In this document: piece after piece, positions 1-64,000 of the stretch
How positions within the stretch are numbered: position 1 is the stretch's first letter
Layout: each line of letters starts with the position of its first letter
NCBI RefSeq assembly: GCF_014652455.1
Contig: NZ_BMYV01000002.1
Span: 248,001-312,000 of the forward strand
Length of the DNA: 64,000 bases
DNA from: Litorimonas cladophorae
Lineage (GTDB): Bacteria > Pseudomonadota > Alphaproteobacteria > Caulobacterales > Maricaulaceae
Direction of reading: 5' to 3'
The notes under the pieces: generated by a model
What the model saw: the letters and a program-made list of their open reading frames with translations, nothing else
Told to the model about the DNA's origin: nothing
Databases searched by the model: none
Made by a program: the position numbers and the translations under genes

Positions 1-41
1 CCTATGTTGACGCTGTCCCACCCAAGGCTTATCCGCGCGCT

Positions 42-1640
42 ATGACACATGAAGTATATATGACCTCCAAAGCTTGGCCCTTCGATCAGGCACGCGCGAT
101 TTTACGTCGGTTGGATATCGAAAAGAAACGCGGGATTGATCGGGCGGGCCGTCCCGTAGTGTTCGAAACGGGATATGGCCCGTCGGGCTTACCGCATATT
201 GGGACATTCGGAGAGGTCGTTCGGACAACAATGGTCAGAAACGCATTCATAGCGTTGACCGAAGGCAAAATCGAAACCCGTCTCATCTGCGTTTCCGATG
301 ATATGGATGGCATGCGGAAAGTTCCGAGTACGGTCCCGAATCCCGAAGATCTTGAGCAATTTATGCAAAAGCCCCTGACCGATGTACCGGACCCATTCGG
401 GACGCATGATAGTTATGGAGCGCATATGAACGCGCGCCTGCGGGCTTTCTTAGATGGTTTTGGATTCGAATATGAATTTATGTCGGCAACGGAGCTATAC
501 CGAACTGGGGCCTATGACGCGTATCTGCTGAAGGCACTGGCGAAATTTGACGATATTATGAAAGTCATGTTGCCAACGCTCGGCGAAGAGCGGCGCGCGA
601 CGTATTCTCCATTCTTACCGATCAGTCCGTCGACGGGTCGCGTTCTCTATGTGCCGATGAAGTCTATAGATGCCGAAGCGGGTACAATCACTTTTGACGA
701 TGAGGATGGAACAGAAGTCACGCTCCCCGTCACGGGCGGAAACGTGAAACTGCAATGGAAGCCTGACTTCGGCATGCGGTGGGCGGCACTCGGCGTCGAC
801 TTTGAGATGTTCGGCAAAGATCATCAGGATAATGCGCCGCTCTACTCTCGGATTTGTAAAATTCTCGGTGGCGAACCTCCGGTCCAATTCGTTTATGAGC
901 TATTTCTCGACGAAAAAGGCGAGAAAATTTCTAAAACCAAAGGGAACGGAATTTCTGTCGAGGATTGGTTGAAATATGCGCCGCCAGAAAGCCTGTCGCT
1001 CTTTAATTTCGCGAAACCACGTGCGGCGAAGAAGCTCTATTTCGACGTTATACCAAAGACTGTCGATGAATATTACCAGCATCTCTCTGCCTATGGGCGT
1101 CAAGATGAGGCGCAGCGCGCAGCTAATCCAGTTTGGCATATCCACAATGGACAACCGCCAGCGGAAGACCCGCCGCTAACATTTGCACTCCTGCTGAACT
1201 TGGTCAGCGCTGCCAATGCGTCTGACAAAGAAACCCTATGGGGCTTCATTCGCAAATATGCCCCAGATGCAACGCCAGAAAGCAATCCTGGGCTGGATCG
1301 GATGACGGAATATGCTGTTAGGTATTACGAGGATTTCGTAAAACCGAATAAGGCCTACCGCGCACCCACAGACCAAGAGCGTGCAGCATTGAGTGATCTT
1401 GTCACCCGTTTTCGAAGCGTTTCTACAGAGGAGGCTACTGACGGAGAAGCTCTTCAAACTATGATTTTTTCGGTCGGCAAGGACCATAATTTCGAAAATT
1501 TACGTGATTGGTTCAAAGCCATTTACGAAGTGTGTTTAGGGCAAAGCCAAGGTCCGCGTTTTGGATCATTCGTTGCGATTTACGGCCCCGCTGAGACGGC
1601 TGATTTGATTGATATGGCCCTCTCTGGCGCAAGAGCCTGA
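42..1640 (+). CDS. lysK: Lysyl-tRNA synthetase, class I
   Basis: This cytoplasmic enzyme charges tRNA-Lys with lysine using ATP. It is the archaeal-type class I form that replaces class II LysS in most alphaproteobacteria. The HIGH-like signature is PHIG at residues 51-54, inside [13 protein letters not shown]. The KMSKS-like loop is KISK at residues 295-298. The length of 532 residues is normal for the family. An in-frame ATG at position 60 has a GAAG just upstream and would give a protein starting MTSKAWPF, so the first six residues are uncertain. The next gene starts about 80 bases downstream on the same strand and may or may not be cotranscribed. The family assignment is firm. Confidence 0.95.
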
Positions 1641-1674
1641 TTACCAGCCAGACAATCTGCGATCACCTCACCTG

Positions 1675-1711
1675 ACGTAATTCATTTACGTTATTCCACA
1701 ATATGTGGAAT
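1675..1711. promoter_or_regulatory. Two adjacent small palindromes before the TPR-like gene
   Basis: ACGTAA/TTACGT (1675-1680 and 1686-1691, loop 5) is followed at once by ATTCCACA/TGTGGAAT (1693-1700 and 1704-1711, loop 3). They lie between lysK and the predicted start of the next gene at 1721. There is no T tract, so a classical terminator is unlikely. They could be operator half-sites or a small mRNA structure near the ribosome binding site. The function is unknown. Confidence 0.35.
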
Positions 1712-1720
1712 GGTAGTCGC

Positions 1721-2515
1721 ATGATCAGGTGTGTTCAGCTTCTTTTGACGCTCGGTATCGTTTTCGGCATGAGTTCGGAGGCTTTTGCCGCCGACGCGCT
1801 GACGATCAGATCCCAACTCTCTGGCGGAGAATATTCTGTCGCCTATGAAGAGGCCAAAGCTCTGGAGACGGCCGAAGGTTATGGTTTGGCGGCTGAGGCC
1901 CTACTGTCCGAAGTTATATTAGGTCGCGCCGAAAAAAATAAGAAGCAATCTAAACGCGCGCGAGCCTATGCGGAAGCGGCGCTTGAGTTGGATCCGACGA
2001 ACCAAAACGCTCGGTTACAATACGCGATCGCAGACGGCTTCATCACGCGCGAGACAGGCGATGTCTCAGCTTGGCTTAAAAAACTGCCTCAAAAAACCTA
2101 TGACATCATCCAAGCCTATCGTTCAGACTATCCAGAGGATCCACGCGGCGACGCCCTATTGGGCGCTTGGCACTTAGCCATTATTCGCAAAACAGGAAGC
2201 AAGGACGGGCAGTCTTGGTTCGACGCCAATATTGAGGATGGTCGTGCGCTATTTCTAAAGTCGCGTGCTCGTGAGCCGAACGATCTTGTTATCGGCGTGA
2301 GTTATGCATTTGCTCTAATTGCCCTTAAAGACAAGGACTTAGATAATACGGAGGAGGCGAGGGCAATTCTTGAACACATAATAGGTTTGAACCCAACTGA
2401 TTACCTGACCGCTGAGATATTGGGATATGCGCGCGAAGCGCTATTGCGTTTAGATGACCGCGATGCGGCGCGAGATTATGTTGGTCTGTTTTTGGACGGT
2501 GAAGTTCCGATGTAA
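1721..2515 (+). CDS. Secreted TPR-like hypothetical protein
   Basis: I do not recognise a named family. From the ATG at 1721 the protein begins with a typical signal peptide (MIRCVQLLLTLGIVFG, then AFAADA as the likely cleavage region) and should be periplasmic. The mature part is helical and rich in Ala/Glu/Leu. It has TPR-like pairs such as AEAALELDPTNQNARLQYA and a later EEARAILEHIIGLNPTDYLT, so a tetratricopeptide scaffold for protein interaction is the best guess. An ATG at 1703 also opens the frame, but it lies inside a palindrome and gives a poorer signal peptide. The gene converges with the S24 repressor. Confidence 0.7.
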   Translation: MIRCVQLLLTLGIVFGMSSEAFAADALTIRSQLSGGEYSVAYEEAKALETAEGYGLAAEALLSEVILGRAEKNKKQSKRARAYAEAALELDPTNQNARLQYAIADGFITRETGDVSAWLKKLPQKTYDIIQAYRSDYPEDPRGDALLGAWHLAIIRKTGSKDGQSWFDANIEDGRALFLKSRAREPNDLVIGVSYAFALIALKDKDLDNTEEARAILEHIIGLNPTDYLTAEILGYAREALLRLDDRDAARDYVGLFLDGEVPM

Positions 2516-2530
2516 ATCGAAGCGCTGCCT

Positions 2531-3157
2531 CTATTGTGACACCCAAATGATGCGGCCAATCCATTGGATGTCCTGACGGGCCAGCGTACGATCCTCATAT
2601 TCAGTATTGAGGGAAACAAGTTCAACGACAGCCTCAGTCAATTTGCGCAATTCTTTCGCCATGACTTCGCCTGCATTGGTTTTGACGACGACACGGTCGC
2701 CTCGGCGGACTGTCGCATTCGGCGCAACCAGCACCTTGTCACCAGCGCGAAAAACGGGGTCCATCGAATCTCCTGCGATTTCCAGGGCGTAGACATTGTC
2801 GTCTAGTTCGCCCGGAATACGCACATCTTCCCATGATCCCCCACAGGGAAACCCAGCATCATCAAAATATCCCTCATCACCAGCTTGAGCCAGCCCGATC
2901 ACGGGAATTGCGGGGCCAGTGGCGCCTTTATTCTTGGCCATAGAGGCGAAATCTTCAAAATCCATTCCCACGGTTCGTAGGACCTTGGAAATCGACTCGG
3001 TCGAAGGCCATCGCGGCTTTCCCGAAGATGTGATACGTTTGGATTTATTAAAGCTTGTCGCATCCAATCCAGCATCACGCGCTAGGCGTGATGGCGAAAT
3101 GGACTGTTTTGTCGCGAGGCGGTCAAGAGCGCCCCAGATTTCGGCATGTGAAAGCAT
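2531..3157 (-). CDS. HTH repressor with LexA-like S24 autocleavage domain
   Basis: The N-terminus (about residues 1-75) is a Xre-like helix-turn-helix. The C-terminus (about 84-208) is an S24 peptidase fold as in LexA and phage CI. The likely self-cleavage site is Ala92-Gly93 in LAQAGDEG. The nucleophile is Ser131 in GDSMDP. The general base is probably Lys168 in EVMAKEL, 37 residues on, the same spacing as in E. coli LexA. It is not LexA itself, because the DNA-binding domain is not the LexA winged helix. Such proteins act as DNA-damage-sensitive repressors of phage or stress genes. No phage genes surround it, so the target is unknown. The upstream sequence suggests autoregulation and leaderless translation. 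Confidence 0.85.
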   Translation of the reverse strand: MLSHAEIWGALDRLATKQSISPSRLARDAGLDATSFNKSKRITSSGKPRWPSTESISKVLRTVGMDFEDFASMAKNKGATGPAIPVIGLAQAGDEGYFDDAGFPCGGSWEDVRIPGELDDNVYALEIAGDSMDPVFRAGDKVLVAPNATVRRGDRVVVKTNAGEVMAKELRKLTEAVVELVSLNTEYEDRTLARQDIQWIGRIIWVSQ

Positions 3158-3162
3158 AGTCT

Positions 3163-3191
3163 GGAATAGGACTAAATCCCTATAGGGTCAA
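3163..3191 (-). promoter_or_regulatory. Predicted promoter and operator of the S24 repressor
   Basis: On the minus strand, TTGACC (3191-3186) and TATTCC (3168-3163) are separated by exactly 17 bases and fit a sigma-70 type promoter with a weak -10. The perfect 10-base palindrome CCCTATAGGG (3178-3187) overlaps the -35 end and the spacer, as expected of an autoregulatory operator. Only five bases lie between the -10 hexamer and the ATG, so the transcript would begin at or next to the start codon. This is inferred from sequence alone. Confidence 0.5.
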
Positions 3192-3199
3192 ATAGAAAG

Positions 3200-3234
3200 C
3201 CCGCACCCCCATCAAAATATGATGAAGCTGCGGG
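3200..3234 (-). terminator. Terminator-like hairpin after the first ammonium transporter
   Basis: CCCGCA (3200-3205) pairs with TGCGGG (3229-3234), with an inner ATCA/TGAT stem. On the minus strand it lies just past the stop codon at 3270 and is followed by CTTTCTATTT, a weak U-rich tail. It is a plausible intrinsic terminator for the transporter and separates it from the repressor gene. Confidence 0.5.
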
Positions 3235-3269
3235 TGAATTTCAGATCGGTTCCTTACGGGTAGACCTGC

Positions 3270-4550
3270 CTAAGAGTTGTATGCACTCTCGCCATGCAAA
3301 CTGACATCAAGGCCTTCAAACTCTTGCTCCTCGGTGACGCGCAGTCCGATGGTAAGTTTCAATCCCAAGAGGATAATGAAGCTCACCAATGCCGACCATC
3401 CGATTACGACTAAAGTCCCCACCAGCTGGGTCATGAAGATTCCGTCGCCTGTTCCACCAAGGGCTGTGGACGATAAAAATGGCAAAATAAGAATGCCCAA
3501 AATACCGCCGACGCCATGAACGGCAAAGACGTCCAAACTATCGTCAACTTTTAGCTTCACGCGAATGAGGTGGACCGCAAAGTAACATACCAGACCGCCT
3601 GCGAGGCCAATCAATAATGCGCCACCCGGACCAATCACACCTGCGGCCGGCGTAACAGTTGCAAGACCCGCAATTGTACCCGTAGCGGCGCCCACCAAAG
3701 TAGGTTTCTTATTTGTCATCGCTTCGATGCCAACCCAAACAAGGGTCGCAACGGAGGCTGAGATATGTGTCACCAAGAGCGCCATACCGGCGCCGCCATC
3801 TGCTGCGAGTTGTGATCCGCCATTAAAGCCAAACCATCCAACCCAAAGCATTGACGCACCAATCATGACGATGCCGGGGCGATGCGGGATTGCGGCTTCA
3901 GTTGGAAAGCCTTTTCGAGCCCCCAACATGAAGACATACACAAGCGCGGAGATACCTGCCGTCGCGTGGACGACAAGCCCGCCCGCGAAGTCAAAAACAC
4001 CGCCGCCATAAGTTGACAACCAGCCCCCGCCCCAGATCCAATGAGCGACAGGCGAGTACACGACGAGCAACCAAAGCGCGGTGAAGATCAAGACGGGTAG
4101 GAACTTCACGCGCTCAACAAAGGCACCCACAATCAAAGCAGGGGTAATAATGGCGAAGGTCATTTGGAAGGCTAAGAACGTGTTTTCAGGGATGGTTAGA
4201 CCGTCTCTTAAGCCGTCCACCGTAAGGTTTTTGAGGAAAAGGTTATCTAATCCACCCCAAATTCCGTTCGCATCTCCGAAAGCGATAGAATATCCTGCGA
4301 TGACCCAGACAATAGAGGCGACAGCGGCGATCGCGTAAACCTTCATCAGGACTGACAGATAGTTTTTCGCGCGAACAAGTCCGCCATAGAAAAGTGCCAA
4401 ACCGGGAAGGCTCATAAAGAGCACGAGGGCAGTGGCTGTGAGAATCCACGCCGTATCGCCCGAGCTCATGGCGCTGTCTTGCGCCATAGCAAGTGACGGC
4501 GTTAGCGATGCCGCGAATATTAAACCGGCAGTTTTTAGTCTAGGTAACAC
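3270..4550 (-). CDS. amtB: Ammonium transporter, AmtB type (copy 1)
   Basis: This is an inner-membrane ammonium channel of the Amt/MEP/Rh family, which works as a trimer. A cleavable signal peptide (LPRLKTAGLIFAASL, then AMAQ) precedes about eleven membrane segments. Twin pore histidines sit in DFAGGLVVHATAG and VFAVHGVGGILG. The C-terminal tail GLRVTEEQEFEGLD is the conserved cytoplasmic region contacted by PII proteins. I chose the GTG at 4550 because GAGGG lies seven bases upstream and it starts the signal peptide cleanly; an upstream in-frame start at 4616 would add 22 unlikely residues. It lies next to a second amt gene in the same direction. No glnK/glnB is adjacent, which is unusual. 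Confidence 0.92.
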   Translation of the reverse strand: MLPRLKTAGLIFAASLTPSLAMAQDSAMSSGDTAWILTATALVLFMSLPGLALFYGGLVRAKNYLSVLMKVYAIAAVASIVWVIAGYSIAFGDANGIWGGLDNLFLKNLTVDGLRDGLTIPENTFLAFQMTFAIITPALIVGAFVERVKFLPVLIFTALWLLVVYSPVAHWIWGGGWLSTYGGGVFDFAGGLVVHATAGISALVYVFMLGARKGFPTEAAIPHRPGIVMIGASMLWVGWFGFNGGSQLAADGGAGMALLVTHISASVATLVWVGIEAMTNKKPTLVGAATGTIAGLATVTPAAGVIGPGGALLIGLAGGLVCYFAVHLIRVKLKVDDSLDVFAVHGVGGILGILILPFLSSTALGGTGDGIFMTQLVGTLVVIGWSALVSFIILLGLKLTIGLRVTEEQEFEGLDVSLHGESAYNS

Positions 4551-4665
4551 GTGTTTTCCCTCATTTTTTATTTCGCGGATAATTAGGCGGTCAGATGCGC
4601 CGTGCCTGCGCGCCACCTATGAATCGATGTGTGTAAACAGAGTGCGCTCAATTTTTAGACAAAAA

Positions 4666-4705
4666 AAGACCAGCTACGCACAGTTTTGGTGCGAAGGCTG
4701 GTCTT
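4666..4705 (-). terminator. Intrinsic terminator after the second ammonium transporter
   Basis: AAGACCAGC (4666-4674) pairs with GCTGGTCTT (4697-4705), with an inner CGCAC/GTGCG stem and an AGTTTTG loop. On the minus strand it ends in a run of seven T (4661-4667 read in reverse). It lies between the two amt genes, so they are probably separate transcripts. Confidence 0.85.
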
Positions 4706-4754
4706 ATGTCGCGCGCGCCCCGTATCAAATACGATCGCGATGAGGGTTTATGGA

Positions 4755-4790
4755 TTAGGCCAAATTCGCATTTCTGGTCATTTGGCCTAA
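4755..4790 (-). promoter_or_regulatory. Second inverted repeat downstream of amt copy 2
   Basis: TTAGGCCAAAT (4755-4765) and ATTTGGCCTAA (4780-4790) form a perfect 11-base inverted repeat with a 14-base loop. It starts only a few bases past the stop codon of the transporter and lies upstream of the strong terminator. Without a T tract it may protect the 3' end of the mRNA or act as a site for a protein; this is not shown. Confidence 0.4.
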
Positions 4791-4797
4791 CCTCGCT

Positions 4798-6117
4798 TTA
4801 GTTGGAGACAAATTCCGGATAGGCCGGAACCCCGATCTCAGCTTGGTCAAGACCAAGATACTCGTCCTCTTCACTAACCCGAATGCCGATAGTGACCTTC
4901 ATCACAAACCAGATGATGGAGGAGACGACTGAGACGAAGATAGCTACCGCTAAGACGCCCATGAGTTGCGCCATGAAGGTAATTTCGGGCGTTGTCAGGC
5001 AGACAACCAAAGTCCCGAAAATACCGGCAACCAAGTGAACAGGGATGGCGCCAACAACATCATCGATTTTCAACTTGTCTAAAAGCGGCACTGTCAGACA
5101 GGCGAGCAGTGAGCCAATTGCGCCAATCAACAAGGCAGCGGGAACGCTCGGGTCTAGTGGACCTGCGGTGATGGCGACTAAGCCAGCCAAGGCACCATTC
5201 AACGCGAGTGTTAGGTCAATTTTGCCATAGCGCAGTTGTGTGTAGATCACGGCAGCGATCACGCCTGCAGCGGCAGCCATATTCGTGTTCACGAAGACTT
5301 TGGCAATCGAGTCCGCATCATTGATTGTGCCCATTGCGAGCTGTGATGCGCCGTTAAAGCCAAACCAACCCAACCAAAGGATAAACACACCCAAAGTCGC
5401 CAATGTCATGTTTGAACCTGGAATTGGATTGACCTTTCCATCAACATATTTGCCTTTACGTGCACCCAAGATCAGGGCGCCTGTCAAAGCGGCCCAACCG
5501 CCTGTTGAGTGAACAAGAGTTGATCCAGCGAAGTCAGAGAACTCGGATCCGAATGTCGCGATGAAAGAGTCAGTGTTTAAGAAACCACCGCCCCATTCCC
5601 AGCTACCAACGATCGGGTAAATGAAACCTGTCAGGAAAACGACGAAAATAACGAAGGGCCAAAATTTGATCCGTTCAGCGACTGTGCCGGACACAATTGA
5701 CGCGGTCGTGGCGCAGAATACCATCTGGAAGAACCAGTCAGAATAGGACGAGTAGCCTGTGTCCACATCTTCAGGGGTAAAACTCATGAGCGCGAACTTA
5801 CCAAAATAGTCGCCGCCGCCATACATAAGTTGGTATCCGACGACCCAGAACATAAGGCCCGCAACAGAATAGAGCGTGATGTTTTTCAAACACTGCATAG
5901 AGACGTTTTTGGTGCGAACAAAGCCCGCTTCCAGCATGGCAAAGCCTGCCGCCATCCACATAACCAGGAAGCCACCGATCAAAAATAGCAGCGTATTGAA
6001 GACGAAGGCGTCATTAGCCGCCAGGCTTTCAAGTGTTGGTGCGTCTTGCGCCCAACCCAGTGTAGGGACAGCGGCCAATAAAGCGGCACCCCCTATGATT
6101 TTTGCAAACTTGCGCAT
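4798..6117 (-). CDS. amt: Ammonium transporter, AmtB type (copy 2)
   Basis: This is a second, clearly diverged Amt channel. It has a signal peptide (MRKFAKIIGGAALLAAVPTL, then GWAQD) and about eleven membrane segments. The pore histidines lie in DFAGSTLVHSTGG and GAIPVHLVAGIFG, and the PII-contact tail is GIRVSEEDEYLGLD. The start at 6117 is supported by GGAGGG eight bases upstream; a longer frame from 6195 would add a non-signal leader. Two Amt paralogues often differ in affinity or in PII control, but which one is the scavenger cannot be read from the sequence. It is followed by its own terminator and lies upstream of copy 1. Confidence 0.92.
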   Translation of the reverse strand: MRKFAKIIGGAALLAAVPTLGWAQDAPTLESLAANDAFVFNTLLFLIGGFLVMWMAAGFAMLEAGFVRTKNVSMQCLKNITLYSVAGLMFWVVGYQLMYGGGDYFGKFALMSFTPEDVDTGYSSYSDWFFQMVFCATTASIVSGTVAERIKFWPFVIFVVFLTGFIYPIVGSWEWGGGFLNTDSFIATFGSEFSDFAGSTLVHSTGGWAALTGALILGARKGKYVDGKVNPIPGSNMTLATLGVFILWLGWFGFNGASQLAMGTINDADSIAKVFVNTNMAAAAGVIAAVIYTQLRYGKIDLTLALNGALAGLVAITAGPLDPSVPAALLIGAIGSLLACLTVPLLDKLKIDDVVGAIPVHLVAGIFGTLVVCLTTPEITFMAQLMGVLAVAIFVSVVSSIIWFVMKVTIGIRVSEEDEYLGLDQAEIGVPAYPEFVSN

Positions 6118-6286
6118 TTGGATGTTCCCTCCGATAAAATTTCGTGAGACCGCTTTGCACGGCACCTCAGGGGCGGGGGAGTCTGGGACCGACATGTGTG
6201 CGGGAGTCTGCGTCGACGCGCATTTTCTGTGCGCCTTCCCATAAAGAATGCCCTATGGATGTGCGCGCAAGAATCAGGAGCCAGAT

Positions 6287-6652
6287 ATGACCAAAGCCAC
6301 CCGCGACGCTTTCATCTATAAAATCCTCACCCTCGATCAGTGGGAAGCCTTCCAAACCGAGTTCAATTTCAAAGGGTCGCCAGTCGACCTGTCCGATGGA
6401 TATATTCACATGTCTTGTGTGCCGGAGTTGAAGGAAACGATGGACAAATATTATGCGGACCAAGACGAAGTCGCGCTGTTGAAAGTCGAAGCGGCTGCAA
6501 TAGAGGCGAATCTAAAATATGAAATCTCGCGCGGCGGGGCGGAATTTCCTCACCTTTTTGCCGACATGCCGATTGAGGCCGTAAAACATGTCTGGCTGGT
6601 CTCGCCCGAAGATGGGGTCTATAGCCTACCCATAGACGTGACAGCTAACTAA
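6287..6652 (+). CDS. DUF952 family protein
   Basis: This is a small cytoplasmic protein of the DUF952 family, whose function is not established. Family hallmarks are visible: IYKILTLDQWEAF near the start, then SDGYIHMSCVPEL, and ISRGGAEFPHLFADMP near the end. The length of 121 residues fits the family. The ATG at 6287 has AGGAG upstream at good spacing, so the longer frame from 6248 is less likely. It is followed after 30 bases by pyrD on the same strand and may be cotranscribed with it. Confidence 0.85.
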   Translation: MTKATRDAFIYKILTLDQWEAFQTEFNFKGSPVDLSDGYIHMSCVPELKETMDKYYADQDEVALLKVEAAAIEANLKYEISRGGAEFPHLFADMPIEAVKHVWLVSPEDGVYSLPIDVTAN

Positions 6653-6682
6653 ATTCTATCCGAAGCGACCTGAGCCAATATC

Positions 6683-7747
6683 ATGAGCCTTTTATATAAA
6701 TCCGGCACAGCGCTGCTGCGTCGCCTCCCTGCTGAACGTGCGCATGTGACGACGGTGAAGCTATTACGCGCTGGTTTGGGTCCGAAAACGGGTGAGATCA
6801 CATCTGACATTTTGAAAACCACTGTAGGTGGGCTGAATTTACCCAACCCCGTGGGCCTGGCCGCTGGTTTTGATAAAGATTGTGACGTGCCCGATGCGAT
6901 GCTCAACGCGGGGTTTGGTTTTGTTGAATGCGGAACGGTCACCCCGCGCCCGCAAATTGGAAATCCGCAGCCACGCTTGTTTCGGTTGGTTGAGGACGAA
7001 GCGGTCATCAATCGCATGGGGTTTAACAACCGTGGGCTCGATCATTTCTCTGAACGCCTGCGGGCCCGCAAGGGCAATGCAGGCATCGTTGGTGCAAATC
7101 TTGGCGCCAATAAAGACAGTGATGATCGGCCTGCCGATTATGTTGCGGGGCTGAGCCGCCTATGGGGTCACGCCGATTATTTCACGATAAATATTAGTTC
7201 GCCAAACACGCCCGGTCTCCGCCAGCTTCAAGGCGCAGATGAAATGGAAGATTTATTGGGTCGTATCGCGGAAACCCGCGCCGCCCTCACGGGGAATGAG
7301 CCAAGTGTTCCGATTTTCCTCAAAGTCGCCCCCGATGTGGATAGCGGACAAATCGGACGTATTGTTGAACAGGCGCGAACATATGGAATGAACGCAATCA
7401 TTGTGTCTAATACGACGCTTGACCGACCTGAAAGTTTGCAAAGCGCGCATCACGGCGAAGGCGGCGGTTTGTCCGGGCAACCGCTTTTTGAGAAATCGAC
7501 GCGGGTTTTGTCTGAATTTGCAGATGCAGCGGACGGCAGCATTGACCTCATCGGGGTTGGCGGGATTGGCAGCGGTGCGCAGGCCTATGCGAAAATTCGC
7601 GCTGGTGCGAAAGCCGTTCAGCTCTATTCCGCACTCGTTTATCATGGCCCGCAACTCGTCGCGCAAATTTGTGCCGATCTTGAGGCCCGTGCCAAGGCTG
7701 ACGGATTTAAGACGATTGGTCAGGCCGTCGGGGCAGATCTGACTTAG
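6683..7747 (+). CDS. pyrD: Dihydroorotate dehydrogenase (quinone), class 2
   Basis: PyrD oxidises dihydroorotate to orotate in pyrimidine synthesis and passes electrons to the quinone pool. It is a peripheral membrane flavoprotein with FMN bound in a TIM barrel. Class 2 is indicated by the N-terminal amphipathic helix and by the catalytic serine in TINISSPNTPGLR near residue 173. The substrate/FMN segments NRMGFNN and GVGGIGSG are present. The length of 354 residues is typical. The stop codon overlaps the stop of the convergent thioesterase gene, so there is no room for a separate terminator between them. Confidence 0.96.
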   Translation: MSLLYKSGTALLRRLPAERAHVTTVKLLRAGLGPKTGEITSDILKTTVGGLNLPNPVGLAAGFDKDCDVPDAMLNAGFGFVECGTVTPRPQIGNPQPRLFRLVEDEAVINRMGFNNRGLDHFSERLRARKGNAGIVGANLGANKDSDDRPADYVAGLSRLWGHADYFTINISSPNTPGLRQLQGADEMEDLLGRIAETRAALTGNEPSVPIFLKVAPDVDSGQIGRIVEQARTYGMNAIIVSNTTLDRPESLQSAHHGEGGGLSGQPLFEKSTRVLSEFADAADGSIDLIGVGGIGSGAQAYAKIRAGAKAVQLYSALVYHGPQLVAQICADLEARAKADGFKTIGQAVGADLT

Positions 7748-8157
7748 CCCAATTTAAAAGTCGCATTCGCTCGCGCAACGATGGCGCTGGGCGTTCGCAA
7801 TTGGCATTGCACAAAGCCGAGACTGCCACCCAGTTTCACGACTTCGCTATGGGTTGCGATCCAGTCTCCGACTTTGGCCATGCCAGTGAAATCGACGCTG
7901 AGATTGACGGTCACAAGGCTTTTGACCTCGCGGCCTTTGGCTTTCATGATCTGAACGCAGGACAAGCCCATCGCGTTGTCGGCGATTGCGCTGATGAAGC
8001 CGCCGTGGACAAGTCCGCGTGAGTTACAATGCGCCACTCGTAATAGCGTCCCCAGGCTGATTTCGTCTTGCGATACGCGCGAATAAAGCGGTTCCCAAGG
8101 GTCGGTGAACGCCGATTTCCTGAAATGCGGTGCATAATCGTCGGGTATAGGCGTCAT
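7744..8157 (-). CDS. PaaI-family hotdog thioesterase
   Basis: This is a small hotdog-fold acyl-CoA thioesterase of the PaaI/YbgC-like group. The typical HGGFISAIADNAMG segment, where the conserved HGG and the acidic residue sit, is present and is followed by VNLSVDFTGMAKVGD. The ATG at 8157 overlaps the TGA of the upstream acetyltransferase (ATGA), so I prefer it to the longer frame from 8223. It is the last gene of a MATE-GNAT-thioesterase operon. The natural acyl-CoA substrate cannot be deduced. Confidence 0.85.
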   Translation of the reverse strand: MTPIPDDYAPHFRKSAFTDPWEPLYSRVSQDEISLGTLLRVAHCNSRGLVHGGFISAIADNAMGLSCVQIMKAKGREVKSLVTVNLSVDFTGMAKVGDWIATHSEVVKLGGSLGFVQCQLRTPSAIVARANATFKLG

Positions 8158-8609
8158 GATCTGATGTCTTTCATCATAAAAACATTGCGGGGATTTTGGA
8201 CATAGTCCCCAAATGGCCCGCAATATGCGAAACCCAAATTTTCATAGAGACGGCATGCCGCTGCATAAGGCGGCGTGTTGTGCGTCTCTAGATAAAGATA
8301 TTTCAGCCCGGATCGGTCTGCGACGGTCTCCAGATATGTTATCAATGCCCGACTCACCCCTTTTCGGAGGTGTTGATCATGCGTGCAGACCGATTTGATT
8401 TCGCCACTTCCCTTGTCGAGCGTTTTCAATGCGGCGCATCCCATCAATTCACCTGCAGAATTGCGAGCCACAAACATCTGAACGTCAGGGGCTTGTAACG
8501 CTGAAAGGCCGAGCGCGTGCGAACAGGCGTCCTGTGAGGCAAAGGCCAAATAGGTTTGGATTAAGTCCTGAACGTCTTCCGCTTCGAAATCGGCTAAGCT
8601 AATCTGCAT
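8154..8609 (-). CDS. GNAT family N-acetyltransferase
   Basis: This is a cytoplasmic acetyl-CoA-dependent acetyltransferase of the GNAT superfamily. The central beta-strand and pyrophosphate loop are seen as SVCTHDQHLRKGVSRALI, a variant of the Q/RxxGxG/A motif, followed by YLYLETHNTPPYAAACRLYENLGF, which is typical of the C-terminal half. The substrate is unknown. The ATG at 8609 has GGAGG upstream and overlaps the end of the MATE gene by 11 bases, so the longer frame from 8648 is unlikely. Translational coupling with both neighbours is probable. Confidence 0.85.
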   Translation of the reverse strand: MQISLADFEAEDVQDLIQTYLAFASQDACSHALGLSALQAPDVQMFVARNSAGELMGCAALKTLDKGSGEIKSVCTHDQHLRKGVSRALITYLETVADRSGLKYLYLETHNTPPYAAACRLYENLGFAYCGPFGDYVQNPRNVFMMKDIRS

Positions 8610-9945
8610 CAACGACCTCCATCGCTTTTCGGATTGCCGGATAGGCAACCGCGAGGGTTGCGGCTCGCATGACGTAATAGACCAAAAACGCCACCCAAAT
8701 ACCAGCCGCGCCTATGATGGGATAGATCATATAATGCGCGCCAATATAGATAATCACGGCGGCGATCCCGGCGTTGCGCATCGCGGCCGTTCGCGTCGTT
8801 CCAATAAAAATGCCGTCCATTTGAAACGCCGCAAAGCCCGCAATAGGAACCAGAGCGCAATAGGGCAGATAGGTCAGTGCGCTTTCGATCACAGCGGGAT
8901 CTGTTGTCAGAACGGGGATCAGCAGCGGTCCGCCAAAATAAATACACCCGCTGATTAAGAGCGCAAACCCCACCGAGAATTCACTCGTTAATCTGACGGC
9001 ACGATCAAATCGCTTTCGATCTTTTGCGCCATAAGCGGCGCCCGTAACGGCCTCGGCGGTATGGGCGAAGCCGTCGAGGACGAGCGCCGACATGGTGATA
9101 AATTGCATCAGGACGTGATAGCCGGCCAAAAATGTTTCGCCTTCGCTGGCGGCGGCATTGCCAAAAAAGCTAAAGCCGAGGGTCAGTGCCATCGTTCGGA
9201 TAAAGATATTGCCATTTGCGACGCCGAGTTTTGACAGCGCATCGCGCGCCAGTAGAACTTTGCGCGTAAACGCCCCGGGCCGCCAACCGCCGCGTCGTTT
9301 GACCTCGCGGATCATGAGGAACATACCTGTCGCGAACCCGGCCCATTCTGCGGCGGCGCTCGCCAGGCCGACACCGATCAACCCACCGCCCAAGACGATC
9401 ACGAAGATTGGCGAGAGGATGATGTTCACAATGTTTAAGACGATCTGCAAACCCAGCGCTAATCCTGCGCGACTGATGCCGACGAACCAGCCCATGAGGG
9501 CGATCGTCCCGAGCGTTGCGGGCAAGCCCCAGAGTCGCGCGCCAATATAATCACGGGCGCTGTTTTCGATCTCCGCGCTGGCCGTGAAAACCGTAAACGC
9601 CCCTGCGAGCAAGGGGACTTGGAATATGAAAATCAACAACCCAATTAAGACGCCCAAGGGAATCGCCCGCATGATATGGGCTTGAACTTCGTGCTCTGCG
9701 CCCGCCCCGTCACTTTGCGCGGCAAGGCCCGCCGTTGACATGCGCAAGAATCCAAATCCCCAATAAGCGATGCTGTAGACAACGGCGCCCAACCCGATCC
9801 CCGCCAGAGCTTGCGTCCCGACAAATCGCCCGACCATGAGGGTGTCGACAAGCCCGACAATTGGCGCTGCGCCATTGGCCAACATGATCGGCCAAGATTG
9901 GCGAAAGACCTGCCCGCGTGAGAGGATTGGTTTTGAAGGTGTCAT
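8599..9945 (-). CDS. MATE family efflux transporter (DinF-like)
   Basis: This is an inner-membrane multidrug/toxin extrusion carrier with about twelve membrane segments in two halves, driven by Na+ or H+. The first half has PIMLANGAAPIVGLVDTLMVG, the hallmark of the DinF branch, and the pattern recurs around the middle (FIRTMALTLGFSFFG). I used the ATG at 9945 (MTPSKPILSRGQ); the frame extends to 9996, but the extra residues do not look like a conserved N-terminus. It heads a three-gene operon. The exported compound is unknown, and nearby genes do not suggest one. Confidence 0.9.
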   Translation of the reverse strand: MTPSKPILSRGQVFRQSWPIMLANGAAPIVGLVDTLMVGRFVGTQALAGIGLGAVVYSIAYWGFGFLRMSTAGLAAQSDGAGAEHEVQAHIMRAIPLGVLIGLLIFIFQVPLLAGAFTVFTASAEIENSARDYIGARLWGLPATLGTIALMGWFVGISRAGLALGLQIVLNIVNIILSPIFVIVLGGGLIGVGLASAAAEWAGFATGMFLMIREVKRRGGWRPGAFTRKVLLARDALSKLGVANGNIFIRTMALTLGFSFFGNAAASEGETFLAGYHVLMQFITMSALVLDGFAHTAEAVTGAAYGAKDRKRFDRAVRLTSEFSVGFALLISGCIYFGGPLLIPVLTTDPAVIESALTYLPYCALVPIAGFAAFQMDGIFIGTTRTAAMRNAGIAAVIIYIGAHYMIYPIIGAAGIWVAFLVYYVMRAATLAVAYPAIRKAMEVVDAD

Positions 9946-10148
9946 GGCAAATGGCTTAGGTCCGCATGACCCCCTTGTCATCCCATATGACCGCAAAGTC
10001 CCGCCTAGACGCAGGTGGAAGCCAAGGATTGTGAAAGCGAGTTAGGCCCTTAGAATTGGGCACTTATAATCAGGCCCATATAATTAGGCATGGGCTATCG
10101 CTTACAGACCCCATTGAAACTTCTGTTTCAATATTGGTGGCTGCCCAA
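9946..10148. other. Intergenic stretch before RNA element A
   Basis: I see no coding potential here. A perfect 8-base hairpin ATTGAAAC/GTTTCAAT with a TTCT loop lies at 10113-10132. A consensus -10 hexamer TATAAT lies at 10065-10070 on the plus strand, although its -35 is poor. This could be the promoter region of the structured element that follows, which is speculative. Confidence 0.3.
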
Positions 10149-10584
10149 ATGCGTTACCCGATAAGGTGGGACGTCCGCGTGGCCAATACTCGCGACGGAG
10201 TACCGAAATGGAAAAATGTTTTACGCAAGTATCGATGTGTATGCGCTTGCTAGGCGAACACACACTGCATTCAAGCTGACGCTTAATTGCAGGACCACGC
10301 GGCAGTGTTTCTCGGGTAGCGGCCTCACTGGATTGCCCCCGTTCCAGGGGGTCAGGCACGCGCTACTCGGCCCCTCTGCACATGCATTACCAAATGCAGC
10401 TAGGCACACCGTCTTTCGGACGAGCTAGTGCAATTTACCGAAGGTAAAATGCACCAGTGCGATGTTTTTACAAACACTACACAGTCAATGATCACTTGCC
10501 TGTCCCGTGTCCGAAAGAACCATTTAAACATAGGGGTAAAATGGGGGGCGGGGATCATTCTCTTTGAAACTACAGTTTTATGGC
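10149..10584 (+). ncRNA. Structured RNA element, copy A
   Basis: No convincing protein is encoded here. The stretch is homologous to 43006-43321 (copy B). Blocks GACGGAGTACCGAA, GAAAAATGTTTTACGCAAGT (10211-10230) and the 3' block CCTGTCC to GGGGATC (10499-10555) are shared. Helices covary between the copies. CCGCGTGG (10175-10182) pairs with CCACGCGG (10295-10302). AATACT (10185-10190) pairs with AGTGTT (10304-10309), giving a pseudoknot topology. GTAGCG (10316-10321) pairs with CGCTAC (10361-10366). CCCCC-GTTCCA-GGGGG (10336-10351) keeps the same loop as copy B. Copy A also has an extra arm of about 60 bases (10231-10294) and a long hairpin GTGCAATTTACC-GAA-GGTAAAATGCAC. The orientation is inferred as plus. 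It may be a solo HEARO/omega-RNA-like element; this is not proven. Confidence 0.6.
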
Positions 10585-10727
10585 GGATTGCGTGGCTTCA
10601 AAGACGGGAGGGATGTGTATTCAGGCGCAAAGTAGGCATGAACTCAGTGATTTAGACCGCCCAAAGAAGGACGCTCAGCAAGTTTCCAATATTGACCTTG
10701 CTTGGTAACCTAACCTATCGTTCTAAG
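10585..10727. other. Intergenic stretch between RNA element A and the Sel1 lipoprotein gene
   Basis: No gene, terminator or clear promoter is visible. A frame upstream of the lipoprotein start is open from 10692, but its first residues do not resemble a signal peptide, so the stretch is treated as untranslated. Confidence 0.3.
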
Positions 10728-12464
10728 ATGGTTAAAAGTCCTAAAAATTTTGGAAGAGCTGCCATTTTTGGACTTTGTCTAACTCCTCTGTGGAGCTGTG
10801 GTGATCCCCAAACCCAGTCACCCGTTTCCCCTTCAAATGAACCTATTTGGGAAAAAACGGTAAGGCAGTCACTCGAAACAACCAACTTTAACGAGGACAA
10901 TGAATTTTCATTTTCAAATCGCCAGAACGCCTATGCAGCATTGGAGGGCGATGGGCAGGGACTATTTGGCTTATGCCAAGAGGCCTTGAATGATAGAGTA
11001 CCGGTGGATTGGAAACCTTTCGCAGAAGATTGGTGCGTCGCAGCAGCAGAACAATCTTATCCTGATGCTTCAAACTTTTTGGCCGAAAGTTATGAGTTGG
11101 GCTCCTTTGGAGAACCTAATCCGTCCAAAGCCTATGAGTGGCTGGAGAGGGCTGCACTGGATAAAGAGAATTTCGAAGACCTAAATCGTCGAGTTAAAGG
11201 TTTTGAAGAGCTTTGGGGTGGCTTCTGGGAAACCAAAACAGGCGAAAAGTCCGTACGTCGAAAAATAGAGTCCTACAAACCGGCTCTTTTTGAAATCACT
11301 AAAAGGGCTCAAGGTGGGGATACCGCTGCGATGATGTTTGTCGCAAATAAATATTACAATGGCTACGGGGTAGAACAAAGTGACGATGCGTACCTTTATT
11401 GGATCATACAAGCTGCTGAGGCTGGGCATTCTCGCGCCGCATGGTCTCTGGGGCACTGGTTTAATTTTGCAGACAACCGACAACGTGATCGAAAAAAAGC
11501 TCTGTTTTGGTATGAAAAATCTATTGAACTGGGACTTGGCTCATATGATCCTATGCACACTAACCCTATCAGATTTGTTCAGCAATTGCGCGGCGAAGAA
11601 AAAATTAAAAAAAATAATCGGTTGTCGGATGGGAAGATCAAAGATCGCCTTAAGGATGTCGGTCTTAAGGGGTATTTGGAGGACGATGCTCTAATGTGTG
11701 ACGTTGCCCTTGAACTTCGCGATCACATTGTAAGCGAATTCAGATATTGTCAAAACCTCCCCAGATATTATCCTAAAAAACAGCTAAGGTTTAATCACAG
11801 TTTGAGTCTTAGGCATGTGAAGGTATTTGCACGTGAAGCCTTTTATAACGACAGGCATGCTGAAGATTGGTTTCAAACCGTTTCAAGTCGTATGAAGAGA
11901 AGTGCGATAGAGGGCGACCCAGATTATGCTGACGCATTAGCCTATGAATGTAAGGCTGATTTGAAATGCATCGAAAAATGGGAAAGCGTCGCCATTGCCG
12001 GATATGAGAAACAAGCTGCCCAAGATAATGAAAAGGCAATGTATAATCTTGCGGCCATATATTCAGGACGATATCAATCCCAAAGAATAGGGAATGCCTA
12101 TAAAGAGGTAGTGCCGCCTACAAAGGATGAAGCGCTGTCTAATGAATGGCTATCAAAAGCTATTCATCAATATCAGAAAGCCGCTGACCTTGGCGAAGAA
12201 GACGCTCAATTTAATTTAGGTTTCTTTTATGAGAATGGCATTGGTGTCCAGAAGGACAGAAAATTATCACACGATTTATTTGCTAAGTTTTTAGACCAAA
12301 ACAGCCCTGAACTTGTGAGCTATTTTCATCTTTCAGGTGGGCATTCCAGTATTTTTAATGATTTAAGAGAAGCTTGTCGTAAGGGTGGCGCGGAGATTGA
12401 GACCTTTAAAATTATGACTGGAAATGTTTATTACCCTAATCTTGAGGATCTAGAGTGCTCTTAA
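10728..12464 (+). CDS. Sel1-repeat lipoprotein
   Basis: From the ATG at 10728 the protein has a lipoprotein signal peptide ending in the lipobox LWSC, so it is probably a periplasm-facing lipoprotein. The rest is a helical Sel1-like repeat solenoid. Repeats are visible as AAMMFVANKYYNGYGVEQ with YWIIQAAEAGHSRAAWSLG, and later KAMYNLAAIYSG and AQFNLGFFYENGIGVQKDRK. Sel1 proteins are scaffolds for protein interaction, often in signalling or envelope processes. The gene is noticeably more A+T-rich than its neighbours and follows directly after RNA element A, which suggests a recent acquisition. No specific partner can be named. Confidence 0.8.
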   Translation: MVKSPKNFGRAAIFGLCLTPLWSCGDPQTQSPVSPSNEPIWEKTVRQSLETTNFNEDNEFSFSNRQNAYAALEGDGQGLFGLCQEALNDRVPVDWKPFAEDWCVAAAEQSYPDASNFLAESYELGSFGEPNPSKAYEWLERAALDKENFEDLNRRVKGFEELWGGFWETKTGEKSVRRKIESYKPALFEITKRAQGGDTAAMMFVANKYYNGYGVEQSDDAYLYWIIQAAEAGHSRAAWSLGHWFNFADNRQRDRKKALFWYEKSIELGLGSYDPMHTNPIRFVQQLRGEEKIKKNNRLSDGKIKDRLKDVGLKGYLEDDALMCDVALELRDHIVSEFRYCQNLPRYYPKKQLRFNHSLSLRHVKVFAREAFYNDRHAEDWFQTVSSRMKRSAIEGDPDYADALAYECKADLKCIEKWESVAIAGYEKQAAQDNEKAMYNLAAIYSGRYQSQRIGNAYKEVVPPTKDEALSNEWLSKAIHQYQKAADLGEEDAQFNLGFFYENGIGVQKDRKLSHDLFAKFLDQNSPELVSYFHLSGGHSSIFNDLREACRKGGAEIETFKIMTGNVYYPNLEDLECS

Positions 12465-12603
12465 ATGGGAAAGAAACTGTAGAGTAGATAGGTTTCATTT
12501 TAAAATTTGTCTCGAGGGGATGAGAAATTGAGCGGCTTAAAATCGCCTCAAGTAAGACACTCAGTAAACAGCTACTTTGATGATCGCATGCGCGAAAATT
12601 CTC

Positions 12604-13236
12604 TCACCCCAAATTTGAAATCGTGCGGATTAAATTAATTCGCGCGTTGGATTCTAATTTGTCGAAGAAATAACCCGTATTGTAAAGGCGGTCGCGATCG
12701 AGGAAGCCTTGGAGAATGGCTTTGCGTTTTTTGCGAAATATGAACCCCGGCACGCGTTTATATTCGCGGCGGATATTGAGTTCAAATTCATCATAAATAT
12801 CGGATGGCGTGCCGAGGATTGAGAGGTCGATATCGAGCATGAATTGCCCGTCTGTTCCCTCTGGGGCCTTGTGACTTTTCGTGGCTAAGATCAGATCGGC
12901 AATGCGTGAGAAGACGGGTTTCTCTGCGCCGCACGCTTGCAGCCAGTCGGCGGCCCATTCGGCGCTGTCTTCCTCATTGGTGGCCGAGAAGGGCGCGTAA
13001 ACCGCATCGTGGAACCAAAGCGCCATTTCTATTTCATCGGGACGTTCGGTGATGTCGCGCACGCTGTCCAAACGGCGGAGGCACGCGGCAATGTGGTCTA
13101 AGGTATGATAGAAACGATGGGGTTCGGCGTGGGCCCGGATCAAGGTGTTATAGGTTTTCCCGTCAACGTTCAGGTCCATTCGATCACACAGCGCGGTCCA
13201 GCGTTCAAAGCTGCAGGTGTCTTTAGGGTTGCTCAC
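12604..13236 (-). CDS. Predicted HD superfamily metal-dependent phosphohydrolase (COG4339 type)
   Basis: HD-domain landmarks are in order: HRFYHTLDHI, WFHDAVY (the HD pair), ATKSHK, and DIDLSILG with the final metal-binding Asp. This matches the uncharacterised COG4339-type proteins of about 200 residues. They are presumed to hydrolyse phosphoesters or nucleotides, but the substrate is not known. It is the last gene of the pdxY operon, and its ATG overlaps the preceding stop codon (ATGA). A role in nucleotide or cofactor housekeeping would fit but is only an inference. Confidence 0.82.
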   Translation of the reverse strand: MSNPKDTCSFERWTALCDRMDLNVDGKTYNTLIRAHAEPHRFYHTLDHIAACLRRLDSVRDITERPDEIEMALWFHDAVYAPFSATNEEDSAEWAADWLQACGAEKPVFSRIADLILATKSHKAPEGTDGQFMLDIDLSILGTPSDIYDEFELNIRREYKRVPGFIFRKKRKAILQGFLDRDRLYNTGYFFDKLESNARINLIRTISNLG

Positions 13237-13643
13237 GTTGGGGTGGGGAGGAGAAAATGTCCCGATAGCGCCGCAATGGGTTTATCTACGCTTTCCTGCC
13301 AAGCCCGAACGCGCACATTGGCGACGCGGCGACCTTCTTTAATGATCTCGGCCCGTGCAAAAGTTTCGACGGGTTTTCCGCGTCGCAAATAATCAATATT
13401 GATTCCAATCGGCTTGGAAAAGGGCAAGTCTGGATTATGACGGCGTAATTCCGCCATGGCGCAGACTTCCATGAATCCGCCCACCGCGCCGCCATGCAGC
13501 GCGGGCAATGACGGATTGCCAATATTGGACCGCAAATAGGGTAGGACGAGGAAGAAATCCTCTCCCATCAGGCGCGCTTCAATCCCTAAGGTTTTCGCAT
13601 AGGGAATAGAGGCGATCAGGTCTTCGGCCAGGCGTTGAGTCAT
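13233..13643 (-). CDS. Hotdog-fold acyl-CoA thioesterase (PaaI family)
   Basis: The hotdog fold is indicated by LPALHGGAVGGFMEVCAMAEL, where HGG and a following acidic residue form the usual active-site helix. The strand pair GINIDYLRRGKP and AEIIKEGRRVANVRVRAW follows. The length of 136 residues is typical. Start and stop both overlap neighbours by ATGA, so it is translationally coupled to the other thioesterase and to the HD protein. The two adjacent thioesterases are diverged and may form a heteromeric enzyme or act on different acyl-CoAs. This is inference. Confidence 0.85.
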   Translation of the reverse strand: MTQRLAEDLIASIPYAKTLGIEARLMGEDFFLVLPYLRSNIGNPSLPALHGGAVGGFMEVCAMAELRRHNPDLPFSKPIGINIDYLRRGKPVETFARAEIIKEGRRVANVRVRAWQESVDKPIAALSGHFLLPTPT

Positions 13644-14128
13644 GAGTTCTCTCCCGACTTTTTGGCATCAGTTTCTTTGGCTTTTGATGTGCCATATGCG
13701 GGACCCGTGATCATAAAGCAGGCTTGCGCCGTGGCGACGGGATTATCGGGATCGCCATCATGCGCGACGGCGCGAATAAAGGCGACGTGACGCGTGGTTT
13801 TGTAACAAATCGCTTCCGCAATGACGGTTTCGCCCGGGGTTGCAGCGCGTTGATAATCAATCCGTAGGGATAATGTCGCGATAGGCATAAGTTCGTCAAA
13901 GGCCGCCATCGCTGCCATGCCACAGGCTTGATCCAGCAATGTCGTGACCGCGCCACCAGAAATCACCCGAGAGCGCGGATCGCCAATTAGGGCCGTATTA
14001 TAGGGTAAGGAGAGCGTCCCACGGCCTTTGTCGATAGCGACAAATTTCATGCCGATTTCATTGGCGTGCGGAACGCCGCCGACCATGACGGGACCCATTT
14101 CCCATAATTTTTCAATAAAGGCGCTCAT
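13640..14128 (-). CDS. Hotdog-fold acyl-CoA thioesterase (PaaI family)
   Basis: This is the second hotdog thioesterase of the operon, about 162 residues long. The segment SRVISGGAVTTLLDQACGMAA corresponds to the active-site helix, with ISGG replacing the common HGG, so the usual histidine is missing here. SLRIDYQRAATPGE and CYKTTRHVAFIRAVAH follow. I chose the ATG at 14128 because GAAGGAAC lies upstream at good spacing and it clears the preceding gene by 13 bases. The frame opens at 14188 but would overlap by 46 bases. Confidence 0.83.
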   Translation of the reverse strand: MSAFIEKLWEMGPVMVGGVPHANEIGMKFVAIDKGRGTLSLPYNTALIGDPRSRVISGGAVTTLLDQACGMAAMAAFDELMPIATLSLRIDYQRAATPGETVIAEAICYKTTRHVAFIRAVAHDGDPDNPVATAQACFMITGPAYGTSKAKETDAKKSGENS

Positions 14129-14141
14129 GCTGTCGGTTCCT

Positions 14142-15278
14142 TCACAAAGCCGCGTAAACGGCATCAATGAGGGCGCGTGGACGCACATCCCCCAGCAGCG
14201 TATTGCGCTGGCGGTTCATGGTATAGGCGCCGTGTAGCCCTGTTACAGGATCTGCAAAAACGCAGGACCCACCCCAGCCGCTATGGCCGAGTGTCGCGGC
14301 ATTCGGGCCGTAGAAATAATTTGGATCATTGCGCATGATGCCCGCGGCAAAATCAATGTTGAACGGCAGAACAAGGTTCTGACCCTTGATACGAGATTGC
14401 GATAATCCGGCGAGGCTGTCCTCGGACAGAATTGCGCTGTCGCCAACTCCGCCATCGACGCCGATTTGCATTAATGTCGCCAACCCGCGTGCCGTGGCGT
14501 GGCAATTTGAACCCGCCAATTCGGCTTCGCGCCACGCCGCCGTGCCCTTGCCGCCTGGGGACGACCACGGTTTCATAAAGGCCCAGCGTGTCGCCTCCGT
14601 AATCTCACCCATATTGGCCAAAGCTTTGGGCTTTTGCATCTGTGCGCAGCGATCATGCTCTGATGGCGGCAGGCCAATCCAAACATCGGCATTCTTGTGA
14701 ATGCAGAGCTCTTCGCGCAGAATTGTGCCTAATGTTCGGCCTTCGGGATCGGCGCGGCGCGCGATTTCGCCGGCTAGAAATCCATAGGTCACGGGGTGAT
14801 AGCCACTGGCGCTGCCCGGCTCAAAAATCGGCGTCTGTTGTTCCAGCTGGTGGATGGTCTTGTCCCAATCGAACCAGTCTTGGGCGGTCCAGTCGGGATT
14901 GGTTATCCCTGACAGACCCGCTTGGTGGCTCATGATTTGGGCGACAGTCAAGCCGGATTTACCCGCTTGCGCAAATTCAGGCCAGATCGTGTCGATGGGC
15001 TGGTTATATCCAATGTGATCTTCCTCAACGAGCCAAGCGATGACCAGTGCGGCCATGGCTTTGCCAGAGGAAAACACTGCAAACAGCGAGTCATCTGCGA
15101 CTTCGGCTGCTTTCTTTCGATCAGCCCAGCCCGCGCGAATATCGATCAGGGTTTCGCCATGTTGCTGGACGCAGAATTGAAATCCCAACTCCTCATGAGA
15201 GGCGAAATTTTCAGCGATCACATCTTTGAGGGAAGCAAATCGCGTGGGCAAAAGGCCGTAGAATGGAAAATCGGTCAT
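14142..15278 (-). CDS. Beta-lactamase-fold serine hydrolase (EstB-like esterase)
   Basis: This belongs to the class C beta-lactamase/DD-peptidase-like esterases (family VIII). The nucleophile motif SxxK is S70-S-G-K73 in FAVFSSGKAMAA. The catalytic tyrosine is probably Y160 in GYHPVTYGFLAG. LGHSGWGGS near the C-terminus takes the place of the KTG box. No signal peptide is seen, so it is likely cytoplasmic and unlike true beta-lactamases. It is coupled to pdxY upstream by ATGA. The substrate is unknown; short-chain ester or lactone hydrolysis is typical of the group. Confidence 0.85.
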   Translation of the reverse strand: MTDFPFYGLLPTRFASLKDVIAENFASHEELGFQFCVQQHGETLIDIRAGWADRKKAAEVADDSLFAVFSSGKAMAALVIAWLVEEDHIGYNQPIDTIWPEFAQAGKSGLTVAQIMSHQAGLSGITNPDWTAQDWFDWDKTIHQLEQQTPIFEPGSASGYHPVTYGFLAGEIARRADPEGRTLGTILREELCIHKNADVWIGLPPSEHDRCAQMQKPKALANMGEITEATRWAFMKPWSSPGGKGTAAWREAELAGSNCHATARGLATLMQIGVDGGVGDSAILSEDSLAGLSQSRIKGQNLVLPFNIDFAAGIMRNDPNYFYGPNAATLGHSGWGGSCVFADPVTGLHGAYTMNRQRNTLLGDVRPRALIDAVYAAL

Positions 15279-16075
15279 GAGGTCACATGTAAGGGAAGTG
15301 CGTCAGTAATAAAGGCCTGCATTCTGATCAGCGGCAATTCACCTGCGTCGAGCGCATCTGCGGCGCGCATGATTTCATAAACTGACGACACAGAAGCTGC
15401 CAGAGCTTGCCGAGGCGATTGCCCAAGAAGGCGACGGCCCAGAAACAGCGCCGCGAGACTGTCGCCACCACCATGCGGGACGGAGGTGAACTTGGGGTGG
15501 CTAACTTGGAAAGCAGTTATCCCATCGCCAACGGGCTCTTCCCAGCGCGCGCCAATATCCTCACCATTCGGATAGGAGGTGATCAAGCGCGCGGGCAGGA
15601 CGTCGCGGTGATTTTGAATGTAATCGCGTTCCCACAGGTTTGGCGTGATGAAATTTGCAAGCGGCACAAGGCGTTCAATAATGGCGGCTGCGCGGGCTTC
15701 TGGAATATAGAGACGGCCATGATCGCCCATGACAGGATCGACGGCGATGATGGCGTCTGGGTTCTTTGCAAACACATGCCCGATGATCTCTTCGCAGAGA
15801 GCCACATGCTCAGTGTCGCCCATATATCCTGTGAGCACCGCATCAAAATGCAGGTCTTGGGCTTTTACGCCCTCCCAGACATCGCGCAGACGCGCCGCAT
15901 CTACGGCTCCGCCACCGGGAGCGCCCCATCCAGGATGCCGTCCCATAAGAGTTGTCGGGAGGACAACAGTTTCGATGCCCAACCGTTGCAGGCAAAAGCT
16001 GGCGGCGCTTGCCCCCACCCGTGAGCTGGCAACGGTGGAGCTGATAACAAGTGTTTTTGGGATGGGCGTGGTCAC
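15275..16075 (-). CDS. pdxY: Pyridoxal kinase
   Basis: This ribokinase-fold enzyme phosphorylates pyridoxal with ATP in the vitamin B6 salvage pathway. Visible motifs are DPVMGD at 113-118, TPNLWE at 144-149 (the position of TPN-E in PdxY/PdxK), and HGGGDSLAAL with the catalytic Asp205. The length of 266 residues is slightly below that of E. coli PdxY. It is the first gene of a tightly overlapping five-gene operon. PdxK cannot be excluded from sequence alone, but the family is clear. Confidence 0.87.
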   Translation of the reverse strand: MTTPIPKTLVISSTVASSRVGASAASFCLQRLGIETVVLPTTLMGRHPGWGAPGGGAVDAARLRDVWEGVKAQDLHFDAVLTGYMGDTEHVALCEEIIGHVFAKNPDAIIAVDPVMGDHGRLYIPEARAAAIIERLVPLANFITPNLWERDYIQNHRDVLPARLITSYPNGEDIGARWEEPVGDGITAFQVSHPKFTSVPHGGGDSLAALFLGRRLLGQSPRQALAASVSSVYEIMRAADALDAGELPLIRMQAFITDALPLHVTS

Positions 16076-16139
16076 GCCTCTGCTTTGGCGCTAAGTTGCC
16101 TGTAACGCAATAAAAGCGTCAAAAAATCGGAAGGCTCCC

Positions 16140-16484
16140 ATGCTCACAATTTGGCACAATCCTCGCTGTACAAAATCCCGCCAGACTTTGGCGCTTCTCG
16201 AAGAGTCAGGGAAAGAGGTCGACGTTCGCCTGTATCTAAAGGACACACCCTCTGAATATGATATCAAGGATATGATGGATCTATTGGGCTTTGATGACCC
16301 GCGCGCATTTATGCGCAAGGGTGAGGCGATTTACAAAGACGAGGGCCTTAAAGGTGTGACCGATCCGAAAAAATTGATCGAAATGATGGCGAGATTTCCC
16401 ATTTTGATCGAACGCCCCATCGTTACAGATGGGCGACGGGCGATCATTGGGCGCCCACCAGAGGCTGTAAAACCGCTTCTTTGA
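16140..16484 (+). CDS. arsC: ArsC-family reductase (glutaredoxin-dependent arsenate reductase type)
   Basis: This is a thioredoxin-fold protein of 114 residues. The active-site loop HNPRCTKSRQTL holds the single catalytic Cys, followed by the lysine/arginine cluster. FPILIERPIV and GRPPEAVKPL carry the two conserved arginines of ArsC. The family reduces arsenate with glutathione and glutaredoxin, but Spx/YffB-like relatives do other work. No arsR, acr3 or arsB is near, so an arsenic role is not supported by context. It is divergent from pdxY. Confidence 0.88.
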   Translation: MLTIWHNPRCTKSRQTLALLEESGKEVDVRLYLKDTPSEYDIKDMMDLLGFDDPRAFMRKGEAIYKDEGLKGVTDPKKLIEMMARFPILIERPIVTDGRRAIIGRPPEAVKPLL

Positions 16485-16601
16485 CGCTTTTTCCCAGCGA
16501 AAGCGCATCGCCTAAACCCCTTGTTAAGCAAACTCCTTCATTCCTGAGTTAACCATGATGGGATGACACGCGTCTCCCATGTCTTGATTGCGGGGGACGA
16601 T

Positions 16602-18191
16602 ATGCGTCTGGGGACTTTAACATTATCGGCGACTTTGTCGGCCGCTTTACTTTCAGGCTGCTCCTTTATTGGCGGGCAACCCGGGACGTATAAGAACCCG
16701 TTTGCCAAACAGAAATCGGCACAGCACGGACAATATGGCGCAGACCGTCATACGCAAGGACAGCAGGGTTATGGGGCGCAACGCTGCCAGATATCCTCAC
16801 CCAATCAACCTATTCCGCGGGGTTGCCGGCCTGAACAGGTGACATTATCTGTTGGTCCTGCACACGGACAACTGCGCGGCCCCCAAGGGGGACGAGCTGG
16901 ATATGGCGGTTTTCCGCAAGAGCCGAATTACGGTTCGCCAGACTACTCTCAACCAGAATATACAAGCGGCGCATATGGATCAGCCGTCGGCCAAACGGCC
17001 GCGTTAGCCCACCACACGTCTCGATCCAGTAAGCGTAAGCCGAAACTCCGGGGGGCTCTCTCTTTAGGTCTGGAACGTAGCGTTTCGGGTGATCTGATAG
17101 ATTATGACAGATTCTCAATCGATGCGGTCGGTGCTTATAACCCGCAGCTTTATAATGAAGGCACCCAAGTGGGTTCCGATGCAACGGGTGATGAAGTCCG
17201 CACGACTTATACAGCGAATGATCTACCAGGAAATCTTTCGAATTTGATCCGCCCTTCAGTCTTTGCAAATCGACCAACGGAAGGTGCGTATTTCGTAGAT
17301 GGCGAATATGAAGCCATTTCCAGACCTAACGTTTCCTTTGATGACGCTTGGGCAACGCCCGCGGGCATTAAGGGCGGGTTGGAATATATGGTCGGCGGGC
17401 GCACGACCGTATTCGCGAACGCAGGTTATACGCACTCAGAGGGCAATGATGGGGTATCAGCCAGTGTTGATGCGACCCTGTATCGAGTCACACAGGCAGG
17501 AACATATGATTATATTCCAGCCGTCGCGGCTCAACCCTTTATCGCGGGTACGCCCGGCACACCCGAAATCCCGGCTCTCGTAAATCCACTTACGGGCGAA
17601 CTTATAACTCCAGGGGTCCCCGCGACAGCCGGGACGAATGACACGCCCGCTGTTGCTGCCGTACCAGAACAATATATTCGCACGGATACAATCTCATCGG
17701 CGTCATTTGTTCCAAACCAAGAAATCGCGCAATTCATCTATGATTTCTCAGATATGCGCCGGATCGATCTCGAAGCGGGTGCCAGACATTACTTCAAGCC
17801 GATTGTGAAATCTGAAGGCTACCGCACTGTCACCCCATTCGTGGGCGCATCGGCTGGGGCCTCTCATCATCAAAAGGTGGACGTTAAAGTCACCCAGCGT
17901 CAGCGGTTTTACGAGCGTGGATTTGACCTGAACGGTGCGCAAGCAACGGATACGGATTCCCAGCAATTTTATGACATTACCGATCCCGCAACCACGGTGA
18001 CTATTTTCGAGGATCAGTGGGTTCCTGCTGGTCAGGTCAATGTTGGTGCTGAATGGCAAGTGACACCCAAAACCGCATTGGCGTTTGAAACGGGTGTACG
18101 GGTCCAAGGTGGCCGTAAATATTCAAATGGCGAACGTTCAGATACGGATATCTCAATTCCTGTCACATTACGTGGGTCGTTTAATTTCTAG
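16602..18191 (+). CDS. Lipobox-containing outer-membrane barrel-like protein, tandem paralogue 1
   Basis: I know no named family. From the ATG at 16602 (GGGGGA upstream) the signal peptide ends in the lipobox LLSGC, so the N-terminus should be lipidated. Residues 25-145 are low-complexity, rich in Gln, Gly and Tyr. The rest alternates polar and hydrophobic residues as in a beta-barrel and ends with SIPVTLRGSFNF, a C-terminal Phe typical of outer-membrane barrels. The region includes GLEYMVGGRTTVFANAGYTHSEG and ARHYFKPIV, shared in pattern with the next two genes. A Pro/Ala-rich insert (PAVAAQPFIAGTPGTPEIPA) may be an exposed loop. It is the first of three tandem paralogues. Confidence 0.75.
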   Translation: MRLGTLTLSATLSAALLSGCSFIGGQPGTYKNPFAKQKSAQHGQYGADRHTQGQQGYGAQRCQISSPNQPIPRGCRPEQVTLSVGPAHGQLRGPQGGRAGYGGFPQEPNYGSPDYSQPEYTSGAYGSAVGQTAALAHHTSRSSKRKPKLRGALSLGLERSVSGDLIDYDRFSIDAVGAYNPQLYNEGTQVGSDATGDEVRTTYTANDLPGNLSNLIRPSVFANRPTEGAYFVDGEYEAISRPNVSFDDAWATPAGIKGGLEYMVGGRTTVFANAGYTHSEGNDGVSASVDATLYRVTQAGTYDYIPAVAAQPFIAGTPGTPEIPALVNPLTGELITPGVPATAGTNDTPAVAAVPEQYIRTDTISSASFVPNQEIAQFIYDFSDMRRIDLEAGARHYFKPIVKSEGYRTVTPFVGASAGASHHQKVDVKVTQRQRFYERGFDLNGAQATDTDSQQFYDITDPATTVTIFEDQWVPAGQVNVGAEWQVTPKTALAFETGVRVQGGRKYSNGERSDTDISIPVTLRGSFNF

Positions 18192-18266
18192 GTGAGTGGC
18201 GTTAACCAGCCAAAGCGCTGGATTCGTTAAGGTTTTGTTTCCGCTTTGGGAACAGTTTTTTAAGTA

Positions 18267-18293
18267 TCTTCTGTTCTAAGATAGAACAGAAGA
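18267..18293 (+). promoter_or_regulatory. Perfect hairpin in the leader of tandem paralogue 2
   Basis: TCTTCTGTTCT (18267-18277) and AGAACAGAAGA (18283-18293) are perfect 11-base arms around an AAGAT loop. The hairpin ends 15 bases before the strong ribosome binding site AAAGGAGG at 18309-18316. No T tract follows. It could stabilise the 5' end of an abundant mRNA or be a dyad operator. Confidence 0.5.
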
Positions 18294-18321
18294 CGAAATG
18301 TTCGATTTAAAGGAGGCCGAT

Positions 18322-19725
18322 ATGCGGCTTGCAGCTTGCGCACTATCAGCGGTATTATTGTCGGGTTGCTCTTGGTTGGGTCTCGGCGGGAACAATCATA
18401 GCTACGGAACATCCTCTGGGGTATATGGCTCGAATTGTGCCGTGTCCCAAGGAGCTGAATACGGTCAACAAGCCTATTACGGTCAGCAAGCTCAAGGATA
18501 TCAGGCTCAGGGATATCAAGCCGGCGCCTATGGCGCACAGGCGGCATGTGGTGGCGGCGCATATGGCGTTGGTCACGGTGCGAATGGCGGTTTCGCTCAT
18601 GCACAAGGTTACGGCCAAGGCGGATATGGCCAAGCTGCTTATGGACAAGGCGCATACGGCCAAGGTGCTTATGGGCAAGGCGCATACGGACAAGGCGCTC
18701 AGGGTCAGCAGTTTAACAGCGCATCCTTCACAGGCGGCGGATATGGCGGTGGCGTCACAGGTGGTCCCGTTGTTGGTGCTGGCCTCGCAGCTCAAGGCGT
18801 TGGCGGCGAATCCTATGGATATGGATCAACAACATATGGTTCTGGCGTAACAACGCTCGGCGCTGCAGCCCCTTATGGTGCAGCTGCTTACGGTACAAAT
18901 GTTGTCGGTACGCAAATGACGAACGGACAATATGTAAATGGCGCTTACGTTCAAAATGTTGTCGGTGCGCCGATCTATGTGCCACAGCCTTATGCGGCAC
19001 CTTACGGTGTACCACAATTGCGCGGCGTTGGCGCGGCGATGCCATTTGGCTTTGAAGTCTTTGGCGGAACTGAAATCGGCGTAGGCGGGGAATTATTTGG
19101 CGGCAAAGGTGCTGGTCCATCTGATGGCGGTGGCGGACAAGCGGGCGCAATTGATGCTTTCGATTACTCCGATGCATTCGCAGAAGGCTACACGATCGGC
19201 GGCGCAACGACATATGACCTGTCCCGCAACACGACTTTGTTGGCTTCGGCAGCTTATTCCAAACACGAGGGCCGTACGGTTTCGACTGGGTCTTTCCAAC
19301 CAGGTGTGCATGACCCAGTCACAGGGGCCTTTATTGCAGATGCGGGATCTAGCGAGCGCGGACTTGAAGGTAAATTTGGCGACTTGGAACAATATACGAT
19401 TGAAGGCGGCGTTCGCCAATATGTCGGACACAATGTTGGTCTGCGCCCATATGTCGGTGCGACGGCAGGTATGGGTTACAACAAGAGCGTCGATCTCACA
19501 CAGACATATGGTGACGATGGCACACTCTTTAATCAGCAACAATTCATCGATAGCGGCTGGCGTCCAACTGCCTCTGGTGTTGTTGGTGCCGAAATGGCTG
19601 TCGGCCCACGCGGTGCGATTGGTGTCGAGACAGGGGTTCGCTGGCGCGATAACTTGAAAGCGAATTCAGGCGGTGAAGATCGCATCTCTATCCCTGTAAA
19701 ATTGCGCGGTCGCCTCGCTTTCTAA
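18322..19725 (+). CDS. Lipobox-containing Gly/Tyr/Gln-repeat barrel-like protein, tandem paralogue 2
   Basis: The signal peptide MRLAACALSAVLLSGC ends in the lipobox LSGC. It is followed by about 250 residues of low complexity dominated by Gly, Ala, Tyr and Gln. These include at least three consecutive AYGQG units, and similar units (GYQAQ, AYGAQ) flank them. From about residue 240 the sequence becomes barrel-like (TTYDLSRNTTLLASAAYSKHEG, GGVRQYVGHNVGLRPYVGATAGMGY) and ends SIPVKLRGRLAF. The start at 18322 has AAAGGAGG six bases upstream. Strong translation signals, a leader hairpin and a terminator suggest high expression. A surface adhesin or matrix protein is possible; this is inference. 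Confidence 0.78.
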   Translation: MRLAACALSAVLLSGCSWLGLGGNNHSYGTSSGVYGSNCAVSQGAEYGQQAYYGQQAQGYQAQGYQAGAYGAQAACGGGAYGVGHGANGGFAHAQGYGQGGYGQAAYGQGAYGQGAYGQGAYGQGAQGQQFNSASFTGGGYGGGVTGGPVVGAGLAAQGVGGESYGYGSTTYGSGVTTLGAAAPYGAAAYGTNVVGTQMTNGQYVNGAYVQNVVGAPIYVPQPYAAPYGVPQLRGVGAAMPFGFEVFGGTEIGVGGELFGGKGAGPSDGGGGQAGAIDAFDYSDAFAEGYTIGGATTYDLSRNTTLLASAAYSKHEGRTVSTGSFQPGVHDPVTGAFIADAGSSERGLEGKFGDLEQYTIEGGVRQYVGHNVGLRPYVGATAGMGYNKSVDLTQTYGDDGTLFNQQQFIDSGWRPTASGVVGAEMAVGPRGAIGVETGVRWRDNLKANSGGEDRISIPVKLRGRLAF

Positions 19726-19751
19726 GGCGCGGTAACTCACTAGAAAAAATC

Positions 19752-19792
19752 AAAACCCGATCTCAGATTCACCTCTGGGGTCGGGTTTTCTC
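19752..19792 (+). terminator. Intrinsic terminator after tandem paralogue 2
   Basis: AAAACCCGA (19752-19760) pairs with TCGGGTTTT (19781-19789), and an inner TCTCAGA/TCTGGGG stem can extend it. The T-rich end follows the plus-strand gene 26 bases after its stop codon. Confidence 0.8.
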
Positions 19793-19894
19793 GTTTAAGA
19801 CTGATTGAATTGGCCTCTGCATTGCAAGGTCTTCACCCACGATGACGGATAGAAACGGCGATTGTGCCAATCCGGAACACTAAGGGTGAAAACC

Positions 19895-20740
19895 ATGCGA
19901 TTAATCATGCTCGGCACCGCCGCAATAGCACTTTCCGGCTGCTCCTTTCTTGGCCTCGGCGACAAGAAAACAAATACACATTACAATCAGCAAACTGGAT
20001 ATTACGGCCAACATGCCGCGACACCCGTTTCGAACAAAAGCTGTCACTCCGGCAACTGCCTTGCCCGTTGGAACCTTGAAGGCGGCGTTGGCACTGTACT
20101 TGAAGGTGGCAAGAATATCATCACGGCTAGTAAAGCGCACGATATTGCAGGCCAAGACTTCAACTCTATCTCTTTTGAAAAAGCTTACGATCCAGGCGTT
20201 CGTGTCGAGCTTGGCGGGTCCTATGCTTTGGCACCCAACACAAAAGTGTCTTTGCTCGGCCATTACGAGAAAGCCGAAGCTAATCAAGACCGCAACTGGG
20301 GCACAATCGGCGGTCAGCAACTGACAGGCGGATTGACAGATTATAAAGCGTTCGGCGGGGAGCTCGGCCTTCGTCAATATTTCAAGCCAACAAATGGCAT
20401 CATCTTCAACAGCATTCGCCCTTACGTCGAAGGTCGTGCAGGTGTCTCTAAAGTTGACGACATCGGCGTCGTTGGCACACAATTGGGTGGAGCCGTCTTT
20501 AGCGCCGCTGAAGTTCCGCTCTACAAAGATAGCTGGGTCGGGACGGCCGCTGGTCTTGTAGGTGTTGAAACACCTCTAACACGCTACTCAACCATCGGTT
20601 TGGAAACAGGCGTGCGTTATCAAGGTGGACTGAAATCAGACAATAGCGTGATCACGCCAGGCTCAACATTGAGCGGTTTGAACAACAATTCTGGTCGCGT
20701 TTCGATCCCCGTCACATTGCGTGGTCGTTACCGCTTCTAA
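19895..20740 (+). CDS. Lipobox-containing barrel-like protein, tandem paralogue 3
   Basis: This is the shortest of the three paralogues, 281 residues from the ATG at 19895. The signal peptide MRLIMLGTAAIALSGC has the lipobox LSGC. The low-complexity linker is only about 40 residues (HYNQQTGYYGQHAA). The barrel-like part shows the shared features: VRVELGGSYALAPNTKVSLLGHY, GELGLRQYFKP, a VGVETPLTRYSTIGLETGVRYQGG segment and the C-terminal SIPVTLRGRYRF. The conserved end across all three genes shows common descent by tandem duplication. The barrel of about 230 residues could form 8-10 strands. The function is unknown. Confidence 0.75.
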   Translation: MRLIMLGTAAIALSGCSFLGLGDKKTNTHYNQQTGYYGQHAATPVSNKSCHSGNCLARWNLEGGVGTVLEGGKNIITASKAHDIAGQDFNSISFEKAYDPGVRVELGGSYALAPNTKVSLLGHYEKAEANQDRNWGTIGGQQLTGGLTDYKAFGGELGLRQYFKPTNGIIFNSIRPYVEGRAGVSKVDDIGVVGTQLGGAVFSAAEVPLYKDSWVGTAAGLVGVETPLTRYSTIGLETGVRYQGGLKSDNSVITPGSTLSGLNNNSGRVSIPVTLRGRYRF

Positions 20741-20768
20741 TCACCGTACCTTAGGGTAGGGGCACAAG

Positions 20769-20815
20769 CCCGCCGAACCAGTTGCATTTTTGCGGCTTGG
20801 TCTCGGCGGGTTTTT
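20769..20815 (+). terminator. Intrinsic terminator after tandem paralogue 3
   Basis: CCCGCCGA (20769-20776) pairs with TCGGCGGG (20803-20810), with inner ACCA/TGGT pairs, and is followed by TTTTT. It ends the plus-strand barrel gene cluster before the convergent DUF885 gene. Confidence 0.85.
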
Positions 20816-20844
20816 CATGTCGAACTGCCAATCGAGGGCGTTGC

Positions 20845-22752
20845 CTATTTACCCGAGGTTTGTTGCGCTGATGCAGGTGCGTCTTGGCGCTGGGCTTCAC
20901 GCGCGGCTTCAATTTCGAGCTGATTTAACCGGCGGCGTTCGTCAAAAATAAAGCGATCAATACGGGTTTCGAGGATGTCGAGCGGTATTCCACCACCCGA
21001 CAAGACGGCATCATGAAAACGACGAATGTCAAAATCATCGCCCAAGGCATCTTCCGTTTTCGCCCGAAGTTCGAGAATTTTCAGCTCTCCAACTTTATAG
21101 GCGAGAGCTTGACCCGGCCAAGAGATGTAACGCTGCACCTCTGTTTTAATATTGTGCGGGGCAAGGGCTGAATTTTCTAAGAAACAGGCTTCAGCTTCTT
21201 CGCGGGTCCAGCCTTTCCAGTGCAAACCCGTATCGACAACCAAACGGCAGGCGCGCCACATTTCATAGGACAGTTGACCAAAGCGCTCATAGGGCGTTGT
21301 GTAAATTCCCATCTCGCCCGCTAATTTTTCCGCATAGAGTCCCCAGCCTTCGCCGAATGCGTTTGGATAAAGGCTTTTTCTAAATTTCGGCAGACCTTTT
21401 AATTCTTGTCCGATTGCGATCTGCATATGGTGACCTGGAACACCTTCATGTGCGGTCAAGGCGGGCAAATTGTAGAGCGGACGATTGGGCAGATTATACG
21501 TATTGACGACATAATTCCCGGCCTGTCCACGATCAGGGTCCCCTGAAAAATAACGCCCCGTTGTATATGATTTTTCGATTTCCCGCGGCACGGGAATGAC
21601 GCCATAGGACAAACGCGGCAGGGTTTCGAAATATTCGGGCATTTTGCCATCAAGCTTCTTCGCAATAAAGCTTGCATGCATCAGAAGTTCTTCGCGGGTT
21701 GTCGCGTAAAATTGCGGGTCCGTGCGCAAAAACTCTAAAAACTCCGCAAAGCTACCCTTAAATTCGACTTCGGCGATAACAGCGTCCATTTCGCGGCGGA
21801 TGCGTACGACCTCGGACAAGCCTAAGGCGTGAACTTCATCGGGTCCCATATCCAATGTCGTGAAATAGCGGGTCAAGGCGCGGTAATATTCACGCTCCTC
21901 TTCACTATTTCCCAGGCCAGCCGTTTGACGCGCCGCAGACGCATATTCGTCACGCATGAATTTCGAAAGATCGCGATAGGCAGGAATAGCGGCAGATTCG
22001 AGCGCGGCTTTTCCTAAGCCCCGTAGACGCGTTTGATCCTCGACGGAAATGCTCTCTGGGAAGTCTTTAAATGGCGCAAATAAGGGATGTGCAGTCGCAG
22101 ATGTTTCGGCCATGGCATCAATCATCTCTTGAATACCAGGAAGAATTTCTGCGCTCGCGGTGAATTTGGTGCGGATTCCACGGCGCATATTTTCTTTCGC
22201 TTGCGCGAAATAGCGCGGCAGTCGGGTCAGGCGCGCCGCATAGGCTTCGTAATCCGCGATTGTGTCAAAATCGGTGCGCCGCACGATAAAGCCAAGTTCG
22301 TTGAAAAACCCACTATCATTGGTGAACGGGACTCGCGCTGAATCAAATGGCGCAAGACGTTGACGCTGCGTAAGTACAAAACCGAGCAATGTGTGGTTCA
22401 AACGATCATCATCGGTCATGGGCAGTTTGGAAAGCGCCGCATGGCGGGCCAAAAAGCCCATCGTTTTTTCATTCGCGGCGGCGTCGGCTTCAGGAGAAAT
22501 ATCAGGAAGCTGTTTCAGGGCTTCGCGGTCGCCTTCTTGCCCGCGTCGGTAAATATCGCCATCAAGTTCGGCGGCTTCAAAATCCGCAATGAGAAGCGCC
22601 AGCGTGTCGTCCTGTTTACAAGCAAACTCTCCATCTAGTTCTATGACCTCACCACCAGGGCAGATCGGTAGAATTTGGCTTTGAGTTTGTTGTCCATGCG
22701 CTTGAAACGGCAGGGCCGCGCTCAGGAGTAGAATAGGGAGGAGGCGCCGCAT
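20845..22752 (-). CDS. DUF885 family secreted metallopeptidase-like protein
   Basis: This is a DUF885 protein of 635 residues with an N-terminal signal peptide ([20 protein letters not shown]), so it is periplasmic or secreted. The family motif TAHEGVPGHHMQIAIGQ is a variant zinc site, and the downstream GEGWGLYAEKL supplies the glutamate region. Such proteins resemble M2/M3-type zinc carboxypeptidases, but few have been tested. The ATG overlaps the stop codon of the upstream dehydratase gene, so they are probably cotranscribed. The C-terminus is a charged helical tail (LNQLEIEAAREAQRQ). Confidence 0.87.
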   Translation of the reverse strand: MRRLLPILLLSAALPFQAHGQQTQSQILPICPGGEVIELDGEFACKQDDTLALLIADFEAAELDGDIYRRGQEGDREALKQLPDISPEADAAANEKTMGFLARHAALSKLPMTDDDRLNHTLLGFVLTQRQRLAPFDSARVPFTNDSGFFNELGFIVRRTDFDTIADYEAYAARLTRLPRYFAQAKENMRRGIRTKFTASAEILPGIQEMIDAMAETSATAHPLFAPFKDFPESISVEDQTRLRGLGKAALESAAIPAYRDLSKFMRDEYASAARQTAGLGNSEEEREYYRALTRYFTTLDMGPDEVHALGLSEVVRIRREMDAVIAEVEFKGSFAEFLEFLRTDPQFYATTREELLMHASFIAKKLDGKMPEYFETLPRLSYGVIPVPREIEKSYTTGRYFSGDPDRGQAGNYVVNTYNLPNRPLYNLPALTAHEGVPGHHMQIAIGQELKGLPKFRKSLYPNAFGEGWGLYAEKLAGEMGIYTTPYERFGQLSYEMWRACRLVVDTGLHWKGWTREEAEACFLENSALAPHNIKTEVQRYISWPGQALAYKVGELKILELRAKTEDALGDDFDIRRFHDAVLSGGGIPLDILETRIDRFIFDERRRLNQLEIEAAREAQRQDAPASAQQTSGK

Positions 22753-23024
22753 TATGAAGCCGCCTTTTCCATAGCTTTGGCAAGCGCGACATCTTTTTCC
22801 GTGACCCCACCCGCATCATGCGTCGTCAACGTTACATCGACACGGTTATAGACGTTGAACCACTCGGGGTGATGGTCCATTTTTTCCGCGATAATTGCGA
22901 TATGAGTCATGAAAGAAAAGGCCTCGACGAAATCGTCAAATTTGAAAACCTTCGTGATAAAGTCATCGCCGCCTGTCCATCCGTCCAAATCTTTTGCAAC
23001 ATCTTTTGGGTTCATAACTGTCAT
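22752..23024 (-). CDS. phhB: Pterin-4a-carbinolamine dehydratase
   Basis: This is a small PCD/DCoH protein of 90 residues. It dehydrates 4a-hydroxytetrahydrobiopterin during aromatic amino acid hydroxylation. The signature [26 protein letters not shown] holds the conserved histidines and Pro-Glu-Trp of the active site. No phenylalanine hydroxylase is adjacent, so the partner enzyme must lie elsewhere or the protein serves another pterin function. The stop codon overlaps the start of the DUF885 gene. Confidence 0.93.
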
Positions 23025-23309
23025 GAGAAATCCTATTCACTCTGTCCACCCGCCCGGATGATGGGCTTCTGACCGCTTGAGCGCCTTTTGCCAAGGGCTG
23101 TCTTTGAGAGAAACTCAAAAGTCTGGCAATCCTATTTCATATTAAGGCCCCATTCAGGCAAAATATGTGATCGGCCACATTCGTGCCACAATTAAGGGTC
23201 TGTTTACCATAAATGGCTGAACTTGGGATAACATCTATAACGCATTTGCCGCGAAAAGACCTTATCTTGGTCGTCGCCTTGCCTCATCCCCTATCCTATA
23301 GGCGGACAT
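23025..23309. other. Intergenic region between the dehydratase and VanZ-like genes
   Basis: This divergent region must hold promoters for both sides. I see no confident -35/-10 pair, no RNA gene and no significant repeat. A short motif TTAAGGGTCTGTTTACC near 23200 resembles a CtrA site but does not match the spacing and sequence well enough to call. Confidence 0.3.
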
Positions 23310-23651
23310 ATGAAATGGATTTTCCGATTGCTGACGGCAGCAGCCCTCCTGACAGTGGCATATATGAGCCTACGTCCTTCGCTCGCGGTGGGGGGCGTTC
23401 CGAACATGGACAAAGTTCTGCACTTTGGGGCCTATGGCTTTCTGGCGGGTCTCGCGCGGCTCGGCTGGTTACGAATTTGGGGCGGCTGGATTTTTCTCGG
23501 ATTGGCGGTTTTCGGAATTGCGATAGAAATTGCACAACACACAATGGCGCTGGGCCGAACCGGATCGATCGCCGACACGGTCGCCAATCTCGGTGGCGCG
23601 GCCTGCGCTCTTCTTATTTTCCATTTCTTATGGACACGTTATCAACGCTAA
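23310..23651 (+). CDS. VanZ-like membrane protein
   Basis: This is a 113-residue inner-membrane protein with three or four hydrophobic segments. The VanZ pattern is seen in MDKVLHFGAYGFLAGLAR, then EIAQHTMALGRTGSIADTVAN with the conserved Glu-Gln-Arg-Ser-Asp-Asn residues. VanZ relatives are linked to low-level glycopeptide resistance in some Firmicutes, but most proteobacterial members are uncharacterised. The start at 23310 has GGCGGA upstream. It is followed by a secreted repeat protein 13 bases downstream. Confidence 0.8.
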   Translation: MKWIFRLLTAAALLTVAYMSLRPSLAVGGVPNMDKVLHFGAYGFLAGLARLGWLRIWGGWIFLGLAVFGIAIEIAQHTMALGRTGSIADTVANLGGAACALLIFHFLWTRYQR

Positions 23652-23664
23652 GACGGAGGCCATT

Positions 23665-24918
23665 ATGCGCCAACTGACTTTCCCCTTAACGGCTGCATTA
23701 CTCCTTGGTGTAGCGGGATCCGCCTTTGCGGCGGGGCCGTCGCAATTTCCATCGGCGCTGCCACCGGTTTCGAATCCGGGTGAGTGTTACGCGCAGGTCA
23801 AAATTCCTGCGCAATATGCAAGCGGATCCCAGCGGGTCCAAACTGCCGACTCCTATGCAAAACTTAAAGTCACAGAGCCAGAATTTCAGCGCCGAGATGA
23901 AACGGTTATGATCAAGGAACCAAGTGTCAGATATGAAGTGCGCCAGCCGACTTATCGGAGTGTGAGCGAGCGTGTTTTGACCCGCCCAGGACACGACCGC
24001 CTGTCTGTGTCTGCCCCTCAATTTTCAACGGTGACAGAGCGCCTGCAAACGAGCGCTCCACATTTGGTTTGGAAACGCGGCAACCCCGGCGAGCTACGCC
24101 GCCAAGGATATGTTATTCATTCTACCGCCGACGGACGACTGCGCAGTTCTTCAGGTTATACCGGAGGCAGCTATGCCTCGACCCAAAGCGGCGGTGATAG
24201 CTGTGGACCGGGTTGTGAAATTTGGTGCTTGGTCGAAGAACCAGGCACGTCAGTCACCACAACACGCCGTGTCATGAGCGCGCCTTCCCGTGTAATCCGC
24301 ACGCCGGTTTCGCCGCAATATCGTACAGTTACGCGGCAGGTCGTGGCCGAGCCAGGGTTTGTAAAAGAAGTGCCTATTCCCGCCGAATATAGCACTATCG
24401 CTATCGATGATTTGGTGCGTCCCGCAGAAGCTTATGAAGTCACAGTTCCCGCAGAATTCGGCGACGTTACGACCAAGGAACTCGTCAGTCCTGAGCGCTA
24501 TGAATGGCGTCGTGTTTTATGCCGACCTGGATCTGGGTCGGGCACTGTTTCTGGAACCCTGACCGAAGGAGGCTCCGTCGCAGGGACGACCTATAGTGGC
24601 GCAGGCTCTCAGTATAGTGGTTCCCAAAACAGTGGGTCTAACACAGATGACTATTCTGGCACCCATACGGTTTCGTCAGGCGCCTATGTTTCGCCCACGA
24701 CGTACAGGAATGGCTATACCGCAGGCCAGAGTTACAGCGATAGCTTGGGATATTACGGTTCGGGCAGAATGGCTGAGCCTATTGTCACATCAGAGACTGA
24801 GACGCCTCAACCTCGCACTGGCTACTACGGTACAGAAGATTATCCTGCCTATCACAATCAGTCGAATTCCGAACGGTCTGAACCACAAAGACGTGTCCCG
24901 CAACGCAAACGCCGTTAG
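23665..24918 (+). CDS. Secreted repeat protein of unknown function
   Basis: I do not recognise a family. From the ATG at 23665 there is a signal peptide (MRQLTFPLTAALLLGVAG, then SAFAAGP). The body has at least five imperfect tandem units with the pattern P-x-Y/F-x-S/T-V-T-x-x, for example QPTYRSVSERV, APQFSTVTERL, SPQYRTVTRQV, PAEYSTIAIDD and PAEFGDVTTKE. A central Cys cluster reads DSCGPGCEIWCLVEEPG. The last 130 residues are Ser/Gly/Tyr-rich and disordered, ending in a basic tail PQRRVPQRKRR. An envelope or extracellular structural role is a guess. Confidence 0.7.
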   Translation: MRQLTFPLTAALLLGVAGSAFAAGPSQFPSALPPVSNPGECYAQVKIPAQYASGSQRVQTADSYAKLKVTEPEFQRRDETVMIKEPSVRYEVRQPTYRSVSERVLTRPGHDRLSVSAPQFSTVTERLQTSAPHLVWKRGNPGELRRQGYVIHSTADGRLRSSSGYTGGSYASTQSGGDSCGPGCEIWCLVEEPGTSVTTTRRVMSAPSRVIRTPVSPQYRTVTRQVVAEPGFVKEVPIPAEYSTIAIDDLVRPAEAYEVTVPAEFGDVTTKELVSPERYEWRRVLCRPGSGSGTVSGTLTEGGSVAGTTYSGAGSQYSGSQNSGSNTDDYSGTHTVSSGAYVSPTTYRNGYTAGQSYSDSLGYYGSGRMAEPIVTSETETPQPRTGYYGTEDYPAYHNQSNSERSEPQRRVPQRKRR

Positions 24919-24958
24919 GAAATTTGCAGCACACAAAGGGTCAACACGCATTTGGGTT

Positions 24959-25051
24959 GGCACGCTCCGTTGACGTTGGGCCTCCCGAGTTGGGCAGAGA
25001 GCTCTTTCGGGCGAGATCATCGTCCATGGGCGCGGGTGTGATGTTTGTGCC
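24959..25051 (+). other. Possible structured RNA or remnant between secreted protein and ftsY
   Basis: Nested complementary segments occur in this gap: GGCAC/GTGCC (24959-24963 and 25047-25051), GACG/CGTC (24972-24975 and 25021-25024) and CTCCCGA/TCGGGcGAG (24982-24988 and 25007-25015). The strand is uncertain. No SRP RNA or 6S hallmark could be recognised. It may be chance folding or a terminator region for the convergent genes. Confidence 0.2.
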
Positions 25052-25084
25052 ACCGGATATTGAACGCGCACAGGCCGTCCGCCG

Positions 25085-26896
25085 TTACTCACCCAAACTA
25101 TCGGCAACACCGGACAGGGCTGCCGCGAAGACGGGAGCGCTGAAGTTTTCTAAATCTTCAATGCCTTCGCCAATTCCGATATGATGGATCGGCAATCCGT
25201 ATTTATCCGATAATGCGACCAGCACGCCACCTTTGGCTGTGCCGTCCAATTTCGTCATAATCAGGCCTGTCACATCCGCCGTATCCTTAAAGGCTTCGGT
25301 TTGCATCAACGCATTTTGACCGACGGTTGCGTCCAGCACCAAGATGGAGTGATGTGGCGCTGTTGGGTCTTGCTTACGAATGACGCGAATGATTTTGGAG
25401 AGCTCCTCCATGAGCTCTGTGCGGTTTTGTAAACGGCCGGCCGTGTCGATCATCAGAATGTCAACATCTTCGGCTTGCGCCCGTTTGATGGCATCAAAAA
25501 CGAGTCCTGCCGCGTCTGAATTTTGCGACCCGCTCATGACAGGTGCCCCTGCACGGTCGCCCCAAACAGTTAATTGTTCAACGGCTGCGGCGCGGAATGT
25601 GTCGCCAGCGACGATCAGAACTTTCTTGCCTTGCTTCGTATATTGATTGGCAATTTTGCCTAAAGTCGTCGTTTTGCCCGACCCATTCACACCGACAAAT
25701 AGCATGATTTGCGGCTTGGCCATGCCAAACACAATGGGCCGCTCCAGCGGGGTCAGAATGTCTGAAATAACATCTGCGAGCGCGATTTTGATTTCGAGAT
25801 CGGTGACCTGTTTATCAAATTTATCTTCTCGCAGGCGGTCCGTCACTTTCGACGCAACACCATAACCCAAGTCAGACATCACGAGGATATCTTCTAATTC
25901 CTCTATCGCTTCATCATCCAGCTTGCGCTTCGTGAAAGCTGCGCCGACTTGGTCTGACATGCGCGTGGTGGATTTGCGCAAGCCTGCACTAATGCGGCCC
26001 ATGAAGCCGCCTTCGGCAAGCGGTTCAGCTTCGGGTTTAATCTCGGGCAGTCCAGCCGCAGCGCGGTCGGCTGCGCGTTTGGCGTTTGCGGCGTCTGCCG
26101 CTTCGCGTTCCGCGATTTCGCGGGCTGCGCGTTCTTCTGCGACACGAGCGCGGCGATCGGCTTCCTCGGCTTCTTTCTTAAGGCGGGCCGCTTTGATCTT
26201 TTCTTCGGCAAGGCGCTCGGCCTCAATGCGCGCCGCCTCAATGCGTTCGCGTTCAGCGCGTTCAGCCTCCAGGCGGGCGGATTCCTCAGCTTGGCGTTGG
26301 ACTTCGGCTTTAATGCGAGCCTCTTCGCGCGCTTTGGCTTCGAACGCTTGCGTCGCTTTTAGCGCGGCCGCCTCGGCCTCGGATTTTGCTTTGGCGAGCG
26401 CGGCTTCCGCTTCGGCCTTGATACGCGCAGCCTCAAGCGCTTCAGCCTCTTGTCGAGCTTTCTCCTCTGCGGCGCGTTTGTTTTTGGCCTCAGCGGCAAG
26501 CCGTTGTTCTGCAGCTTTGCGCGCAGCCTCGACTTCGGCACGTTTCTGAGATTCGGCCTCAAGGCGGGCTTTCTCATCTAATTCGTCTTGGGCTTTACGG
26601 GCGTTTTCTTCGGCAAGCTGTTTGGCACGTGCCACATCGCGTGCCGCTTGGATTTCAGCGAGGCGTTTTTCTTCCAGTTCCCGTGCGGCCGTTTCTTCTG
26701 CCGACATACCCTGCGAAGCTTCGTCTTGTTTTCGCGCAGAGGCGAGGGCGGCCGCGTTAATCGCCGCCATACGCGCGGCCATTTTTTCATCGACGCGCTG
26801 CTGGGCCGCGGCTTTGGCTGCCGCCTCTTCTGCTAGCTTATCCGCTTTGGACTTAAAGCCTAATTTCGACAGGAACCCTTTTTTCTTCTCAGCCAT
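25085..26896 (-). CDS. ftsY: Signal recognition particle receptor FtsY with long coiled-coil N-terminus
   Basis: FtsY is the SRP receptor GTPase that docks ribosome-SRP complexes at the inner membrane. The NG domain spans about residues 296-603. It has the P-loop GVNGSGKTTT from residue 402, the DTFRAAAVEQL loop, DTAGR near 484 and TKLDGTAKGG near 548. Residues 1-20 are basic (KKKGFLSKLGFKSK) and suited to membrane contact. Between them lie some 265 residues of almost pure Ala/Glu/Lys/Arg heptad-like coiled coil, much longer than the E. coli A domain. MtaB is coupled just upstream with a two-base gap. Confidence 0.95.
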   Translation of the reverse strand: MAEKKKGFLSKLGFKSKADKLAEEAAAKAAAQQRVDEKMAARMAAINAAALASARKQDEASQGMSAEETAARELEEKRLAEIQAARDVARAKQLAEENARKAQDELDEKARLEAESQKRAEVEAARKAAEQRLAAEAKNKRAAEEKARQEAEALEAARIKAEAEAALAKAKSEAEAAALKATQAFEAKAREEARIKAEVQRQAEESARLEAERAERERIEAARIEAERLAEEKIKAARLKKEAEEADRRARVAEERAAREIAEREAADAANAKRAADRAAAGLPEIKPEAEPLAEGGFMGRISAGLRKSTTRMSDQVGAAFTKRKLDDEAIEELEDILVMSDLGYGVASKVTDRLREDKFDKQVTDLEIKIALADVISDILTPLERPIVFGMAKPQIMLFVGVNGSGKTTTLGKIANQYTKQGKKVLIVAGDTFRAAAVEQLTVWGDRAGAPVMSGSQNSDAAGLVFDAIKRAQAEDVDILMIDTAGRLQNRTELMEELSKIIRVIRKQDPTAPHHSILVLDATVGQNALMQTEAFKDTADVTGLIMTKLDGTAKGGVLVALSDKYGLPIHHIGIGEGIEDLENFSAPVFAAALSGVADSLGE

Positions 26897-26898
26897 AT

Positions 26899-28206
26899 TT
26901 AAATCAAGGTTCCAATTAATTGTGTATCTGTTGCGCCCGTAATCCGAACACGCGCCAAGCTACCTGCTGCGGCGGGATTGTCTACGGCTATGAGTGAAAA
27001 ATCGGGGAGACGTCCTAAGCCTGTTTCTTCGAACAAAGCTTCGTCCTCATCGCCAATACGGGTCTGCAAGTGTGTGGCTTTTACAACGTCACCTGCGTCG
27101 CGCAGACGCTTGGCGCGAGCTTTGACAATATTGCCATTTACGGGTGGTATTTTGGCAGCTGGGGTACCTTCACGAGGCGAAAACGGAAAGACATGCAGCC
27201 ACGGAATGCCGATCTCTGAAACAACGCTCAAAGAATTTTCAAACATCGCGTCGTTTTCGGTTGGGAAACCCGCGATGATGTCAGCGCCAAATGTAAATTC
27301 AGGCCGGGCTGCGCGCAAGCGTTCGCACAAATCAACGGCATCGGCACGCAGGTGACGGCGCTTCATCCGTTTTAAAATCATATCATCCCCTGCTTGCAGG
27401 GATAGATGCAGATAGGGGCTCATGCGTGGTTCGCTGACCAGCAGATTAAATAGAACGTCGTCGACTTCCGCAGGGTCAATAGACGACATCCGCAGGCGAG
27501 GTAGATCAGGCACGAGCTTCAAAATGCGGCGCACCAGATCGCCCAGCGGCGGCGTGCCCGGTAAGTCTGTGCCCCAGCTTGACAGGTCCACACCCGTGAG
27601 AACGACTTCGTTATAACCTTGTTTGACGAGGGATTTAATAGACCCGACGATTTCACCCGCCGGAACGGACCGTGAATTACCTCGACCATAGGGGATGATA
27701 CAAAATGTGCAGCGGTGGTCGCAGCCATTCTGAACCTGTAGAAAAGCGCGGCTTCGATTTTGCGATTTAATGGCCGGCGCATTATCACTGCCCATAAATT
27801 GCGGCGCGGTTTCGCGCACGCTCATTATGTCATTTACGCGAATACGTTCGGTGGGTGCATCAGGCCCAAATGAGAGCGGGCTCATTTTTTCATGGTTGCC
27901 TAACACCTGATCGACCTCGGTCATATCGGCGAACATAGTCGGGTTGATTTGCGCCGCGCAGCCCGTGACGATGATACGGGCATCGGGATTATCGCGCTTG
28001 GCCTTGCGCACTTGGCGACGGCTTTCGGCGACGGCGTCATTTGTGACGGCACAAGTATTTATAACAACGGCGCCCTGATCGCCAACATCCCGCGCATTTT
28101 GTGCCATGACGTCAGACTCATAGGCGTTCAAGCGACAGCCCAAGGTGATCACCTTCGTGGCGCTTTTCGCGGAAGTTATGTCAGGGGCATCAGCCATAGC
28201 GAGCAT
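26899..28206 (-). CDS. mtaB: tRNA t6A37 methylthiotransferase
   Basis: This radical SAM methylthiotransferase converts t6A37 to ms2t6A37 in tRNAs that read ANN codons. The N-terminal UPF0004 domain has TLGCRLNAYESD, INTCAVT and VTGCAAQ, whose cysteines bind the auxiliary cluster. The radical SAM motif CDHRCTFCIIPYGRG provides CxxxCxxC. The C-terminal TRAM-like part is short. MtaB rather than MiaB or RimO is supported by GCRLNAYE and the GRGNSRS sequence. An alternative ATG lies three codons downstream. It is upstream of ftsY with two bases between them, a common alphaproteobacterial order (dapF-mtaB-ftsY). Confidence 0.93.
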   Translation of the reverse strand: MLAMADAPDITSAKSATKVITLGCRLNAYESDVMAQNARDVGDQGAVVINTCAVTNDAVAESRRQVRKAKRDNPDARIIVTGCAAQINPTMFADMTEVDQVLGNHEKMSPLSFGPDAPTERIRVNDIMSVRETAPQFMGSDNAPAIKSQNRSRAFLQVQNGCDHRCTFCIIPYGRGNSRSVPAGEIVGSIKSLVKQGYNEVVLTGVDLSSWGTDLPGTPPLGDLVRRILKLVPDLPRLRMSSIDPAEVDDVLFNLLVSEPRMSPYLHLSLQAGDDMILKRMKRRHLRADAVDLCERLRAARPEFTFGADIIAGFPTENDAMFENSLSVVSEIGIPWLHVFPFSPREGTPAAKIPPVNGNIVKARAKRLRDAGDVVKATHLQTRIGDEDEALFEETGLGRLPDFSLIAVDNPAAAGSLARVRITGATDTQLIGTLI

Positions 28207-28252
28207 GTGGTGGAGATAGCGTGAAGGGTCAAGTCAGGCAGGCAGGCGCCAG

Positions 28253-29092
28253 TTAAACGGACCCTTCGCTTTCCAACTCGACCGGGCCTGTCATGATGAC
28301 ATGGTCATCACTTTCGCGCCAATAGATGTGGAGGGTGCCGCCGTCGACCTCAACGGTGACGTCACGGCCTGTGCGTTTCTGACGATGGGCTGCCACGACC
28401 GCGGCGCAAGCGCCCGTGCCGCAAGCCAGCGTCATGCCAACGCCACGTTCCCAGACCTTCAAACGGATGCGATCATCCGCGTCGACCCGCGCAAAACCAA
28501 CATTGACTTGCTCAGGGAAAAGCGGGTGAAACTCGATCATTGGTCCTGCCAGATGGGGTTTGACCTGCTCAAAGTCCTCTACGAAAAAGACGCAATGCGG
28601 GTTGCCCATGCTAACCGCGCCTGGGTTGGACAGGACGGGATTATCGATCGGGCCAAGTTTTACATCAATGTGATGGGTGTGCATCGGCTCCTCAAGGGGG
28701 ATTTGTGCCCAGTCAAGTTTTGGCGGGCCCATGTCGACCGAGATTTCAAATTCGCCTGCGCGGGTGCAATAGAGCAATCCGTCGTTGGTCTCGACAACGC
28801 AGGTGTCGGTCTTTGCGTCGCGCATATGCAGCCAAGCTGTTGTTCGGGTCGCATTTCCGCAGGCATCAACCTCGAAGCCCTTTTGATTGCGGATTTCCAT
28901 AAAAATATCGGCGTCTGGCGACTTTGGCGCGCGTAGGATCACAATTTGATCCGCGCCTTTCTCGCCCATCATCTTGCCACCCGGTTTTGCAATCTCAATC
29001 GTTTGTGCATCAGACAAGGTAAAACCCGGCGTTTGCCGCGCGTCAAAGACGCCAAAACGGTTACCCGCGCCATTCATAATCAGGAACTTCAT
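28253..29092 (-). CDS. dapF: Diaminopimelate epimerase
   Basis: DapF interconverts LL- and meso-diaminopimelate for lysine and peptidoglycan synthesis. The two catalytic cysteines are visible in DACGNATR and ACGTGACAAVV. The N-terminus MKFLIMNGAGNRFGVFDAR is typical of alphaproteobacteria. I used the ATG at 29092, which follows the preceding gene by seven bases; the longer frame from 29128 is unlikely. It begins the dapF-mtaB-ftsY run. Confidence 0.95.
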   Translation of the reverse strand: MKFLIMNGAGNRFGVFDARQTPGFTLSDAQTIEIAKPGGKMMGEKGADQIVILRAPKSPDADIFMEIRNQKGFEVDACGNATRTTAWLHMRDAKTDTCVVETNDGLLYCTRAGEFEISVDMGPPKLDWAQIPLEEPMHTHHIDVKLGPIDNPVLSNPGAVSMGNPHCVFFVEDFEQVKPHLAGPMIEFHPLFPEQVNVGFARVDADDRIRLKVWERGVGMTLACGTGACAAVVAAHRQKRTGRDVTVEVDGGTLHIYWRESDDHVIMTGPVELESEGSV

Positions 29093-29099
29093 ATGGGGC

Positions 29100-30254
29100 T
29101 CATATATGTGCGCGGACCACGGGCGCAAGCGCGTCGAACAAGGCTTGGTGCTCGACAGAGTGATTAGGTGTCGTTCCCGTCAGGGTAAAACCCTCGTGCG
29201 CAGTTCCAAGCTGAGCAAAAGCAAAGCTCAACTCTGTTCCCGGGACGCAAAACGCACCTGTATATGCGCCATAGGCTTCGCCAAGATGCCCCGCGAGTTG
29301 AACGCCTTTAATTGGCGATTGATCGGCAGAATAGACATAGCTGCCAGGCCCAAAGCTAAGGAAATGATTGTTCTCGGTCGCCCCGTTCCTGCCGTCGAAT
29401 ATCCAAGACGGCGAATGAAAATTTGTCCGCGACTGCAGCAAATCCGCAATGCGTAGTAAATCAGACAAGCTCATTCGCATTCCCCCTTGGGGTGAGAAAA
29501 GTGTGCCATTTGTTCCAATTTTGTAGTTTCCTAAGCCTTGTATGCCACGCCCTAGGTAAATGGGGCTCGCCAAGGGAATTTCAGCAGGTAAGTCAACTGT
29601 GGCCCCCCACTCTCCGATTTCATCCTGTCGGTAAAGGGCGGCGGCCAGTTCGCGTTTTCGCGGCGAGACACCCGACCAGTTCAAACCTGCGTCCAATCCA
29701 TGCCGCGTTACCCAATTCCAAATCAAACGATCAAATCTTTCTCCTAACTGGGTTTCGACAATTGTCGCTGCGAGACCGTAATTGAGGTTTGAATATCGAA
29801 AATATGTCCCAACGGGGTGGGTGAAATCGGCAATTGTGTAAAGCGATTGAATATTTGTCTGAATATCCGCCCAATAGACATCCGGATCTCTTAGTCCCGA
29901 AACGTGTAATAATAGGTGTTTTAGCGTTAACCCGTTCGGTGTGTTGGTCAGGATGTCATCGACGGTTGCGGTTAAATTTAAACGCCCCGCATCCGCCCAA
30001 TCCTGAATTGCCATGGCGACTATCAATTTGGTGATAGAGGCGATCCGAAACGGAGCGTTTACGGTAAAATCGTCCGTCGCTCCAATAACTGACTGGCCCG
30101 TGACGTCGGACGCGATGATTTTGCCCGACTTTGACACGGCCCAACCTCGTCCCGGCTGGGGATGCGCGGGGGGTCTGGATTTGGCGCAGGCTGTCAGGCC
30201 AATTCCCATCCCAATGGCAAGAGCGCCTAATAATGTTTCGCGTCTGTTGAACAT
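29100..30254 (-). CDS. Lipoprotein serine hydrolase, class C beta-lactamase family
   Basis: The signal sequence ends in the lipobox LTAC (Cys23), so it should be a membrane-anchored periplasmic lipoprotein. The SxxK motif is S73-I-T-K76 in FRIASITKLIV, and Y154-S-N156 in YFRYSNLNYGL is the YxN motif. HLGEAYGAYTGAF is near the place of the KTG box. It is related to D-aminopeptidases and DD-peptidases more than to true beta-lactamases, and the substrate is unknown. It is divergent from the prolyl oligopeptidase gene and just upstream of dapF. A peptidoglycan-related role is possible from context only. Confidence 0.85.
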   Translation of the reverse strand: MFNRRETLLGALAIGMGIGLTACAKSRPPAHPQPGRGWAVSKSGKIIASDVTGQSVIGATDDFTVNAPFRIASITKLIVAMAIQDWADAGRLNLTATVDDILTNTPNGLTLKHLLLHVSGLRDPDVYWADIQTNIQSLYTIADFTHPVGTYFRYSNLNYGLAATIVETQLGERFDRLIWNWVTRHGLDAGLNWSGVSPRKRELAAALYRQDEIGEWGATVDLPAEIPLASPIYLGRGIQGLGNYKIGTNGTLFSPQGGMRMSLSDLLRIADLLQSRTNFHSPSWIFDGRNGATENNHFLSFGPGSYVYSADQSPIKGVQLAGHLGEAYGAYTGAFCVPGTELSFAFAQLGTAHEGFTLTGTTPNHSVEHQALFDALAPVVRAHI

Positions 30255-30349
30255 CTGGCAGACCTCTTAAGTCGCCTTGCCCTGTGGCGCAAATTCCGCT
30301 TTATCAAGCCAAAGCCTTTCCTAAGGCCGTAATATAAGGGACGAGACTT

Positions 30350-32545
30350 ATGACCTTTACACGATTTTCCAAAGCTGCCCTGTTCTGGAGTGCATCTGCA
30401 TTCTTAATGGCATGCGCAGATTCAAACACATCAAAGCCAAGTACTGAAACAGCGGAACTGGCACAAACAGGCTCCTATAAAATGATTTCTTATGACACCG
30501 CGGGTGAAACAGATGCTGACCATCTCTGGCTAGAAGAGGTCGAAAGCGAAAAAGCGCTGAACCAAGTTAAGACTTGGAATAAGCGTTCGCTGGACACCTT
30601 AAAGGCCGATCCGCGCTACGCGACTTTTTATGCGGATGCGCTGGAGATTCTACAATCCAAAGATAAAATTCCATATGTGTCCTATCGCAATAATGAGGTT
30701 CATAATTTCTGGCAGGACGAAACCCATGTTCGCGGGATTTGGCGAAAATCAACGCTAGATTCTTATCTCTCTGATGCGCCTGTCTGGGAGACCGTTCTCG
30801 ACATTGATAAGCTTGCTAAAGATGAGGAAAAAAACTGGGTCTATAAAGGTAACACCTGCCTAGCCCCGACATATGAGCACTGCATGGTGAATTTGTCCGA
30901 CGGCGGTAAAGACGCCGTTGTCCGTCGTGAGTTTAACACGAAAACCAAGACATTTGTTGAAGACGGTTTCATCACGCCCGAATCCAAAGGCACGATGGAT
31001 TGGGTCGATGAAAATACTGTCGTAATCGGAGTCGATTTTGGCGACGGTACAATGACGGATTCGGGTTACCCCATGTTGTCCAAAATTTGGAAGCGGGGAA
31101 CTCCTTTGTCATCGGCTGTCGAAATCGGCCGTGGCGAGAAGACAGATGTCGGGTATTGGGGCGGCACGTTTGAGCTGTCGGACGGGCGCCGCGAAATCGT
31201 CGTGTCTCGCTCTGTTGATTTCTATAACTCAGAGGTTTTTCATTTCCCGCGCAATGCCGATGGATCTGTGGCAACCAAACGTAAATTCCCTATTCCGATG
31301 AAATCTAATTTGGGCTCTGAGTTTAAGGGGCAGGTTCTGCTGTCGCTGAACGAAGATTGGCGTGAGTTTAAATCAGGCGATCTCGTTAGTTTCGCATTTG
31401 ATGATTTCGCAGAAAATGGTGAAATTGAAACCGTAAATCTTGTTTACCGTCCCGACGCTAAATCCTCCATGAATGGATATGGTACGACCAAATCAAAACT
31501 GCTGATGTCCATCTCTACCGATGTCAAAAGCGCGGCTTACGCTTTTGATTGGGACGGAAAGGCGTGGACGTCGAAAAAACTTGATTTCCCCGCTAATGGT
31601 ACGGTCGCGATCGGCGCAACCAATGACAAAGAGGATGTGGCCTTTGTCAGCACTGAAAGTTTCCTGACCCCAGACACGCTCTGGACCTACAACACAGCCA
31701 CGGAGAAAAAGGCAAAAGCAAAGTCTTTGCCAGATTGGTTCGATGCCTCAAACATGGTCAGCGAGCAATTTTTCGCCACGTCGAAGGATGGCACAAAAGT
31801 TCCATATTTCGTCGTTCGCGCCAAAGACACGCAAATGGACGGTACGAATCCGACCTTGCTCTATGGCTATGGCGGTTTTGAAATTTCGCTCAATCCATCT
31901 TACTCCGCAACGCGCGGGAAACTTTGGTTGGAGAATGGCGGCGTTTATGTGCTGGCCAATATTCGTGGGGGTGGAGAATATGGCCCAAGCTGGCATCAGT
32001 CGGGATTGAAGACTGATCGTCAACGCATTTACGATGATTTCATCGCCGTGGCCGAAAGCTTAATCGCCAAGAAAATTACATCACCTGCGCATTTGGGTGT
32101 CGAAGGCGGATCAAATGGCGGTTTGCTAACCGGTGTTATGACAACCCAACGTCCAGACCTGTTTAACGCGGCTATTATTGCTGTCCCGCTTTTGGATATG
32201 CAGCGATTCCACGTGCTACTGGCGGGTGCGTCATGGATGGGTGAATATGGAAACCCAGAGGATGCTGTCGAAGGGAAATTCCTGCGCCAAATTTCGCCCT
32301 ATCATAATCTTGATCCAAATGGAGATTACCCTGAAGTATTCTTGATTACTTCAACCAAGGATGACCGCGTACATCCCGCCCATGCGCGTAAATTTGCCAA
32401 GCGTATGGAAGATCAAGGACATGATTTCTTCTACTATGAAAATATTGATGGGGGGCATTCAGCCGCTGCGAATTTGAAGGAAACCGCCAACCGTCTGGCG
32501 CTGCAACATGTGTATTTGATGCAGAAACTTAAAGACGGAAAATAG
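30350..32545 (+). CDS. Prolyl oligopeptidase family serine protease (S9A)
   Basis: This 731-residue enzyme cleaves short peptides after proline. The N-terminus has a lipobox-like FLMACADS, so it may be a periplasmic lipoprotein. A seven-blade beta-propeller fills roughly residues 120-460. The catalytic alpha/beta domain contains Ser588 in EGGSNGGLLTG, the Asp in STKDDRVHPAHA and His703 in GGHSAAANL. YGYGGFEISL and NIRGGGEYG are also characteristic. It stands alone and is followed by a strong terminator. Confidence 0.93.
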   Translation: MTFTRFSKAALFWSASAFLMACADSNTSKPSTETAELAQTGSYKMISYDTAGETDADHLWLEEVESEKALNQVKTWNKRSLDTLKADPRYATFYADALEILQSKDKIPYVSYRNNEVHNFWQDETHVRGIWRKSTLDSYLSDAPVWETVLDIDKLAKDEEKNWVYKGNTCLAPTYEHCMVNLSDGGKDAVVRREFNTKTKTFVEDGFITPESKGTMDWVDENTVVIGVDFGDGTMTDSGYPMLSKIWKRGTPLSSAVEIGRGEKTDVGYWGGTFELSDGRREIVVSRSVDFYNSEVFHFPRNADGSVATKRKFPIPMKSNLGSEFKGQVLLSLNEDWREFKSGDLVSFAFDDFAENGEIETVNLVYRPDAKSSMNGYGTTKSKLLMSISTDVKSAAYAFDWDGKAWTSKKLDFPANGTVAIGATNDKEDVAFVSTESFLTPDTLWTYNTATEKKAKAKSLPDWFDASNMVSEQFFATSKDGTKVPYFVVRAKDTQMDGTNPTLLYGYGGFEISLNPSYSATRGKLWLENGGVYVLANIRGGGEYGPSWHQSGLKTDRQRIYDDFIAVAESLIAKKITSPAHLGVEGGSNGGLLTGVMTTQRPDLFNAAIIAVPLLDMQRFHVLLAGASWMGEYGNPEDAVEGKFLRQISPYHNLDPNGDYPEVFLITSTKDDRVHPAHARKFAKRMEDQGHDFFYYENIDGGHSAAANLKETANRLALQHVYLMQKLKDGK

Positions 32546-32571
32546 GGCAATTTAAAATTACTGAAATAGCA

Positions 32572-32603
32572 AACCGCCAGATTGAATAATCTGGCGGTTT
32601 TTT
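32572..32603 (+). terminator. Intrinsic terminator after prolyl oligopeptidase
   Basis: AACCGCCAGATT (32572-32583) and AATCTGGCGGTT (32588-32599) are perfect 12-base arms around a GAAT loop, followed by Ts. This is a textbook rho-independent terminator. Confidence 0.93.
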
Positions 32604-32672
32604 AATGCCGACCCGCTGCGTTTGAAGTCCGCTGCGCTTTACTTTTTGCCCCCTTTCGCGTTCAACGCGCCT

Positions 32673-35600
32673 ATGACTTTTTTACGGTTCACTTTCGTTT
32701 TTCTTCTTTGTGTCTTCACCTTTACAGTGGCGCAAGCTCAAGAACCCAATTCTGACGTTGCGCCAGACTTCACGGCGCAAACGTTAGAGGCTCGTATTAA
32801 AGCGTTGGATGGAAATGCTGACTTATCGGATGAGCAAAAAGATCAAATTCGAACCTCTTTGCAAGCGGCTGTTGACCGCCTTGCGGACGCAACCCGGCAA
32901 TCTGAACGGCGTCTTCAATTTGTCACAGCGGTCGAAAATGCAGATGCGTTCCAAGCGGAATTAGATCTAGAGCTGAAGGCGGCGCAAGAGACTCTGGCCG
33001 CCGAGGCAAAGCCAATGGCCGAGATGATCGGCGATGATGCCCTTTTCGAATTAGAACAGGACCTCAATGCAAAACAGTCAGACTTAGGCGAAATCGAGAC
33101 ACGGCTGCAGGGGTTGCAGGATACGCTAAATGTATTGGCTGCTCGGCAGATAAATGCGCCAAAAGAACTCGCCGAGGCGCGCGTTGCCCTCAGCGATTTA
33201 CAAACACGCTTAAACGCGTTGGGCGGCAGTGGTCTAGAAGATGTTTCTGACGCGCGTCGCATAGAAGCCCGAGCCCGTGTCTGGTACCGACGCAATCAGA
33301 TCCGTGCGTTGGAGCAGGAAATAGAGACACTGCCGGAACGCCAGGAGTTACTTACCGCCCGTCGCGCAGTGGCAGATATTAGAGCTCAAATATTACGCAA
33401 AGACGTGGCGCGATTGAGTTCTCGCACGGGGCAAAAGCGCGTGAACGAAGCGCGGGCCTTACGCGATTCTATTGCGGCTGAGACGGCGGCGCTTGAAGAT
33501 GGGCATCCATTGTTGGCAAGTTTTGCCAGCGATAATCTGGGCCTTGCTGATCAAATTGCTAAACTAGCATCGGGAGCCCCTGAAATCTCTCAGGCGACGG
33601 CCTCTGTGCGCGGACGTGTTGTCGAAGTGGAAAATGATCTCACCGCGGCAACGAGTCTCGTCAAACAAGGCCGATTGGACAGAGAAGCTGGTGCCATACT
33701 TCGTCGGTTAGGCAACCAGTTACAAACGCCTGATTCTATCCGTGTCGATATTAATTCGGCCCAAGACAAACAATCGGCTGCCGCGCGTCAACGGATAATT
33801 GCGCAAGAAGACCTTCGTGATTTGCCCGTTGGTCCCGTTGATTTTACCGCGGCTTTGACGTCGGCACGACGCGATGCCCCCAACGTTCCAGATTTGACCG
33901 AAGCCGAACAGGCGGCTCTTACGGATATTTTGAATACTCGCCGTTCTCTGTTGCAACAGATTTCCAAGCAATCAACAGCGCGGATCGGAGAGGTTGGAGA
34001 TCTTCTAGTCGCGCAAGGCGCACTGTTAGAGAAAACGGAAAGCCTTCAGACATTGTTAGATGGAAACTTGCTCTGGGTTCGCTCAGTACCGTCCGTCGAT
34101 TTTTCGTTCCCTCAAAAAGTTGGTCTAGGCGCGATAAAATTATTCTCTCCTAAAAACCTGTCGTTGGCACTCAGCGAACTGATTTTGATGTCGCGGTCGT
34201 TTGGCCTTGTTGTGTTCGGATTTCTGGTAATCATTGGTCTGATCGTTCGCCTCAGACCCCGGTTGCGCGCTGAGGTAGATCGTCGCGCGAAATTAGTTGG
34301 GCGGGTCAAACAAGATAGCGCATGGCATACGCCTGCGGTCATCGCGATTGGCATCATTAACTCATTGCCGCTGTCTTTGTTCTTCTTACTTCTTGGTTTG
34401 CTTTATGGGGCGTCTCCAAACCCAGATCGATTGATCGAGGGCTTAGCCGATGGTTTCCTCTACCTAAGCCTCTTCTCTTTGCTTTTTGGCGCATGGATAC
34501 GTTGGGACAGAGAAAAGGGTCTATTCGACGCGCATTTCAAATTGTCGTCTGGATTGCGGCGGACCATCGGGGTGAATTTGCGGTGGTTCGTTCCCGTTAT
34601 GGGAACCTTCTCGACACTTCTCGCGATTACGAAAGACTTGACCGATACGAATATTGCCGAAGGTTTTTCTGTCTTCGTGTTTATACTGACAGGTCTGTCC
34701 ATAGTCGTGTTTTCGGCTCGCATCATCTGGGCAAAACTTGTCAAGGCTTCGGAATTTGGACGAGATGAATCAATTCTTTCGCGCTTCCGTGGCCCTATTG
34801 CCGCCGTCGTTATAGGCATGCCGCTTGTGACCATAGGGCTGGCATTTGCAGGCTATTATGAAAGCGCGAACCAGCTGAACATTCGGATGTTCTTGACGGG
34901 GGCTTTGGTGTTGCTGACCTATGTCATTTATGGCGCTATCCGTCGGGCGATCGTTGTGGCGCAACGCCAAATTAAATACCGTCAGGCATTAGAAAAACGC
35001 GAATCCGAACTTAAAGCGCGTCGTGAAAAAGAAGCCGCTGAGCAACGGGGCGAAGAGATGCCGCCACCGCCTGTCGATACGGCCGAAATCGATGTCACGA
35101 CCATTACGCGGCAAACGTCAAAGCTCCTACAAACTGCGATATTACTAGCCTTCGCAGTCTTGCTTTGGATGATTTGGTCATCTCTTGTGCCCGCGCTGTC
35201 CATCTTTGATGGCTTTGAAGTTTGGTCTTATAAGACGGGTGAAATTGATATTGATAATAAACCTATCTCGGTGGCCGTGTCGCTCTGGGATGTTTTGCAA
35301 TCGCTCGTGATCATTATATTGACATTCATCGCGGCGCGAAATCTCCCTGGGTTTTTGGAAATTTTTGTCCTGAACCGACTGGGTGTCGACCCCGGAACCC
35401 GTTATGCTGTGACAACCATCCTCGGCTACATCATCGTTGCGGCCGGCATTATCATCGGTTTTAATCAGTTGGGTCTGCAATGGTCGCAATTGCGATGGAT
35501 TGCGACGGGACTATCTGTTGGCATCGGCTTTGGCTTGCAGAAGATTATTGCGAACTTCGTCTCGGGCCTCATCATCCTCTTTGAGCGTCCAATTCGTATT

Positions 35601-36152
35601 GGCGATTACGTTACAATTGGCGAGCAATCGGGCGTCGTATCCAAAATTCGAATTCGTGCGACGACGCTGAATGATCTCGACAATTTGGAAATCTTAATTC
35701 CAAACGAGGCGTTGATTTCCGAACGGGTTACGAATTGGACTTTGTCTAACTCTATCACGCGTCTTATCGTCCGCGTTGGGATCGCTTACGGGTCGGATAC
35801 GGATCGTGCGCGTGACCTCATGCTTGAAACTGTAAGAGCCCAAGCCAAGGTCTTAGAAACCCCCGCGCCGCAAGTCCTGTTTATGGGCTTTGGCGATTCT
35901 TCTCTTGATTTTGAAATTCGCGTATATCTGCGCAATTTTGAAGATCGTGTTCCAATGCGCCATGCGCTTCATACGGAAATCAATAAGACGCTGGCTAAAG
36001 CTGGTATTTCGATTCCATTCCCACAGCGTGATTTGAATATTGTCAGTCAAGAAATTCCGCTGGAAATTTTGTCGCGAGCTCAGTCGAACGCCAATCCCAA
36101 ATCAAGGGAAAAGCCATCGGCTGGTCCCAAGGGCTCGGAAGTCGAAAACTAG
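32673..36152 (+). CDS. mscK: Large mechanosensitive channel, MscK/KefA type
   Basis: This is an inner-membrane channel that releases solutes on hypo-osmotic shock. From the ATG at 32673 there is a signal peptide (VFLLCVFTFTVAQAQ). A long periplasmic coiled coil of about 470 residues follows, then about eleven membrane helices. The MscS core has the pore helix region LSVGIGFGLQKIIANFVSGL, the beta domain ERPIRIGDYVTIGEQSG and the cytoplasmic cage ending near residue 1125. The length (1159 residues) matches MscK/YbiO-type proteins. A cytoplasmic Glu/Lys/Arg loop (about 770-800) lies between membrane helices. It is followed nine bases on by a TonB receptor. Confidence 0.9.
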   Translation: MTFLRFTFVFLLCVFTFTVAQAQEPNSDVAPDFTAQTLEARIKALDGNADLSDEQKDQIRTSLQAAVDRLADATRQSERRLQFVTAVENADAFQAELDLELKAAQETLAAEAKPMAEMIGDDALFELEQDLNAKQSDLGEIETRLQGLQDTLNVLAARQINAPKELAEARVALSDLQTRLNALGGSGLEDVSDARRIEARARVWYRRNQIRALEQEIETLPERQELLTARRAVADIRAQILRKDVARLSSRTGQKRVNEARALRDSIAAETAALEDGHPLLASFASDNLGLADQIAKLASGAPEISQATASVRGRVVEVENDLTAATSLVKQGRLDREAGAILRRLGNQLQTPDSIRVDINSAQDKQSAAARQRIIAQEDLRDLPVGPVDFTAALTSARRDAPNVPDLTEAEQAALTDILNTRRSLLQQISKQSTARIGEVGDLLVAQGALLEKTESLQTLLDGNLLWVRSVPSVDFSFPQKVGLGAIKLFSPKNLSLALSELILMSRSFGLVVFGFLVIIGLIVRLRPRLRAEVDRRAKLVGRVKQDSAWHTPAVIAIGIINSLPLSLFFLLLGLLYGASPNPDRLIEGLADGFLYLSLFSLLFGAWIRWDREKGLFDAHFKLSSGLRRTIGVNLRWFVPVMGTFSTLLAITKDLTDTNIAEGFSVFVFILTGLSIVVFSARIIWAKLVKASEFGRDESILSRFRGPIAAVVIGMPLVTIGLAFAGYYESANQLNIRMFLTGALVLLTYVIYGAIRRAIVVAQRQIKYRQALEKRESELKARREKEAAEQRGEEMPPPPVDTAEIDVTTITRQTSKLLQTAILLAFAVLLWMIWSSLVPALSIFDGFEVWSYKTGEIDIDNKPISVAVSLWDVLQSLVIIILTFIAARNLPGFLEIFVLNRLGVDPGTRYAVTTILGYIIVAAGIIIGFNQLGLQWSQLRWIATGLSVGIGFGLQKIIANFVSGLIILFERPIRIGDYVTIGEQSGVVSKIRIRATTLNDLDNLEILIPNEALISERVTNWTLSNSITRLIVRVGIAYGSDTDRARDLMLETVRAQAKVLETPAPQVLFMGFGDSSLDFEIRVYLRNFEDRVPMRHALHTEINKTLAKAGISIPFPQRDLNIVSQEIPLEILSRAQSNANPKSREKPSAGPKGSEVEN

Positions 36153-36161
36153 GTAGACCAC

Positions 36162-38198
36162 ATGAAACGTTTTTTACTTGTCAGCGTAGCCGCGTTGCTT
36201 TCGGCTGTGCCATTTAATGCATTCGCGACAATCTGCGTTGATAATGAGGAAGGCCAAGTTGAATGCTATGGCGGCTCTCCCAATCAAATGGATATTGTGG
36301 TCGCAAAAGGGGTTCAGCGTTTGGCTGAAGATCAGCCTGAAACGATCGATATTATTCTGCCGACCGCCCCAGAAGGCTTGACGCTTGCGCATCCCGCCGA
36401 AATTTTGAATACGGTTGCGAGCGTGAATATTCATCGCGGGTCGGGGCAAGAACATTTGACCGCTATTCGCTCGCCTGTCCTGACAGGCGGCGCCGGCGCA
36501 GGGAGTTTTCTTTACACATTAGATGGCGTGCCTTTGCGCGCTGCGGGCTTTGCAAATGTGAATGGCTTGCTCGAAGCGCCAACAGAGTTCGCAAACCGTA
36601 TCGAGGTTTTCAAAGGCCCTGGTCCAGCGGATTATGGGTCCAATGCGGTCCACGGTTTGATTAACGTCGTTTTGGATGCCCCCCAGGCCAGTAATGATAT
36701 TATTAGCCTGCAGGGTAGCAGCCGCGGCTTTTTGAACGCTACAGCTGTCACAACTCTTACTGATAATTTGCGTCTATCTGCTGACCTATCCCATGATAGC
36801 GGGTTTCGCGATGCCAGCGGATTTGATCAGCAGAAATTAGCGATCCAACACACTACGGATATCGGTGTGTGGAACATTTCAACGCTCATCGCACTGAATA
36901 ACTTAAATCAGGAAACGGCTGGTTTTTTGCAAGGTGATGACGTCTATCTTGACCGAGACCTGATCGAAACTAACGCTAATCCCGAAGCTTTCCGCGACAC
37001 GCAAGCCCTTCGTGGGCAGATTAAAGCGACGCGGGAAACGGACTTGGGAACATTGATCGTCCAGCCTTATGCGCGTCGTACCCAACAACGGTTTCTTCGC
37101 CATTTTGTCCCGGGTCAAGCTTTGGATAAAAACGGGCATACGTCATTCGGGGTCAAAACGGGTCTCTATGGTGATGGATGGAGCGCAGGTGTGGACGCCG
37201 AATACACCTCTGGCTTCCAATATGAATTTCAGGCCAACCCCTCTCGATTTAGTTTCGTGCAAGGTCTTCATTTTGACTATGACGTGAAAGCAGTCGTTCT
37301 AGCAGGCTTTGCGACAAAAGATTTCGTGTTGAGTGACAGGGCAACGCTGCATTTGGGAGCACGCGGCGAGTACACGTCCTATGATTATGATAATCAGGCC
37401 AATGCGGGTGTCTCGGGACGTTTTATTCGGGCGGCGGATCGCACCGATGATTTCTTCACCCTCACGCCAAAATTTGGCCTGACCTATGCTCTCGATGATG
37501 TCACGCTGTTCGCTCGCGCCGCGCGGGGATCTCGTGCGCCCCAAACGTCTGATCTCTACTCTGCGCAGCAGAACCAAGTTCCGGGGCAGGCCGATGTTGA
37601 AACGCTGGATAGTGTGGAGGCGGGCCTGCGGGGCGACCTGTCAGACCGCGTAAGTTTTGAATTTACGGGGTTTCAGATGTGGAAAGACAACTTCTTCTTC
37701 CGCAATGCAAACGGCTTTAACGTGGTCAATGGAAAAACACGACATGCAGGCGTTGAGGCCAATTTAAACGTGGCCCTTGGCAGCGGTTTTTCTCTTGAGG
37801 GCGCAGGTACACTCGCTCGCCATACATATGACTTCACTGAAACCGTGGGCAGCGCAGCCAATAATATTACCGAAGGTGATCGTGTAGACAGCGCGCCTGA
37901 CACTTTAGGAAATCTGGTGTTGCGCTATGCGGGATCTGAATTCGGCGCTTACCTGCGGTGGACCCATGTCGGTGAGTATTTTACGAACCCTGGCAACACC
38001 AACATATATGCGGGACATGATATTTTCACGGCAGGCGGTCACGTCGACGTGACGGATGCCATTACGGTCTCGTTACGGGTCGATAATCTGTTTGATACGC
38101 GTTATGCGGACCGCGCTGATTTCGCCTTTGGCAATGAGCGTTTCTTCCCAGGACGGCCTCGAACGCTGTTTGCGGGTTTGACGCTCTCGCTAGATTAA
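36162..38198 (+). CDS. TonB-dependent outer-membrane receptor
   Basis: The protein has a signal peptide (MKRFLLVSVAALLSAVPF) and a TonB-box-like MDIVVAKGVQR near residues 45-55. The plug domain follows (AEILNTVASVNIHRGSGQEH, then FKGPGPADYGSNAVHGLINVV), with a 22-strand barrel after it. The C-terminus GRPRTLFAGLTLSLD is barrel-like but lacks the usual final Phe. The transported ligand cannot be told from sequence. It lies between mscK and prfA with gaps of 9 and 14 bases and is likely cotranscribed with them. Confidence 0.9.
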   Translation: MKRFLLVSVAALLSAVPFNAFATICVDNEEGQVECYGGSPNQMDIVVAKGVQRLAEDQPETIDIILPTAPEGLTLAHPAEILNTVASVNIHRGSGQEHLTAIRSPVLTGGAGAGSFLYTLDGVPLRAAGFANVNGLLEAPTEFANRIEVFKGPGPADYGSNAVHGLINVVLDAPQASNDIISLQGSSRGFLNATAVTTLTDNLRLSADLSHDSGFRDASGFDQQKLAIQHTTDIGVWNISTLIALNNLNQETAGFLQGDDVYLDRDLIETNANPEAFRDTQALRGQIKATRETDLGTLIVQPYARRTQQRFLRHFVPGQALDKNGHTSFGVKTGLYGDGWSAGVDAEYTSGFQYEFQANPSRFSFVQGLHFDYDVKAVVLAGFATKDFVLSDRATLHLGARGEYTSYDYDNQANAGVSGRFIRAADRTDDFFTLTPKFGLTYALDDVTLFARAARGSRAPQTSDLYSAQQNQVPGQADVETLDSVEAGLRGDLSDRVSFEFTGFQMWKDNFFFRNANGFNVVNGKTRHAGVEANLNVALGSGFSLEGAGTLARHTYDFTETVGSAANNITEGDRVDSAPDTLGNLVLRYAGSEFGAYLRWTHVGEYFTNPGNTNIYAGHDIFTAGGHVDVTDAITVSLRVDNLFDTRYADRADFAFGNERFFPGRPRTLFAGLTLSLD

Positions 38199-38212
38199 CC
38201 TAGGTCGCGCAC

Positions 38213-39277
38213 ATGAATATTCCTGACATAAAACTTGCACAGGTCGTTGACCGCTTTGACCAGATCACGGCCCGCATGGGCGCGACCAGCGATACCGATG
38301 AAATTGTCCAATTGGGCAAAGACTATGCTGAGCTTCGTCCTGTTGCCGAGGGCGTTAAAAAGCTGATGGATGTCCGCGCTGAAATGGCAGACCTCGAAGC
38401 CATGTTGGACGATCCAGAAATGGGACCAATGGCCAAAGAGGAAATCCAGAATCTTAAAGAGTCTTTGCCTGCACTTGAGAAGGAAGTGTCTCTTCTGCTC
38501 TTGCCAAAGGACAAGGATGACAACGCGTCTATCGTGCTCGAAATTCGCGCAGGTACGGGTGGCGATGAGGCCGCAATTTTTGCAGGTGATTTGTTTGCCA
38601 TGTATTCCCGTTATGCGAGCCTGCAGGGGTGGAAAGTCGAAATCGAGAATGAGAACGAAGCCGATATGGGCGGTTATAAGGAAATCGTCGCGTCAATCTC
38701 GGGCGCTGGTGCTTACGGCATGATGAAATTTGAGTCTGGTGTTCACCGTGTCCAACGCGTGCCTGTGACCGAAACCCAAGGCCGCATTCACACGTCTGCG
38801 GCGACTGTTGCAGTTCTGCCGGAGCCTGAAGACATTGATATTGGTTTTTCAATGGGTGACGTGCGTGTAGATACGATGCGGGCATCGGGTGCGGGCGGAC
38901 AGCATGTTAACAAGACCGACTCTGCCGTGCGTATGACCCATGTCCCGACGGGTGTGGTCGTCGTCTGTGATGCAAAATCCCAGCATATGAACCGCGCCAA
39001 TGCGGAGCGCCTGCTGAAAATGAAACTCTATGATATGGAGAAGCAGCGCGTGGATGCGGACCGAGCGGAAGAGCGCGCGGGCCAAATTGGTAGCGGCGAT
39101 CGATCGGAACGTATTCGGACCTATAACTATCCGCAGGGCCGTGTGACCGATCATCGTATTAATCTGACCCTTTATAATCTTGACAAAATCGTCGCGGGAG
39201 ACGCGCTGTCTGATATTGTGAACGCGCTCATTTCAGAGGATCAGGCCTCACGACTTGCGCAAATGGAAGCTGGCTAG
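38213..39277 (+). CDS. prfA: Peptide chain release factor 1
   Basis: RF1 reads UAA and UAG stop codons and triggers peptide release. The anticodon-like PxT motif is PVT in [17 protein letters not shown], and the catalytic GGQ is at residues 228-230. The length of 354 residues is normal. In many bacteria prmC (hemK), which methylates the GGQ glutamine, lies next; here a DUF998 gene overlaps the stop codon instead. The assignment is firm. Confidence 0.97.
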
Positions 39278-39903
39278 TGGCAACGAAGCCTCCGATTTGG
39301 GCAGGTTTGGGCGTCATATATTTAATTCTTTCGGGCATTATCTTACCGGAAGTTTTAGGGTTTTTTCGCGCAGGATATTCGCCCGTTTCAAATTATTTGA
39401 GCGAGTTGGGCGCGGTCGGAACGTCCACCCATACCTTGGCCACTTATTTCGGGTTTCTACCTGTCGCTCTGGCCTGTCTCGTAGTTTTGAAATTTTTGTG
39501 GCAGGCTTTGGGCCGAACGTCACTTATCTCTACGGCTCTAGTTTTGATCGGAATTGGCATTCCTGTTGGCTATCTCGGCGCGGTGTTCTTTCCCTGTGAT
39601 TTAGGTTGCCCCGTTGAGGGGAGTGCACGGCAAGCCATGCATAACCTGTTTGGACTTTTTGCTTATCCATTAGGGTCGCTGGGTTTGATCCTCCTCGGAT
39701 CGTCCCTACCGCATCGTAAGTTGAAAGCGATCACAATTTTTGCGGGTGCTGCGATGGCGCTTGGGTTCGTCATGATGTTATCACCCGAACAGTCTGACTG
39801 GCGCGGAGCCTGGCAACGCCTGGGTGATTATTCTGCTTTTATCGCTCTGGCCATATTGGTATTTACCGTCCCTAAATTGACGCCAATCGTAAGTAAGCCA
39901 TGA
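39277..39903 (+). CDS. DUF998 family membrane protein
   Basis: This protein of about 208 residues has six predicted membrane helices. The pattern SGIILPEVLGFFRAGYSPVSNYLSELGAVG is typical of DUF998, in which SxLG/SELG follows the first loop. It starts with GTG overlapping the prfA stop codon (TAGTG), so it is translationally coupled. The function of the family is not established. Confidence 0.85.
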   Translation: MATKPPIWAGLGVIYLILSGIILPEVLGFFRAGYSPVSNYLSELGAVGTSTHTLATYFGFLPVALACLVVLKFLWQALGRTSLISTALVLIGIGIPVGYLGAVFFPCDLGCPVEGSARQAMHNLFGLFAYPLGSLGLILLGSSLPHRKLKAITIFAGAAMALGFVMMLSPEQSDWRGAWQRLGDYSAFIALAILVFTVPKLTPIVSKP

Positions 39904-40061
39904 CATCTGCGCGCAAACAAAAACTTCTGCTCTATTTGGTTTTGATGATCGTTTTAGTAGCGGGTGCATCGTTCCAGCATTTTTATTCGAATGCTAAAGT
40001 TGACCGCTGTTTAGACGCGGGTGGCAGCTATGACTTCGATGCCAAAGTCTGCGTGATCTAA
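39900..40061 (+). CDS. Small single-pass membrane protein, 53 residues
   Basis: ATG overlaps the DUF998 stop codon (ATGA) and the stop TAA directly abuts the next start. The product begins MTSARKQKLLLYLVLMIVLV, a basic N-terminus followed by one hydrophobic helix. The periplasmic tail has two cysteines (VDRCLDAGGSYDF and KVCVI). I know no family name, but small proteins ending in a Cys-rich tail with the motif CLDxGGxxD are seen in proteobacteria. Position and coupling make it a real gene; the function is unknown. Confidence 0.72.
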   Translation: MTSARKQKLLLYLVLMIVLVAGASFQHFYSNAKVDRCLDAGGSYDFDAKVCVI

Positions 40062-40382
40062 ATGTATTGCGTGTCTTACCGTTTCGAACTGCTCTCAAAT
40101 AATTCCGAGACTCGTCGTCAATTCATCGACGTCTGGTCTGGGTTCACCGCGTTCTTTCGCGATGAATGTGGGGCGCTGGGATCTCGCCTGCATTATGGAG
40201 AAGACGGCGCCTTTTATGCTTATGCGCAATGGCCCTCTCATGGGGTGATGGAAGCGGCGCAAGACGTTACGCCCTCGCAAAACTTTTTGAAGCTTCGGTT
40301 GAAATGGGCGGAATTGTGCGGCCCCAGTGAAGTTCTGTGGCAGGGCGAAACCATGGCAGACCTTCTTTTGCCTGCACAATAA
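40062..40382 (+). CDS. Hypothetical protein, dimeric alpha/beta barrel-like
   Basis: This is a 106-residue soluble protein. The ATG directly follows the preceding TAA. The start MYCVSYRFELLSNNSETRRQFIDVW, the GSRLHYGEDGAFYAYAQWPS strand pair and the alternating helix look like an antibiotic-biosynthesis-monooxygenase (ABM) fold. This is only a structural guess. It is the last gene of the mscK-TBDR-prfA run and converges with a second ABM-like gene. Confidence 0.68.
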   Translation: MYCVSYRFELLSNNSETRRQFIDVWSGFTAFFRDECGALGSRLHYGEDGAFYAYAQWPSHGVMEAAQDVTPSQNFLKLRLKWAELCGPSEVLWQGETMADLLLPAQ

Positions 40383-40384
40383 GC

Positions 40385-40672
40385 CTACCCTAATTTCTCC
40401 ATTTCATACATTTTGAAGGACGCGACCATGCCTTTGGTTGCCGCGCCAAACGCCTTGATATGGTCACTGGCCATGTGAGTATTCAGTGCGTCTTTGCTGA
40501 CCCAAGACTCATGGAACATGAAATGATTTTCGTCGGCATGATCGACATGTAGCTCATAAAAATGACAGCCTGCTTCCGCGCGCGTGGGCGGAAGCAGTTT
40601 CTCGAGTTCAGCTTTAAGAGCGTCACGCTGTTCTGGCACTGCATGAATATGGGCATTGATGATCAGTGTCAT
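40385..40672 (-). CDS. Putative quinol monooxygenase, YgiN/ABM family
   Basis: This small ABM-fold protein of 95 residues has AHIHAVPEQRDALKAELEKLL, EAGCHFYELHVDHADENHFMFHESW and the terminal FKMYEMEKLG. All are characteristic of the YgiN-type family (quinol monooxygenase or heme-degrading-like). The catalytic activity is not certain. It lies 13 bases downstream of argD and may be cotranscribed with it. Confidence 0.85.
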   Translation of the reverse strand: MTLIINAHIHAVPEQRDALKAELEKLLPPTRAEAGCHFYELHVDHADENHFMFHESWVSKDALNTHMASDHIKAFGAATKGMVASFKMYEMEKLG

Positions 40673-40685
40673 AACAGCCGACGTC

Positions 40686-41876
40686 CTAAGCTTTATTTTT
40701 CACGTCGGTGAGGGCTTTGCGCAGAGCCTCAATCGCCTCGCGGACATGGTCCTCGGTGATGATCAGCGGTGGCGCCATGCGCAGCACATTGTCGCCGGCT
40801 GTCCCGACCAACAACCCGTGTTCCATAGCTTTCATACGCACATCGACGTTCGGCACTTTCAGCTTCAGCCCCATCAAAAGGCCTTTACCGCGTAGCTCTT
40901 CGATCATGTCTGGGAACTCATCCTTCAGACCTTCGAATTGTTGCTTCAGGAAGTTTGAAACCTGAATCACATTTTCCATGAAGCCGTCTTCTTCCATCAG
41001 GTCGAGCGCCGCGTGACCCACGGCCATTGCCATGGGGCCGCCGCCATAGGTCGACCCATGCGTGCCGGGAACCATATATTGTGCGGCTTCGGCGCTGGCG
41101 ATACAGGCGCCCAGAGGATAACCGCCGCCCATGCCTTTGGCGGCGGCCATAATGTCGGGATGCCCCCCTTCAACCCATTGATGGGCGAAGAGCTTGCCCG
41201 TGCGACCCGCGCCGCATTGGACTTCATCATAGATCAGCATCAAGCCATGTTCGTCACACATTGCGCGTAATCCGCGTAGGCATTCAGGCGGTAGCGGACG
41301 CAGGCCGCCTTCACCCTGAACTGGCTCAACAAGAATCGCCGCCGTTGTGTCGGAGATCGCGGCTTTCAGGGCTTCATGATCGCCAAATTCCAGATTGATA
41401 AATCCGGGAATGGCAGGACCAAAGCCCTCCATATATTTCGGGTTTCCGCCTGCGGTGACGGTGGACATAGTGCGTCCGTGGAACGCGCCGCTGAAGGTAA
41501 TAATGTCGACACGTTCGGGATGGCCGCTGTCATATTGATAGCGACGCGCCGTTTTCATCGCGCACTCGACGGCCTCCGCGCCAGAATTGGTGAAGAAGAT
41601 TTTGTCGGCCCACTCCAACTGATCGCAATACCGCTTGGCCAGTTCGGCTTGGCCGGGGTTTTTGAACATGTTGGATAAATGCCAAAGGTTGGCAGCTTGG
41701 CTGGTTAGGGCTTCGACAAGTTTCGGATGCGCGTGGCCAAATCCAGCCACGGCGATACCCGCGATAAAGTCGAGATATTTGTCGCCCTCTTTGGTGTAAA
41801 GATAGGGGCCTTCACCACGCACAAATTCCTGCGCAGGTGGACGATAGCAATCATAGATGTTGTTGTTGGCAGCCAT
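40686..41876 (-). CDS. argD: Acetylornithine/aspartate-family aminotransferase
   Basis: This is a class III PLP-dependent aminotransferase, with DEVQCGAGRTGKLFAHQ carrying the PLP-Asp, KGMGGGYPLGA the Schiff-base lysine, and GSTYGGGPMAMAV. The FIAGIAVAGFGHAHPKLVEAL region and length of about 396 residues fit ArgD, which makes acetylornithine from N-acetylglutamate semialdehyde in arginine synthesis. The ATG at 41876 has AAGGA upstream and is preferred to 41930. In many alphaproteobacteria argF follows argD; here it does not. Some relatives use other substrates, so ArgD is likely but not proven. Confidence 0.87.
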   Translation of the reverse strand: MAANNNIYDCYRPPAQEFVRGEGPYLYTKEGDKYLDFIAGIAVAGFGHAHPKLVEALTSQAANLWHLSNMFKNPGQAELAKRYCDQLEWADKIFFTNSGAEAVECAMKTARRYQYDSGHPERVDIITFSGAFHGRTMSTVTAGGNPKYMEGFGPAIPGFINLEFGDHEALKAAISDTTAAILVEPVQGEGGLRPLPPECLRGLRAMCDEHGLMLIYDEVQCGAGRTGKLFAHQWVEGGHPDIMAAAKGMGGGYPLGACIASAEAAQYMVPGTHGSTYGGGPMAMAVGHAALDLMEEDGFMENVIQVSNFLKQQFEGLKDEFPDMIEELRGKGLLMGLKLKVPNVDVRMKAMEHGLLVGTAGDNVLRMAPPLIITEDHVREAIEALRKALTDVKNKA

Positions 41877-41987
41877 TTGAACTGTCCTTGGAGTCGAGAC
41901 GATCCGATGGTCTGCGCAAAGCATCAACACATCGGGTAGAGCGCTAACATATGAGGGTTCGCGCAGGTGGCAATAGGAATTTAAGAT

Positions 41988-42893
41988 TTATGGTGAGGGG
42001 AAAGGATATCCATCCCAGTCCAATCTTTTTGGACTGTTTCGCAAAAGTATCGCGCTCGAGACGCCTCCGCATTCTATAACAGATTCGGAGAGAGCCATGA
42101 TAGTGCCTTCGGCGGCAAAAAAGAGTGGGGTGTTAAGCCAAATGACGCTTGTTTCAGAAAGGTATTCTTTGGGGCTATGTGCGAGGAGCGTATACGCTAT
42201 GCCTGTATCCAGTTGAGATGGAAAAACAGCGAGGTGAAGATCACCGCGTTTATCGAGAAGTGTGAAGCACCCTTGAGTCATTTGTCCCCTGATGAAGAGA
42301 ATTTCGGAGTTTGCATCGCTGGCCCTATGGTGAAAACTTGTAACGGGTCCAAAGTATTTAGATATTGATGCTTGGGATGTCGGGTAACACGCGAGTTCGC
42401 CGCTGTCGTAATAGAGGTTAGCTCCGAAGTCTGTTTTTGCAGAAACAAGAAGCGCGTCGTTTTCGGTTTTGATAAAAACCTGTTCGCTTTTTCCAAATAT
42501 CGTACCGTGAACACCATTAAATGATCCCCAGCTTCCACCCCAACTGGGCTCATCATAATAAATGAAGGTCCTGAGATTTGTTGATGTTTTCATACTTTTC
42601 AGATGGGCGGGCGCGTCAGTGAGTTCTGGGTCAAATCTCTCGATTTCGCAGAGCGTCTTTGTGTTTTCTCCTGTATATGTTTCTTTTTCAGAATAAGGCC
42701 GATGATAGGTCGATAGTAGAATTTGCCCATCAATCATTTGTATAGATGAAGGTGGAGGCGTCGTCGTAATACCCGCAGTATAGTTCACTTTTTTTGATGG
42801 GTCGAAACTATAACGCGGTTGAATGGCCACCAAGACCATTGCGATGAGTGCGAGGCCGAGGAGTGAGAAAGAGAAAATACGAAAATATTTCAT
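41988..42893 (-). CDS. Hypothetical membrane-anchored protein
   Basis: I do not recognise it. From the ATG at 42893 (upstream GAGAGGCG) the protein starts MKYFRIFSFSLLGLALIAMV, a single membrane anchor, followed by about 280 extracytoplasmic residues. The body is beta-rich with many aromatic residues and four or five cysteines (for example CEIERF, ELACYPT, GCFTLLDK, IECGGVSS). The base composition is more A+T-rich than its neighbours, and it lies beside RNA element B. It may be accessory. Confidence 0.62.
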   Translation of the reverse strand: MKYFRIFSFSLLGLALIAMVLVAIQPRYSFDPSKKVNYTAGITTTPPPSSIQMIDGQILLSTYHRPYSEKETYTGENTKTLCEIERFDPELTDAPAHLKSMKTSTNLRTFIYYDEPSWGGSWGSFNGVHGTIFGKSEQVFIKTENDALLVSAKTDFGANLYYDSGELACYPTSQASISKYFGPVTSFHHRASDANSEILFIRGQMTQGCFTLLDKRGDLHLAVFPSQLDTGIAYTLLAHSPKEYLSETSVIWLNTPLFFAAEGTIMALSESVIECGGVSSAILLRNSPKRLDWDGYPFPSP

Positions 42894-43005
42894 ATTGGAA
42901 CGCCTCTCTTTGCCTCCCATCAATTTGCGACTTATAGTTTAAATGTAGCAACGAATGAAAATATAACAAGCGTTTGCGCTCACAGCTCATCGAGTAGCTG
43001 TCGAG
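42894..43005. other. Short gap before RNA element B
   Basis: There is no gene here. The stretch has an inverted pair CAGCT/AGCTG (42982-42999 region) and leads into the structured element B. No clear promoter could be assigned. Confidence 0.25.
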
Positions 43006-43321
43006 ATGCGATGCCTAAGAAATAGGACTGCCCGCAGGATCAGCACTCACGACGGAGTACCGAAGTAGAAAAATGTTTTACGCAAGTGATAATCCTGCGG
43101 CGGTGCTCTCAGATGGCGGCCGGAATTTATTTCCTGTCGTTCCAGACAGTTCAACTCACACCATCAGGCTCCCCTGTGCAGACGTTACCCCGCACAAATA
43201 AGCACACCGTCCTCCAGACCAGCAAGTAACGTCTCACCTGTCCTACGTCCGGAAGAACCATTTAAACATACGGGTAAAATCGGGAGCGGGGATCGGTCTC
43301 TTGGAAATAGATTTACGGCCT
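43006..43321 (+). ncRNA. Structured RNA element, copy B
   Basis: This is the compact copy of the element at 10149-10584, with the same order of conserved blocks. Helices read as follows. CCGCAGGAT (43032-43040) pairs with ATCCTGCGG (43092-43100). AGCACT (43042-43047) pairs with GGTGCT (43102-43107), crossing the first helix as a pseudoknot. GATGG (43112-43116) pairs with CCATC (43161-43165). CTGTC-GTTCCA-GACAG (43134-43149) and GACGTTAC/GTAACGTC (43181-43188 and 43226-43233) follow. Where A and B differ, both strands of the helices differ. The 3' block CCTGTCC to GGGGATC aligns without gaps. No ORF of note is inside. Solo mobile RNA is my reading. Confidence 0.6.
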
Positions 43322-43424
43322 TGGAAAACAATAAAATTATTTTTCCGAAATCAAGGATCAACTTTCGAGATCCTCCCATCCATCCCGCCAATTCGGCGAG
43401 ACGGTAATTTAATCAGAAAGAGAC

Positions 43425-44282
43425 CTACTCCGCAGGGGCGAAGCCACATTGGCGTTGTTCCATTGCAATTTGCTTGGTTAAGCGCACCGCGTTTTGGGCG
43501 TAGGCTTCTGTGACTGAGCCTGAATTCACCACTTTACCCCGTAGGGTGCTGACGTCTTCGCAAAGATGGAAGACGAGTTTTGAGTCTGATTTGGTCGCGC
43601 CATCTTTCGGCGCAATCCAATAGACGACGTCGAGGCCGTTTGGATTGGCGTCGCTCTTCGTGGCTTCGGCAACGGCTTCCGTGTCATCAACAATCTCTTG
43701 CGCTTGCGCGGCGACGGCAGGCGAACAGGCGGTGGTTGGAACCTTGGCTTTGATCTGCGCGGCGCATTCATTCATGTCCTGCGAATATTGCTCCGTCGAC
43801 GGTGGGTCGAGGCTCACGCCGAACATCGCCGCGATGACCAACAGGGCCGCGCCCACGCCGCCCGCGATTTTCTTGTTCTTCGGATCCATGTCTTTGTCCA
43901 TGAAGATCAAGGCGAGCAGTGGAACAAAAGCGATGAGGGTGATGATGACACCCAATTGGTTCTGGACGAAAAATTTGACCTTATCGGTCTTGCTGGCCGG
44001 GTCATGTTTATTGGCCGCTTTCCAAAGCAAGCTACCCGCGATGGCGAAGACGGCGATGACGACTAAGAGTGCGATCAGCAGAACCAAATTGCCAGAATCG
44101 AAGGTATTCTTCAGGAGCAAAACAATCGCGGCAATTTCTGTACCGATCGCGACGATCCAAGAGCCCGAGGCAAAAAGGCGGAGTTTCTTGGCTTTGGATT
44201 TTTGGTCTTGCGACGCGTGCCAGGCATTTGTGATGTCAGCGTCTGGCGCAGGACTGTCTGCGTCTGTTTTCTTATCGGTCAT
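43425..44282 (-). CDS. Hypothetical inner-membrane protein with C-terminal soluble domain
   Basis: I do not recognise the family. A charged N-terminus with many Asp/Ala/Lys (MTDKKTDADSPAPDADITNA) is followed by four hydrophobic helices (about residues 38-60, 67-88, 110-130 and 140-158). A C-terminal soluble domain of about 120 residues contains CAAQIKAKVPTTACSPAV and a terminal QCGFAPAE. The two Cys before residue 195 may pair. It lies next to RNA element B and upstream of no obvious partner. The function is unknown. Confidence 0.68.
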   Translation of the reverse strand: MTDKKTDADSPAPDADITNAWHASQDQKSKAKKLRLFASGSWIVAIGTEIAAIVLLLKNTFDSGNLVLLIALLVVIAVFAIAGSLLWKAANKHDPASKTDKVKFFVQNQLGVIITLIAFVPLLALIFMDKDMDPKNKKIAGGVGAALLVIAAMFGVSLDPPSTEQYSQDMNECAAQIKAKVPTTACSPAVAAQAQEIVDDTEAVAEATKSDANPNGLDVVYWIAPKDGATKSDSKLVFHLCEDVSTLRGKVVNSGSVTEAYAQNAVRLTKQIAMEQRQCGFAPAE

Positions 44283-44412
44283 GATGTTTCCCCTTAATCG
44301 ATATGCACTCTCCTACGCCCCTAGCACATGGCAGGAGAAATGCGAGAGAGCGCCTTTAAGGAGAATTATCATTAACCTAAGCTGAAAGGGCGCATTGTCG
44401 TGTTAAAGATAT

Positions 44413-44442
44413 AAAAAACACCCCCGAAGATGTTCGGGAGTG
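44413..44442 (-). terminator. Intrinsic terminator after the VOC gene
   Basis: On the minus strand CACTCCCGAA pairs with TTCGGGGGTG (one G-T pair) around a CATC loop, at 44442-44419. It is followed by TTTTTT (44418-44413). It lies downstream of the VOC family gene that ends at 44506. Confidence 0.85.
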
Positions 44443-44505
44443 GTGTTGCTTCGGAAATCTGAAAGATCAGCCAATAGTAAAGGGAATTCGAATTGGCCCC
44501 GACCT

Positions 44506-44883
44506 CTAGCCGCGACACATCGCGCAGATTTTATTGCCAGATGGGTCCTGCAGATAGGCGAGATAAAGGCGCATGCCATTGCCTTCGCGCCATCCTGGAG
44601 CGTCTTCAATGGCTGTTCCACCGGCTGCAACGCCGGCTTTGTGGAACGCGTCTGCATCTTCTGGGGTGGCGGCCGCAAATCCGATTGTCCCGCCATTTGC
44701 CCCGCAGGCCTCTTGACCATTAATGGGCTTCGTCAGCATGAAAATACTGTCGTCATGAATGTATATTGCGCGGCCTTTTGGGTCGACCATACTGGCGCGG
44801 ACGCCCAGAGCCCCAAGGGCTGCGTCGTAAAACGTCTTGGAGGCGGCGACATCATTCGCCCCGATCATGAGATGACTAAACAT
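44506..44883 (-). CDS. VOC family protein (glyoxalase/bleomycin resistance-like)
   Basis: This is a 125-residue vicinal-oxygen-chelate protein. The order MFSHLMIGANDVAASKTFYDAALGALG, then GTIGFAAATPEDADAFHKAGVAAGG, then RLYLAYLQDPSGNKICAMC gives the paired beta-alpha-beta-beta-beta modules. The metal ligands are His in the first strand and probably other residues further on; the last Glu is replaced by Asp/Gly near DPSGNK, which is common. The function is unknown. A terminator follows it. Confidence 0.87.
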   Translation of the reverse strand: MFSHLMIGANDVAASKTFYDAALGALGVRASMVDPKGRAIYIHDDSIFMLTKPINGQEACGANGGTIGFAAATPEDADAFHKAGVAAGGTAIEDAPGWREGNGMRLYLAYLQDPSGNKICAMCRG

Positions 44884-44918
44884 ATTAAATCCTTTCCAAT
44901 TCTATCTTCTAATTCTCA

Positions 44919-45767
44919 TTAGCTCTTAATGCGCCAACCGCGTTTCAACACGGATAAGACCGCGATGAAGAGTGCAATGTTGATAACGGCCGTCAAGCCA
45001 ACGCCGATCATGACATTGCCATCGGCCTCGCCCAAGAAGCCGTAGCGGAACCCATCGATAAGATAGAAGAGCGGATTGCACAGGCTGATCTTTTGAAAAA
45101 TCGGTGGCAGGATTTCGATCTTATAAAATGTGCCTGATAGATAGGAGAGGGGCAGGATGATAAATTGGTTTACCACGGCGAGCTGGTCAAATTTCTCGGC
45201 CCAAATGCCAGAGAGAACACCAATCATGCCAAGCATGACCGCAGCGCTGACCCCGAAATAGAGCACGGCCCAAAGTTGGGCGGGCCAAAGTGGTGTGAAG
45301 AAGACTGAGATGGCAATGGCGGTGACAACGGCGACTAAGATCCCGCGCGTGGCCGCTCCACCAATATAGCCGAGCGCGAGTTCGATATAGGACAGCGGCG
45401 TCATCAACACATCATTGATCGACCCCATCATCTTGCCCGTCATAATCGACGAGGACGAATTGGCCGACGCATTGTTCAAAATGCCAAGCATCACCAGACC
45501 CGGCGCAAGGAAGACAATAAAACTATCCGTCGCGGCGCCTTCGCCAATCCCACGGGTCTGGGCAAAGGCAAGGACGAATACGGTCATGAACAAGAGATTT
45601 GAAATGATCGGCGCAAGAATTGTCTGCGGGGCAACCTTCATAAAGCGTCGCACTTCTTTAATGTAAAGCGTGCGCAGCCCCATCCAATTCAGAAGGCCAT
45701 AGGTCCGCCGCTGTGGCGCGGCCGCATCCAGAGCGAGTGAAGGATTAGATGTAGGTTCAGTAGTCAT
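44919..45767 (-). CDS. ABC-2 type transporter permease (YadH-like)
   Basis: This 282-residue protein has six predicted membrane helices. The ABC-2 membrane segment is recognised in IKEVRRFMKVAPQTILAPIISNLLFM, GPSISY-like MTPLSYIELALGY and the C-terminal PLSYLSGTFYKIEILPP with NPLFYLIDGFRYGFLG. Such permeases export polysaccharide or lipid with an ATPase partner. No ATPase is adjacent; the upstream gene, nine bases away, is a VIT/VWA protein. The partner may lie outside the window. Confidence 0.87.
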   Translation of the reverse strand: MTTEPTSNPSLALDAAAPQRRTYGLLNWMGLRTLYIKEVRRFMKVAPQTILAPIISNLLFMTVFVLAFAQTRGIGEGAATDSFIVFLAPGLVMLGILNNASANSSSSIMTGKMMGSINDVLMTPLSYIELALGYIGGAATRGILVAVVTAIAISVFFTPLWPAQLWAVLYFGVSAAVMLGMIGVLSGIWAEKFDQLAVVNQFIILPLSYLSGTFYKIEILPPIFQKISLCNPLFYLIDGFRYGFLGEADGNVMIGVGLTAVINIALFIAVLSVLKRGWRIKS

Positions 45768-45776
45768 ATCGCGGCC

Positions 45777-48704
45777 TTATTCCGACTCTGGCTCCGCCGC
45801 AATGGCTGGGGCCGCTTTCGGACCTACTTGGATTTCCCCTAACACATAGGCGTCTTCTTTTTTTTCCAGCATTTCTATAATGACGGTCTCAAAGCTTTCG
45901 GTCTTGCGCCCGAAATTTCGCCACAAACGGGCGCGTAGTTTCAGCGCGCCATCTTCGGCATAATCATCCTGCGCATAGTAATCGGACTCAACGCGATACA
46001 ACCCATCTGGGGCGCGGCGGATCATATATTCTTCGGGGCCATACCCTTCCGTCATGTCATTGCTAACACGGCCACCACGTTCGGTGGCGGGATTGCTGTA
46101 ATAGGCTTCTTCCTCGTCCTCTGCGCCGACGCGTTCGATAACATGAATATCAAGATCAGCATCATCAGCCGTCCAATCAATCAACACGCGAATATCAACG
46201 GGGAGGTTTTGGTAATAGGCTTTGTCCAACCCGAGGGCTTTTTCGAATTTTCGACGTTTGCGTTTGGGCAGACGCGCTAAGGTTCGGTTGAGATCTTGCA
46301 GCGCGATCAGGTGGATGCCCTCATAATCATCTTCCCAGGGGGAATTGATGACGTGGACGAGATGCTCGAACGCCTCGCCATAGAGGGCATCCCGTTCAGG
46401 CCCTGTGGCTTTGTCGCCGGCTTGGATCAGCGCGAGGGCGAGATTGTAAAAGGGCTGGGGTCGATCTTGTGAGGCAGGAAGCACATCGCGGTAAAGGGCA
46501 ATCGCGTCCGGGGTGCGTCCAAACATCAGTAAGCGATCCGCTACATTTGTGCGGGTGATGAGGGTCGCGTTGTCTAATTCCAAAGCTGTTGCCGCCATGC
46601 GAGCAGCGCGGTCGGATTGCCCCTTGCGGTGCAGTCGGTCTGCGATCTCTAGATAGAAAGATGGGCGATCCCCATAGTCTCGACGTTGTTGCCGGTAAGC
46701 GGTTTCAAAAGCCGCGCCGTCTAGGTTTGCGAGTGCAGTCAAATAAGGTCTATCAGGTGACCACGGGCGGGATGTGACGCTTATTTCGGCGGGTAAGGAG
46801 CCGGCAGGATTAATTCTGCGCGAACCCGTCACAATGATTTCTTCATCGCTAACACGGCTCCCCGTTGTTACAATGACGTCGAGCTCCACGTCCAATTGAT
46901 CCTCCGCAGGGCGGACGATAGATGGTGGCGGTGGTGATTGAACAACCTCGCCCTCAACAGGCGCAACGCTATATTCAACCGCGACCTGCGGAGGACTCAG
47001 TTTTGCCCAATCCCCATTCCACCACGCAACCTGTTCATCCCATAGCTCGCGCAGGTCATCAAAGTGCTCCGCGCGCGCCTCAGCCTCTTCTGCGCGACTT
47101 TCGGCGAGGGCTTCTTTGTAATTGACCATCTGTTCAGCAGGAAAGCTGTCAGGAGGATCAATCTTGGCGTCTAAATAATCACTTACCTCTTCCAGCACCA
47201 GAAAGGCGGTTTCCTGGGTTTGAACATGCCAGCGTCTAGATGTCTTCACGAGGGCGTCAAAGGCTTGCGGTCCCTGCGTCCGCAATTCGGCGAGTCGACG
47301 CTGAGCCCATATGGACCCCGCGGCGGCATGATCACGGGTTTCTAGATCTCGTAATTTTATCGTTTTTGTTTCTGAGGTAAAGACGACATCAATTGTCTTC
47401 GAAGTCTTCTCGACTGGCAGTATGAGCCATTGGCGTTGACCTGCTTTGAAGATTTCGCCCACTTGCCCGAAAGCCAATTGTGGGCTGCCGCCATTGCTGA
47501 TACGTCGAGCCGCCTCAGACGCGCCCAAGTTAGACAGGTTTGCTCCACCGTTTTTGGCGGCGAAAATTGCAAGCCAATCTGCATTGGGATTTTCTTGGGC
47601 GGAAAAGGTGAACGCGCGGCACGGCAGGTTCGGAACAACCCCTGCGCCGAGTGTCGATTTTCCGTCTGTGACCACGATGCAGATATCTGATGCCGTCAGG
47701 TTTTCCGCGTTTAGAAGTTTGGCGAGGTTGGTTGCCCCGTCATAATTCAATCGTTTAATGGCCGCGTTCAGGTCCGATGCGCTTGCATAAGGCGCTGCAA
47801 AATCGACCTGATCCGCGCCATGAACTAAGCTTTGAGTCTTTGGTGACAGGCGGGCCAAGACATCGCTGACAAAGCGTTGTTCGGTGACGAGAGTGTTGGC
47901 GTCGCGTGACAAAGAGGTGTCCCAAATAATTGCAACAGAATTTATCTTGACAGCGGGAGCCGATTTTTGCGTGTCCAAAGGCAGGGTCAAAAATTTCTGT
48001 CCTGCATGAGTTGTTAAACTTCCTGCGCTTGGGGCGGCAGGTATATAAATGTCGCCTGAGAGCGTGACGTTCTCAGCAGCCGCTCCCTCTGTGGGAGAGC
48101 GCGCCATTTCAGCGCCGTCACCGGAAATTTCAATTCTGACCCGCTCGGTGATTTGAGTTTGGGTGAGCGGAAGGCGCAAACCTGACGTTGGCACGGGCGC
48201 AGCAAAATCTAAACGAATGCTGCGTCGTCCCCCATCTGCTGCAATAGGATAGATGCGCGTACGATAGCGGTTGTCTGCTGTGCGGGCCGCAATGCCCGGG
48301 TCAATCGATTGCGTCACCCGATCCGTGTAAAGCGCTTCAGCGCGCTCTTTTGGCATCAGCACGCCATCAACCAAATTCCCCTCAATATCTAAAGCGTACC
48401 CATTGATGACGGCGCCTTCTGGAAGAGGGTAGGCAAAGCTCGCTTCTACGTCGTCACTGGTTTCATTTCGTAGGGTCGCCCAAAGTGAGACTTGCGCTAC
48501 CCCGGCGTGTACATCCACGGCGACGCGTAATTCTTCCAAGACTAGAGAGTTTGATGATGCGCCGGCTTCAAATGCGCCAAGCTCTGTATCGCTACGCAAC
48601 GAAATATCTGGTGCGTTCTCTACAGGTGTGTTCTGTGCGCCCGCTCGCCCCGCTCCGAAACAGAGGAACAGAAAAGCGAAGAGCCAAATACAACGTGATA
48701 TCAT
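45777..48704 (-). CDS. VIT and von Willebrand factor A domain protein with DUF2135
   Basis: This 975-residue protein has a signal peptide (MISRCIWLFAFLFLCFGAG, then AGAQ) and should be periplasmic or surface exposed. An N-terminal VIT-like domain (VDVHAGVAQVSLWATLRNETSDDVEASFAYPLPEGAVINGYA) spans about residues 50-170. A VWA-like domain follows with DTSLS as a MIDAS-type site and IVVTDGKST. The C-terminal part has a TPR-like segment and a DUF2135-like end (VLIDWTADDADLDIHVIE). Homologues lie in proteobacterial envelopes, but the role is not established. It heads the operon with the ABC-2 permease. Confidence 0.83.
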   Translation of the reverse strand: MISRCIWLFAFLFLCFGAGRAGAQNTPVENAPDISLRSDTELGAFEAGASSNSLVLEELRVAVDVHAGVAQVSLWATLRNETSDDVEASFAYPLPEGAVINGYALDIEGNLVDGVLMPKERAEALYTDRVTQSIDPGIAARTADNRYRTRIYPIAADGGRRSIRLDFAAPVPTSGLRLPLTQTQITERVRIEISGDGAEMARSPTEGAAAENVTLSGDIYIPAAPSAGSLTTHAGQKFLTLPLDTQKSAPAVKINSVAIIWDTSLSRDANTLVTEQRFVSDVLARLSPKTQSLVHGADQVDFAAPYASASDLNAAIKRLNYDGATNLAKLLNAENLTASDICIVVTDGKSTLGAGVVPNLPCRAFTFSAQENPNADWLAIFAAKNGGANLSNLGASEAARRISNGGSPQLAFGQVGEIFKAGQRQWLILPVEKTSKTIDVVFTSETKTIKLRDLETRDHAAAGSIWAQRRLAELRTQGPQAFDALVKTSRRWHVQTQETAFLVLEEVSDYLDAKIDPPDSFPAEQMVNYKEALAESRAEEAEARAEHFDDLRELWDEQVAWWNGDWAKLSPPQVAVEYSVAPVEGEVVQSPPPPSIVRPAEDQLDVELDVIVTTGSRVSDEEIIVTGSRRINPAGSLPAEISVTSRPWSPDRPYLTALANLDGAAFETAYRQQRRDYGDRPSFYLEIADRLHRKGQSDRAARMAATALELDNATLITRTNVADRLLMFGRTPDAIALYRDVLPASQDRPQPFYNLALALIQAGDKATGPERDALYGEAFEHLVHVINSPWEDDYEGIHLIALQDLNRTLARLPKRKRRKFEKALGLDKAYYQNLPVDIRVLIDWTADDADLDIHVIERVGAEDEEEAYYSNPATERGGRVSNDMTEGYGPEEYMIRRAPDGLYRVESDYYAQDDYAEDGALKLRARLWRNFGRKTESFETVIIEMLEKKEDAYVLGEIQVGPKAAPAIAAEPESE

Positions 48705-48759
48705 GTTGCCTTCTTATGCAACTGTCTGTGGAGCGGCAAGCGAGTACCCGATTTTGAAC

Positions 48760-48805
48760 TTCTCCACAGCAAATCGAATCACTTTGCTGCATTTGCTGTG
48801 GAGAA
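48760..48805. promoter_or_regulatory. Inverted near-consensus DnaA boxes flanking a GANTC site
   Basis: TTCTCCACAGCAAAT (48760-48774) and ATTTGCTGTGGAGAA (48791-48805) are perfect 15-base arms. The outer nine bases of each, TTCTCCACA, differ from the DnaA box TTATCCACA at one position. The 16-base loop holds GAATC (48776-48780), a GANTC site for CcrM methylation. It lies 144-189 bases upstream of gcrA, and in Caulobacter DnaA and methylation both act on gcrA expression. Function here is inferred. Confidence 0.55.
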
Positions 48806-48948
48806 CCTGACACTTCATCTTGTGGGAAGAAATGCGCGGCTTACGATATGTGGTGTGGGAAGCGAGAGTTAGCTTCCGTCGAAAAATAGCATTGGATTGG
48901 CGTTTCCATCGGGATTGCGCCACCCCACAGAGATAAAAAGGTGACATT

Positions 48949-49515
48949 ATGGCTTGGACTGAAGATCGCGTTGCGACGCTTACGAAACTTTGGGCCGACG
49001 GTTTGTCAGCGTCCCAAATCGCAAAACAACTGGGTGGCGTGACCCGCAATGCCGTCATCGGTAAAGTCCATCGCCTAGGCCTTTCTGGTCGTGCGAAGCC
49101 TTCTTCACCAGCGCGCAAAGCTGCAGCGGTCAAGACAGCGGCGGCGCGTGGGGCGCGACCCGCGGCGACCGCCACGCCAAAGGCAAAGCCTAAAACTGTG
49201 CGTGCGCCATCTGCGCCACGTACGCCCCGTACAATCGCTGTGGCGCCGACTCCGCCACCACCACCTATTGATGCAAAGCTCATGGCGAATGGCGAATACG
49301 CCACTATCCTGACGATCACGGACCACATGTGTAAATTCCCAATTGGTGACCCGGGGCAAGATAACTTCCGTTTCTGTGGTCGTAAGACAGACCCAGAGGA
49401 GCCATATTGCGTCGCTCACAGTCGTGTGGCGTATCAGCCGTCACGTCGTCGCGGTGCCAGCTCTAATACAAAAGCTCTTGGCCCTCAGCCAACAAGCCGT
49501 AAGCGTATACTCTGA
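48949..49515 (+). CDS. gcrA: Cell cycle regulator GcrA
   Basis: GcrA binds sigma-70 RNA polymerase and GANTC-containing promoters to drive S-phase transcription in Caulobacter-like bacteria. The N-terminal helix-turn-helix MAWTEDRVATLTKLWADGLS, SQIAKQLGGVTRNAVIGKVHRLGLSG is highly characteristic. A Pro/Ala/Lys-rich linker (about 50-105) leads to the C-terminal sigma-binding domain, with CKFPIGDPGQDNFRFCGRKTD, EEPYCVAHSRVAYQP. The length of 188 residues is somewhat longer than in Caulobacter because of the linker. A DnaA-box-like dyad lies upstream and a bidirectional terminator lies downstream. Confidence 0.95.
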   Translation: MAWTEDRVATLTKLWADGLSASQIAKQLGGVTRNAVIGKVHRLGLSGRAKPSSPARKAAAVKTAAARGARPAATATPKAKPKTVRAPSAPRTPRTIAVAPTPPPPPIDAKLMANGEYATILTITDHMCKFPIGDPGQDNFRFCGRKTDPEEPYCVAHSRVAYQPSRRRGASSNTKALGPQPTSRKRIL

Positions 49516-49535
49516 ACTTAATTTGAGATTTAATT

Positions 49536-49579
49536 AAAAAGCCCGCCTTCGAAGTCAAACTTGGAAGCGGGCTTTTTTT
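49536..49579. terminator. Bidirectional terminator between gcrA and the acyl-CoA ligase
   Basis: AAAAAGCCCGC (49536-49546) pairs with GCGGGCTTTTT (49567-49577), with an inner TTCgAAGT/ACTTgGAA stem. A T run follows on the plus strand and the A run gives a T run on the minus strand. It can terminate both convergent genes. Confidence 0.9.
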
Positions 49580-49598
49580 GTTTCAGATTTAGATGACC

Positions 49599-51146
49599 TT
49601 ATTCAGGCGCATGCACATCGGCATATCTTTCGCGCAGCGCGCGTTTCAGAATTTTGCCAGAGGCATTGCGCGGAATAATATCGGTAAAGCGCACAGCGCG
49701 AATACATTTGAAGCCTGCCAATTTGGCTTTGGTCAATGCGATCAGCTCGTCTTCTGTGACGTCGCTGCCCGGGGTTTTGACGACAACAGCCATAGCGCTT
49801 TCTCCCCATTTTGCGCTCGGGATGCCAATAACGGCGACATCGGCAACGCCCGCATGTGTATGCAACACGTTTTCGATCTCGGCTGGATAGACGTTTTCAC
49901 CGCCCGAAATTAGCATATCCTTCAATCGCTCAACGATTGTGACGAAGCCATCGGCATCTGCCACACCGACATCGCCAGAATGTAGCCAGCCATCAATTAA
50001 AGTTTCCGCAGTGGCTTCGGGACGGTTCCAATAGCCGACCATATTGTTCGGCGCGCGCATACAAACTTCGCCCGACACGCCCGGTGGGCATTCATTTCCT
50101 TCGGGATCGGTGATGCGGATATCCGTATAGAAATATCCTTTGCCCGTGGACCCAGGTCGCGCGGCGGCATCTTCGCCTAAGATCAAACACCCAGGTCCGC
50201 AAGTTTCAGTCATGCCGTAAACCTGATTGATTGAAATGCCCATTTTCGCGAAATCTTCGATCATCGACACTGGTACAGGCGCCGCGCCTGAAACCATAGA
50301 ACGCATAGACGATGGGTCATGTTTTGCGGGGTCAAAGACGGCTTTCATCGCTTGCAGCATGGCGGGGACAAGAAGCGTATTTGTCGCCTTCTCTTGCTGG
50401 ATGATTTCCCAACTTTTGAGAGGGTCGAAGCTACGGGTAATTACTAAACGCGCTGCAGAATAAATACTTTGGAAGGCTGGGGTTAAGGCTCCGACATGGA
50501 AAAGTGGTAGAGACAGCAAGGTTGTTTCGTCAATGCCAGTTTCATTCGTCGCCATCATATTCGTGATCGCGGCAAAGACTGTATTATGACTATGCATGAC
50601 GCCTTTGGGCAGTCCTGTTGTCCCTGACGTGTACATGATGAAAAGCAAATCATCGTTCCCGCCTTTGATTTCCGGTTCTGTTTCGGGGTTGTTTGCTGTG
50701 AGTGCCGTAAAGTCTGTAGAAAAATCAAGTTGGACACCGCCGAGTTGGACATAGCGTGTCAGGTCAGTCTTATACCCTCGCGATTTGATTTCAGCGACTT
50801 GGTCCGAAAATTCGGGGCCAAAAACAAGAGTGGTGCTGCCGCTGTCCTTAAGGATGAATTCCAGCTCATCGGAGGTCAGTCGCCAATTAAGCGGCACCAG
50901 CGTTGCTCCCAACTTTGCAACGGCGAAGAATGTCTCGACGAATTCGGAGCAATTCATCAGTAATATGCCTACGCGATCGCCGGCGATGACGCCCATATCG
51001 CGAAGCCCATTTGCCAAACGATTGGTGCGCGCATTTATGTCACTATAGGTAAATCGGCGACCACTATCGGTTTCGACCAGTGCCTCTCGGTTCGGCATAC
51101 GGCGTGTGCGGCGGGTGAGGGTCTCTCCGATATTTATCTGCATCTG
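49599..51146 (-). CDS. Acyl-CoA synthetase (AMP-binding ligase)
   Basis: This member of the ANL superfamily activates a carboxylic acid to acyl-AMP and then to the CoA thioester. Motifs are MYTSGTTGLPKGVMHSH (A3), YGMTETCG (A5), GWLHSGDVGVADADGF (A7) and PRNASGKILKRALRE (A10) with the catalytic lysine. The length of 515 residues is typical. Chain length cannot be inferred from sequence. The ATG at 51146 (MQINIGETL) follows the usual N-terminus better than the frame starting at 51173. It is divergent from tamA. Confidence 0.9.
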   Translation of the reverse strand, partial: QMQINIGETLTRRTRRMPNREALVETDSGRRFTYSDINARTNRLANGLRDMGVIAGDRVGILLMNCSEFVETFFAVAKLGATLVPLNWRLTSDELEFILKDSGSTTLVFGPEFSDQVAEIKSRGYKTDLTRYVQLGGVQLDFSTDFTALTANNPETEPEIKGGNDDLLFIMYTSGTTGLPKGVMHSHNTVFAAITNMMATNETGIDETTLLSLPLFHVGALTPAFQSIYSAARLVITRSFDPLKSWEIIQQEKATNTLLVPAMLQAMKAVFDPAKHDPSSMRSMVSGAAPVPVSMIEDFAKMGISINQVYGMTETCGPGCLILGEDAAARPGSTGKGYFYTDIRITDPEGNECPPGVSGEVCMRAPNNMVGYWNRPEATAETLIDGWLHSGDVGVADADGFVTIVERLKDMLISGGENVYPAEIENVLHTHAGVADVAVIGIPSAKWGESAMAVVVKTPGSDVTEDELIALTKAKLAGFKCIRAVRFTDIIPRNASGKILKRALRERYADVHAPE

Positions 51147-51231
51147 GGAATGTCCTTGGTGTGATGTCTTCACTTGTTTATGTTCAGAGTTATGTCAGGT
51201 GATTTCAAAGCTGTATAGCGGGAACCAAGCT

Positions 51232-51243
51232 CGGTCCGGACCG
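51232..51243. promoter_or_regulatory. Palindrome in the acyl-CoA ligase/tamA divergent region
   Basis: CGGTCCGGACCG is a perfect 12-base palindrome about 37 bases before the tamA start and 85 bases from the ligase start. It could be a dyad operator for either gene. No regulator is adjacent to support this. Confidence 0.3.
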
Positions 51244-51279
51244 TTGTTATAGTCATAATTAAGGTCGCGATCAAAACTC

Positions 51280-53127
51280 ATGAGACAAAATTTACGTGAA
51301 ATGCTCGGCGCGTATATCCTTGGCCCCGTCGCGGTCATGGCGTTGATGTCCGTACCAGTGCTGGCGGCGGAACCGATTGTTCTCATTGAAACAAATATGA
51401 AAGCTGATGAGGAAGACCTCCTTCGTTCGGTATTGGGCGAAGTCGAGGCCCCTGCACGCAGCCTCGCGCAAGCCCGTCGTCGGGTCGAAAAAGCCGCTGA
51501 GTCGGCCCGTACGGTTTTGCGCAGTTTGGGTTATTATGATGCTGTAATTGAAGCCGAAGTCGTCGAGACGAAAACAGGGCCCGCGTCGAATGATGGCGTA
51601 GCGGTTCGGCGTCCACCCCAAGCTATCCTGCGGATCACATCAGGGGAGCGTTTTAAATTTGGCGATGTTGATGTGCGCTTTACGAATTCTGCGCCAGACA
51701 TCGACGGTGAACTGAATTCAATTATTGGATTTGAAAGTGGCGTGTTTGCCGATTCAGCAAAAGTGGTTGCCGCCGAAATTCGTCTTGTAAAATATCTTCA
51801 ATCTAAAGGGTATCCAGAAGCGAAAGCCCAGCCCAGAGCTGTGGTGGTTGACCACGCCACTCGACAAATGAATGTGACATATAACATTTTCACGGGCCGC
51901 CGAACTCGCTTTGGCGATATTAAACAAACGGGCACAGCCTATTTACGTGAGAGCTGGCCCAAGATGATTTCGCCTTTTGAGCGGGGCGATTTGTACTCTG
52001 CGGGTGAAATTAATCGTTTGGCGGCCCGTGTCATTGGGACTGGCGTTTTTGATGCCACAACCGCAACACTGTCAGATGATTTCGTCGAGAATGCTGACGG
52101 TACAGTCACGCGCGACGTTATTTTAGATGTTGAACAAGGCGCGATTAATACAGTTTCTGGCGAAATTGGAGTGTCGACGTCGGACGGCTCGGGGGTGGAT
52201 TTGGTTTATGAGCGTCGAAACTTCATCGGTTTTGCACAGACGTTAAAGTTAAATGCGACCGCTAGAACGAATGAGATCAGTGCGGGGCTAAGCTACAACA
52301 TTCCCTATGCATGGCGCGAGGACCGGGAACTGGATCTTTCCGCAGATATTGCGCGTTTAGACACTCAAGCTCTGGACGGAGATCGGGCACGCGCGAATGC
52401 TTTGGTCACGCAGAAAATGTCTTCAAAATTCAGAGTTGGTCTCGGCGTTGGTCTAGAGGCTTCGCGTTTCGATCAAAACGGTGAAGAGGTTACAGCGTAT
52501 TTGGTCGACGGCCTAGGTCGCGCTGTTTATGATACGCGAGATAATGTGTTGAACCCCGTCAAAGGGGTCAATCTTGAGGCTAAGGTGATGCCTACCTATA
52601 ACTTCGGCGAAGAAGATGGATCGTTCGCGACGCTAAGCATAGGTGGATCTACCTATCGTCGGGTCTCGGATAAATTTGTTTTGGCCGGGCGTTTATCAGG
52701 CGGAACGATCATCTCGGATGATTTCGCAACTGTGCCTCAAAACCGCCGATTCTATGCCGGTGGCGGCGGGTCCGTGCGTGGGTATGAATATCAATCCGTT
52801 TCCCCGCTTCGAGATTCAATTTCACTTAATGACGCAGGAGAAACTGTGATCAGTGAGGAACGCATTGGCGGGCGCACTTTACTCGAAGGTAGCGCGGAAG
52901 TGCGATACAAAGGTGATGGTCCGATCGGGTATGTCGGCTTTGTCGATGCAGGTTCAGTGTCCCGAAGTTATGACCCAAGTTTTGATGATATTCGCGTTGG
53001 GGCAGGCGTTGGCGTTCGCTACTATACAAATTTTGCCCCTTTGCGCGCAGATATTGCGATCCCGTTGAACCCGCGTAGTGGGGATGCCGATTTCCAATTG
53101 TATATCTCTATTGGGCAGGCGTTTTAG
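51280..53127 (+). CDS. tamA: Translocation and assembly module subunit TamA (Omp85 family)
   Basis: TamA is an outer-membrane Omp85 protein that with TamB inserts or transports lipids and proteins to the outer membrane. It has a signal peptide (VAVMALMSVPVLAAEP) and POTRA-like repeats to about residue 270, for example YYDAVIEAEVVETKTG and KGYPEAKAQPRAVVVD. A 16-strand barrel follows, with the family sequence GGGGSVRGYEYQSV. It ends YISIGQAF with terminal Phe. tamB begins inside its stop codon. The length of 615 residues is usual. Confidence 0.9.
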   Translation: MRQNLREMLGAYILGPVAVMALMSVPVLAAEPIVLIETNMKADEEDLLRSVLGEVEAPARSLAQARRRVEKAAESARTVLRSLGYYDAVIEAEVVETKTGPASNDGVAVRRPPQAILRITSGERFKFGDVDVRFTNSAPDIDGELNSIIGFESGVFADSAKVVAAEIRLVKYLQSKGYPEAKAQPRAVVVDHATRQMNVTYNIFTGRRTRFGDIKQTGTAYLRESWPKMISPFERGDLYSAGEINRLAARVIGTGVFDATTATLSDDFVENADGTVTRDVILDVEQGAINTVSGEIGVSTSDGSGVDLVYERRNFIGFAQTLKLNATARTNEISAGLSYNIPYAWREDRELDLSADIARLDTQALDGDRARANALVTQKMSSKFRVGLGVGLEASRFDQNGEEVTAYLVDGLGRAVYDTRDNVLNPVKGVNLEAKVMPTYNFGEEDGSFATLSIGGSTYRRVSDKFVLAGRLSGGTIISDDFATVPQNRRFYAGGGGSVRGYEYQSVSPLRDSISLNDAGETVISEERIGGRTLLEGSAEVRYKGDGPIGYVGFVDAGSVSRSYDPSFDDIRVGAGVGVRYYTNFAPLRADIAIPLNPRSGDADFQLYISIGQAF

Positions 53128-56100
53128 TGTCCGAAACTACAGTCGAACCTAGTAAGCGACCAAGTTGGCGTCGTCGCATATTCATCGCAATTGGTTTGAT
53201 TGTAGTTGGACTCGCTTTGCTCGGATTCGGCACAAGATGGTGGATCACGACGGATGGCGGCGCACGTTTTATCGAAGCGCAAATTGAGAGCCGTAGCTTT
53301 GGTCCCCTTCAAAGAATCGAAATCGAGGCTCTCTCTGGCGATCCTCTGTCTGACTTTACCGTCGGAGAGATCAAATTATACGATGCAGCGGGGCATTTTG
53401 CGACTTTAAAAGATCTAGGAATGGTTTGGTCGCCATGGGCGTTGCCCAAACGCCATCTTCACATTCAACGCTTTGACCTCAAAGAATTAGATTTGTCCCG
53501 CCGCCCAGATTTGGCAACTGATGGCACGAATAAAGAACCCAGTAAGCCCTTCACAGCACAGATTGATAAGGCCGACATTGCCGCTCTTGTTCTAAGGGAG
53601 CCTGTTATTGGGCAATCCGCAGTACTTAAAGTGTCTGGTGGCGGGCAGCTTATTGAGAATGGCACAGTATCTGCGAAGCTAGACATCATCCGTACAGATG
53701 CTGCCGGAGATAAAATTTCCCTTGATTTTAAACGAGCGACAAGTGGCGATTTGGACGGAACTTTTGCCCTAATGGGCGTGCCGAATGGCACAGTTGCAAC
53801 GTTACTTCGCGCGCCCGAAAACAGCGGCGTAACGGGCGAGGGCAGAATACAAGGCACGTCCAATGCAGGCGAAGGGCAAGCGATCATTGCCTTTGGTGAG
53901 ACAGACGCAGTTGATGCGACAGTAACTTGGCAAGCGGCACAGGCAGAGTTGAAAGCCCGTTTAAACACCAGCGGCTGGCCCGCATTTGACTCCGCACACC
54001 AAGCTATCGGAAATAATCTCGACATTTCCGTACAAATAGATCGCCAGCAAACCTCTCGTCCATTTAAAGCGTCAGCGTCCGCCGAGAATTTAGAGGCCAA
54101 TATTTCCGGCGAGTTGGGCGCCGAGTTGGGTCTACCCAAACAGGTCGCATTCAAAATTCAAACCGCGCAACTCGGGGCAATTTTACCCCTGCCCGCTGAA
54201 TATAAATTGGGTCAAGGTCGCGCGGAAGGTACGTTTGTTTTTGGCGATGAACGCTCCGCCAATGCAATGATTGATGTAAACAATGTGGTTTCGCCCTATG
54301 GCACGCTGGCTAATTTGTCAGGTCCGATCTCGATTTCACAAATCGGCGGCTCTTACCAATTCGAGACGAAATTGAGCGCGGAAAAGCCTGTGACGACGAT
54401 GACCTCTTTGCCATTTGATCTGGGTCCAAAGGCGACTGTAACTGCCAAAGGTTTGGCAAACTTGACCACGCGCCGCCTTACAAACCTTGATGCGACCCTC
54501 AAATCGGGTGGGAACCAAACGACTGCAAAAGGAAGTTTAACTTTAAATGGTCAAACTTTGGATGTGTCTGGACAGGCAAATTTAAATTTAAATTCTATCG
54601 GCGCCTTGCCACAGGGCGCGGTTGAGACCCGATATCGTCTCCGCAAATCAAAAAATTCAGATTTAGCCGTGTCCGCCAATGGCATCTTTACCGCTAAGTC
54701 TGCCTTTTCGGCGCCCCTGGCTGGGATCTTAGAGGACGTCGTCGCATATGATATAAAAATGGTGCCAATTTCGGGTGGTGTTCGAATTCAGGAGGGACTG
54801 ATCGAGAGTGGCGGGCTCCGATTGGCGATTGCGGGTCGGGTAACAGATACTTTGGATATCGAAAGTGAGATTGCGCTCACCCGCCGTGTCGAGATTTCTG
54901 CTTTGAAAATTGAAGCCCCGAGTCAATTTTCGGCCACCCTCACAGGTCCGCGAAATGATCCAAACCTACGATTAGATGGGTCATTACAATCCGCCACTTT
55001 GGCCGACCAAACTTTCGCTGACCTGCGTCTCCGCACAGAACTCACAGATTTGATCACAGCGCCAAAAGGACCAGTGCGTTTAACCGCTGATACGTCCTAC
55101 GGGCTACTAGATCTGGAAGGCCGCTTAACCTCCACGGATGCGGGCTACGCGTTCAGCGATCTAAATGTTGCGCTGGCAAAGGTGACCGCACAGGGCGACC
55201 TGTCTTTGGATCGACAGAATATTGCGACAGGACGTTTGACGCTTGATCTTCCGCAGGATGGAGACCGTTTTGCTCGCGCCTTCGTTGAACTCGACAATAT
55301 GGCTGGTGAGCAGGGCATCAAACTGCGTGCTGAAGCGAAAAACGTCGCCTATGAGACATTTGCTTTTAAATCCGTATCCGCAAATGTCGCAGGCACATTA
55401 GCCGCATTATCGGGTGAGGTTTTTGTAGACGGACGGCGGACAGACAGCGCGCTGACACGTGAGTTCGGGTTCGAGACCCCCCTTCAACTTACCCGATCGA
55501 CTGATGCGGGCTATCTTTTAACTTTTAGTCCAGAAGCGGATTATGGCCGATATAAAATCGGGCATAGTGAGCCTTTGACGATAGAGTATAACGCAGGCCA
55601 AATATCAATTGCGGCGCCTTTGACATTGAATGGGACGCCCGTATCTGTGAACTACATGCGGGATGAAACCTCGGAAAGTTTCCGCATCCGCGCACGAAAT
55701 TTATCGATGGGCCTTCTGCCATTGCCAGGCCGATTGAGTGAATCAAAAGGACAATTATCTATCAATCTAAATGCGCGACAATCGGACGTTGCGGAGCTAT
55801 CTGGGCAGGCTGTTGTAAATGTTTCAGATTGGCGTGGGCTTGCCGTGGACGCGGGCAATGGGTTCACCACGACCGCTACGCTTGATTTACGAGCCAGAGA
55901 CGTGATCTGGCGCCTCGAAAATGCGCAAAAGGCTCCATTCATATTGTCAGGTGAAGGGCAGGTGCCCCTAATAACCGGAGGTCGTTTAACCGCGCTGCGA
56001 CCGGACATGGGGCGAGCGTTGATTGGGAAGCTGACATTATCTGGGTCAGCCAAGCCAATATTGGGCCTTTTGACCGTTAAAGATGCGGAACCCGATGGGA

Positions 56101-57293
56101 CGCTGAATGCTAAACTTGATATATCAGGCACGTTAGCCGCCCCCCAAGTCGAAGGGCAAATTAGCGGAACGGCCCTCCGTTTGGAGGTCCCCGAATTGGG
56201 CACACAGTTCCGAGACGGCCGATTCAAAGCTGACTTTACCAATGATACAATTGCGGTCAGTGACGTTTATATTCGAGATTCAAAGGACGGAACCCTTGAG
56301 GGTGCTGGGCAGTTCAAACTTGGTGAATTTGGGCGCCCTTTGGGCCGCCTAGATGTGAAGGCGAAAAGCTTTCGAGGTCTGGATCGAAAAGACCTTGAAG
56401 GGAGCGTTTCTGGCACACTCTTTTTCAAGAGTGAGGCCAAAACTTCGACCTTGGGCGGGGACGTGGTGATTAAGCGCGCCGAACTGAAACAATTTGTTCA
56501 AGGTCGTGCAACGGTCGTTCAGATCGAGGTAGAGGAAATCAATGGCCAAATGGAAGATATTGAGGTTGAAGCCCGCGCGCCGGCAGTGCCTATTTACCTC
56601 GATTTACGGATTAGGGCGCCACGCCGTATTTTCGTCCGTACGCGCGGTTTAGATGTTGAGTTGGAAACGGATATTAAATTGACCGCGACGCTCGCGGAAC
56701 CTCTTTTGAGTGGCACAGCCAGTATTGTGCGTGGCGGGTATAAGATCGCTGGGAAAACACTGGATTTTACCGAAGGCACGGTCACATTTAACGGCGCGCT
56801 TCCAGAAGCTAAAGTCGATTTGCAAGCCGAGACAGACACGCAAAACATCAACGCCTTTATTAGCATCACGGGTACGGTTGGCGCCCCAGAAATCACCTTG
56901 AGCTCCAAACCTGAGCGGCCTCAGGATGAAATATTGTCGGCCTTATTGTTTGGGCGATCCATGACAGAACTGTCTACTATTGAAGCCGCTCAACTTGCGG
57001 GGGCTTTGGCGCAGTTCTCGGGCAAAGGAGGTGGATTTGACTTGATGGGTGGCCTCCGCGACGCGCTGGGTGTTGGCCAATTGTCCATCGGTGTTGGCGA
57101 AGACGGCCAAGCCTTAATTTCGGGCGGGCGTTATTTGGCAAAAGATGTGTACCTGCAAGTCTTCCGAGGCGCAGGCCCCGAATCGACAGGCGCTGTTATT
57201 GATTGGGAAATCCGAAAAAACATCTATCTTCGGTCCAAAGTTCAGGCCGACAGCTCACAAAGCTTGGCGCTTAAGTTCAAGAAGGACTTCTAG
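53127..57293 (+). CDS. tamB: Translocation and assembly module subunit TamB
   Basis: TamB is a giant periplasm-spanning AsmA-like bridge protein that partners TamA and is implicated in phospholipid transport to the outer membrane. It starts with GTG overlapping the tamA stop (TAGTG). The N-terminus has a basic stretch followed by one membrane anchor (RRIFIAIGLIVVGLALLGFG). The middle is long repetitive beta-groove sequence. The C-terminal DUF490 region includes VRGGYKIAGKTLDFTEGTVTFNG and QADSSQSLALKFKKDF. The length of 1388 residues is in the family range. Confidence 0.93.
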   Translation: MSETTVEPSKRPSWRRRIFIAIGLIVVGLALLGFGTRWWITTDGGARFIEAQIESRSFGPLQRIEIEALSGDPLSDFTVGEIKLYDAAGHFATLKDLGMVWSPWALPKRHLHIQRFDLKELDLSRRPDLATDGTNKEPSKPFTAQIDKADIAALVLREPVIGQSAVLKVSGGGQLIENGTVSAKLDIIRTDAAGDKISLDFKRATSGDLDGTFALMGVPNGTVATLLRAPENSGVTGEGRIQGTSNAGEGQAIIAFGETDAVDATVTWQAAQAELKARLNTSGWPAFDSAHQAIGNNLDISVQIDRQQTSRPFKASASAENLEANISGELGAELGLPKQVAFKIQTAQLGAILPLPAEYKLGQGRAEGTFVFGDERSANAMIDVNNVVSPYGTLANLSGPISISQIGGSYQFETKLSAEKPVTTMTSLPFDLGPKATVTAKGLANLTTRRLTNLDATLKSGGNQTTAKGSLTLNGQTLDVSGQANLNLNSIGALPQGAVETRYRLRKSKNSDLAVSANGIFTAKSAFSAPLAGILEDVVAYDIKMVPISGGVRIQEGLIESGGLRLAIAGRVTDTLDIESEIALTRRVEISALKIEAPSQFSATLTGPRNDPNLRLDGSLQSATLADQTFADLRLRTELTDLITAPKGPVRLTADTSYGLLDLEGRLTSTDAGYAFSDLNVALAKVTAQGDLSLDRQNIATGRLTLDLPQDGDRFARAFVELDNMAGEQGIKLRAEAKNVAYETFAFKSVSANVAGTLAALSGEVFVDGRRTDSALTREFGFETPLQLTRSTDAGYLLTFSPEADYGRYKIGHSEPLTIEYNAGQISIAAPLTLNGTPVSVNYMRDETSESFRIRARNLSMGLLPLPGRLSESKGQLSINLNARQSDVAELSGQAVVNVSDWRGLAVDAGNGFTTTATLDLRARDVIWRLENAQKAPFILSGEGQVPLITGGRLTALRPDMGRALIGKLTLSGSAKPILGLLTVKDAEPDGTLNAKLDISGTLAAPQVEGQISGTALRLEVPELGTQFRDGRFKADFTNDTIAVSDVYIRDSKDGTLEGAGQFKLGEFGRPLGRLDVKAKSFRGLDRKDLEGSVSGTLFFKSEAKTSTLGGDVVIKRAELKQFVQGRATVVQIEVEEINGQMEDIEVEARAPAVPIYLDLRIRAPRRIFVRTRGLDVELETDIKLTATLAEPLLSGTASIVRGGYKIAGKTLDFTEGTVTFNGALPEAKVDLQAETDTQNINAFISITGTVGAPEITLSSKPERPQDEILSALLFGRSMTELSTIEAAQLAGALAQFSGKGGGFDLMGGLRDALGVGQLSIGVGEDGQALISGGRYLAKDVYLQVFRGAGPESTGAVIDWEIRKNIYLRSKVQADSSQSLALKFKKDF

Positions 57294-57304
57294 CGCCCAC
57301 CGCT

Positions 57305-57811
57305 CTAATAACGCGGAACTGCGTTACTGATCAGGTTCAATGGCACTGCCGTGGTATCTTTGCTTTGACGCATAACGATGCGGCTTTGGACGTCTGAAAC
57401 CAGATCAATGGACAGCAGGACTTCGCGCAGAAAACTTTCATAGGCGTGCATATCTGTTGTCACGACCCGCAACATAAAATCGACCGCGCCAGTGACGACG
57501 GCGCACTGTACGACTTCTGGCATCCGCGAAACTGACTGCTCAAACTTTTCCATATTGGTGCGGTTGGGAAGGGCTAGTTTGACGGCGACGAAAACTTCGA
57601 AGTCTAAACCTAATGTCTTTCTGTCCAGCAGTGTGACACGGCCTTTGATGATTCCCAGCTCTTCCATGCGCTTAATCCGCCGCCAGCACGGGGAGGAGGA
57701 GAGCCCGACCTGATCAGAGATGTCAGACACGGAGAGGCTGGCATCCGATTGAATCAAATGCAGAATTTTCGCGTCGATATTGTCGAGCTTTTCGTTGGCT
57801 TTGCCGACCAT
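57305..57811 (-). CDS. bkdR: Lrp/AsnC-family regulator, probable BkdR
   Basis: This is a feast/famine regulator with an N-terminal winged helix (LDNIDAKILHLIQSDASLSVSDISDQVGLSSSPCWRRIKRMEELG) and a C-terminal RAM domain (VAVKLALPNRTNMEKFEQS and VVTTDMHAYESFLREVLL) that binds amino acids. It is divergent from the bkd genes; in Pseudomonas, an Lrp-like BkdR activates the branched-chain keto acid dehydrogenase operon in this arrangement. I used the ATG at 57811, with AGGA upstream; the frame from 57817 would start with TTG. Confidence 0.88.
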   Translation of the reverse strand: MVGKANEKLDNIDAKILHLIQSDASLSVSDISDQVGLSSSPCWRRIKRMEELGIIKGRVTLLDRKTLGLDFEVFVAVKLALPNRTNMEKFEQSVSRMPEVVQCAVVTGAVDFMLRVVTTDMHAYESFLREVLLSIDLVSDVQSRIVMRQSKDTTAVPLNLISNAVPRY

Positions 57812-57817
57812 GGTCAA

Positions 57818-57934
57818 AATTCCTGGTTAAGTGGCGGTTTTTACCACCAGAGTAAGGTTTGTTGGAATTTCCTACTATAGAAACGGGAAAATTGTTCAAT
57901 GAATATTTCGTATACTTGCTTTAAAGGGGTAAAA
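57818..57934. promoter_or_regulatory. bkdR-bkd divergent control region
   Basis: This A+T-rich stretch lies between bkdR and the leader ORF of bkd. It includes TTCCTACTATAGAAAC and GAATATTTCGTATAC, which are A+T-rich and loosely like Lrp sites, but no clear -35/-10 pair could be fixed. The assignment is by position only. Confidence 0.4.
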
Positions 57935-57988
57935 ATGACTGAGGGTTTGCAATCCCGCTGTCTCGAGAGTGCAAATCCTGTCCCCTAA
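57935..57988 (+). CDS. Short leader peptide ORF upstream of bkdA1
   Basis: An ATG at 57935 with AAAGGGG five bases upstream opens a 17-codon ORF (MTEGLQSRCLESANPVP) ending in TAA 36 bases before bkdA1. A 9-base hairpin (GGGTTTGCA, 57943-57951, with TGCAAATCC, 57970-57978, one G-T pair) lies inside it. It may be a translated leader that controls bkd, or a chance ORF with a good ribosome binding site. Confidence 0.4.
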   Translation: MTEGLQSRCLESANPVP

Positions 57989-58024
57989 CGCTGCATTTCA
58001 TACGGCGTGATCATTGAGGCCGAT

Positions 58025-59275
58025 ATGTCGAAACAGAAAAAATCGAATACGTCACGGCTTTACGTGCCTGAACCGCAATTCCGTCCTGGGGATACACCAG
58101 ACTACTCCCATATCTCTGTGCCTGTTGGCCATGCGCCTTCTCGTCCCGACCCGCTGTGCCCTGCACATGAAACGTCTGAGCATGCAACCCGCCTTATTCG
58201 TGTTTTGCGCTTTTCCGGAGAGGCAGCGGGCGACTGGATACCAAAAATTTCACCTGACACACTGCGGCGGGCCCTGCGAGACTTGGCGCTGACGCGGGCC
58301 ATGGACGACCGTATGTTTAACATGCAGCGCCAAGGAAAAATGAGCTTCTATATGAAGTCGGCGGGGGAAGAGGCTGTCAGCATTGGGCATGCAATGGCGC
58401 TGCGCGATACCGATATGGTTTTCCCGACTTACCGTCAGCAAGGCATTCTCATTCATCGCGGCGCGTCCATTAAAGAAATGATGTGCCAGTGCCTGTCAAA
58501 CTCTGGCGATCCATTGGACGGCAAATCTATTCCTGTTTTATATTCTTTCAAAAAACATGGGTTCTTCTCGATCTCTGGCAATTTAGGAACCCAACTCATC
58601 CAAGGGGTCGGTTGGGCGATGGCGAATGCCTATAAAGACAGTGATGGTATTGCGTCAGTCTTTACGGGCGAAGGCGCAACGGCCGAAGGTGATTTCCATT
58701 ACGCACTTAACTTTGCCTCTACCTACCGTGCGCCGTGCTTAATTAATGTGGTCAATAACCAATGGGCGATTAGTTCGTTTCAGGGGATTGCAGCGGGTGA
58801 AGGTGAAACCTTTGCCGCGCGTGGGATTGGTTATGGTCTTGCGACCTTACGCGTCGATGGCAATGATATTCTCGCTGTTTATGCGGCGACGAAGTGGGCG
58901 GCCGAGCGCGCAAGGCGCGGGGGTGGCGCGACCCTGATTGAGCATTTCACCTATCGTAAATCTGGCCATTCGACGTCGGATGATCCCACGAAATATCGTC
59001 CTGAGAATGAGCCTGATGTTTGGCCCTTTGGCGACCCGCTAGAGCGGCTGAAAAATCATCTGATTTTCATCGGCGAATGGGACGAAGAGCAGCACACTCG
59101 TCTTCTGGCCGAGGTGAAATTGGAAATCCGCGAGATCTATAAATCCGCGGAAGCCATGGGTAATTTATCTGGTGAGACAAAGGTGAATGACTTCACCATG
59201 TTTGAGCAAGTCTATGAGCGGTCTTTGCCGCATCTGGATGAGCAAAAACGTATGTTCGCCGCAGAGCGGGATTAA
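58025..59275 (+). CDS. bkdA1: Branched-chain 2-oxoacid dehydrogenase E1 alpha subunit
   Basis: This subunit binds thiamine diphosphate and decarboxylates 2-oxo acids from Val, Leu and Ile. The TPP site is SVFTGEGATAEGDFHYALNFAS, then VVNNQWAIS. The phosphorylation-loop-like FTYRKSGHSTSDDPTKYR also identifies E1 alpha. An N-terminal extension of about 70 residues precedes the catalytic domain, as in other proteobacterial BkdA1. The ATG at 58025 follows GAGG by five bases. The next gene begins four bases after its stop. Confidence 0.93.
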   Translation: MSKQKKSNTSRLYVPEPQFRPGDTPDYSHISVPVGHAPSRPDPLCPAHETSEHATRLIRVLRFSGEAAGDWIPKISPDTLRRALRDLALTRAMDDRMFNMQRQGKMSFYMKSAGEEAVSIGHAMALRDTDMVFPTYRQQGILIHRGASIKEMMCQCLSNSGDPLDGKSIPVLYSFKKHGFFSISGNLGTQLIQGVGWAMANAYKDSDGIASVFTGEGATAEGDFHYALNFASTYRAPCLINVVNNQWAISSFQGIAAGEGETFAARGIGYGLATLRVDGNDILAVYAATKWAAERARRGGGATLIEHFTYRKSGHSTSDDPTKYRPENEPDVWPFGDPLERLKNHLIFIGEWDEEQHTRLLAEVKLEIREIYKSAEAMGNLSGETKVNDFTMFEQVYERSLPHLDEQKRMFAAERD

Positions 59276-59279
59276 GCTC

Positions 59280-60293
59280 ATGCCAGAAATGAATATGATC
59301 GAAGCCATTCGTGATGCGATGGATGTAAAGATGAGCCAAGACCCTGATGTTTTGGTCTTTGGCGAAGATGTTGGGTATTTCGGCGGCGTGTTTCGCGCGA
59401 CAGCTGGCTTGCAGGAGAAGCATGGCTTGCACCGTTGTTTCGACACGCCAATTTCTGAGGGTGGTATTGTTGGGATCGCAATTGGGATGGCGGCCAATGG
59501 CTTGCGTCCTGTCGCAGAAATCCAATTCGCAGATTACATCTACCCGGCCTATGACCAAATCGCATCTGAGGCCGCGCGTTTGCGTTATCGGTCCAATGGT
59601 GACTTCACTGCCCCCTTAACGATCCGAACGCCTGTGGGTGGCGGCATTTATGGCGGAACGACCCATAGTCAATCGCCGGAAGCTTTGTTCACCCATATTG
59701 CGGGTTTAAAAACTGTCATTCCGTCCAATCCATATGACGCCAAGGGTCTCTTGATCGCCGCGATTGAAGACAATGACCCTGTACTTTTCTTGGAGCCAAA
59801 GCGCCTTTACAATGGCCCCTTTGATGGGGATCCCCATGCGCCAGCTAAAGCCTGGCGTGGCCATAAATTGGGCGATGTTCCCGCAGGACACTACCGCGTC
59901 GAGATCGGCGAAGCTCGCAAACTCCAAAAGGGGGTGGACGTGACCGTTCTAGCCTATGGCACCATGGTTTGGGTGGCTCAAAAGGTTGCTCAGGATTTGG
60001 GCATTGACGCGGACATTATCGATCTTCGCTCGCTTTTACCGTTGGATATTGAGATGATTGAAAAGTCGGTCAATAAAACGGGCCGCTGTGTTATATTGCA
60101 TGAAGCCACACGCACCTCAGGATTTGGAGCAGAACTTGCAGCGCAAGTCCAAGAGCGTTGTTTCTATGCTTTGGAAGCCCCAATTCTACGTGTCACGGGT
60201 TGGGATACACCTTACCCCCACGCTCAGGAATGGGCTTATTTCCCGGGTCCAAAACGCGTAGGGAACGCGCTGCGCACTGTGATGGAGGCGTAA
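59280..60293 (+). CDS. bkdA2: Branched-chain 2-oxoacid dehydrogenase E1 beta subunit
   Basis: This is the partner of BkdA1 in the alpha2-beta2 E1 enzyme. The transketolase-type domains are seen in VFGEDVGYFGGVFRATAGL, EIQFADYIYPAYDQIASEAAR and IDLRSLLPLDIEMIEKSV, then VILHEATRTSGFGAELAA. It is 337 residues long from the ATG at 59280, which follows the bkdA1 stop by four bases; the frame extends upstream, but those residues would overlap bkdA1. bkdB begins one base after its stop. Confidence 0.94.
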   Translation: MPEMNMIEAIRDAMDVKMSQDPDVLVFGEDVGYFGGVFRATAGLQEKHGLHRCFDTPISEGGIVGIAIGMAANGLRPVAEIQFADYIYPAYDQIASEAARLRYRSNGDFTAPLTIRTPVGGGIYGGTTHSQSPEALFTHIAGLKTVIPSNPYDAKGLLIAAIEDNDPVLFLEPKRLYNGPFDGDPHAPAKAWRGHKLGDVPAGHYRVEIGEARKLQKGVDVTVLAYGTMVWVAQKVAQDLGIDADIIDLRSLLPLDIEMIEKSVNKTGRCVILHEATRTSGFGAELAAQVQERCFYALEAPILRVTGWDTPYPHAQEWAYFPGPKRVGNALRTVMEA

Positions 60294-60294
60294 G

Positions 60295-61620
60295 ATGGGC
60301 ATTCATCTATATAAGTTGCCGGATATTGGCGAAGGTGTTGTTGAGGCCGAAATTACGGCATGGCATGTCCAAGTTGGCGATGCGGTCTCCGAAGAGGATC
60401 CGATCGCTGATGCAATGACGGACAAAGCAACCATCGAATTGACGGCGCCTGTTGACGGCGTGATTAAATCGATTGCCTGCGAAGAAGGCGATATCCTTGC
60501 TGTTGGTGCAGTGCTTGTTGAAATAGAAATTGAAGGCGAGGGGAGCCAACCTATAGAGACTAAAGCGGCTCCCGAAACCGCCCCAGTTGTTGATCAATCT
60601 GCGGAAAAAACCTTACCACCAGCCAAAGTGACCCAAGACAGCTCTGAGCTGTCTGAACCCACCCGGTCAGTCTCTGGTGGAAAAGTTCTGGCGTCTCCGG
60701 CTGTTCGCGCACGCGCGACGCGCTTGAATATAGATTTAGGGTCTGTCCCCACGACTGGGAAACGCGTGACCCATGCCGATTTAGATGCGTTTCTGATCAA
60801 GGGTGTTTCCGCTTCTGCTATCCCTGTTGTGTCATCCCCCCCGATGACACCGTCTCCTGCGACCCTCCCCCCAAAGGCTGGTGAAACGCAGGAGACACCT
60901 TTATTGCCTGGCGAGACACGTCAAAAAGTCATTGGTCTACGACGCGTGATCGCGACCCGCATGGCAGAGGCCAAACGCAATATTCCACACTTCACCTATG
61001 TTGAAGAAATGGACGTAACAGCTCTTGAGGAGATGCGAACGCGGATGAATGCGCGTCGCAGCGAAGACAAGCCGAAGCTGACCGTCTTACCTTTGATTAT
61101 TCGGGCGCTCGCCGTGACTCTGGTGGATTGGCCGCAATTTAATGCGCGCTATATGGATGGCTCCTCTGGCCTTGAAGGGGGATATGTCGCTCGCTTTACG
61201 AACTTAAACCTTGGAATTGCCACACAAACAGACGGTGGATTGATCGTGCCTGTTCTCAAAGCGGCGCAGGATAAGTCGGTTTGGGCGCTCGCGGTGGAAA
61301 TCGGTCGTTTGGCCGAGGCCGCGAGAACCAACCAGCTTTCGACGGAGGATCTCTCTAATGCGACGACGACACTTACATCACTTGGGCCTTTGGGCGGCAT
61401 TGTGACGACACCGGTGATCAATCGTCCTGAAGTCGCGATCTTTGGTCCAAATAAAATTCGAGAGAAACTTGTCTTGGACGGCAAAGACGTGATTGCCCGC
61501 AAAGTGATGAACTTTTCAGTTTCCTGCGACCATCGCGTGATTGATGGCTATGACGCCGCGAAAATGATGCAAGATCTGAAAGCTCGCATTGAAGACCCGA
61601 CCAGTATGTTTGTAATTTAG
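60295..61620 (+). CDS. bkdB: Branched-chain 2-oxoacid dehydrogenase E2, lipoamide acyltransferase
   Basis: This is the core acyltransferase of the complex. A single lipoyl domain lies at the N-terminus with lipoyl-Lys44 in AMTDKATIEL. A Pro/Ala/Glu linker leads to the peripheral subunit-binding domain (KVLASPAVRARATRLNID, about 125-165), a second linker, and the catalytic domain with His413 and Asp417 in SCDHRVIDGYD. The length of 441 residues is typical. No E3 (lpdV) gene follows, so the complex must use a lipoamide dehydrogenase from elsewhere. Confidence 0.94.
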   Translation: MGIHLYKLPDIGEGVVEAEITAWHVQVGDAVSEEDPIADAMTDKATIELTAPVDGVIKSIACEEGDILAVGAVLVEIEIEGEGSQPIETKAAPETAPVVDQSAEKTLPPAKVTQDSSELSEPTRSVSGGKVLASPAVRARATRLNIDLGSVPTTGKRVTHADLDAFLIKGVSASAIPVVSSPPMTPSPATLPPKAGETQETPLLPGETRQKVIGLRRVIATRMAEAKRNIPHFTYVEEMDVTALEEMRTRMNARRSEDKPKLTVLPLIIRALAVTLVDWPQFNARYMDGSSGLEGGYVARFTNLNLGIATQTDGGLIVPVLKAAQDKSVWALAVEIGRLAEAARTNQLSTEDLSNATTTLTSLGPLGGIVTTPVINRPEVAIFGPNKIREKLVLDGKDVIARKVMNFSVSCDHRVIDGYDAAKMMQDLKARIEDPTSMFVI

Positions 61621-61718
61621 GCGGTCGCATTGTCATTTATCACTAAGCGTGAAATTGACCGATATTTACGCTTGGCAGTGCGGCGTGGCTGTCCTATACG
61701 CCCGCTCATTCGACGAAC
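61621..61718. other. Gap between bkdB and tRNA-Met
   Basis: AAGCGTgAAAT (61645-61655) pairs with ATTT-ACGCTT (61664-61673), with one bulged G. No T tract follows, so it is a weak terminator candidate at best. Promoter elements for the tRNA could not be fixed. Confidence 0.3.
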
Positions 61719-61795
61719 GGTGGGGTAGCTCAGCTGGTTAGAGCGCAGGACTCATAATCCTGAGGTCGAGAGTTCAAGTCTCTCTCCCACTACCA
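61719..61795 (+). tRNA. tRNA-Met (CAT), elongator type
   Basis: This is a 77-base gene with encoded CCA. The D arm AGCTCAGCTGGTTAGAGC, the anticodon arm with CAT at 61753-61755 (loop CTCATAA), and the T arm GAGAG-TTCAAGT-CTCTC are all present. The acceptor stem has a G1-U72 wobble. The pattern matches elongator tRNA-Met; tRNA-Ile with lysidine shares the anticodon, but its body usually differs. It lacks the initiator features. Confidence 0.95.
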
Positions 61796-62014
61796 TTCTC
61801 GATATCATCTCTTTGTCCAAATTGGCAAATGCGAGAGGCATGGGAACTAACGCGTCTCCCCATTTCGAATAAGTTTAGGTCCAGTGCGCTTGGTCGTCCC
61901 TCTTCAGTTTGATTGGATTCACCTAACAGGAGAGTCAAAAAATCAATTACAGTATTGATATCTTAAATATCGTCTGTTTAGATACTGTGGGGCCAGTATA
62001 GAGAATTTATTGCT
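61796..62014. other. Intergenic region after tRNA-Met
   Basis: This A+T-rich stretch is without a gene. It likely carries the promoter of the TPR/barrel gene, but no convincing hexamers are visible. The only structure is the hairpin that follows at 62015-62040. Confidence 0.3.
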
Positions 62015-62040
62015 ATATTTGCCACAAGTGGGGCAAATAT
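62015..62040 (+). promoter_or_regulatory. Hairpin covering the start of the TPR/barrel gene
   Basis: ATATTTGCC (62015-62023) and GGCAAATAT (62032-62040) are perfect 9-base arms around ACAAGTGG. The 3' arm holds the start codon ATG (62039) and part of the only Shine-Dalgarno-like GGGG (62030-62033). If translation starts here, the hairpin would hide the ribosome binding site. Confidence 0.4.
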
Positions 62041-63394
62041 GGGCGTGTATCTTAGACAATTGAAGCCGAAGGTGTATAGGGCGTTCCTATTTTTTGGAGT
62101 TCTAACCTCACTGCTGTTCGCGGTATTAACACCCAGTTTCGCGCAAACTTCGAGCAGAATTTCAGCCCAGGACATTTATGAAAACCCTGATGATCACGAG
62201 CTAAACCTCAATTACGCTAAGCAGGAGATACGTCGCGGCGAAATGTTGAACGCAGCCTCCGCTCTGGAACGCATGCTCTATGCCAATCCGAACTGGCACT
62301 CATCGCGCCTTTTATATGCCGCGGTTTTATACAGGTTAGATGACCCGAAAGCTGCAATGCGAGAGCTCTCCCTCCTAAAAGGACGAGATCTCAATCCTCA
62401 ACAAACCGAGACATATACACGTTATCTGAGCGAGTTTCAGACGCCGATCGTCAAGACGATAGGCTTTGGCATGGCTGCAGGAGCTGGAACAAATGGTGGG
62501 TTGAACCCTGTCAAACCAATCTCTGGAAACTTTGCCCTCGGACTTCGAGGGGATAATAATGCTGGGAATGCGTTAACTGACGAGGGATTCGGATTCAGTA
62601 ACCGGGGCGATGTCTCCTTACATGCCCAAGGTCGCCTAAGGCTCGTGAAACCAATATCTGCTGATGAAACCATCACCGCGCGCGCAACGATAGGGGGACA
62701 AATTCGTCGCCATGAGACTTTCAACGAAGCCGACTATGATGTGATTGACCTTCAGGCTGGCGTCAGCGCACGACCCACGGGCAAGGGGCGTCTTTCTTTT
62801 GATATCGATGGACGTCGTGTCAATGTGAGTGGCGAGAAATATCTCGAACAAATCGGCCCACGCATAACATATGGTGAAAATATTTCGGACAACACGCGCG
62901 TCGTTGTCAGTCTTTCAGCATATAGTCAAAACTACAGTGTTCTACCAAACGCCAGTCTCGAAGATGAACGAGATGGCATAAAAACGCGATTCCAGTTGGG
63001 CATGCAAACCAAACTGAGTGATAATCGCAAACTCACCGTTTCCGCAGGGCATGATACCAAGACAGCTGAAATCGTGGCCTTTGCTTATTCGGGACCGCAC
63101 GCGTCAGTGAGCTATGAGCATAGTTTTGAGTCAAAAACTTACTTGAAAACTCAACTTCGTGTCCGCCAATTAAATTTTCGCGGAAATTTAGATAGCAGCG
63201 GCGAAGCTCGGAAGGATACCCGCGTATCTTTCCGACAGTCAATTGGACTACCTTTGAGCAAGATTGCGCCAAGCGCGAACCTTGAAAACGTCGATTTAGA
63301 GTTTGGATTTAATCACAACGAACGTCTTTCTAATTTCAACTCAAATGATTTCGGCAACTCGGGTGTCGATGTAAAATTAAAGTTCAGTTTCTAA
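62039..63394 (+). CDS. TPR-plus-outer-membrane-barrel protein (Slam/DUF560-like architecture)
   Basis: The protein has a signal peptide (YRAFLFFGVLTSLLFAVLTPSFAQ), then a TPR-like helical part (about 45-125: ELNLNYAKQEIRRGEMLNAASALERMLYANP, followed by AVLYRLDDPKAAMREL). A C-terminal beta-barrel of about 300 residues follows, ending SGVDVKLKFSF with terminal Phe. The architecture resembles Slam-type surface lipoprotein assembly modulators (DUF560), but the sequence match is not strong by eye. The next gene encodes a FecR-domain protein 19 bases downstream. In other alphaproteobacteria similar TPR/barrel genes lie beside FecR and CHASE2 cyclase genes. Confidence 0.75.
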   Translation: MGVYLRQLKPKVYRAFLFFGVLTSLLFAVLTPSFAQTSSRISAQDIYENPDDHELNLNYAKQEIRRGEMLNAASALERMLYANPNWHSSRLLYAAVLYRLDDPKAAMRELSLLKGRDLNPQQTETYTRYLSEFQTPIVKTIGFGMAAGAGTNGGLNPVKPISGNFALGLRGDNNAGNALTDEGFGFSNRGDVSLHAQGRLRLVKPISADETITARATIGGQIRRHETFNEADYDVIDLQAGVSARPTGKGRLSFDIDGRRVNVSGEKYLEQIGPRITYGENISDNTRVVVSLSAYSQNYSVLPNASLEDERDGIKTRFQLGMQTKLSDNRKLTVSAGHDTKTAEIVAFAYSGPHASVSYEHSFESKTYLKTQLRVRQLNFRGNLDSSGEARKDTRVSFRQSIGLPLSKIAPSANLENVDLEFGFNHNERLSNFNSNDFGNSGVDVKLKFSF

Positions 63395-63413
63395 TGAACG
63401 GATAGGGCGCGCT

Positions 63414-64000
63414 ATGACACATCTGAATTTTGTTAAATTTATCGCAATTGCGGGGGTGTGTATTCTATTGCCGAGTTCTGTCATTGCGACCGATGCTTCT
63501 GAGGTCGGCCGCAACGCCGCAGTAAAAGGCACCGTCCAAATTTTAAGCCAAGAACAGCTTCAAGCGCGGCAGGCTGTTGTTAAAGAACCCGTTTTTCTGG
63601 GAGACAAGGTTTCCTCGAAGATCGGATCGAGTTTGCAGGTCCTGTTGAAGGACAACAGCACGTTCACTGTTGGTCCTCAATGCGACATGGTTATCGATGA
63701 ATTCGTATATGACCCAAAAACAGATAATAATTCCCTGTCTGCAAAAGTTAAAAAGGGTATGTTTCGCTTCACGTCCGGAAAGGTGTCGAAAACAAATCCC
63801 GATAATATAAAAATAACAACTCCGACAGCGACGATGGGTATTCGCGGAACGATGGTCGAGGTTCTTGTTGGGCCTGAAGCGTTCTTATGCGCCAAGAAAG
63901 AAGGTCTACTTGCCGGTGATATCCGGATGGATCATGCGGGCGCGACACTTATCATTTTACGAGGACCTGGTCCCAACACAACCTCAAGAAACCGAAAAGG
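63414..64000 (+). CDS. FecR-domain protein, 3' end cut by window
   Basis: The ATG at 63414 opens a frame of 195 codons with no stop before the window ends. A signal peptide (FVKFIAIAGVCILLPSSVIAT) is followed by a FecR domain (VFLGDKVSSKIGSSLQVLLKD, then STFTVGPQCDMVIDEFVYDP, and TPTATMGIRGTMVEVLVG). FecR-type domains without a sigma factor occur in periplasmic proteins of alphaproteobacteria, often next to CHASE2 sensors and TPR/barrel proteins. Here it follows the barrel gene. The partner beyond the edge is unknown. Confidence 0.82.
   Translation, partial: MTHLNFVKFIAIAGVCILLPSSVIATDASEVGRNAAVKGTVQILSQEQLQARQAVVKEPVFLGDKVSSKIGSSLQVLLKDNSTFTVGPQCDMVIDEFVYDPKTDNNSLSAKVKKGMFRFTSGKVSKTNPDNIKITTPTATMGIRGTMVEVLVGPEAFLCAKKEGLLAGDIRMDHAGATLIILRGPGPNTTSRNRK

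Follow-up and report, generated by a model that had tools for sequence, protein, structure and literature searches.

The window, by which we mean the whole 64,000-nucleotide stretch analysed here, belongs to a 3.02-Mb genome of nine contigs that is 100% complete (G000). Sequence comparison within the window identified two homologous copies, A and B, of a long element (Table 1). The initial annotation had drawn copy A at 10149-10584, which is too short: the sequence shared with other copies extends from ~10088 to ~10613, and an outer 5′ motif is present in 15 of 34 own-genome copies. It had also seen no protein there, in agreement with the length of the ORFs over A (at most 85 codons), and had counted A and B as two independent loci, where they are 2 of ~43 copies.

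Table 1. Features of copies A and B in window coordinates, with the strand indicated for each.
Feature	Position	Strand	Remarks
Copy A, whole element	10088..10613	-	ends approximate; 34 own-genome copies compared
Copy A, probable RNA ends	5′ near 10613, 3′ near 10088	-	
Copy B, whole element	42965..43367	-	ends approximate; homology to A and R1 matches
Variable insert V1 of A	10233..10294	-	missing from copy B and others
P1, one strand	10175..10182	-	CCGCGTGG on +; partner 10295-10302
P1, other strand	10295..10302	-	CCACGCGG on +
P4, one strand	10303..10307	-	CAGTG on +; partner 10407-10411
P4, other strand	10407..10411	-	CACCG on +
P3, one strand	10413..10421	-	CTTTCGGAC on +; partner 10509-10517
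P3, other strand	10509..10517	-	GTCCGAAAG on +; inside conserved motif CCTGTCCCRTGTCCGAAAGAAC (10499-10520)
P0, 3′ strand in RNA	10168..10172	-	GGGAC on +; partner 10502-10506
P0, 5′ strand in RNA	10502..10506	-	GTCCC on +
Hairpin CCCCC-GTTCCA-GGGGG	10336..10351	-	exchangeable middle domain
Conserved hairpin-forming motif	10196..10205	-	CGGAGTACCG on + (YGG-ARTA-CCR)
Strand 'a'	10186..10189	-	ATAC on +; partners 10200-10203 (local hairpin) or 10229-10232, mutually exclusive
Patch of A 99% identical to G000:C1:406546-406929	10150..10533	-	384 bp
Self-complementary TGATCA, copy A	10489..10494	.	
Proposed kissing-hairpin region, copy A	10486..10498	-	predicted fold
Copy B loop, AACGTC on +	43228..43233	.	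RNA GACGUU, palindromic only with a G.U pair

Copy A gave 66 BLAST matches in its own genome, which group by hand into 39 places. R1, a covariance model of one conserved end of the element (73 positions, built from 42 copies picked from 88 dissimilar ones), matched 43 times in G000, 50, 41, 40, 39, 36, 35, 34, 32 and 25 times in nine congeners, 6 and 4 times in two more, and nowhere in six of the 18 genomes of the genus. The RNA family proposed in the initial annotation thus has abundant homologues. Beyond the genus, bearers made up 11 of 299 genomes in a sample of the order, all 11 from one family, and 26 of 137 genomes and 6 of 19 genera in a sample of that family, where the distribution is patchy; in a class sample of 385 genomes G000 was the sole bearer, with none among the 384 others. 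These multi-genome searches applied stricter filters under which weak matches are lost, and because R1 was built on one genus, remote relatives could escape detection.

A pattern scan of GTDB returned at least 102 stretches, mostly from uncultured Caulobacterales assemblies and Hellea sp. MAG-194, on which ground the genome is called Hellea-like. One of them is a Rhizobium match (L133). Another copy (L107) sits on a contig labelled as an Akkermansiaceae MAG, which may be a misbinned contig or a transfer. G318, of genus g22, carries at least 36 copies and its listed relatives 0-5, perhaps through a separate expansion. Several R1 matches lie within a few hundred bases of MAG contig ends (G011:C9:28, G011:C41:22, G005:C74:82, G008:C16:71, G016:C145:117), as expected if repeats break short-read assemblies.

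To describe the fold we compared copies across genomes. Two sets of 145 and 166 model matches yielded 144 paired and 138 distinct copies. The 5′ anchor is present in 127 of the 138, with a partner for the P1 count in 125, and the 3′ anchor in 136 (L013 and L029 lack it); 129 copies were cut into segments, of which 126 were kept, and 133 entered domain classing. Every helix sequence quoted in the initial annotation occurs in copies A and B. The first of these helices, P1 (CCGCAGGAT at 43032 and ATCCTGCGG at 43092 in copy B), proved real: the four pairs that vary most are retained in 121, 122, 119 and 119 of 126 copies (shuffled means 92.2, 61.0, 103.2 and 94.8), and all four are intact in 108 of 125 copies versus 43 after shuffling. 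When all column pairs of the 126 copies were ranked with no structure given, two P1 pairs and one pair from a far domain took the top three places; lower ranks hold many non-complementary columns that merely mark common domain versions. Under minus-strand rules, P4 pair B16-C12 is kept in 125 of 126 copies (shuffled, 100.3), and each of six P3 positions is paired in 123-127 of 129 copies, the sixth with covariation (123/129 versus 101.4). Such covariation lies far beyond chance and bears out the claim of a selected RNA fold; its absence is excluded.

A pseudoknot had been claimed as well. One exists, formed by GGGAC/GUCCC (P0), which crosses P3, so that two crossing helices both covary. Its varying pair, A4-D28, is kept in 85 of 126 copies (shuffled mean 70.1, maximum 77), or in 115 of 126 with minus-strand wobble allowed (mean 105.2, maximum 113); the other four pairs are nearly invariant. 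The crossing helix originally named, AATACT/AGTGTT in A and AGCACT/GGTGCT in B, is not it. Its pairs score 99, 28, 111, 55, 103 and 78 over 126 copies, with shuffled means of 104.6, 29.6, 111.6, 53.3, 97.8 and 80.4, and there is no excess under the rules of either strand, minus included. The AATACT strand pairs instead with the adjacent GGAGTACC stretch and with the stretch after TGTTTTACGC.

These pairings of strand 'a' exclude each other, and both beat every shuffle at several pairs across 126 copies. The YGG-ARTA-CCR hairpin keeps pair A34-A43 in 119 of 126 copies (shuffled, 94.5). One of the two partners is able to pair within itself as well, and all three exclusive pairings exceed shuffles. 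The three alternatives look like a conformational switch, and the RNA may alternate between two folds, perhaps on dimerisation. The remaining quoted hairpin, CCCCC-GTTCCA-GGGGG in A and CTGTC-GTTCCA-GACAG in B, is modestly supported: across 12 aligned rows that do not include copy A itself, columns 120-124 pair with 131-135 and three of the five pairs are doubly changed. In controls on plus-strand alignments, 79.8% of cells were paired in the first, versus 67.7% shuffled and 25-40% with the partner slid, and 93.9% in the second, versus 87.8% and 32-47%; in this second control 'further pair types' were no higher than in shuffles.

The strand of the RNA can be read from the mismatches. Taken as plus-strand pairs, the mismatched cells of P3 number 140 A.C and 3 G.T, and those of P0 31 A.C and 4 G.T. 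An A.C mismatch becomes a G.U pair on the complementary strand, which assigns P3 and P0 to the minus strand. A weak lean in this direction is seen in P2 (G.T 41, A.C 59), P1 is neutral (G.T 27, A.C 25), and the 34-43 hairpin leans to plus (G.T 10, A.C 2). Consensus folding of the same 12 copies, selected from 133 for alike domains, gave -35.8 kcal/mol as written (covariation term -1.84, 45 pairs) and -74.0 kcal/mol for the reverse complement (RNAalifold; covariation term -9.97, 65 pairs, 24 with double changes). When copies are folded singly, the minus strand has the lower energy in 29 of 34. By eye, no promoter or terminator was identified in the flanks. A minus-strand RNA is strongly indicated by these patterns.

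The most telling feature, absent from the initial annotation, is a self-complementary loop that changes from copy to copy. A perfect 6-nt palindrome lies within the 14 nt ahead of CCTGTCC, a conserved motif (plus strand), in 118 of 136 copies, where shuffling yields a mean of 23.1 and a maximum of 37. Its position is sharply defined: 119 palindrome centres fall in the 10 nt before CCTGTCC and 0-22 in each other 5-nt bin, and of 2163 20-nt windows taken at other upstream positions within the copies, 277 (12.8%) hold a palindrome. Among unique 20-mers the figure is 68 of 82, against a shuffled mean of 21% and maximum of 40%. The sequence itself varies, with 11 types in the 136 copies: GAGCTC, GACGTC, AGCGCT, AGGCCT, TGATCA, GTATAC, GTCGAC, GATATC, GGCGCC, TGTACA and CGATCG. 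Seven of them occur in the own genome, where 29 of 36 copies have a perfect hexamer. The 18 copies lacking one include B. Minus-strand wobble raises the count to 134 of 136, a gain that adds little by itself because shuffles then average ~69 (mean 69.1), and the palindromes rescued in this way are only a few independent types; plus-strand wobble adds a single copy (119, shuffled 47.0).

Eight further loci, those obtained of 14 sought, were read by eye. Seven have a palindrome, with CGTACG, GCGCGC and ACGCGT as further types; the exception, L201, comes from the congener with only six copies. All four of these loci that come from other genera have one by the same reading (GACGTC, CGTACG, GCGCGC and CGATCG). 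Folding of 26-nt segments predicts that the palindrome lies in a loop with a closing stem of at least 3 bp in 91 of 118 cases for the minus strand and in 55 for the plus strand. The copy A type gives a weak predicted hairpin (-2.9 kcal/mol) with GAUC in the loop. A palindrome is needless for intramolecular pairing and is needed for a loop to pair with its twin, which points to symmetric kissing loops. Strict like-with-like pairing was not seen when duplex energies of 23-nt plus-strand segments were computed without restriction: self is the best partner for only 3 of 11 types.

Copies occupy old chromosomal positions, as judged from 23 of 39 own loci at which another species has the element beside the same neighbour gene. 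Sites were mostly taken as orthologous on the strength of a single neighbour gene, required to be on the same strand, at a similar distance and at least 50% identical over 50 residues. At 15 dapD loci, five, the own one included, have the element at most ~200 bp behind the stop codon; in G013 it lies ~600 bp on, the element-rich G010 has none there, and the G004 sequence is not long enough to judge. By eye, L200 of another genus (G187) adjoins seemingly the same small gene (...HMKPSSFRMWRKRV...) as the own locus L014, a gene we take to be DUF2805-like; on this common neighbour, some sites may predate the genus.

What these sites carry is reshuffled. Of 42 typed ortholog pairs, 3 identical ones were dropped and 2 of the remaining 39 were unusable; palindrome type is equal in 6 of the resulting 37, with 5.6 expected from random dealing, and differs in 31 (L042 carries GACGTC and was scored 'none', and its pair differs either way). 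At least five versions of the middle domain recur among the copies, with 59 of 133 copies unassigned. We read this as exchange by recombination among copies whose sites stay fixed and whose loops stay self-complementary. The twin of the copy A patch lies on another contig, and element sequence differs on both flanks. The patch therefore looks like a recent gene conversion or replacement rather than an insertion, as the twin lies inside two different elements; its borders were rejected as insertion ends because both copies continue as element beyond them. Retention of fold and loop by most copies at old sites argues for a per-locus function or for constant refreshing by conversion.

We propose, with a probability of roughly 0.7, that the element encodes a structured minus-strand RNA that dimerises through its variable loop. 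Copies A and B would be paralogous genes for a large noncoding RNA of ~400-530 nt, built from covarying helices P1, P3 and P4, the P0 x P3 pseudoknot and exchangeable peripheral domains. A small hairpin beside the pseudoknot would present the self-complementary loop, and two RNAs with the same loop would join by a symmetric kissing interaction, which makes a homodimer or higher homo-oligomer the most likely working form. Comparison of the copies establishes the family, its fold, the palindromy and the reshuffling, and from these we infer transcription, dimerisation and a specificity of like for like. With seven loop types in the own genome, pairing would be biased to like partners. As copies at old sites are reshuffled by recombination, the loop type would change between species and self-complementarity would be kept.

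A more ambitious form of this proposal, to which we give somewhat less than even odds, sees a multigene set of homodimerising RNAs whose loop is a self-recognition tag. At least seven tags per genome would be re-dealt among fixed loci and randomised between species, selection keeping only the self-match, and the three covarying, exclusive pairings would let the RNA switch folds. Our guess at the role is a scaffold of self-assembling RNA that selection has preserved, not a dead repeat.

The main rival is that the element is selfish, a SINE-like structured RNA or a MITE without autonomy, with a helper in trans and a fold that serves amplification, not the host. Such an element could dimerise too, and its odds overlap with those of the proposed dimerising RNA; taken as an explanation we consider it unlikely, if worth serious attention. 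Patchiness within the family, copy numbers in the dozens in the genera g1 and g22 (at least 36 in G318) and a dapD site filled in some species and empty in others all fit it, as do the intergenic sites, in both orientations relative to neighbours by an ORF-based reading and with no recurring neighbour gene noticed among the matches listed. The old sites speak against it, since fold and palindrome are nevertheless kept in most copies, as does the 99% twin, with its look of conversion. A helper is also hard to find. RVT_1 was found in 6 of the 18 genomes, four with the element and two without it, and the own genome gave no match despite its 43 copies and 100% completeness, which led us to reject a group II intron, a retron or any other reverse-transcribed element. 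Y1 transposase and TnpB-type domains are absent from all 18 genomes of the genus, and IscB reaches the cut-off of 175 in none (weak partial matches of 31-41 bits occur in 17); an IS200/IS605-type element with omega-RNA, which requires Y1 plus TnpB or IscB, was rejected on this ground. Phage and plasmid records held no match to the element, nor did viral contigs searched with two exact patterns.

A second alternative, which we regard as improbable, places the meaning of the palindromes in DNA, as sites of dimeric DNA-binding proteins or site-specific recombinases, with the fold acting as single-stranded DNA. A 6-bp palindrome is indeed also symmetric as duplex DNA, and gene conversion among copies requires DNA recombination. 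Eleven palindromes at one structural position, seven of them in a single genome, are unlike the site of one protein, and the minus-strand hairpin placement and wobble asymmetry point to RNA.

It is slightly less probable again that the element is a far-diverged form of a known RNA class that escapes the Rfam models. Rfam holds described families only, and the size and complexity of the element resemble OLE, GOLLD and ROOL. The searches were nonetheless empty: Rfam 15 at gathering score found only a tRNA-Met gene (61719-61795) in the whole window, and at E up to 10 nothing in 10050-10700, around copy A. Three other loci gave four sub-threshold matches (E 1.1-5), all outside the element and to families named after eukaryotic or archaeal RNAs. 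The initial reluctance to name the family was justified. A full-text literature search, with most subscription papers beyond its scope, found no description of it. Least probable of all is a plus-strand RNA, as first annotated, which has the 34-43 hairpin and the P1 end pair A21-B6 (G.T 23 versus A.C 12) on its side and was dropped once the A.C excess in P3 and P0 had been counted and the minus strand gave far better consensus energy and covariation.

Parts of the proposed dimerising RNA have precedents. OLE, GOLLD and ROOL are large, ornate, homo-oligomeric bacterial RNAs with Rfam models of their own. HEARO, the omega-RNA of IscB and TnpB elements, is a structured RNA in dispersed copies, and the retroviral dimerisation loop is a hairpin loop whose 6-nt palindrome changes in sequence and remains self-complementary. 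Like OLE, GOLLD and ROOL, the element RNA would be large and highly structured; unlike them it matches no Rfam model, has ~40 copies per genome and 11 hexamer palindromes (seven in the own genome), shows mosaic exchange between copies and is seen only in one bacterial family. With HEARO it shares structure and dispersal, in a genus without Y1 transposase, TnpB-type domain or IscB over cut-off and again with no Rfam match. MITEs and REP-type repeats are likewise dispersed and intergenic with no evident coding, whereas the element folds into many helices over a long stretch, shows compensatory change and is conserved at orthologous sites across species. The element RNAs differ from the retroviral loop in being chromosomal and bacterial, and in showing many types within one genome. 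Symmetric kissing loops with palindrome switching are seen by cryo-EM in OLE and GOLLD, and the OLE switch from GGCC to GAUC or AGCU is taken as evidence of an RNA-RNA contact, the argument applied here (PMC12286853). Switching of this kind is seen in the element, at sequence level, in 118 of 136 copies with 11 palindromes.

As far as the literature search reaches, single parts of this system have precedents and their combination has none. A large, high-copy RNA class can evidently stay undescribed in ordinary genomes. Evolution has here run what amounts to a mutant screen, with at least 11 palindromes at one position, seven of them in one genome, reshuffled between species and all self-matching, and these natural loop variants make RNA self-recognition directly testable with simple gels. 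The finding raises the question of why one bacterium should keep ~40 such genes.
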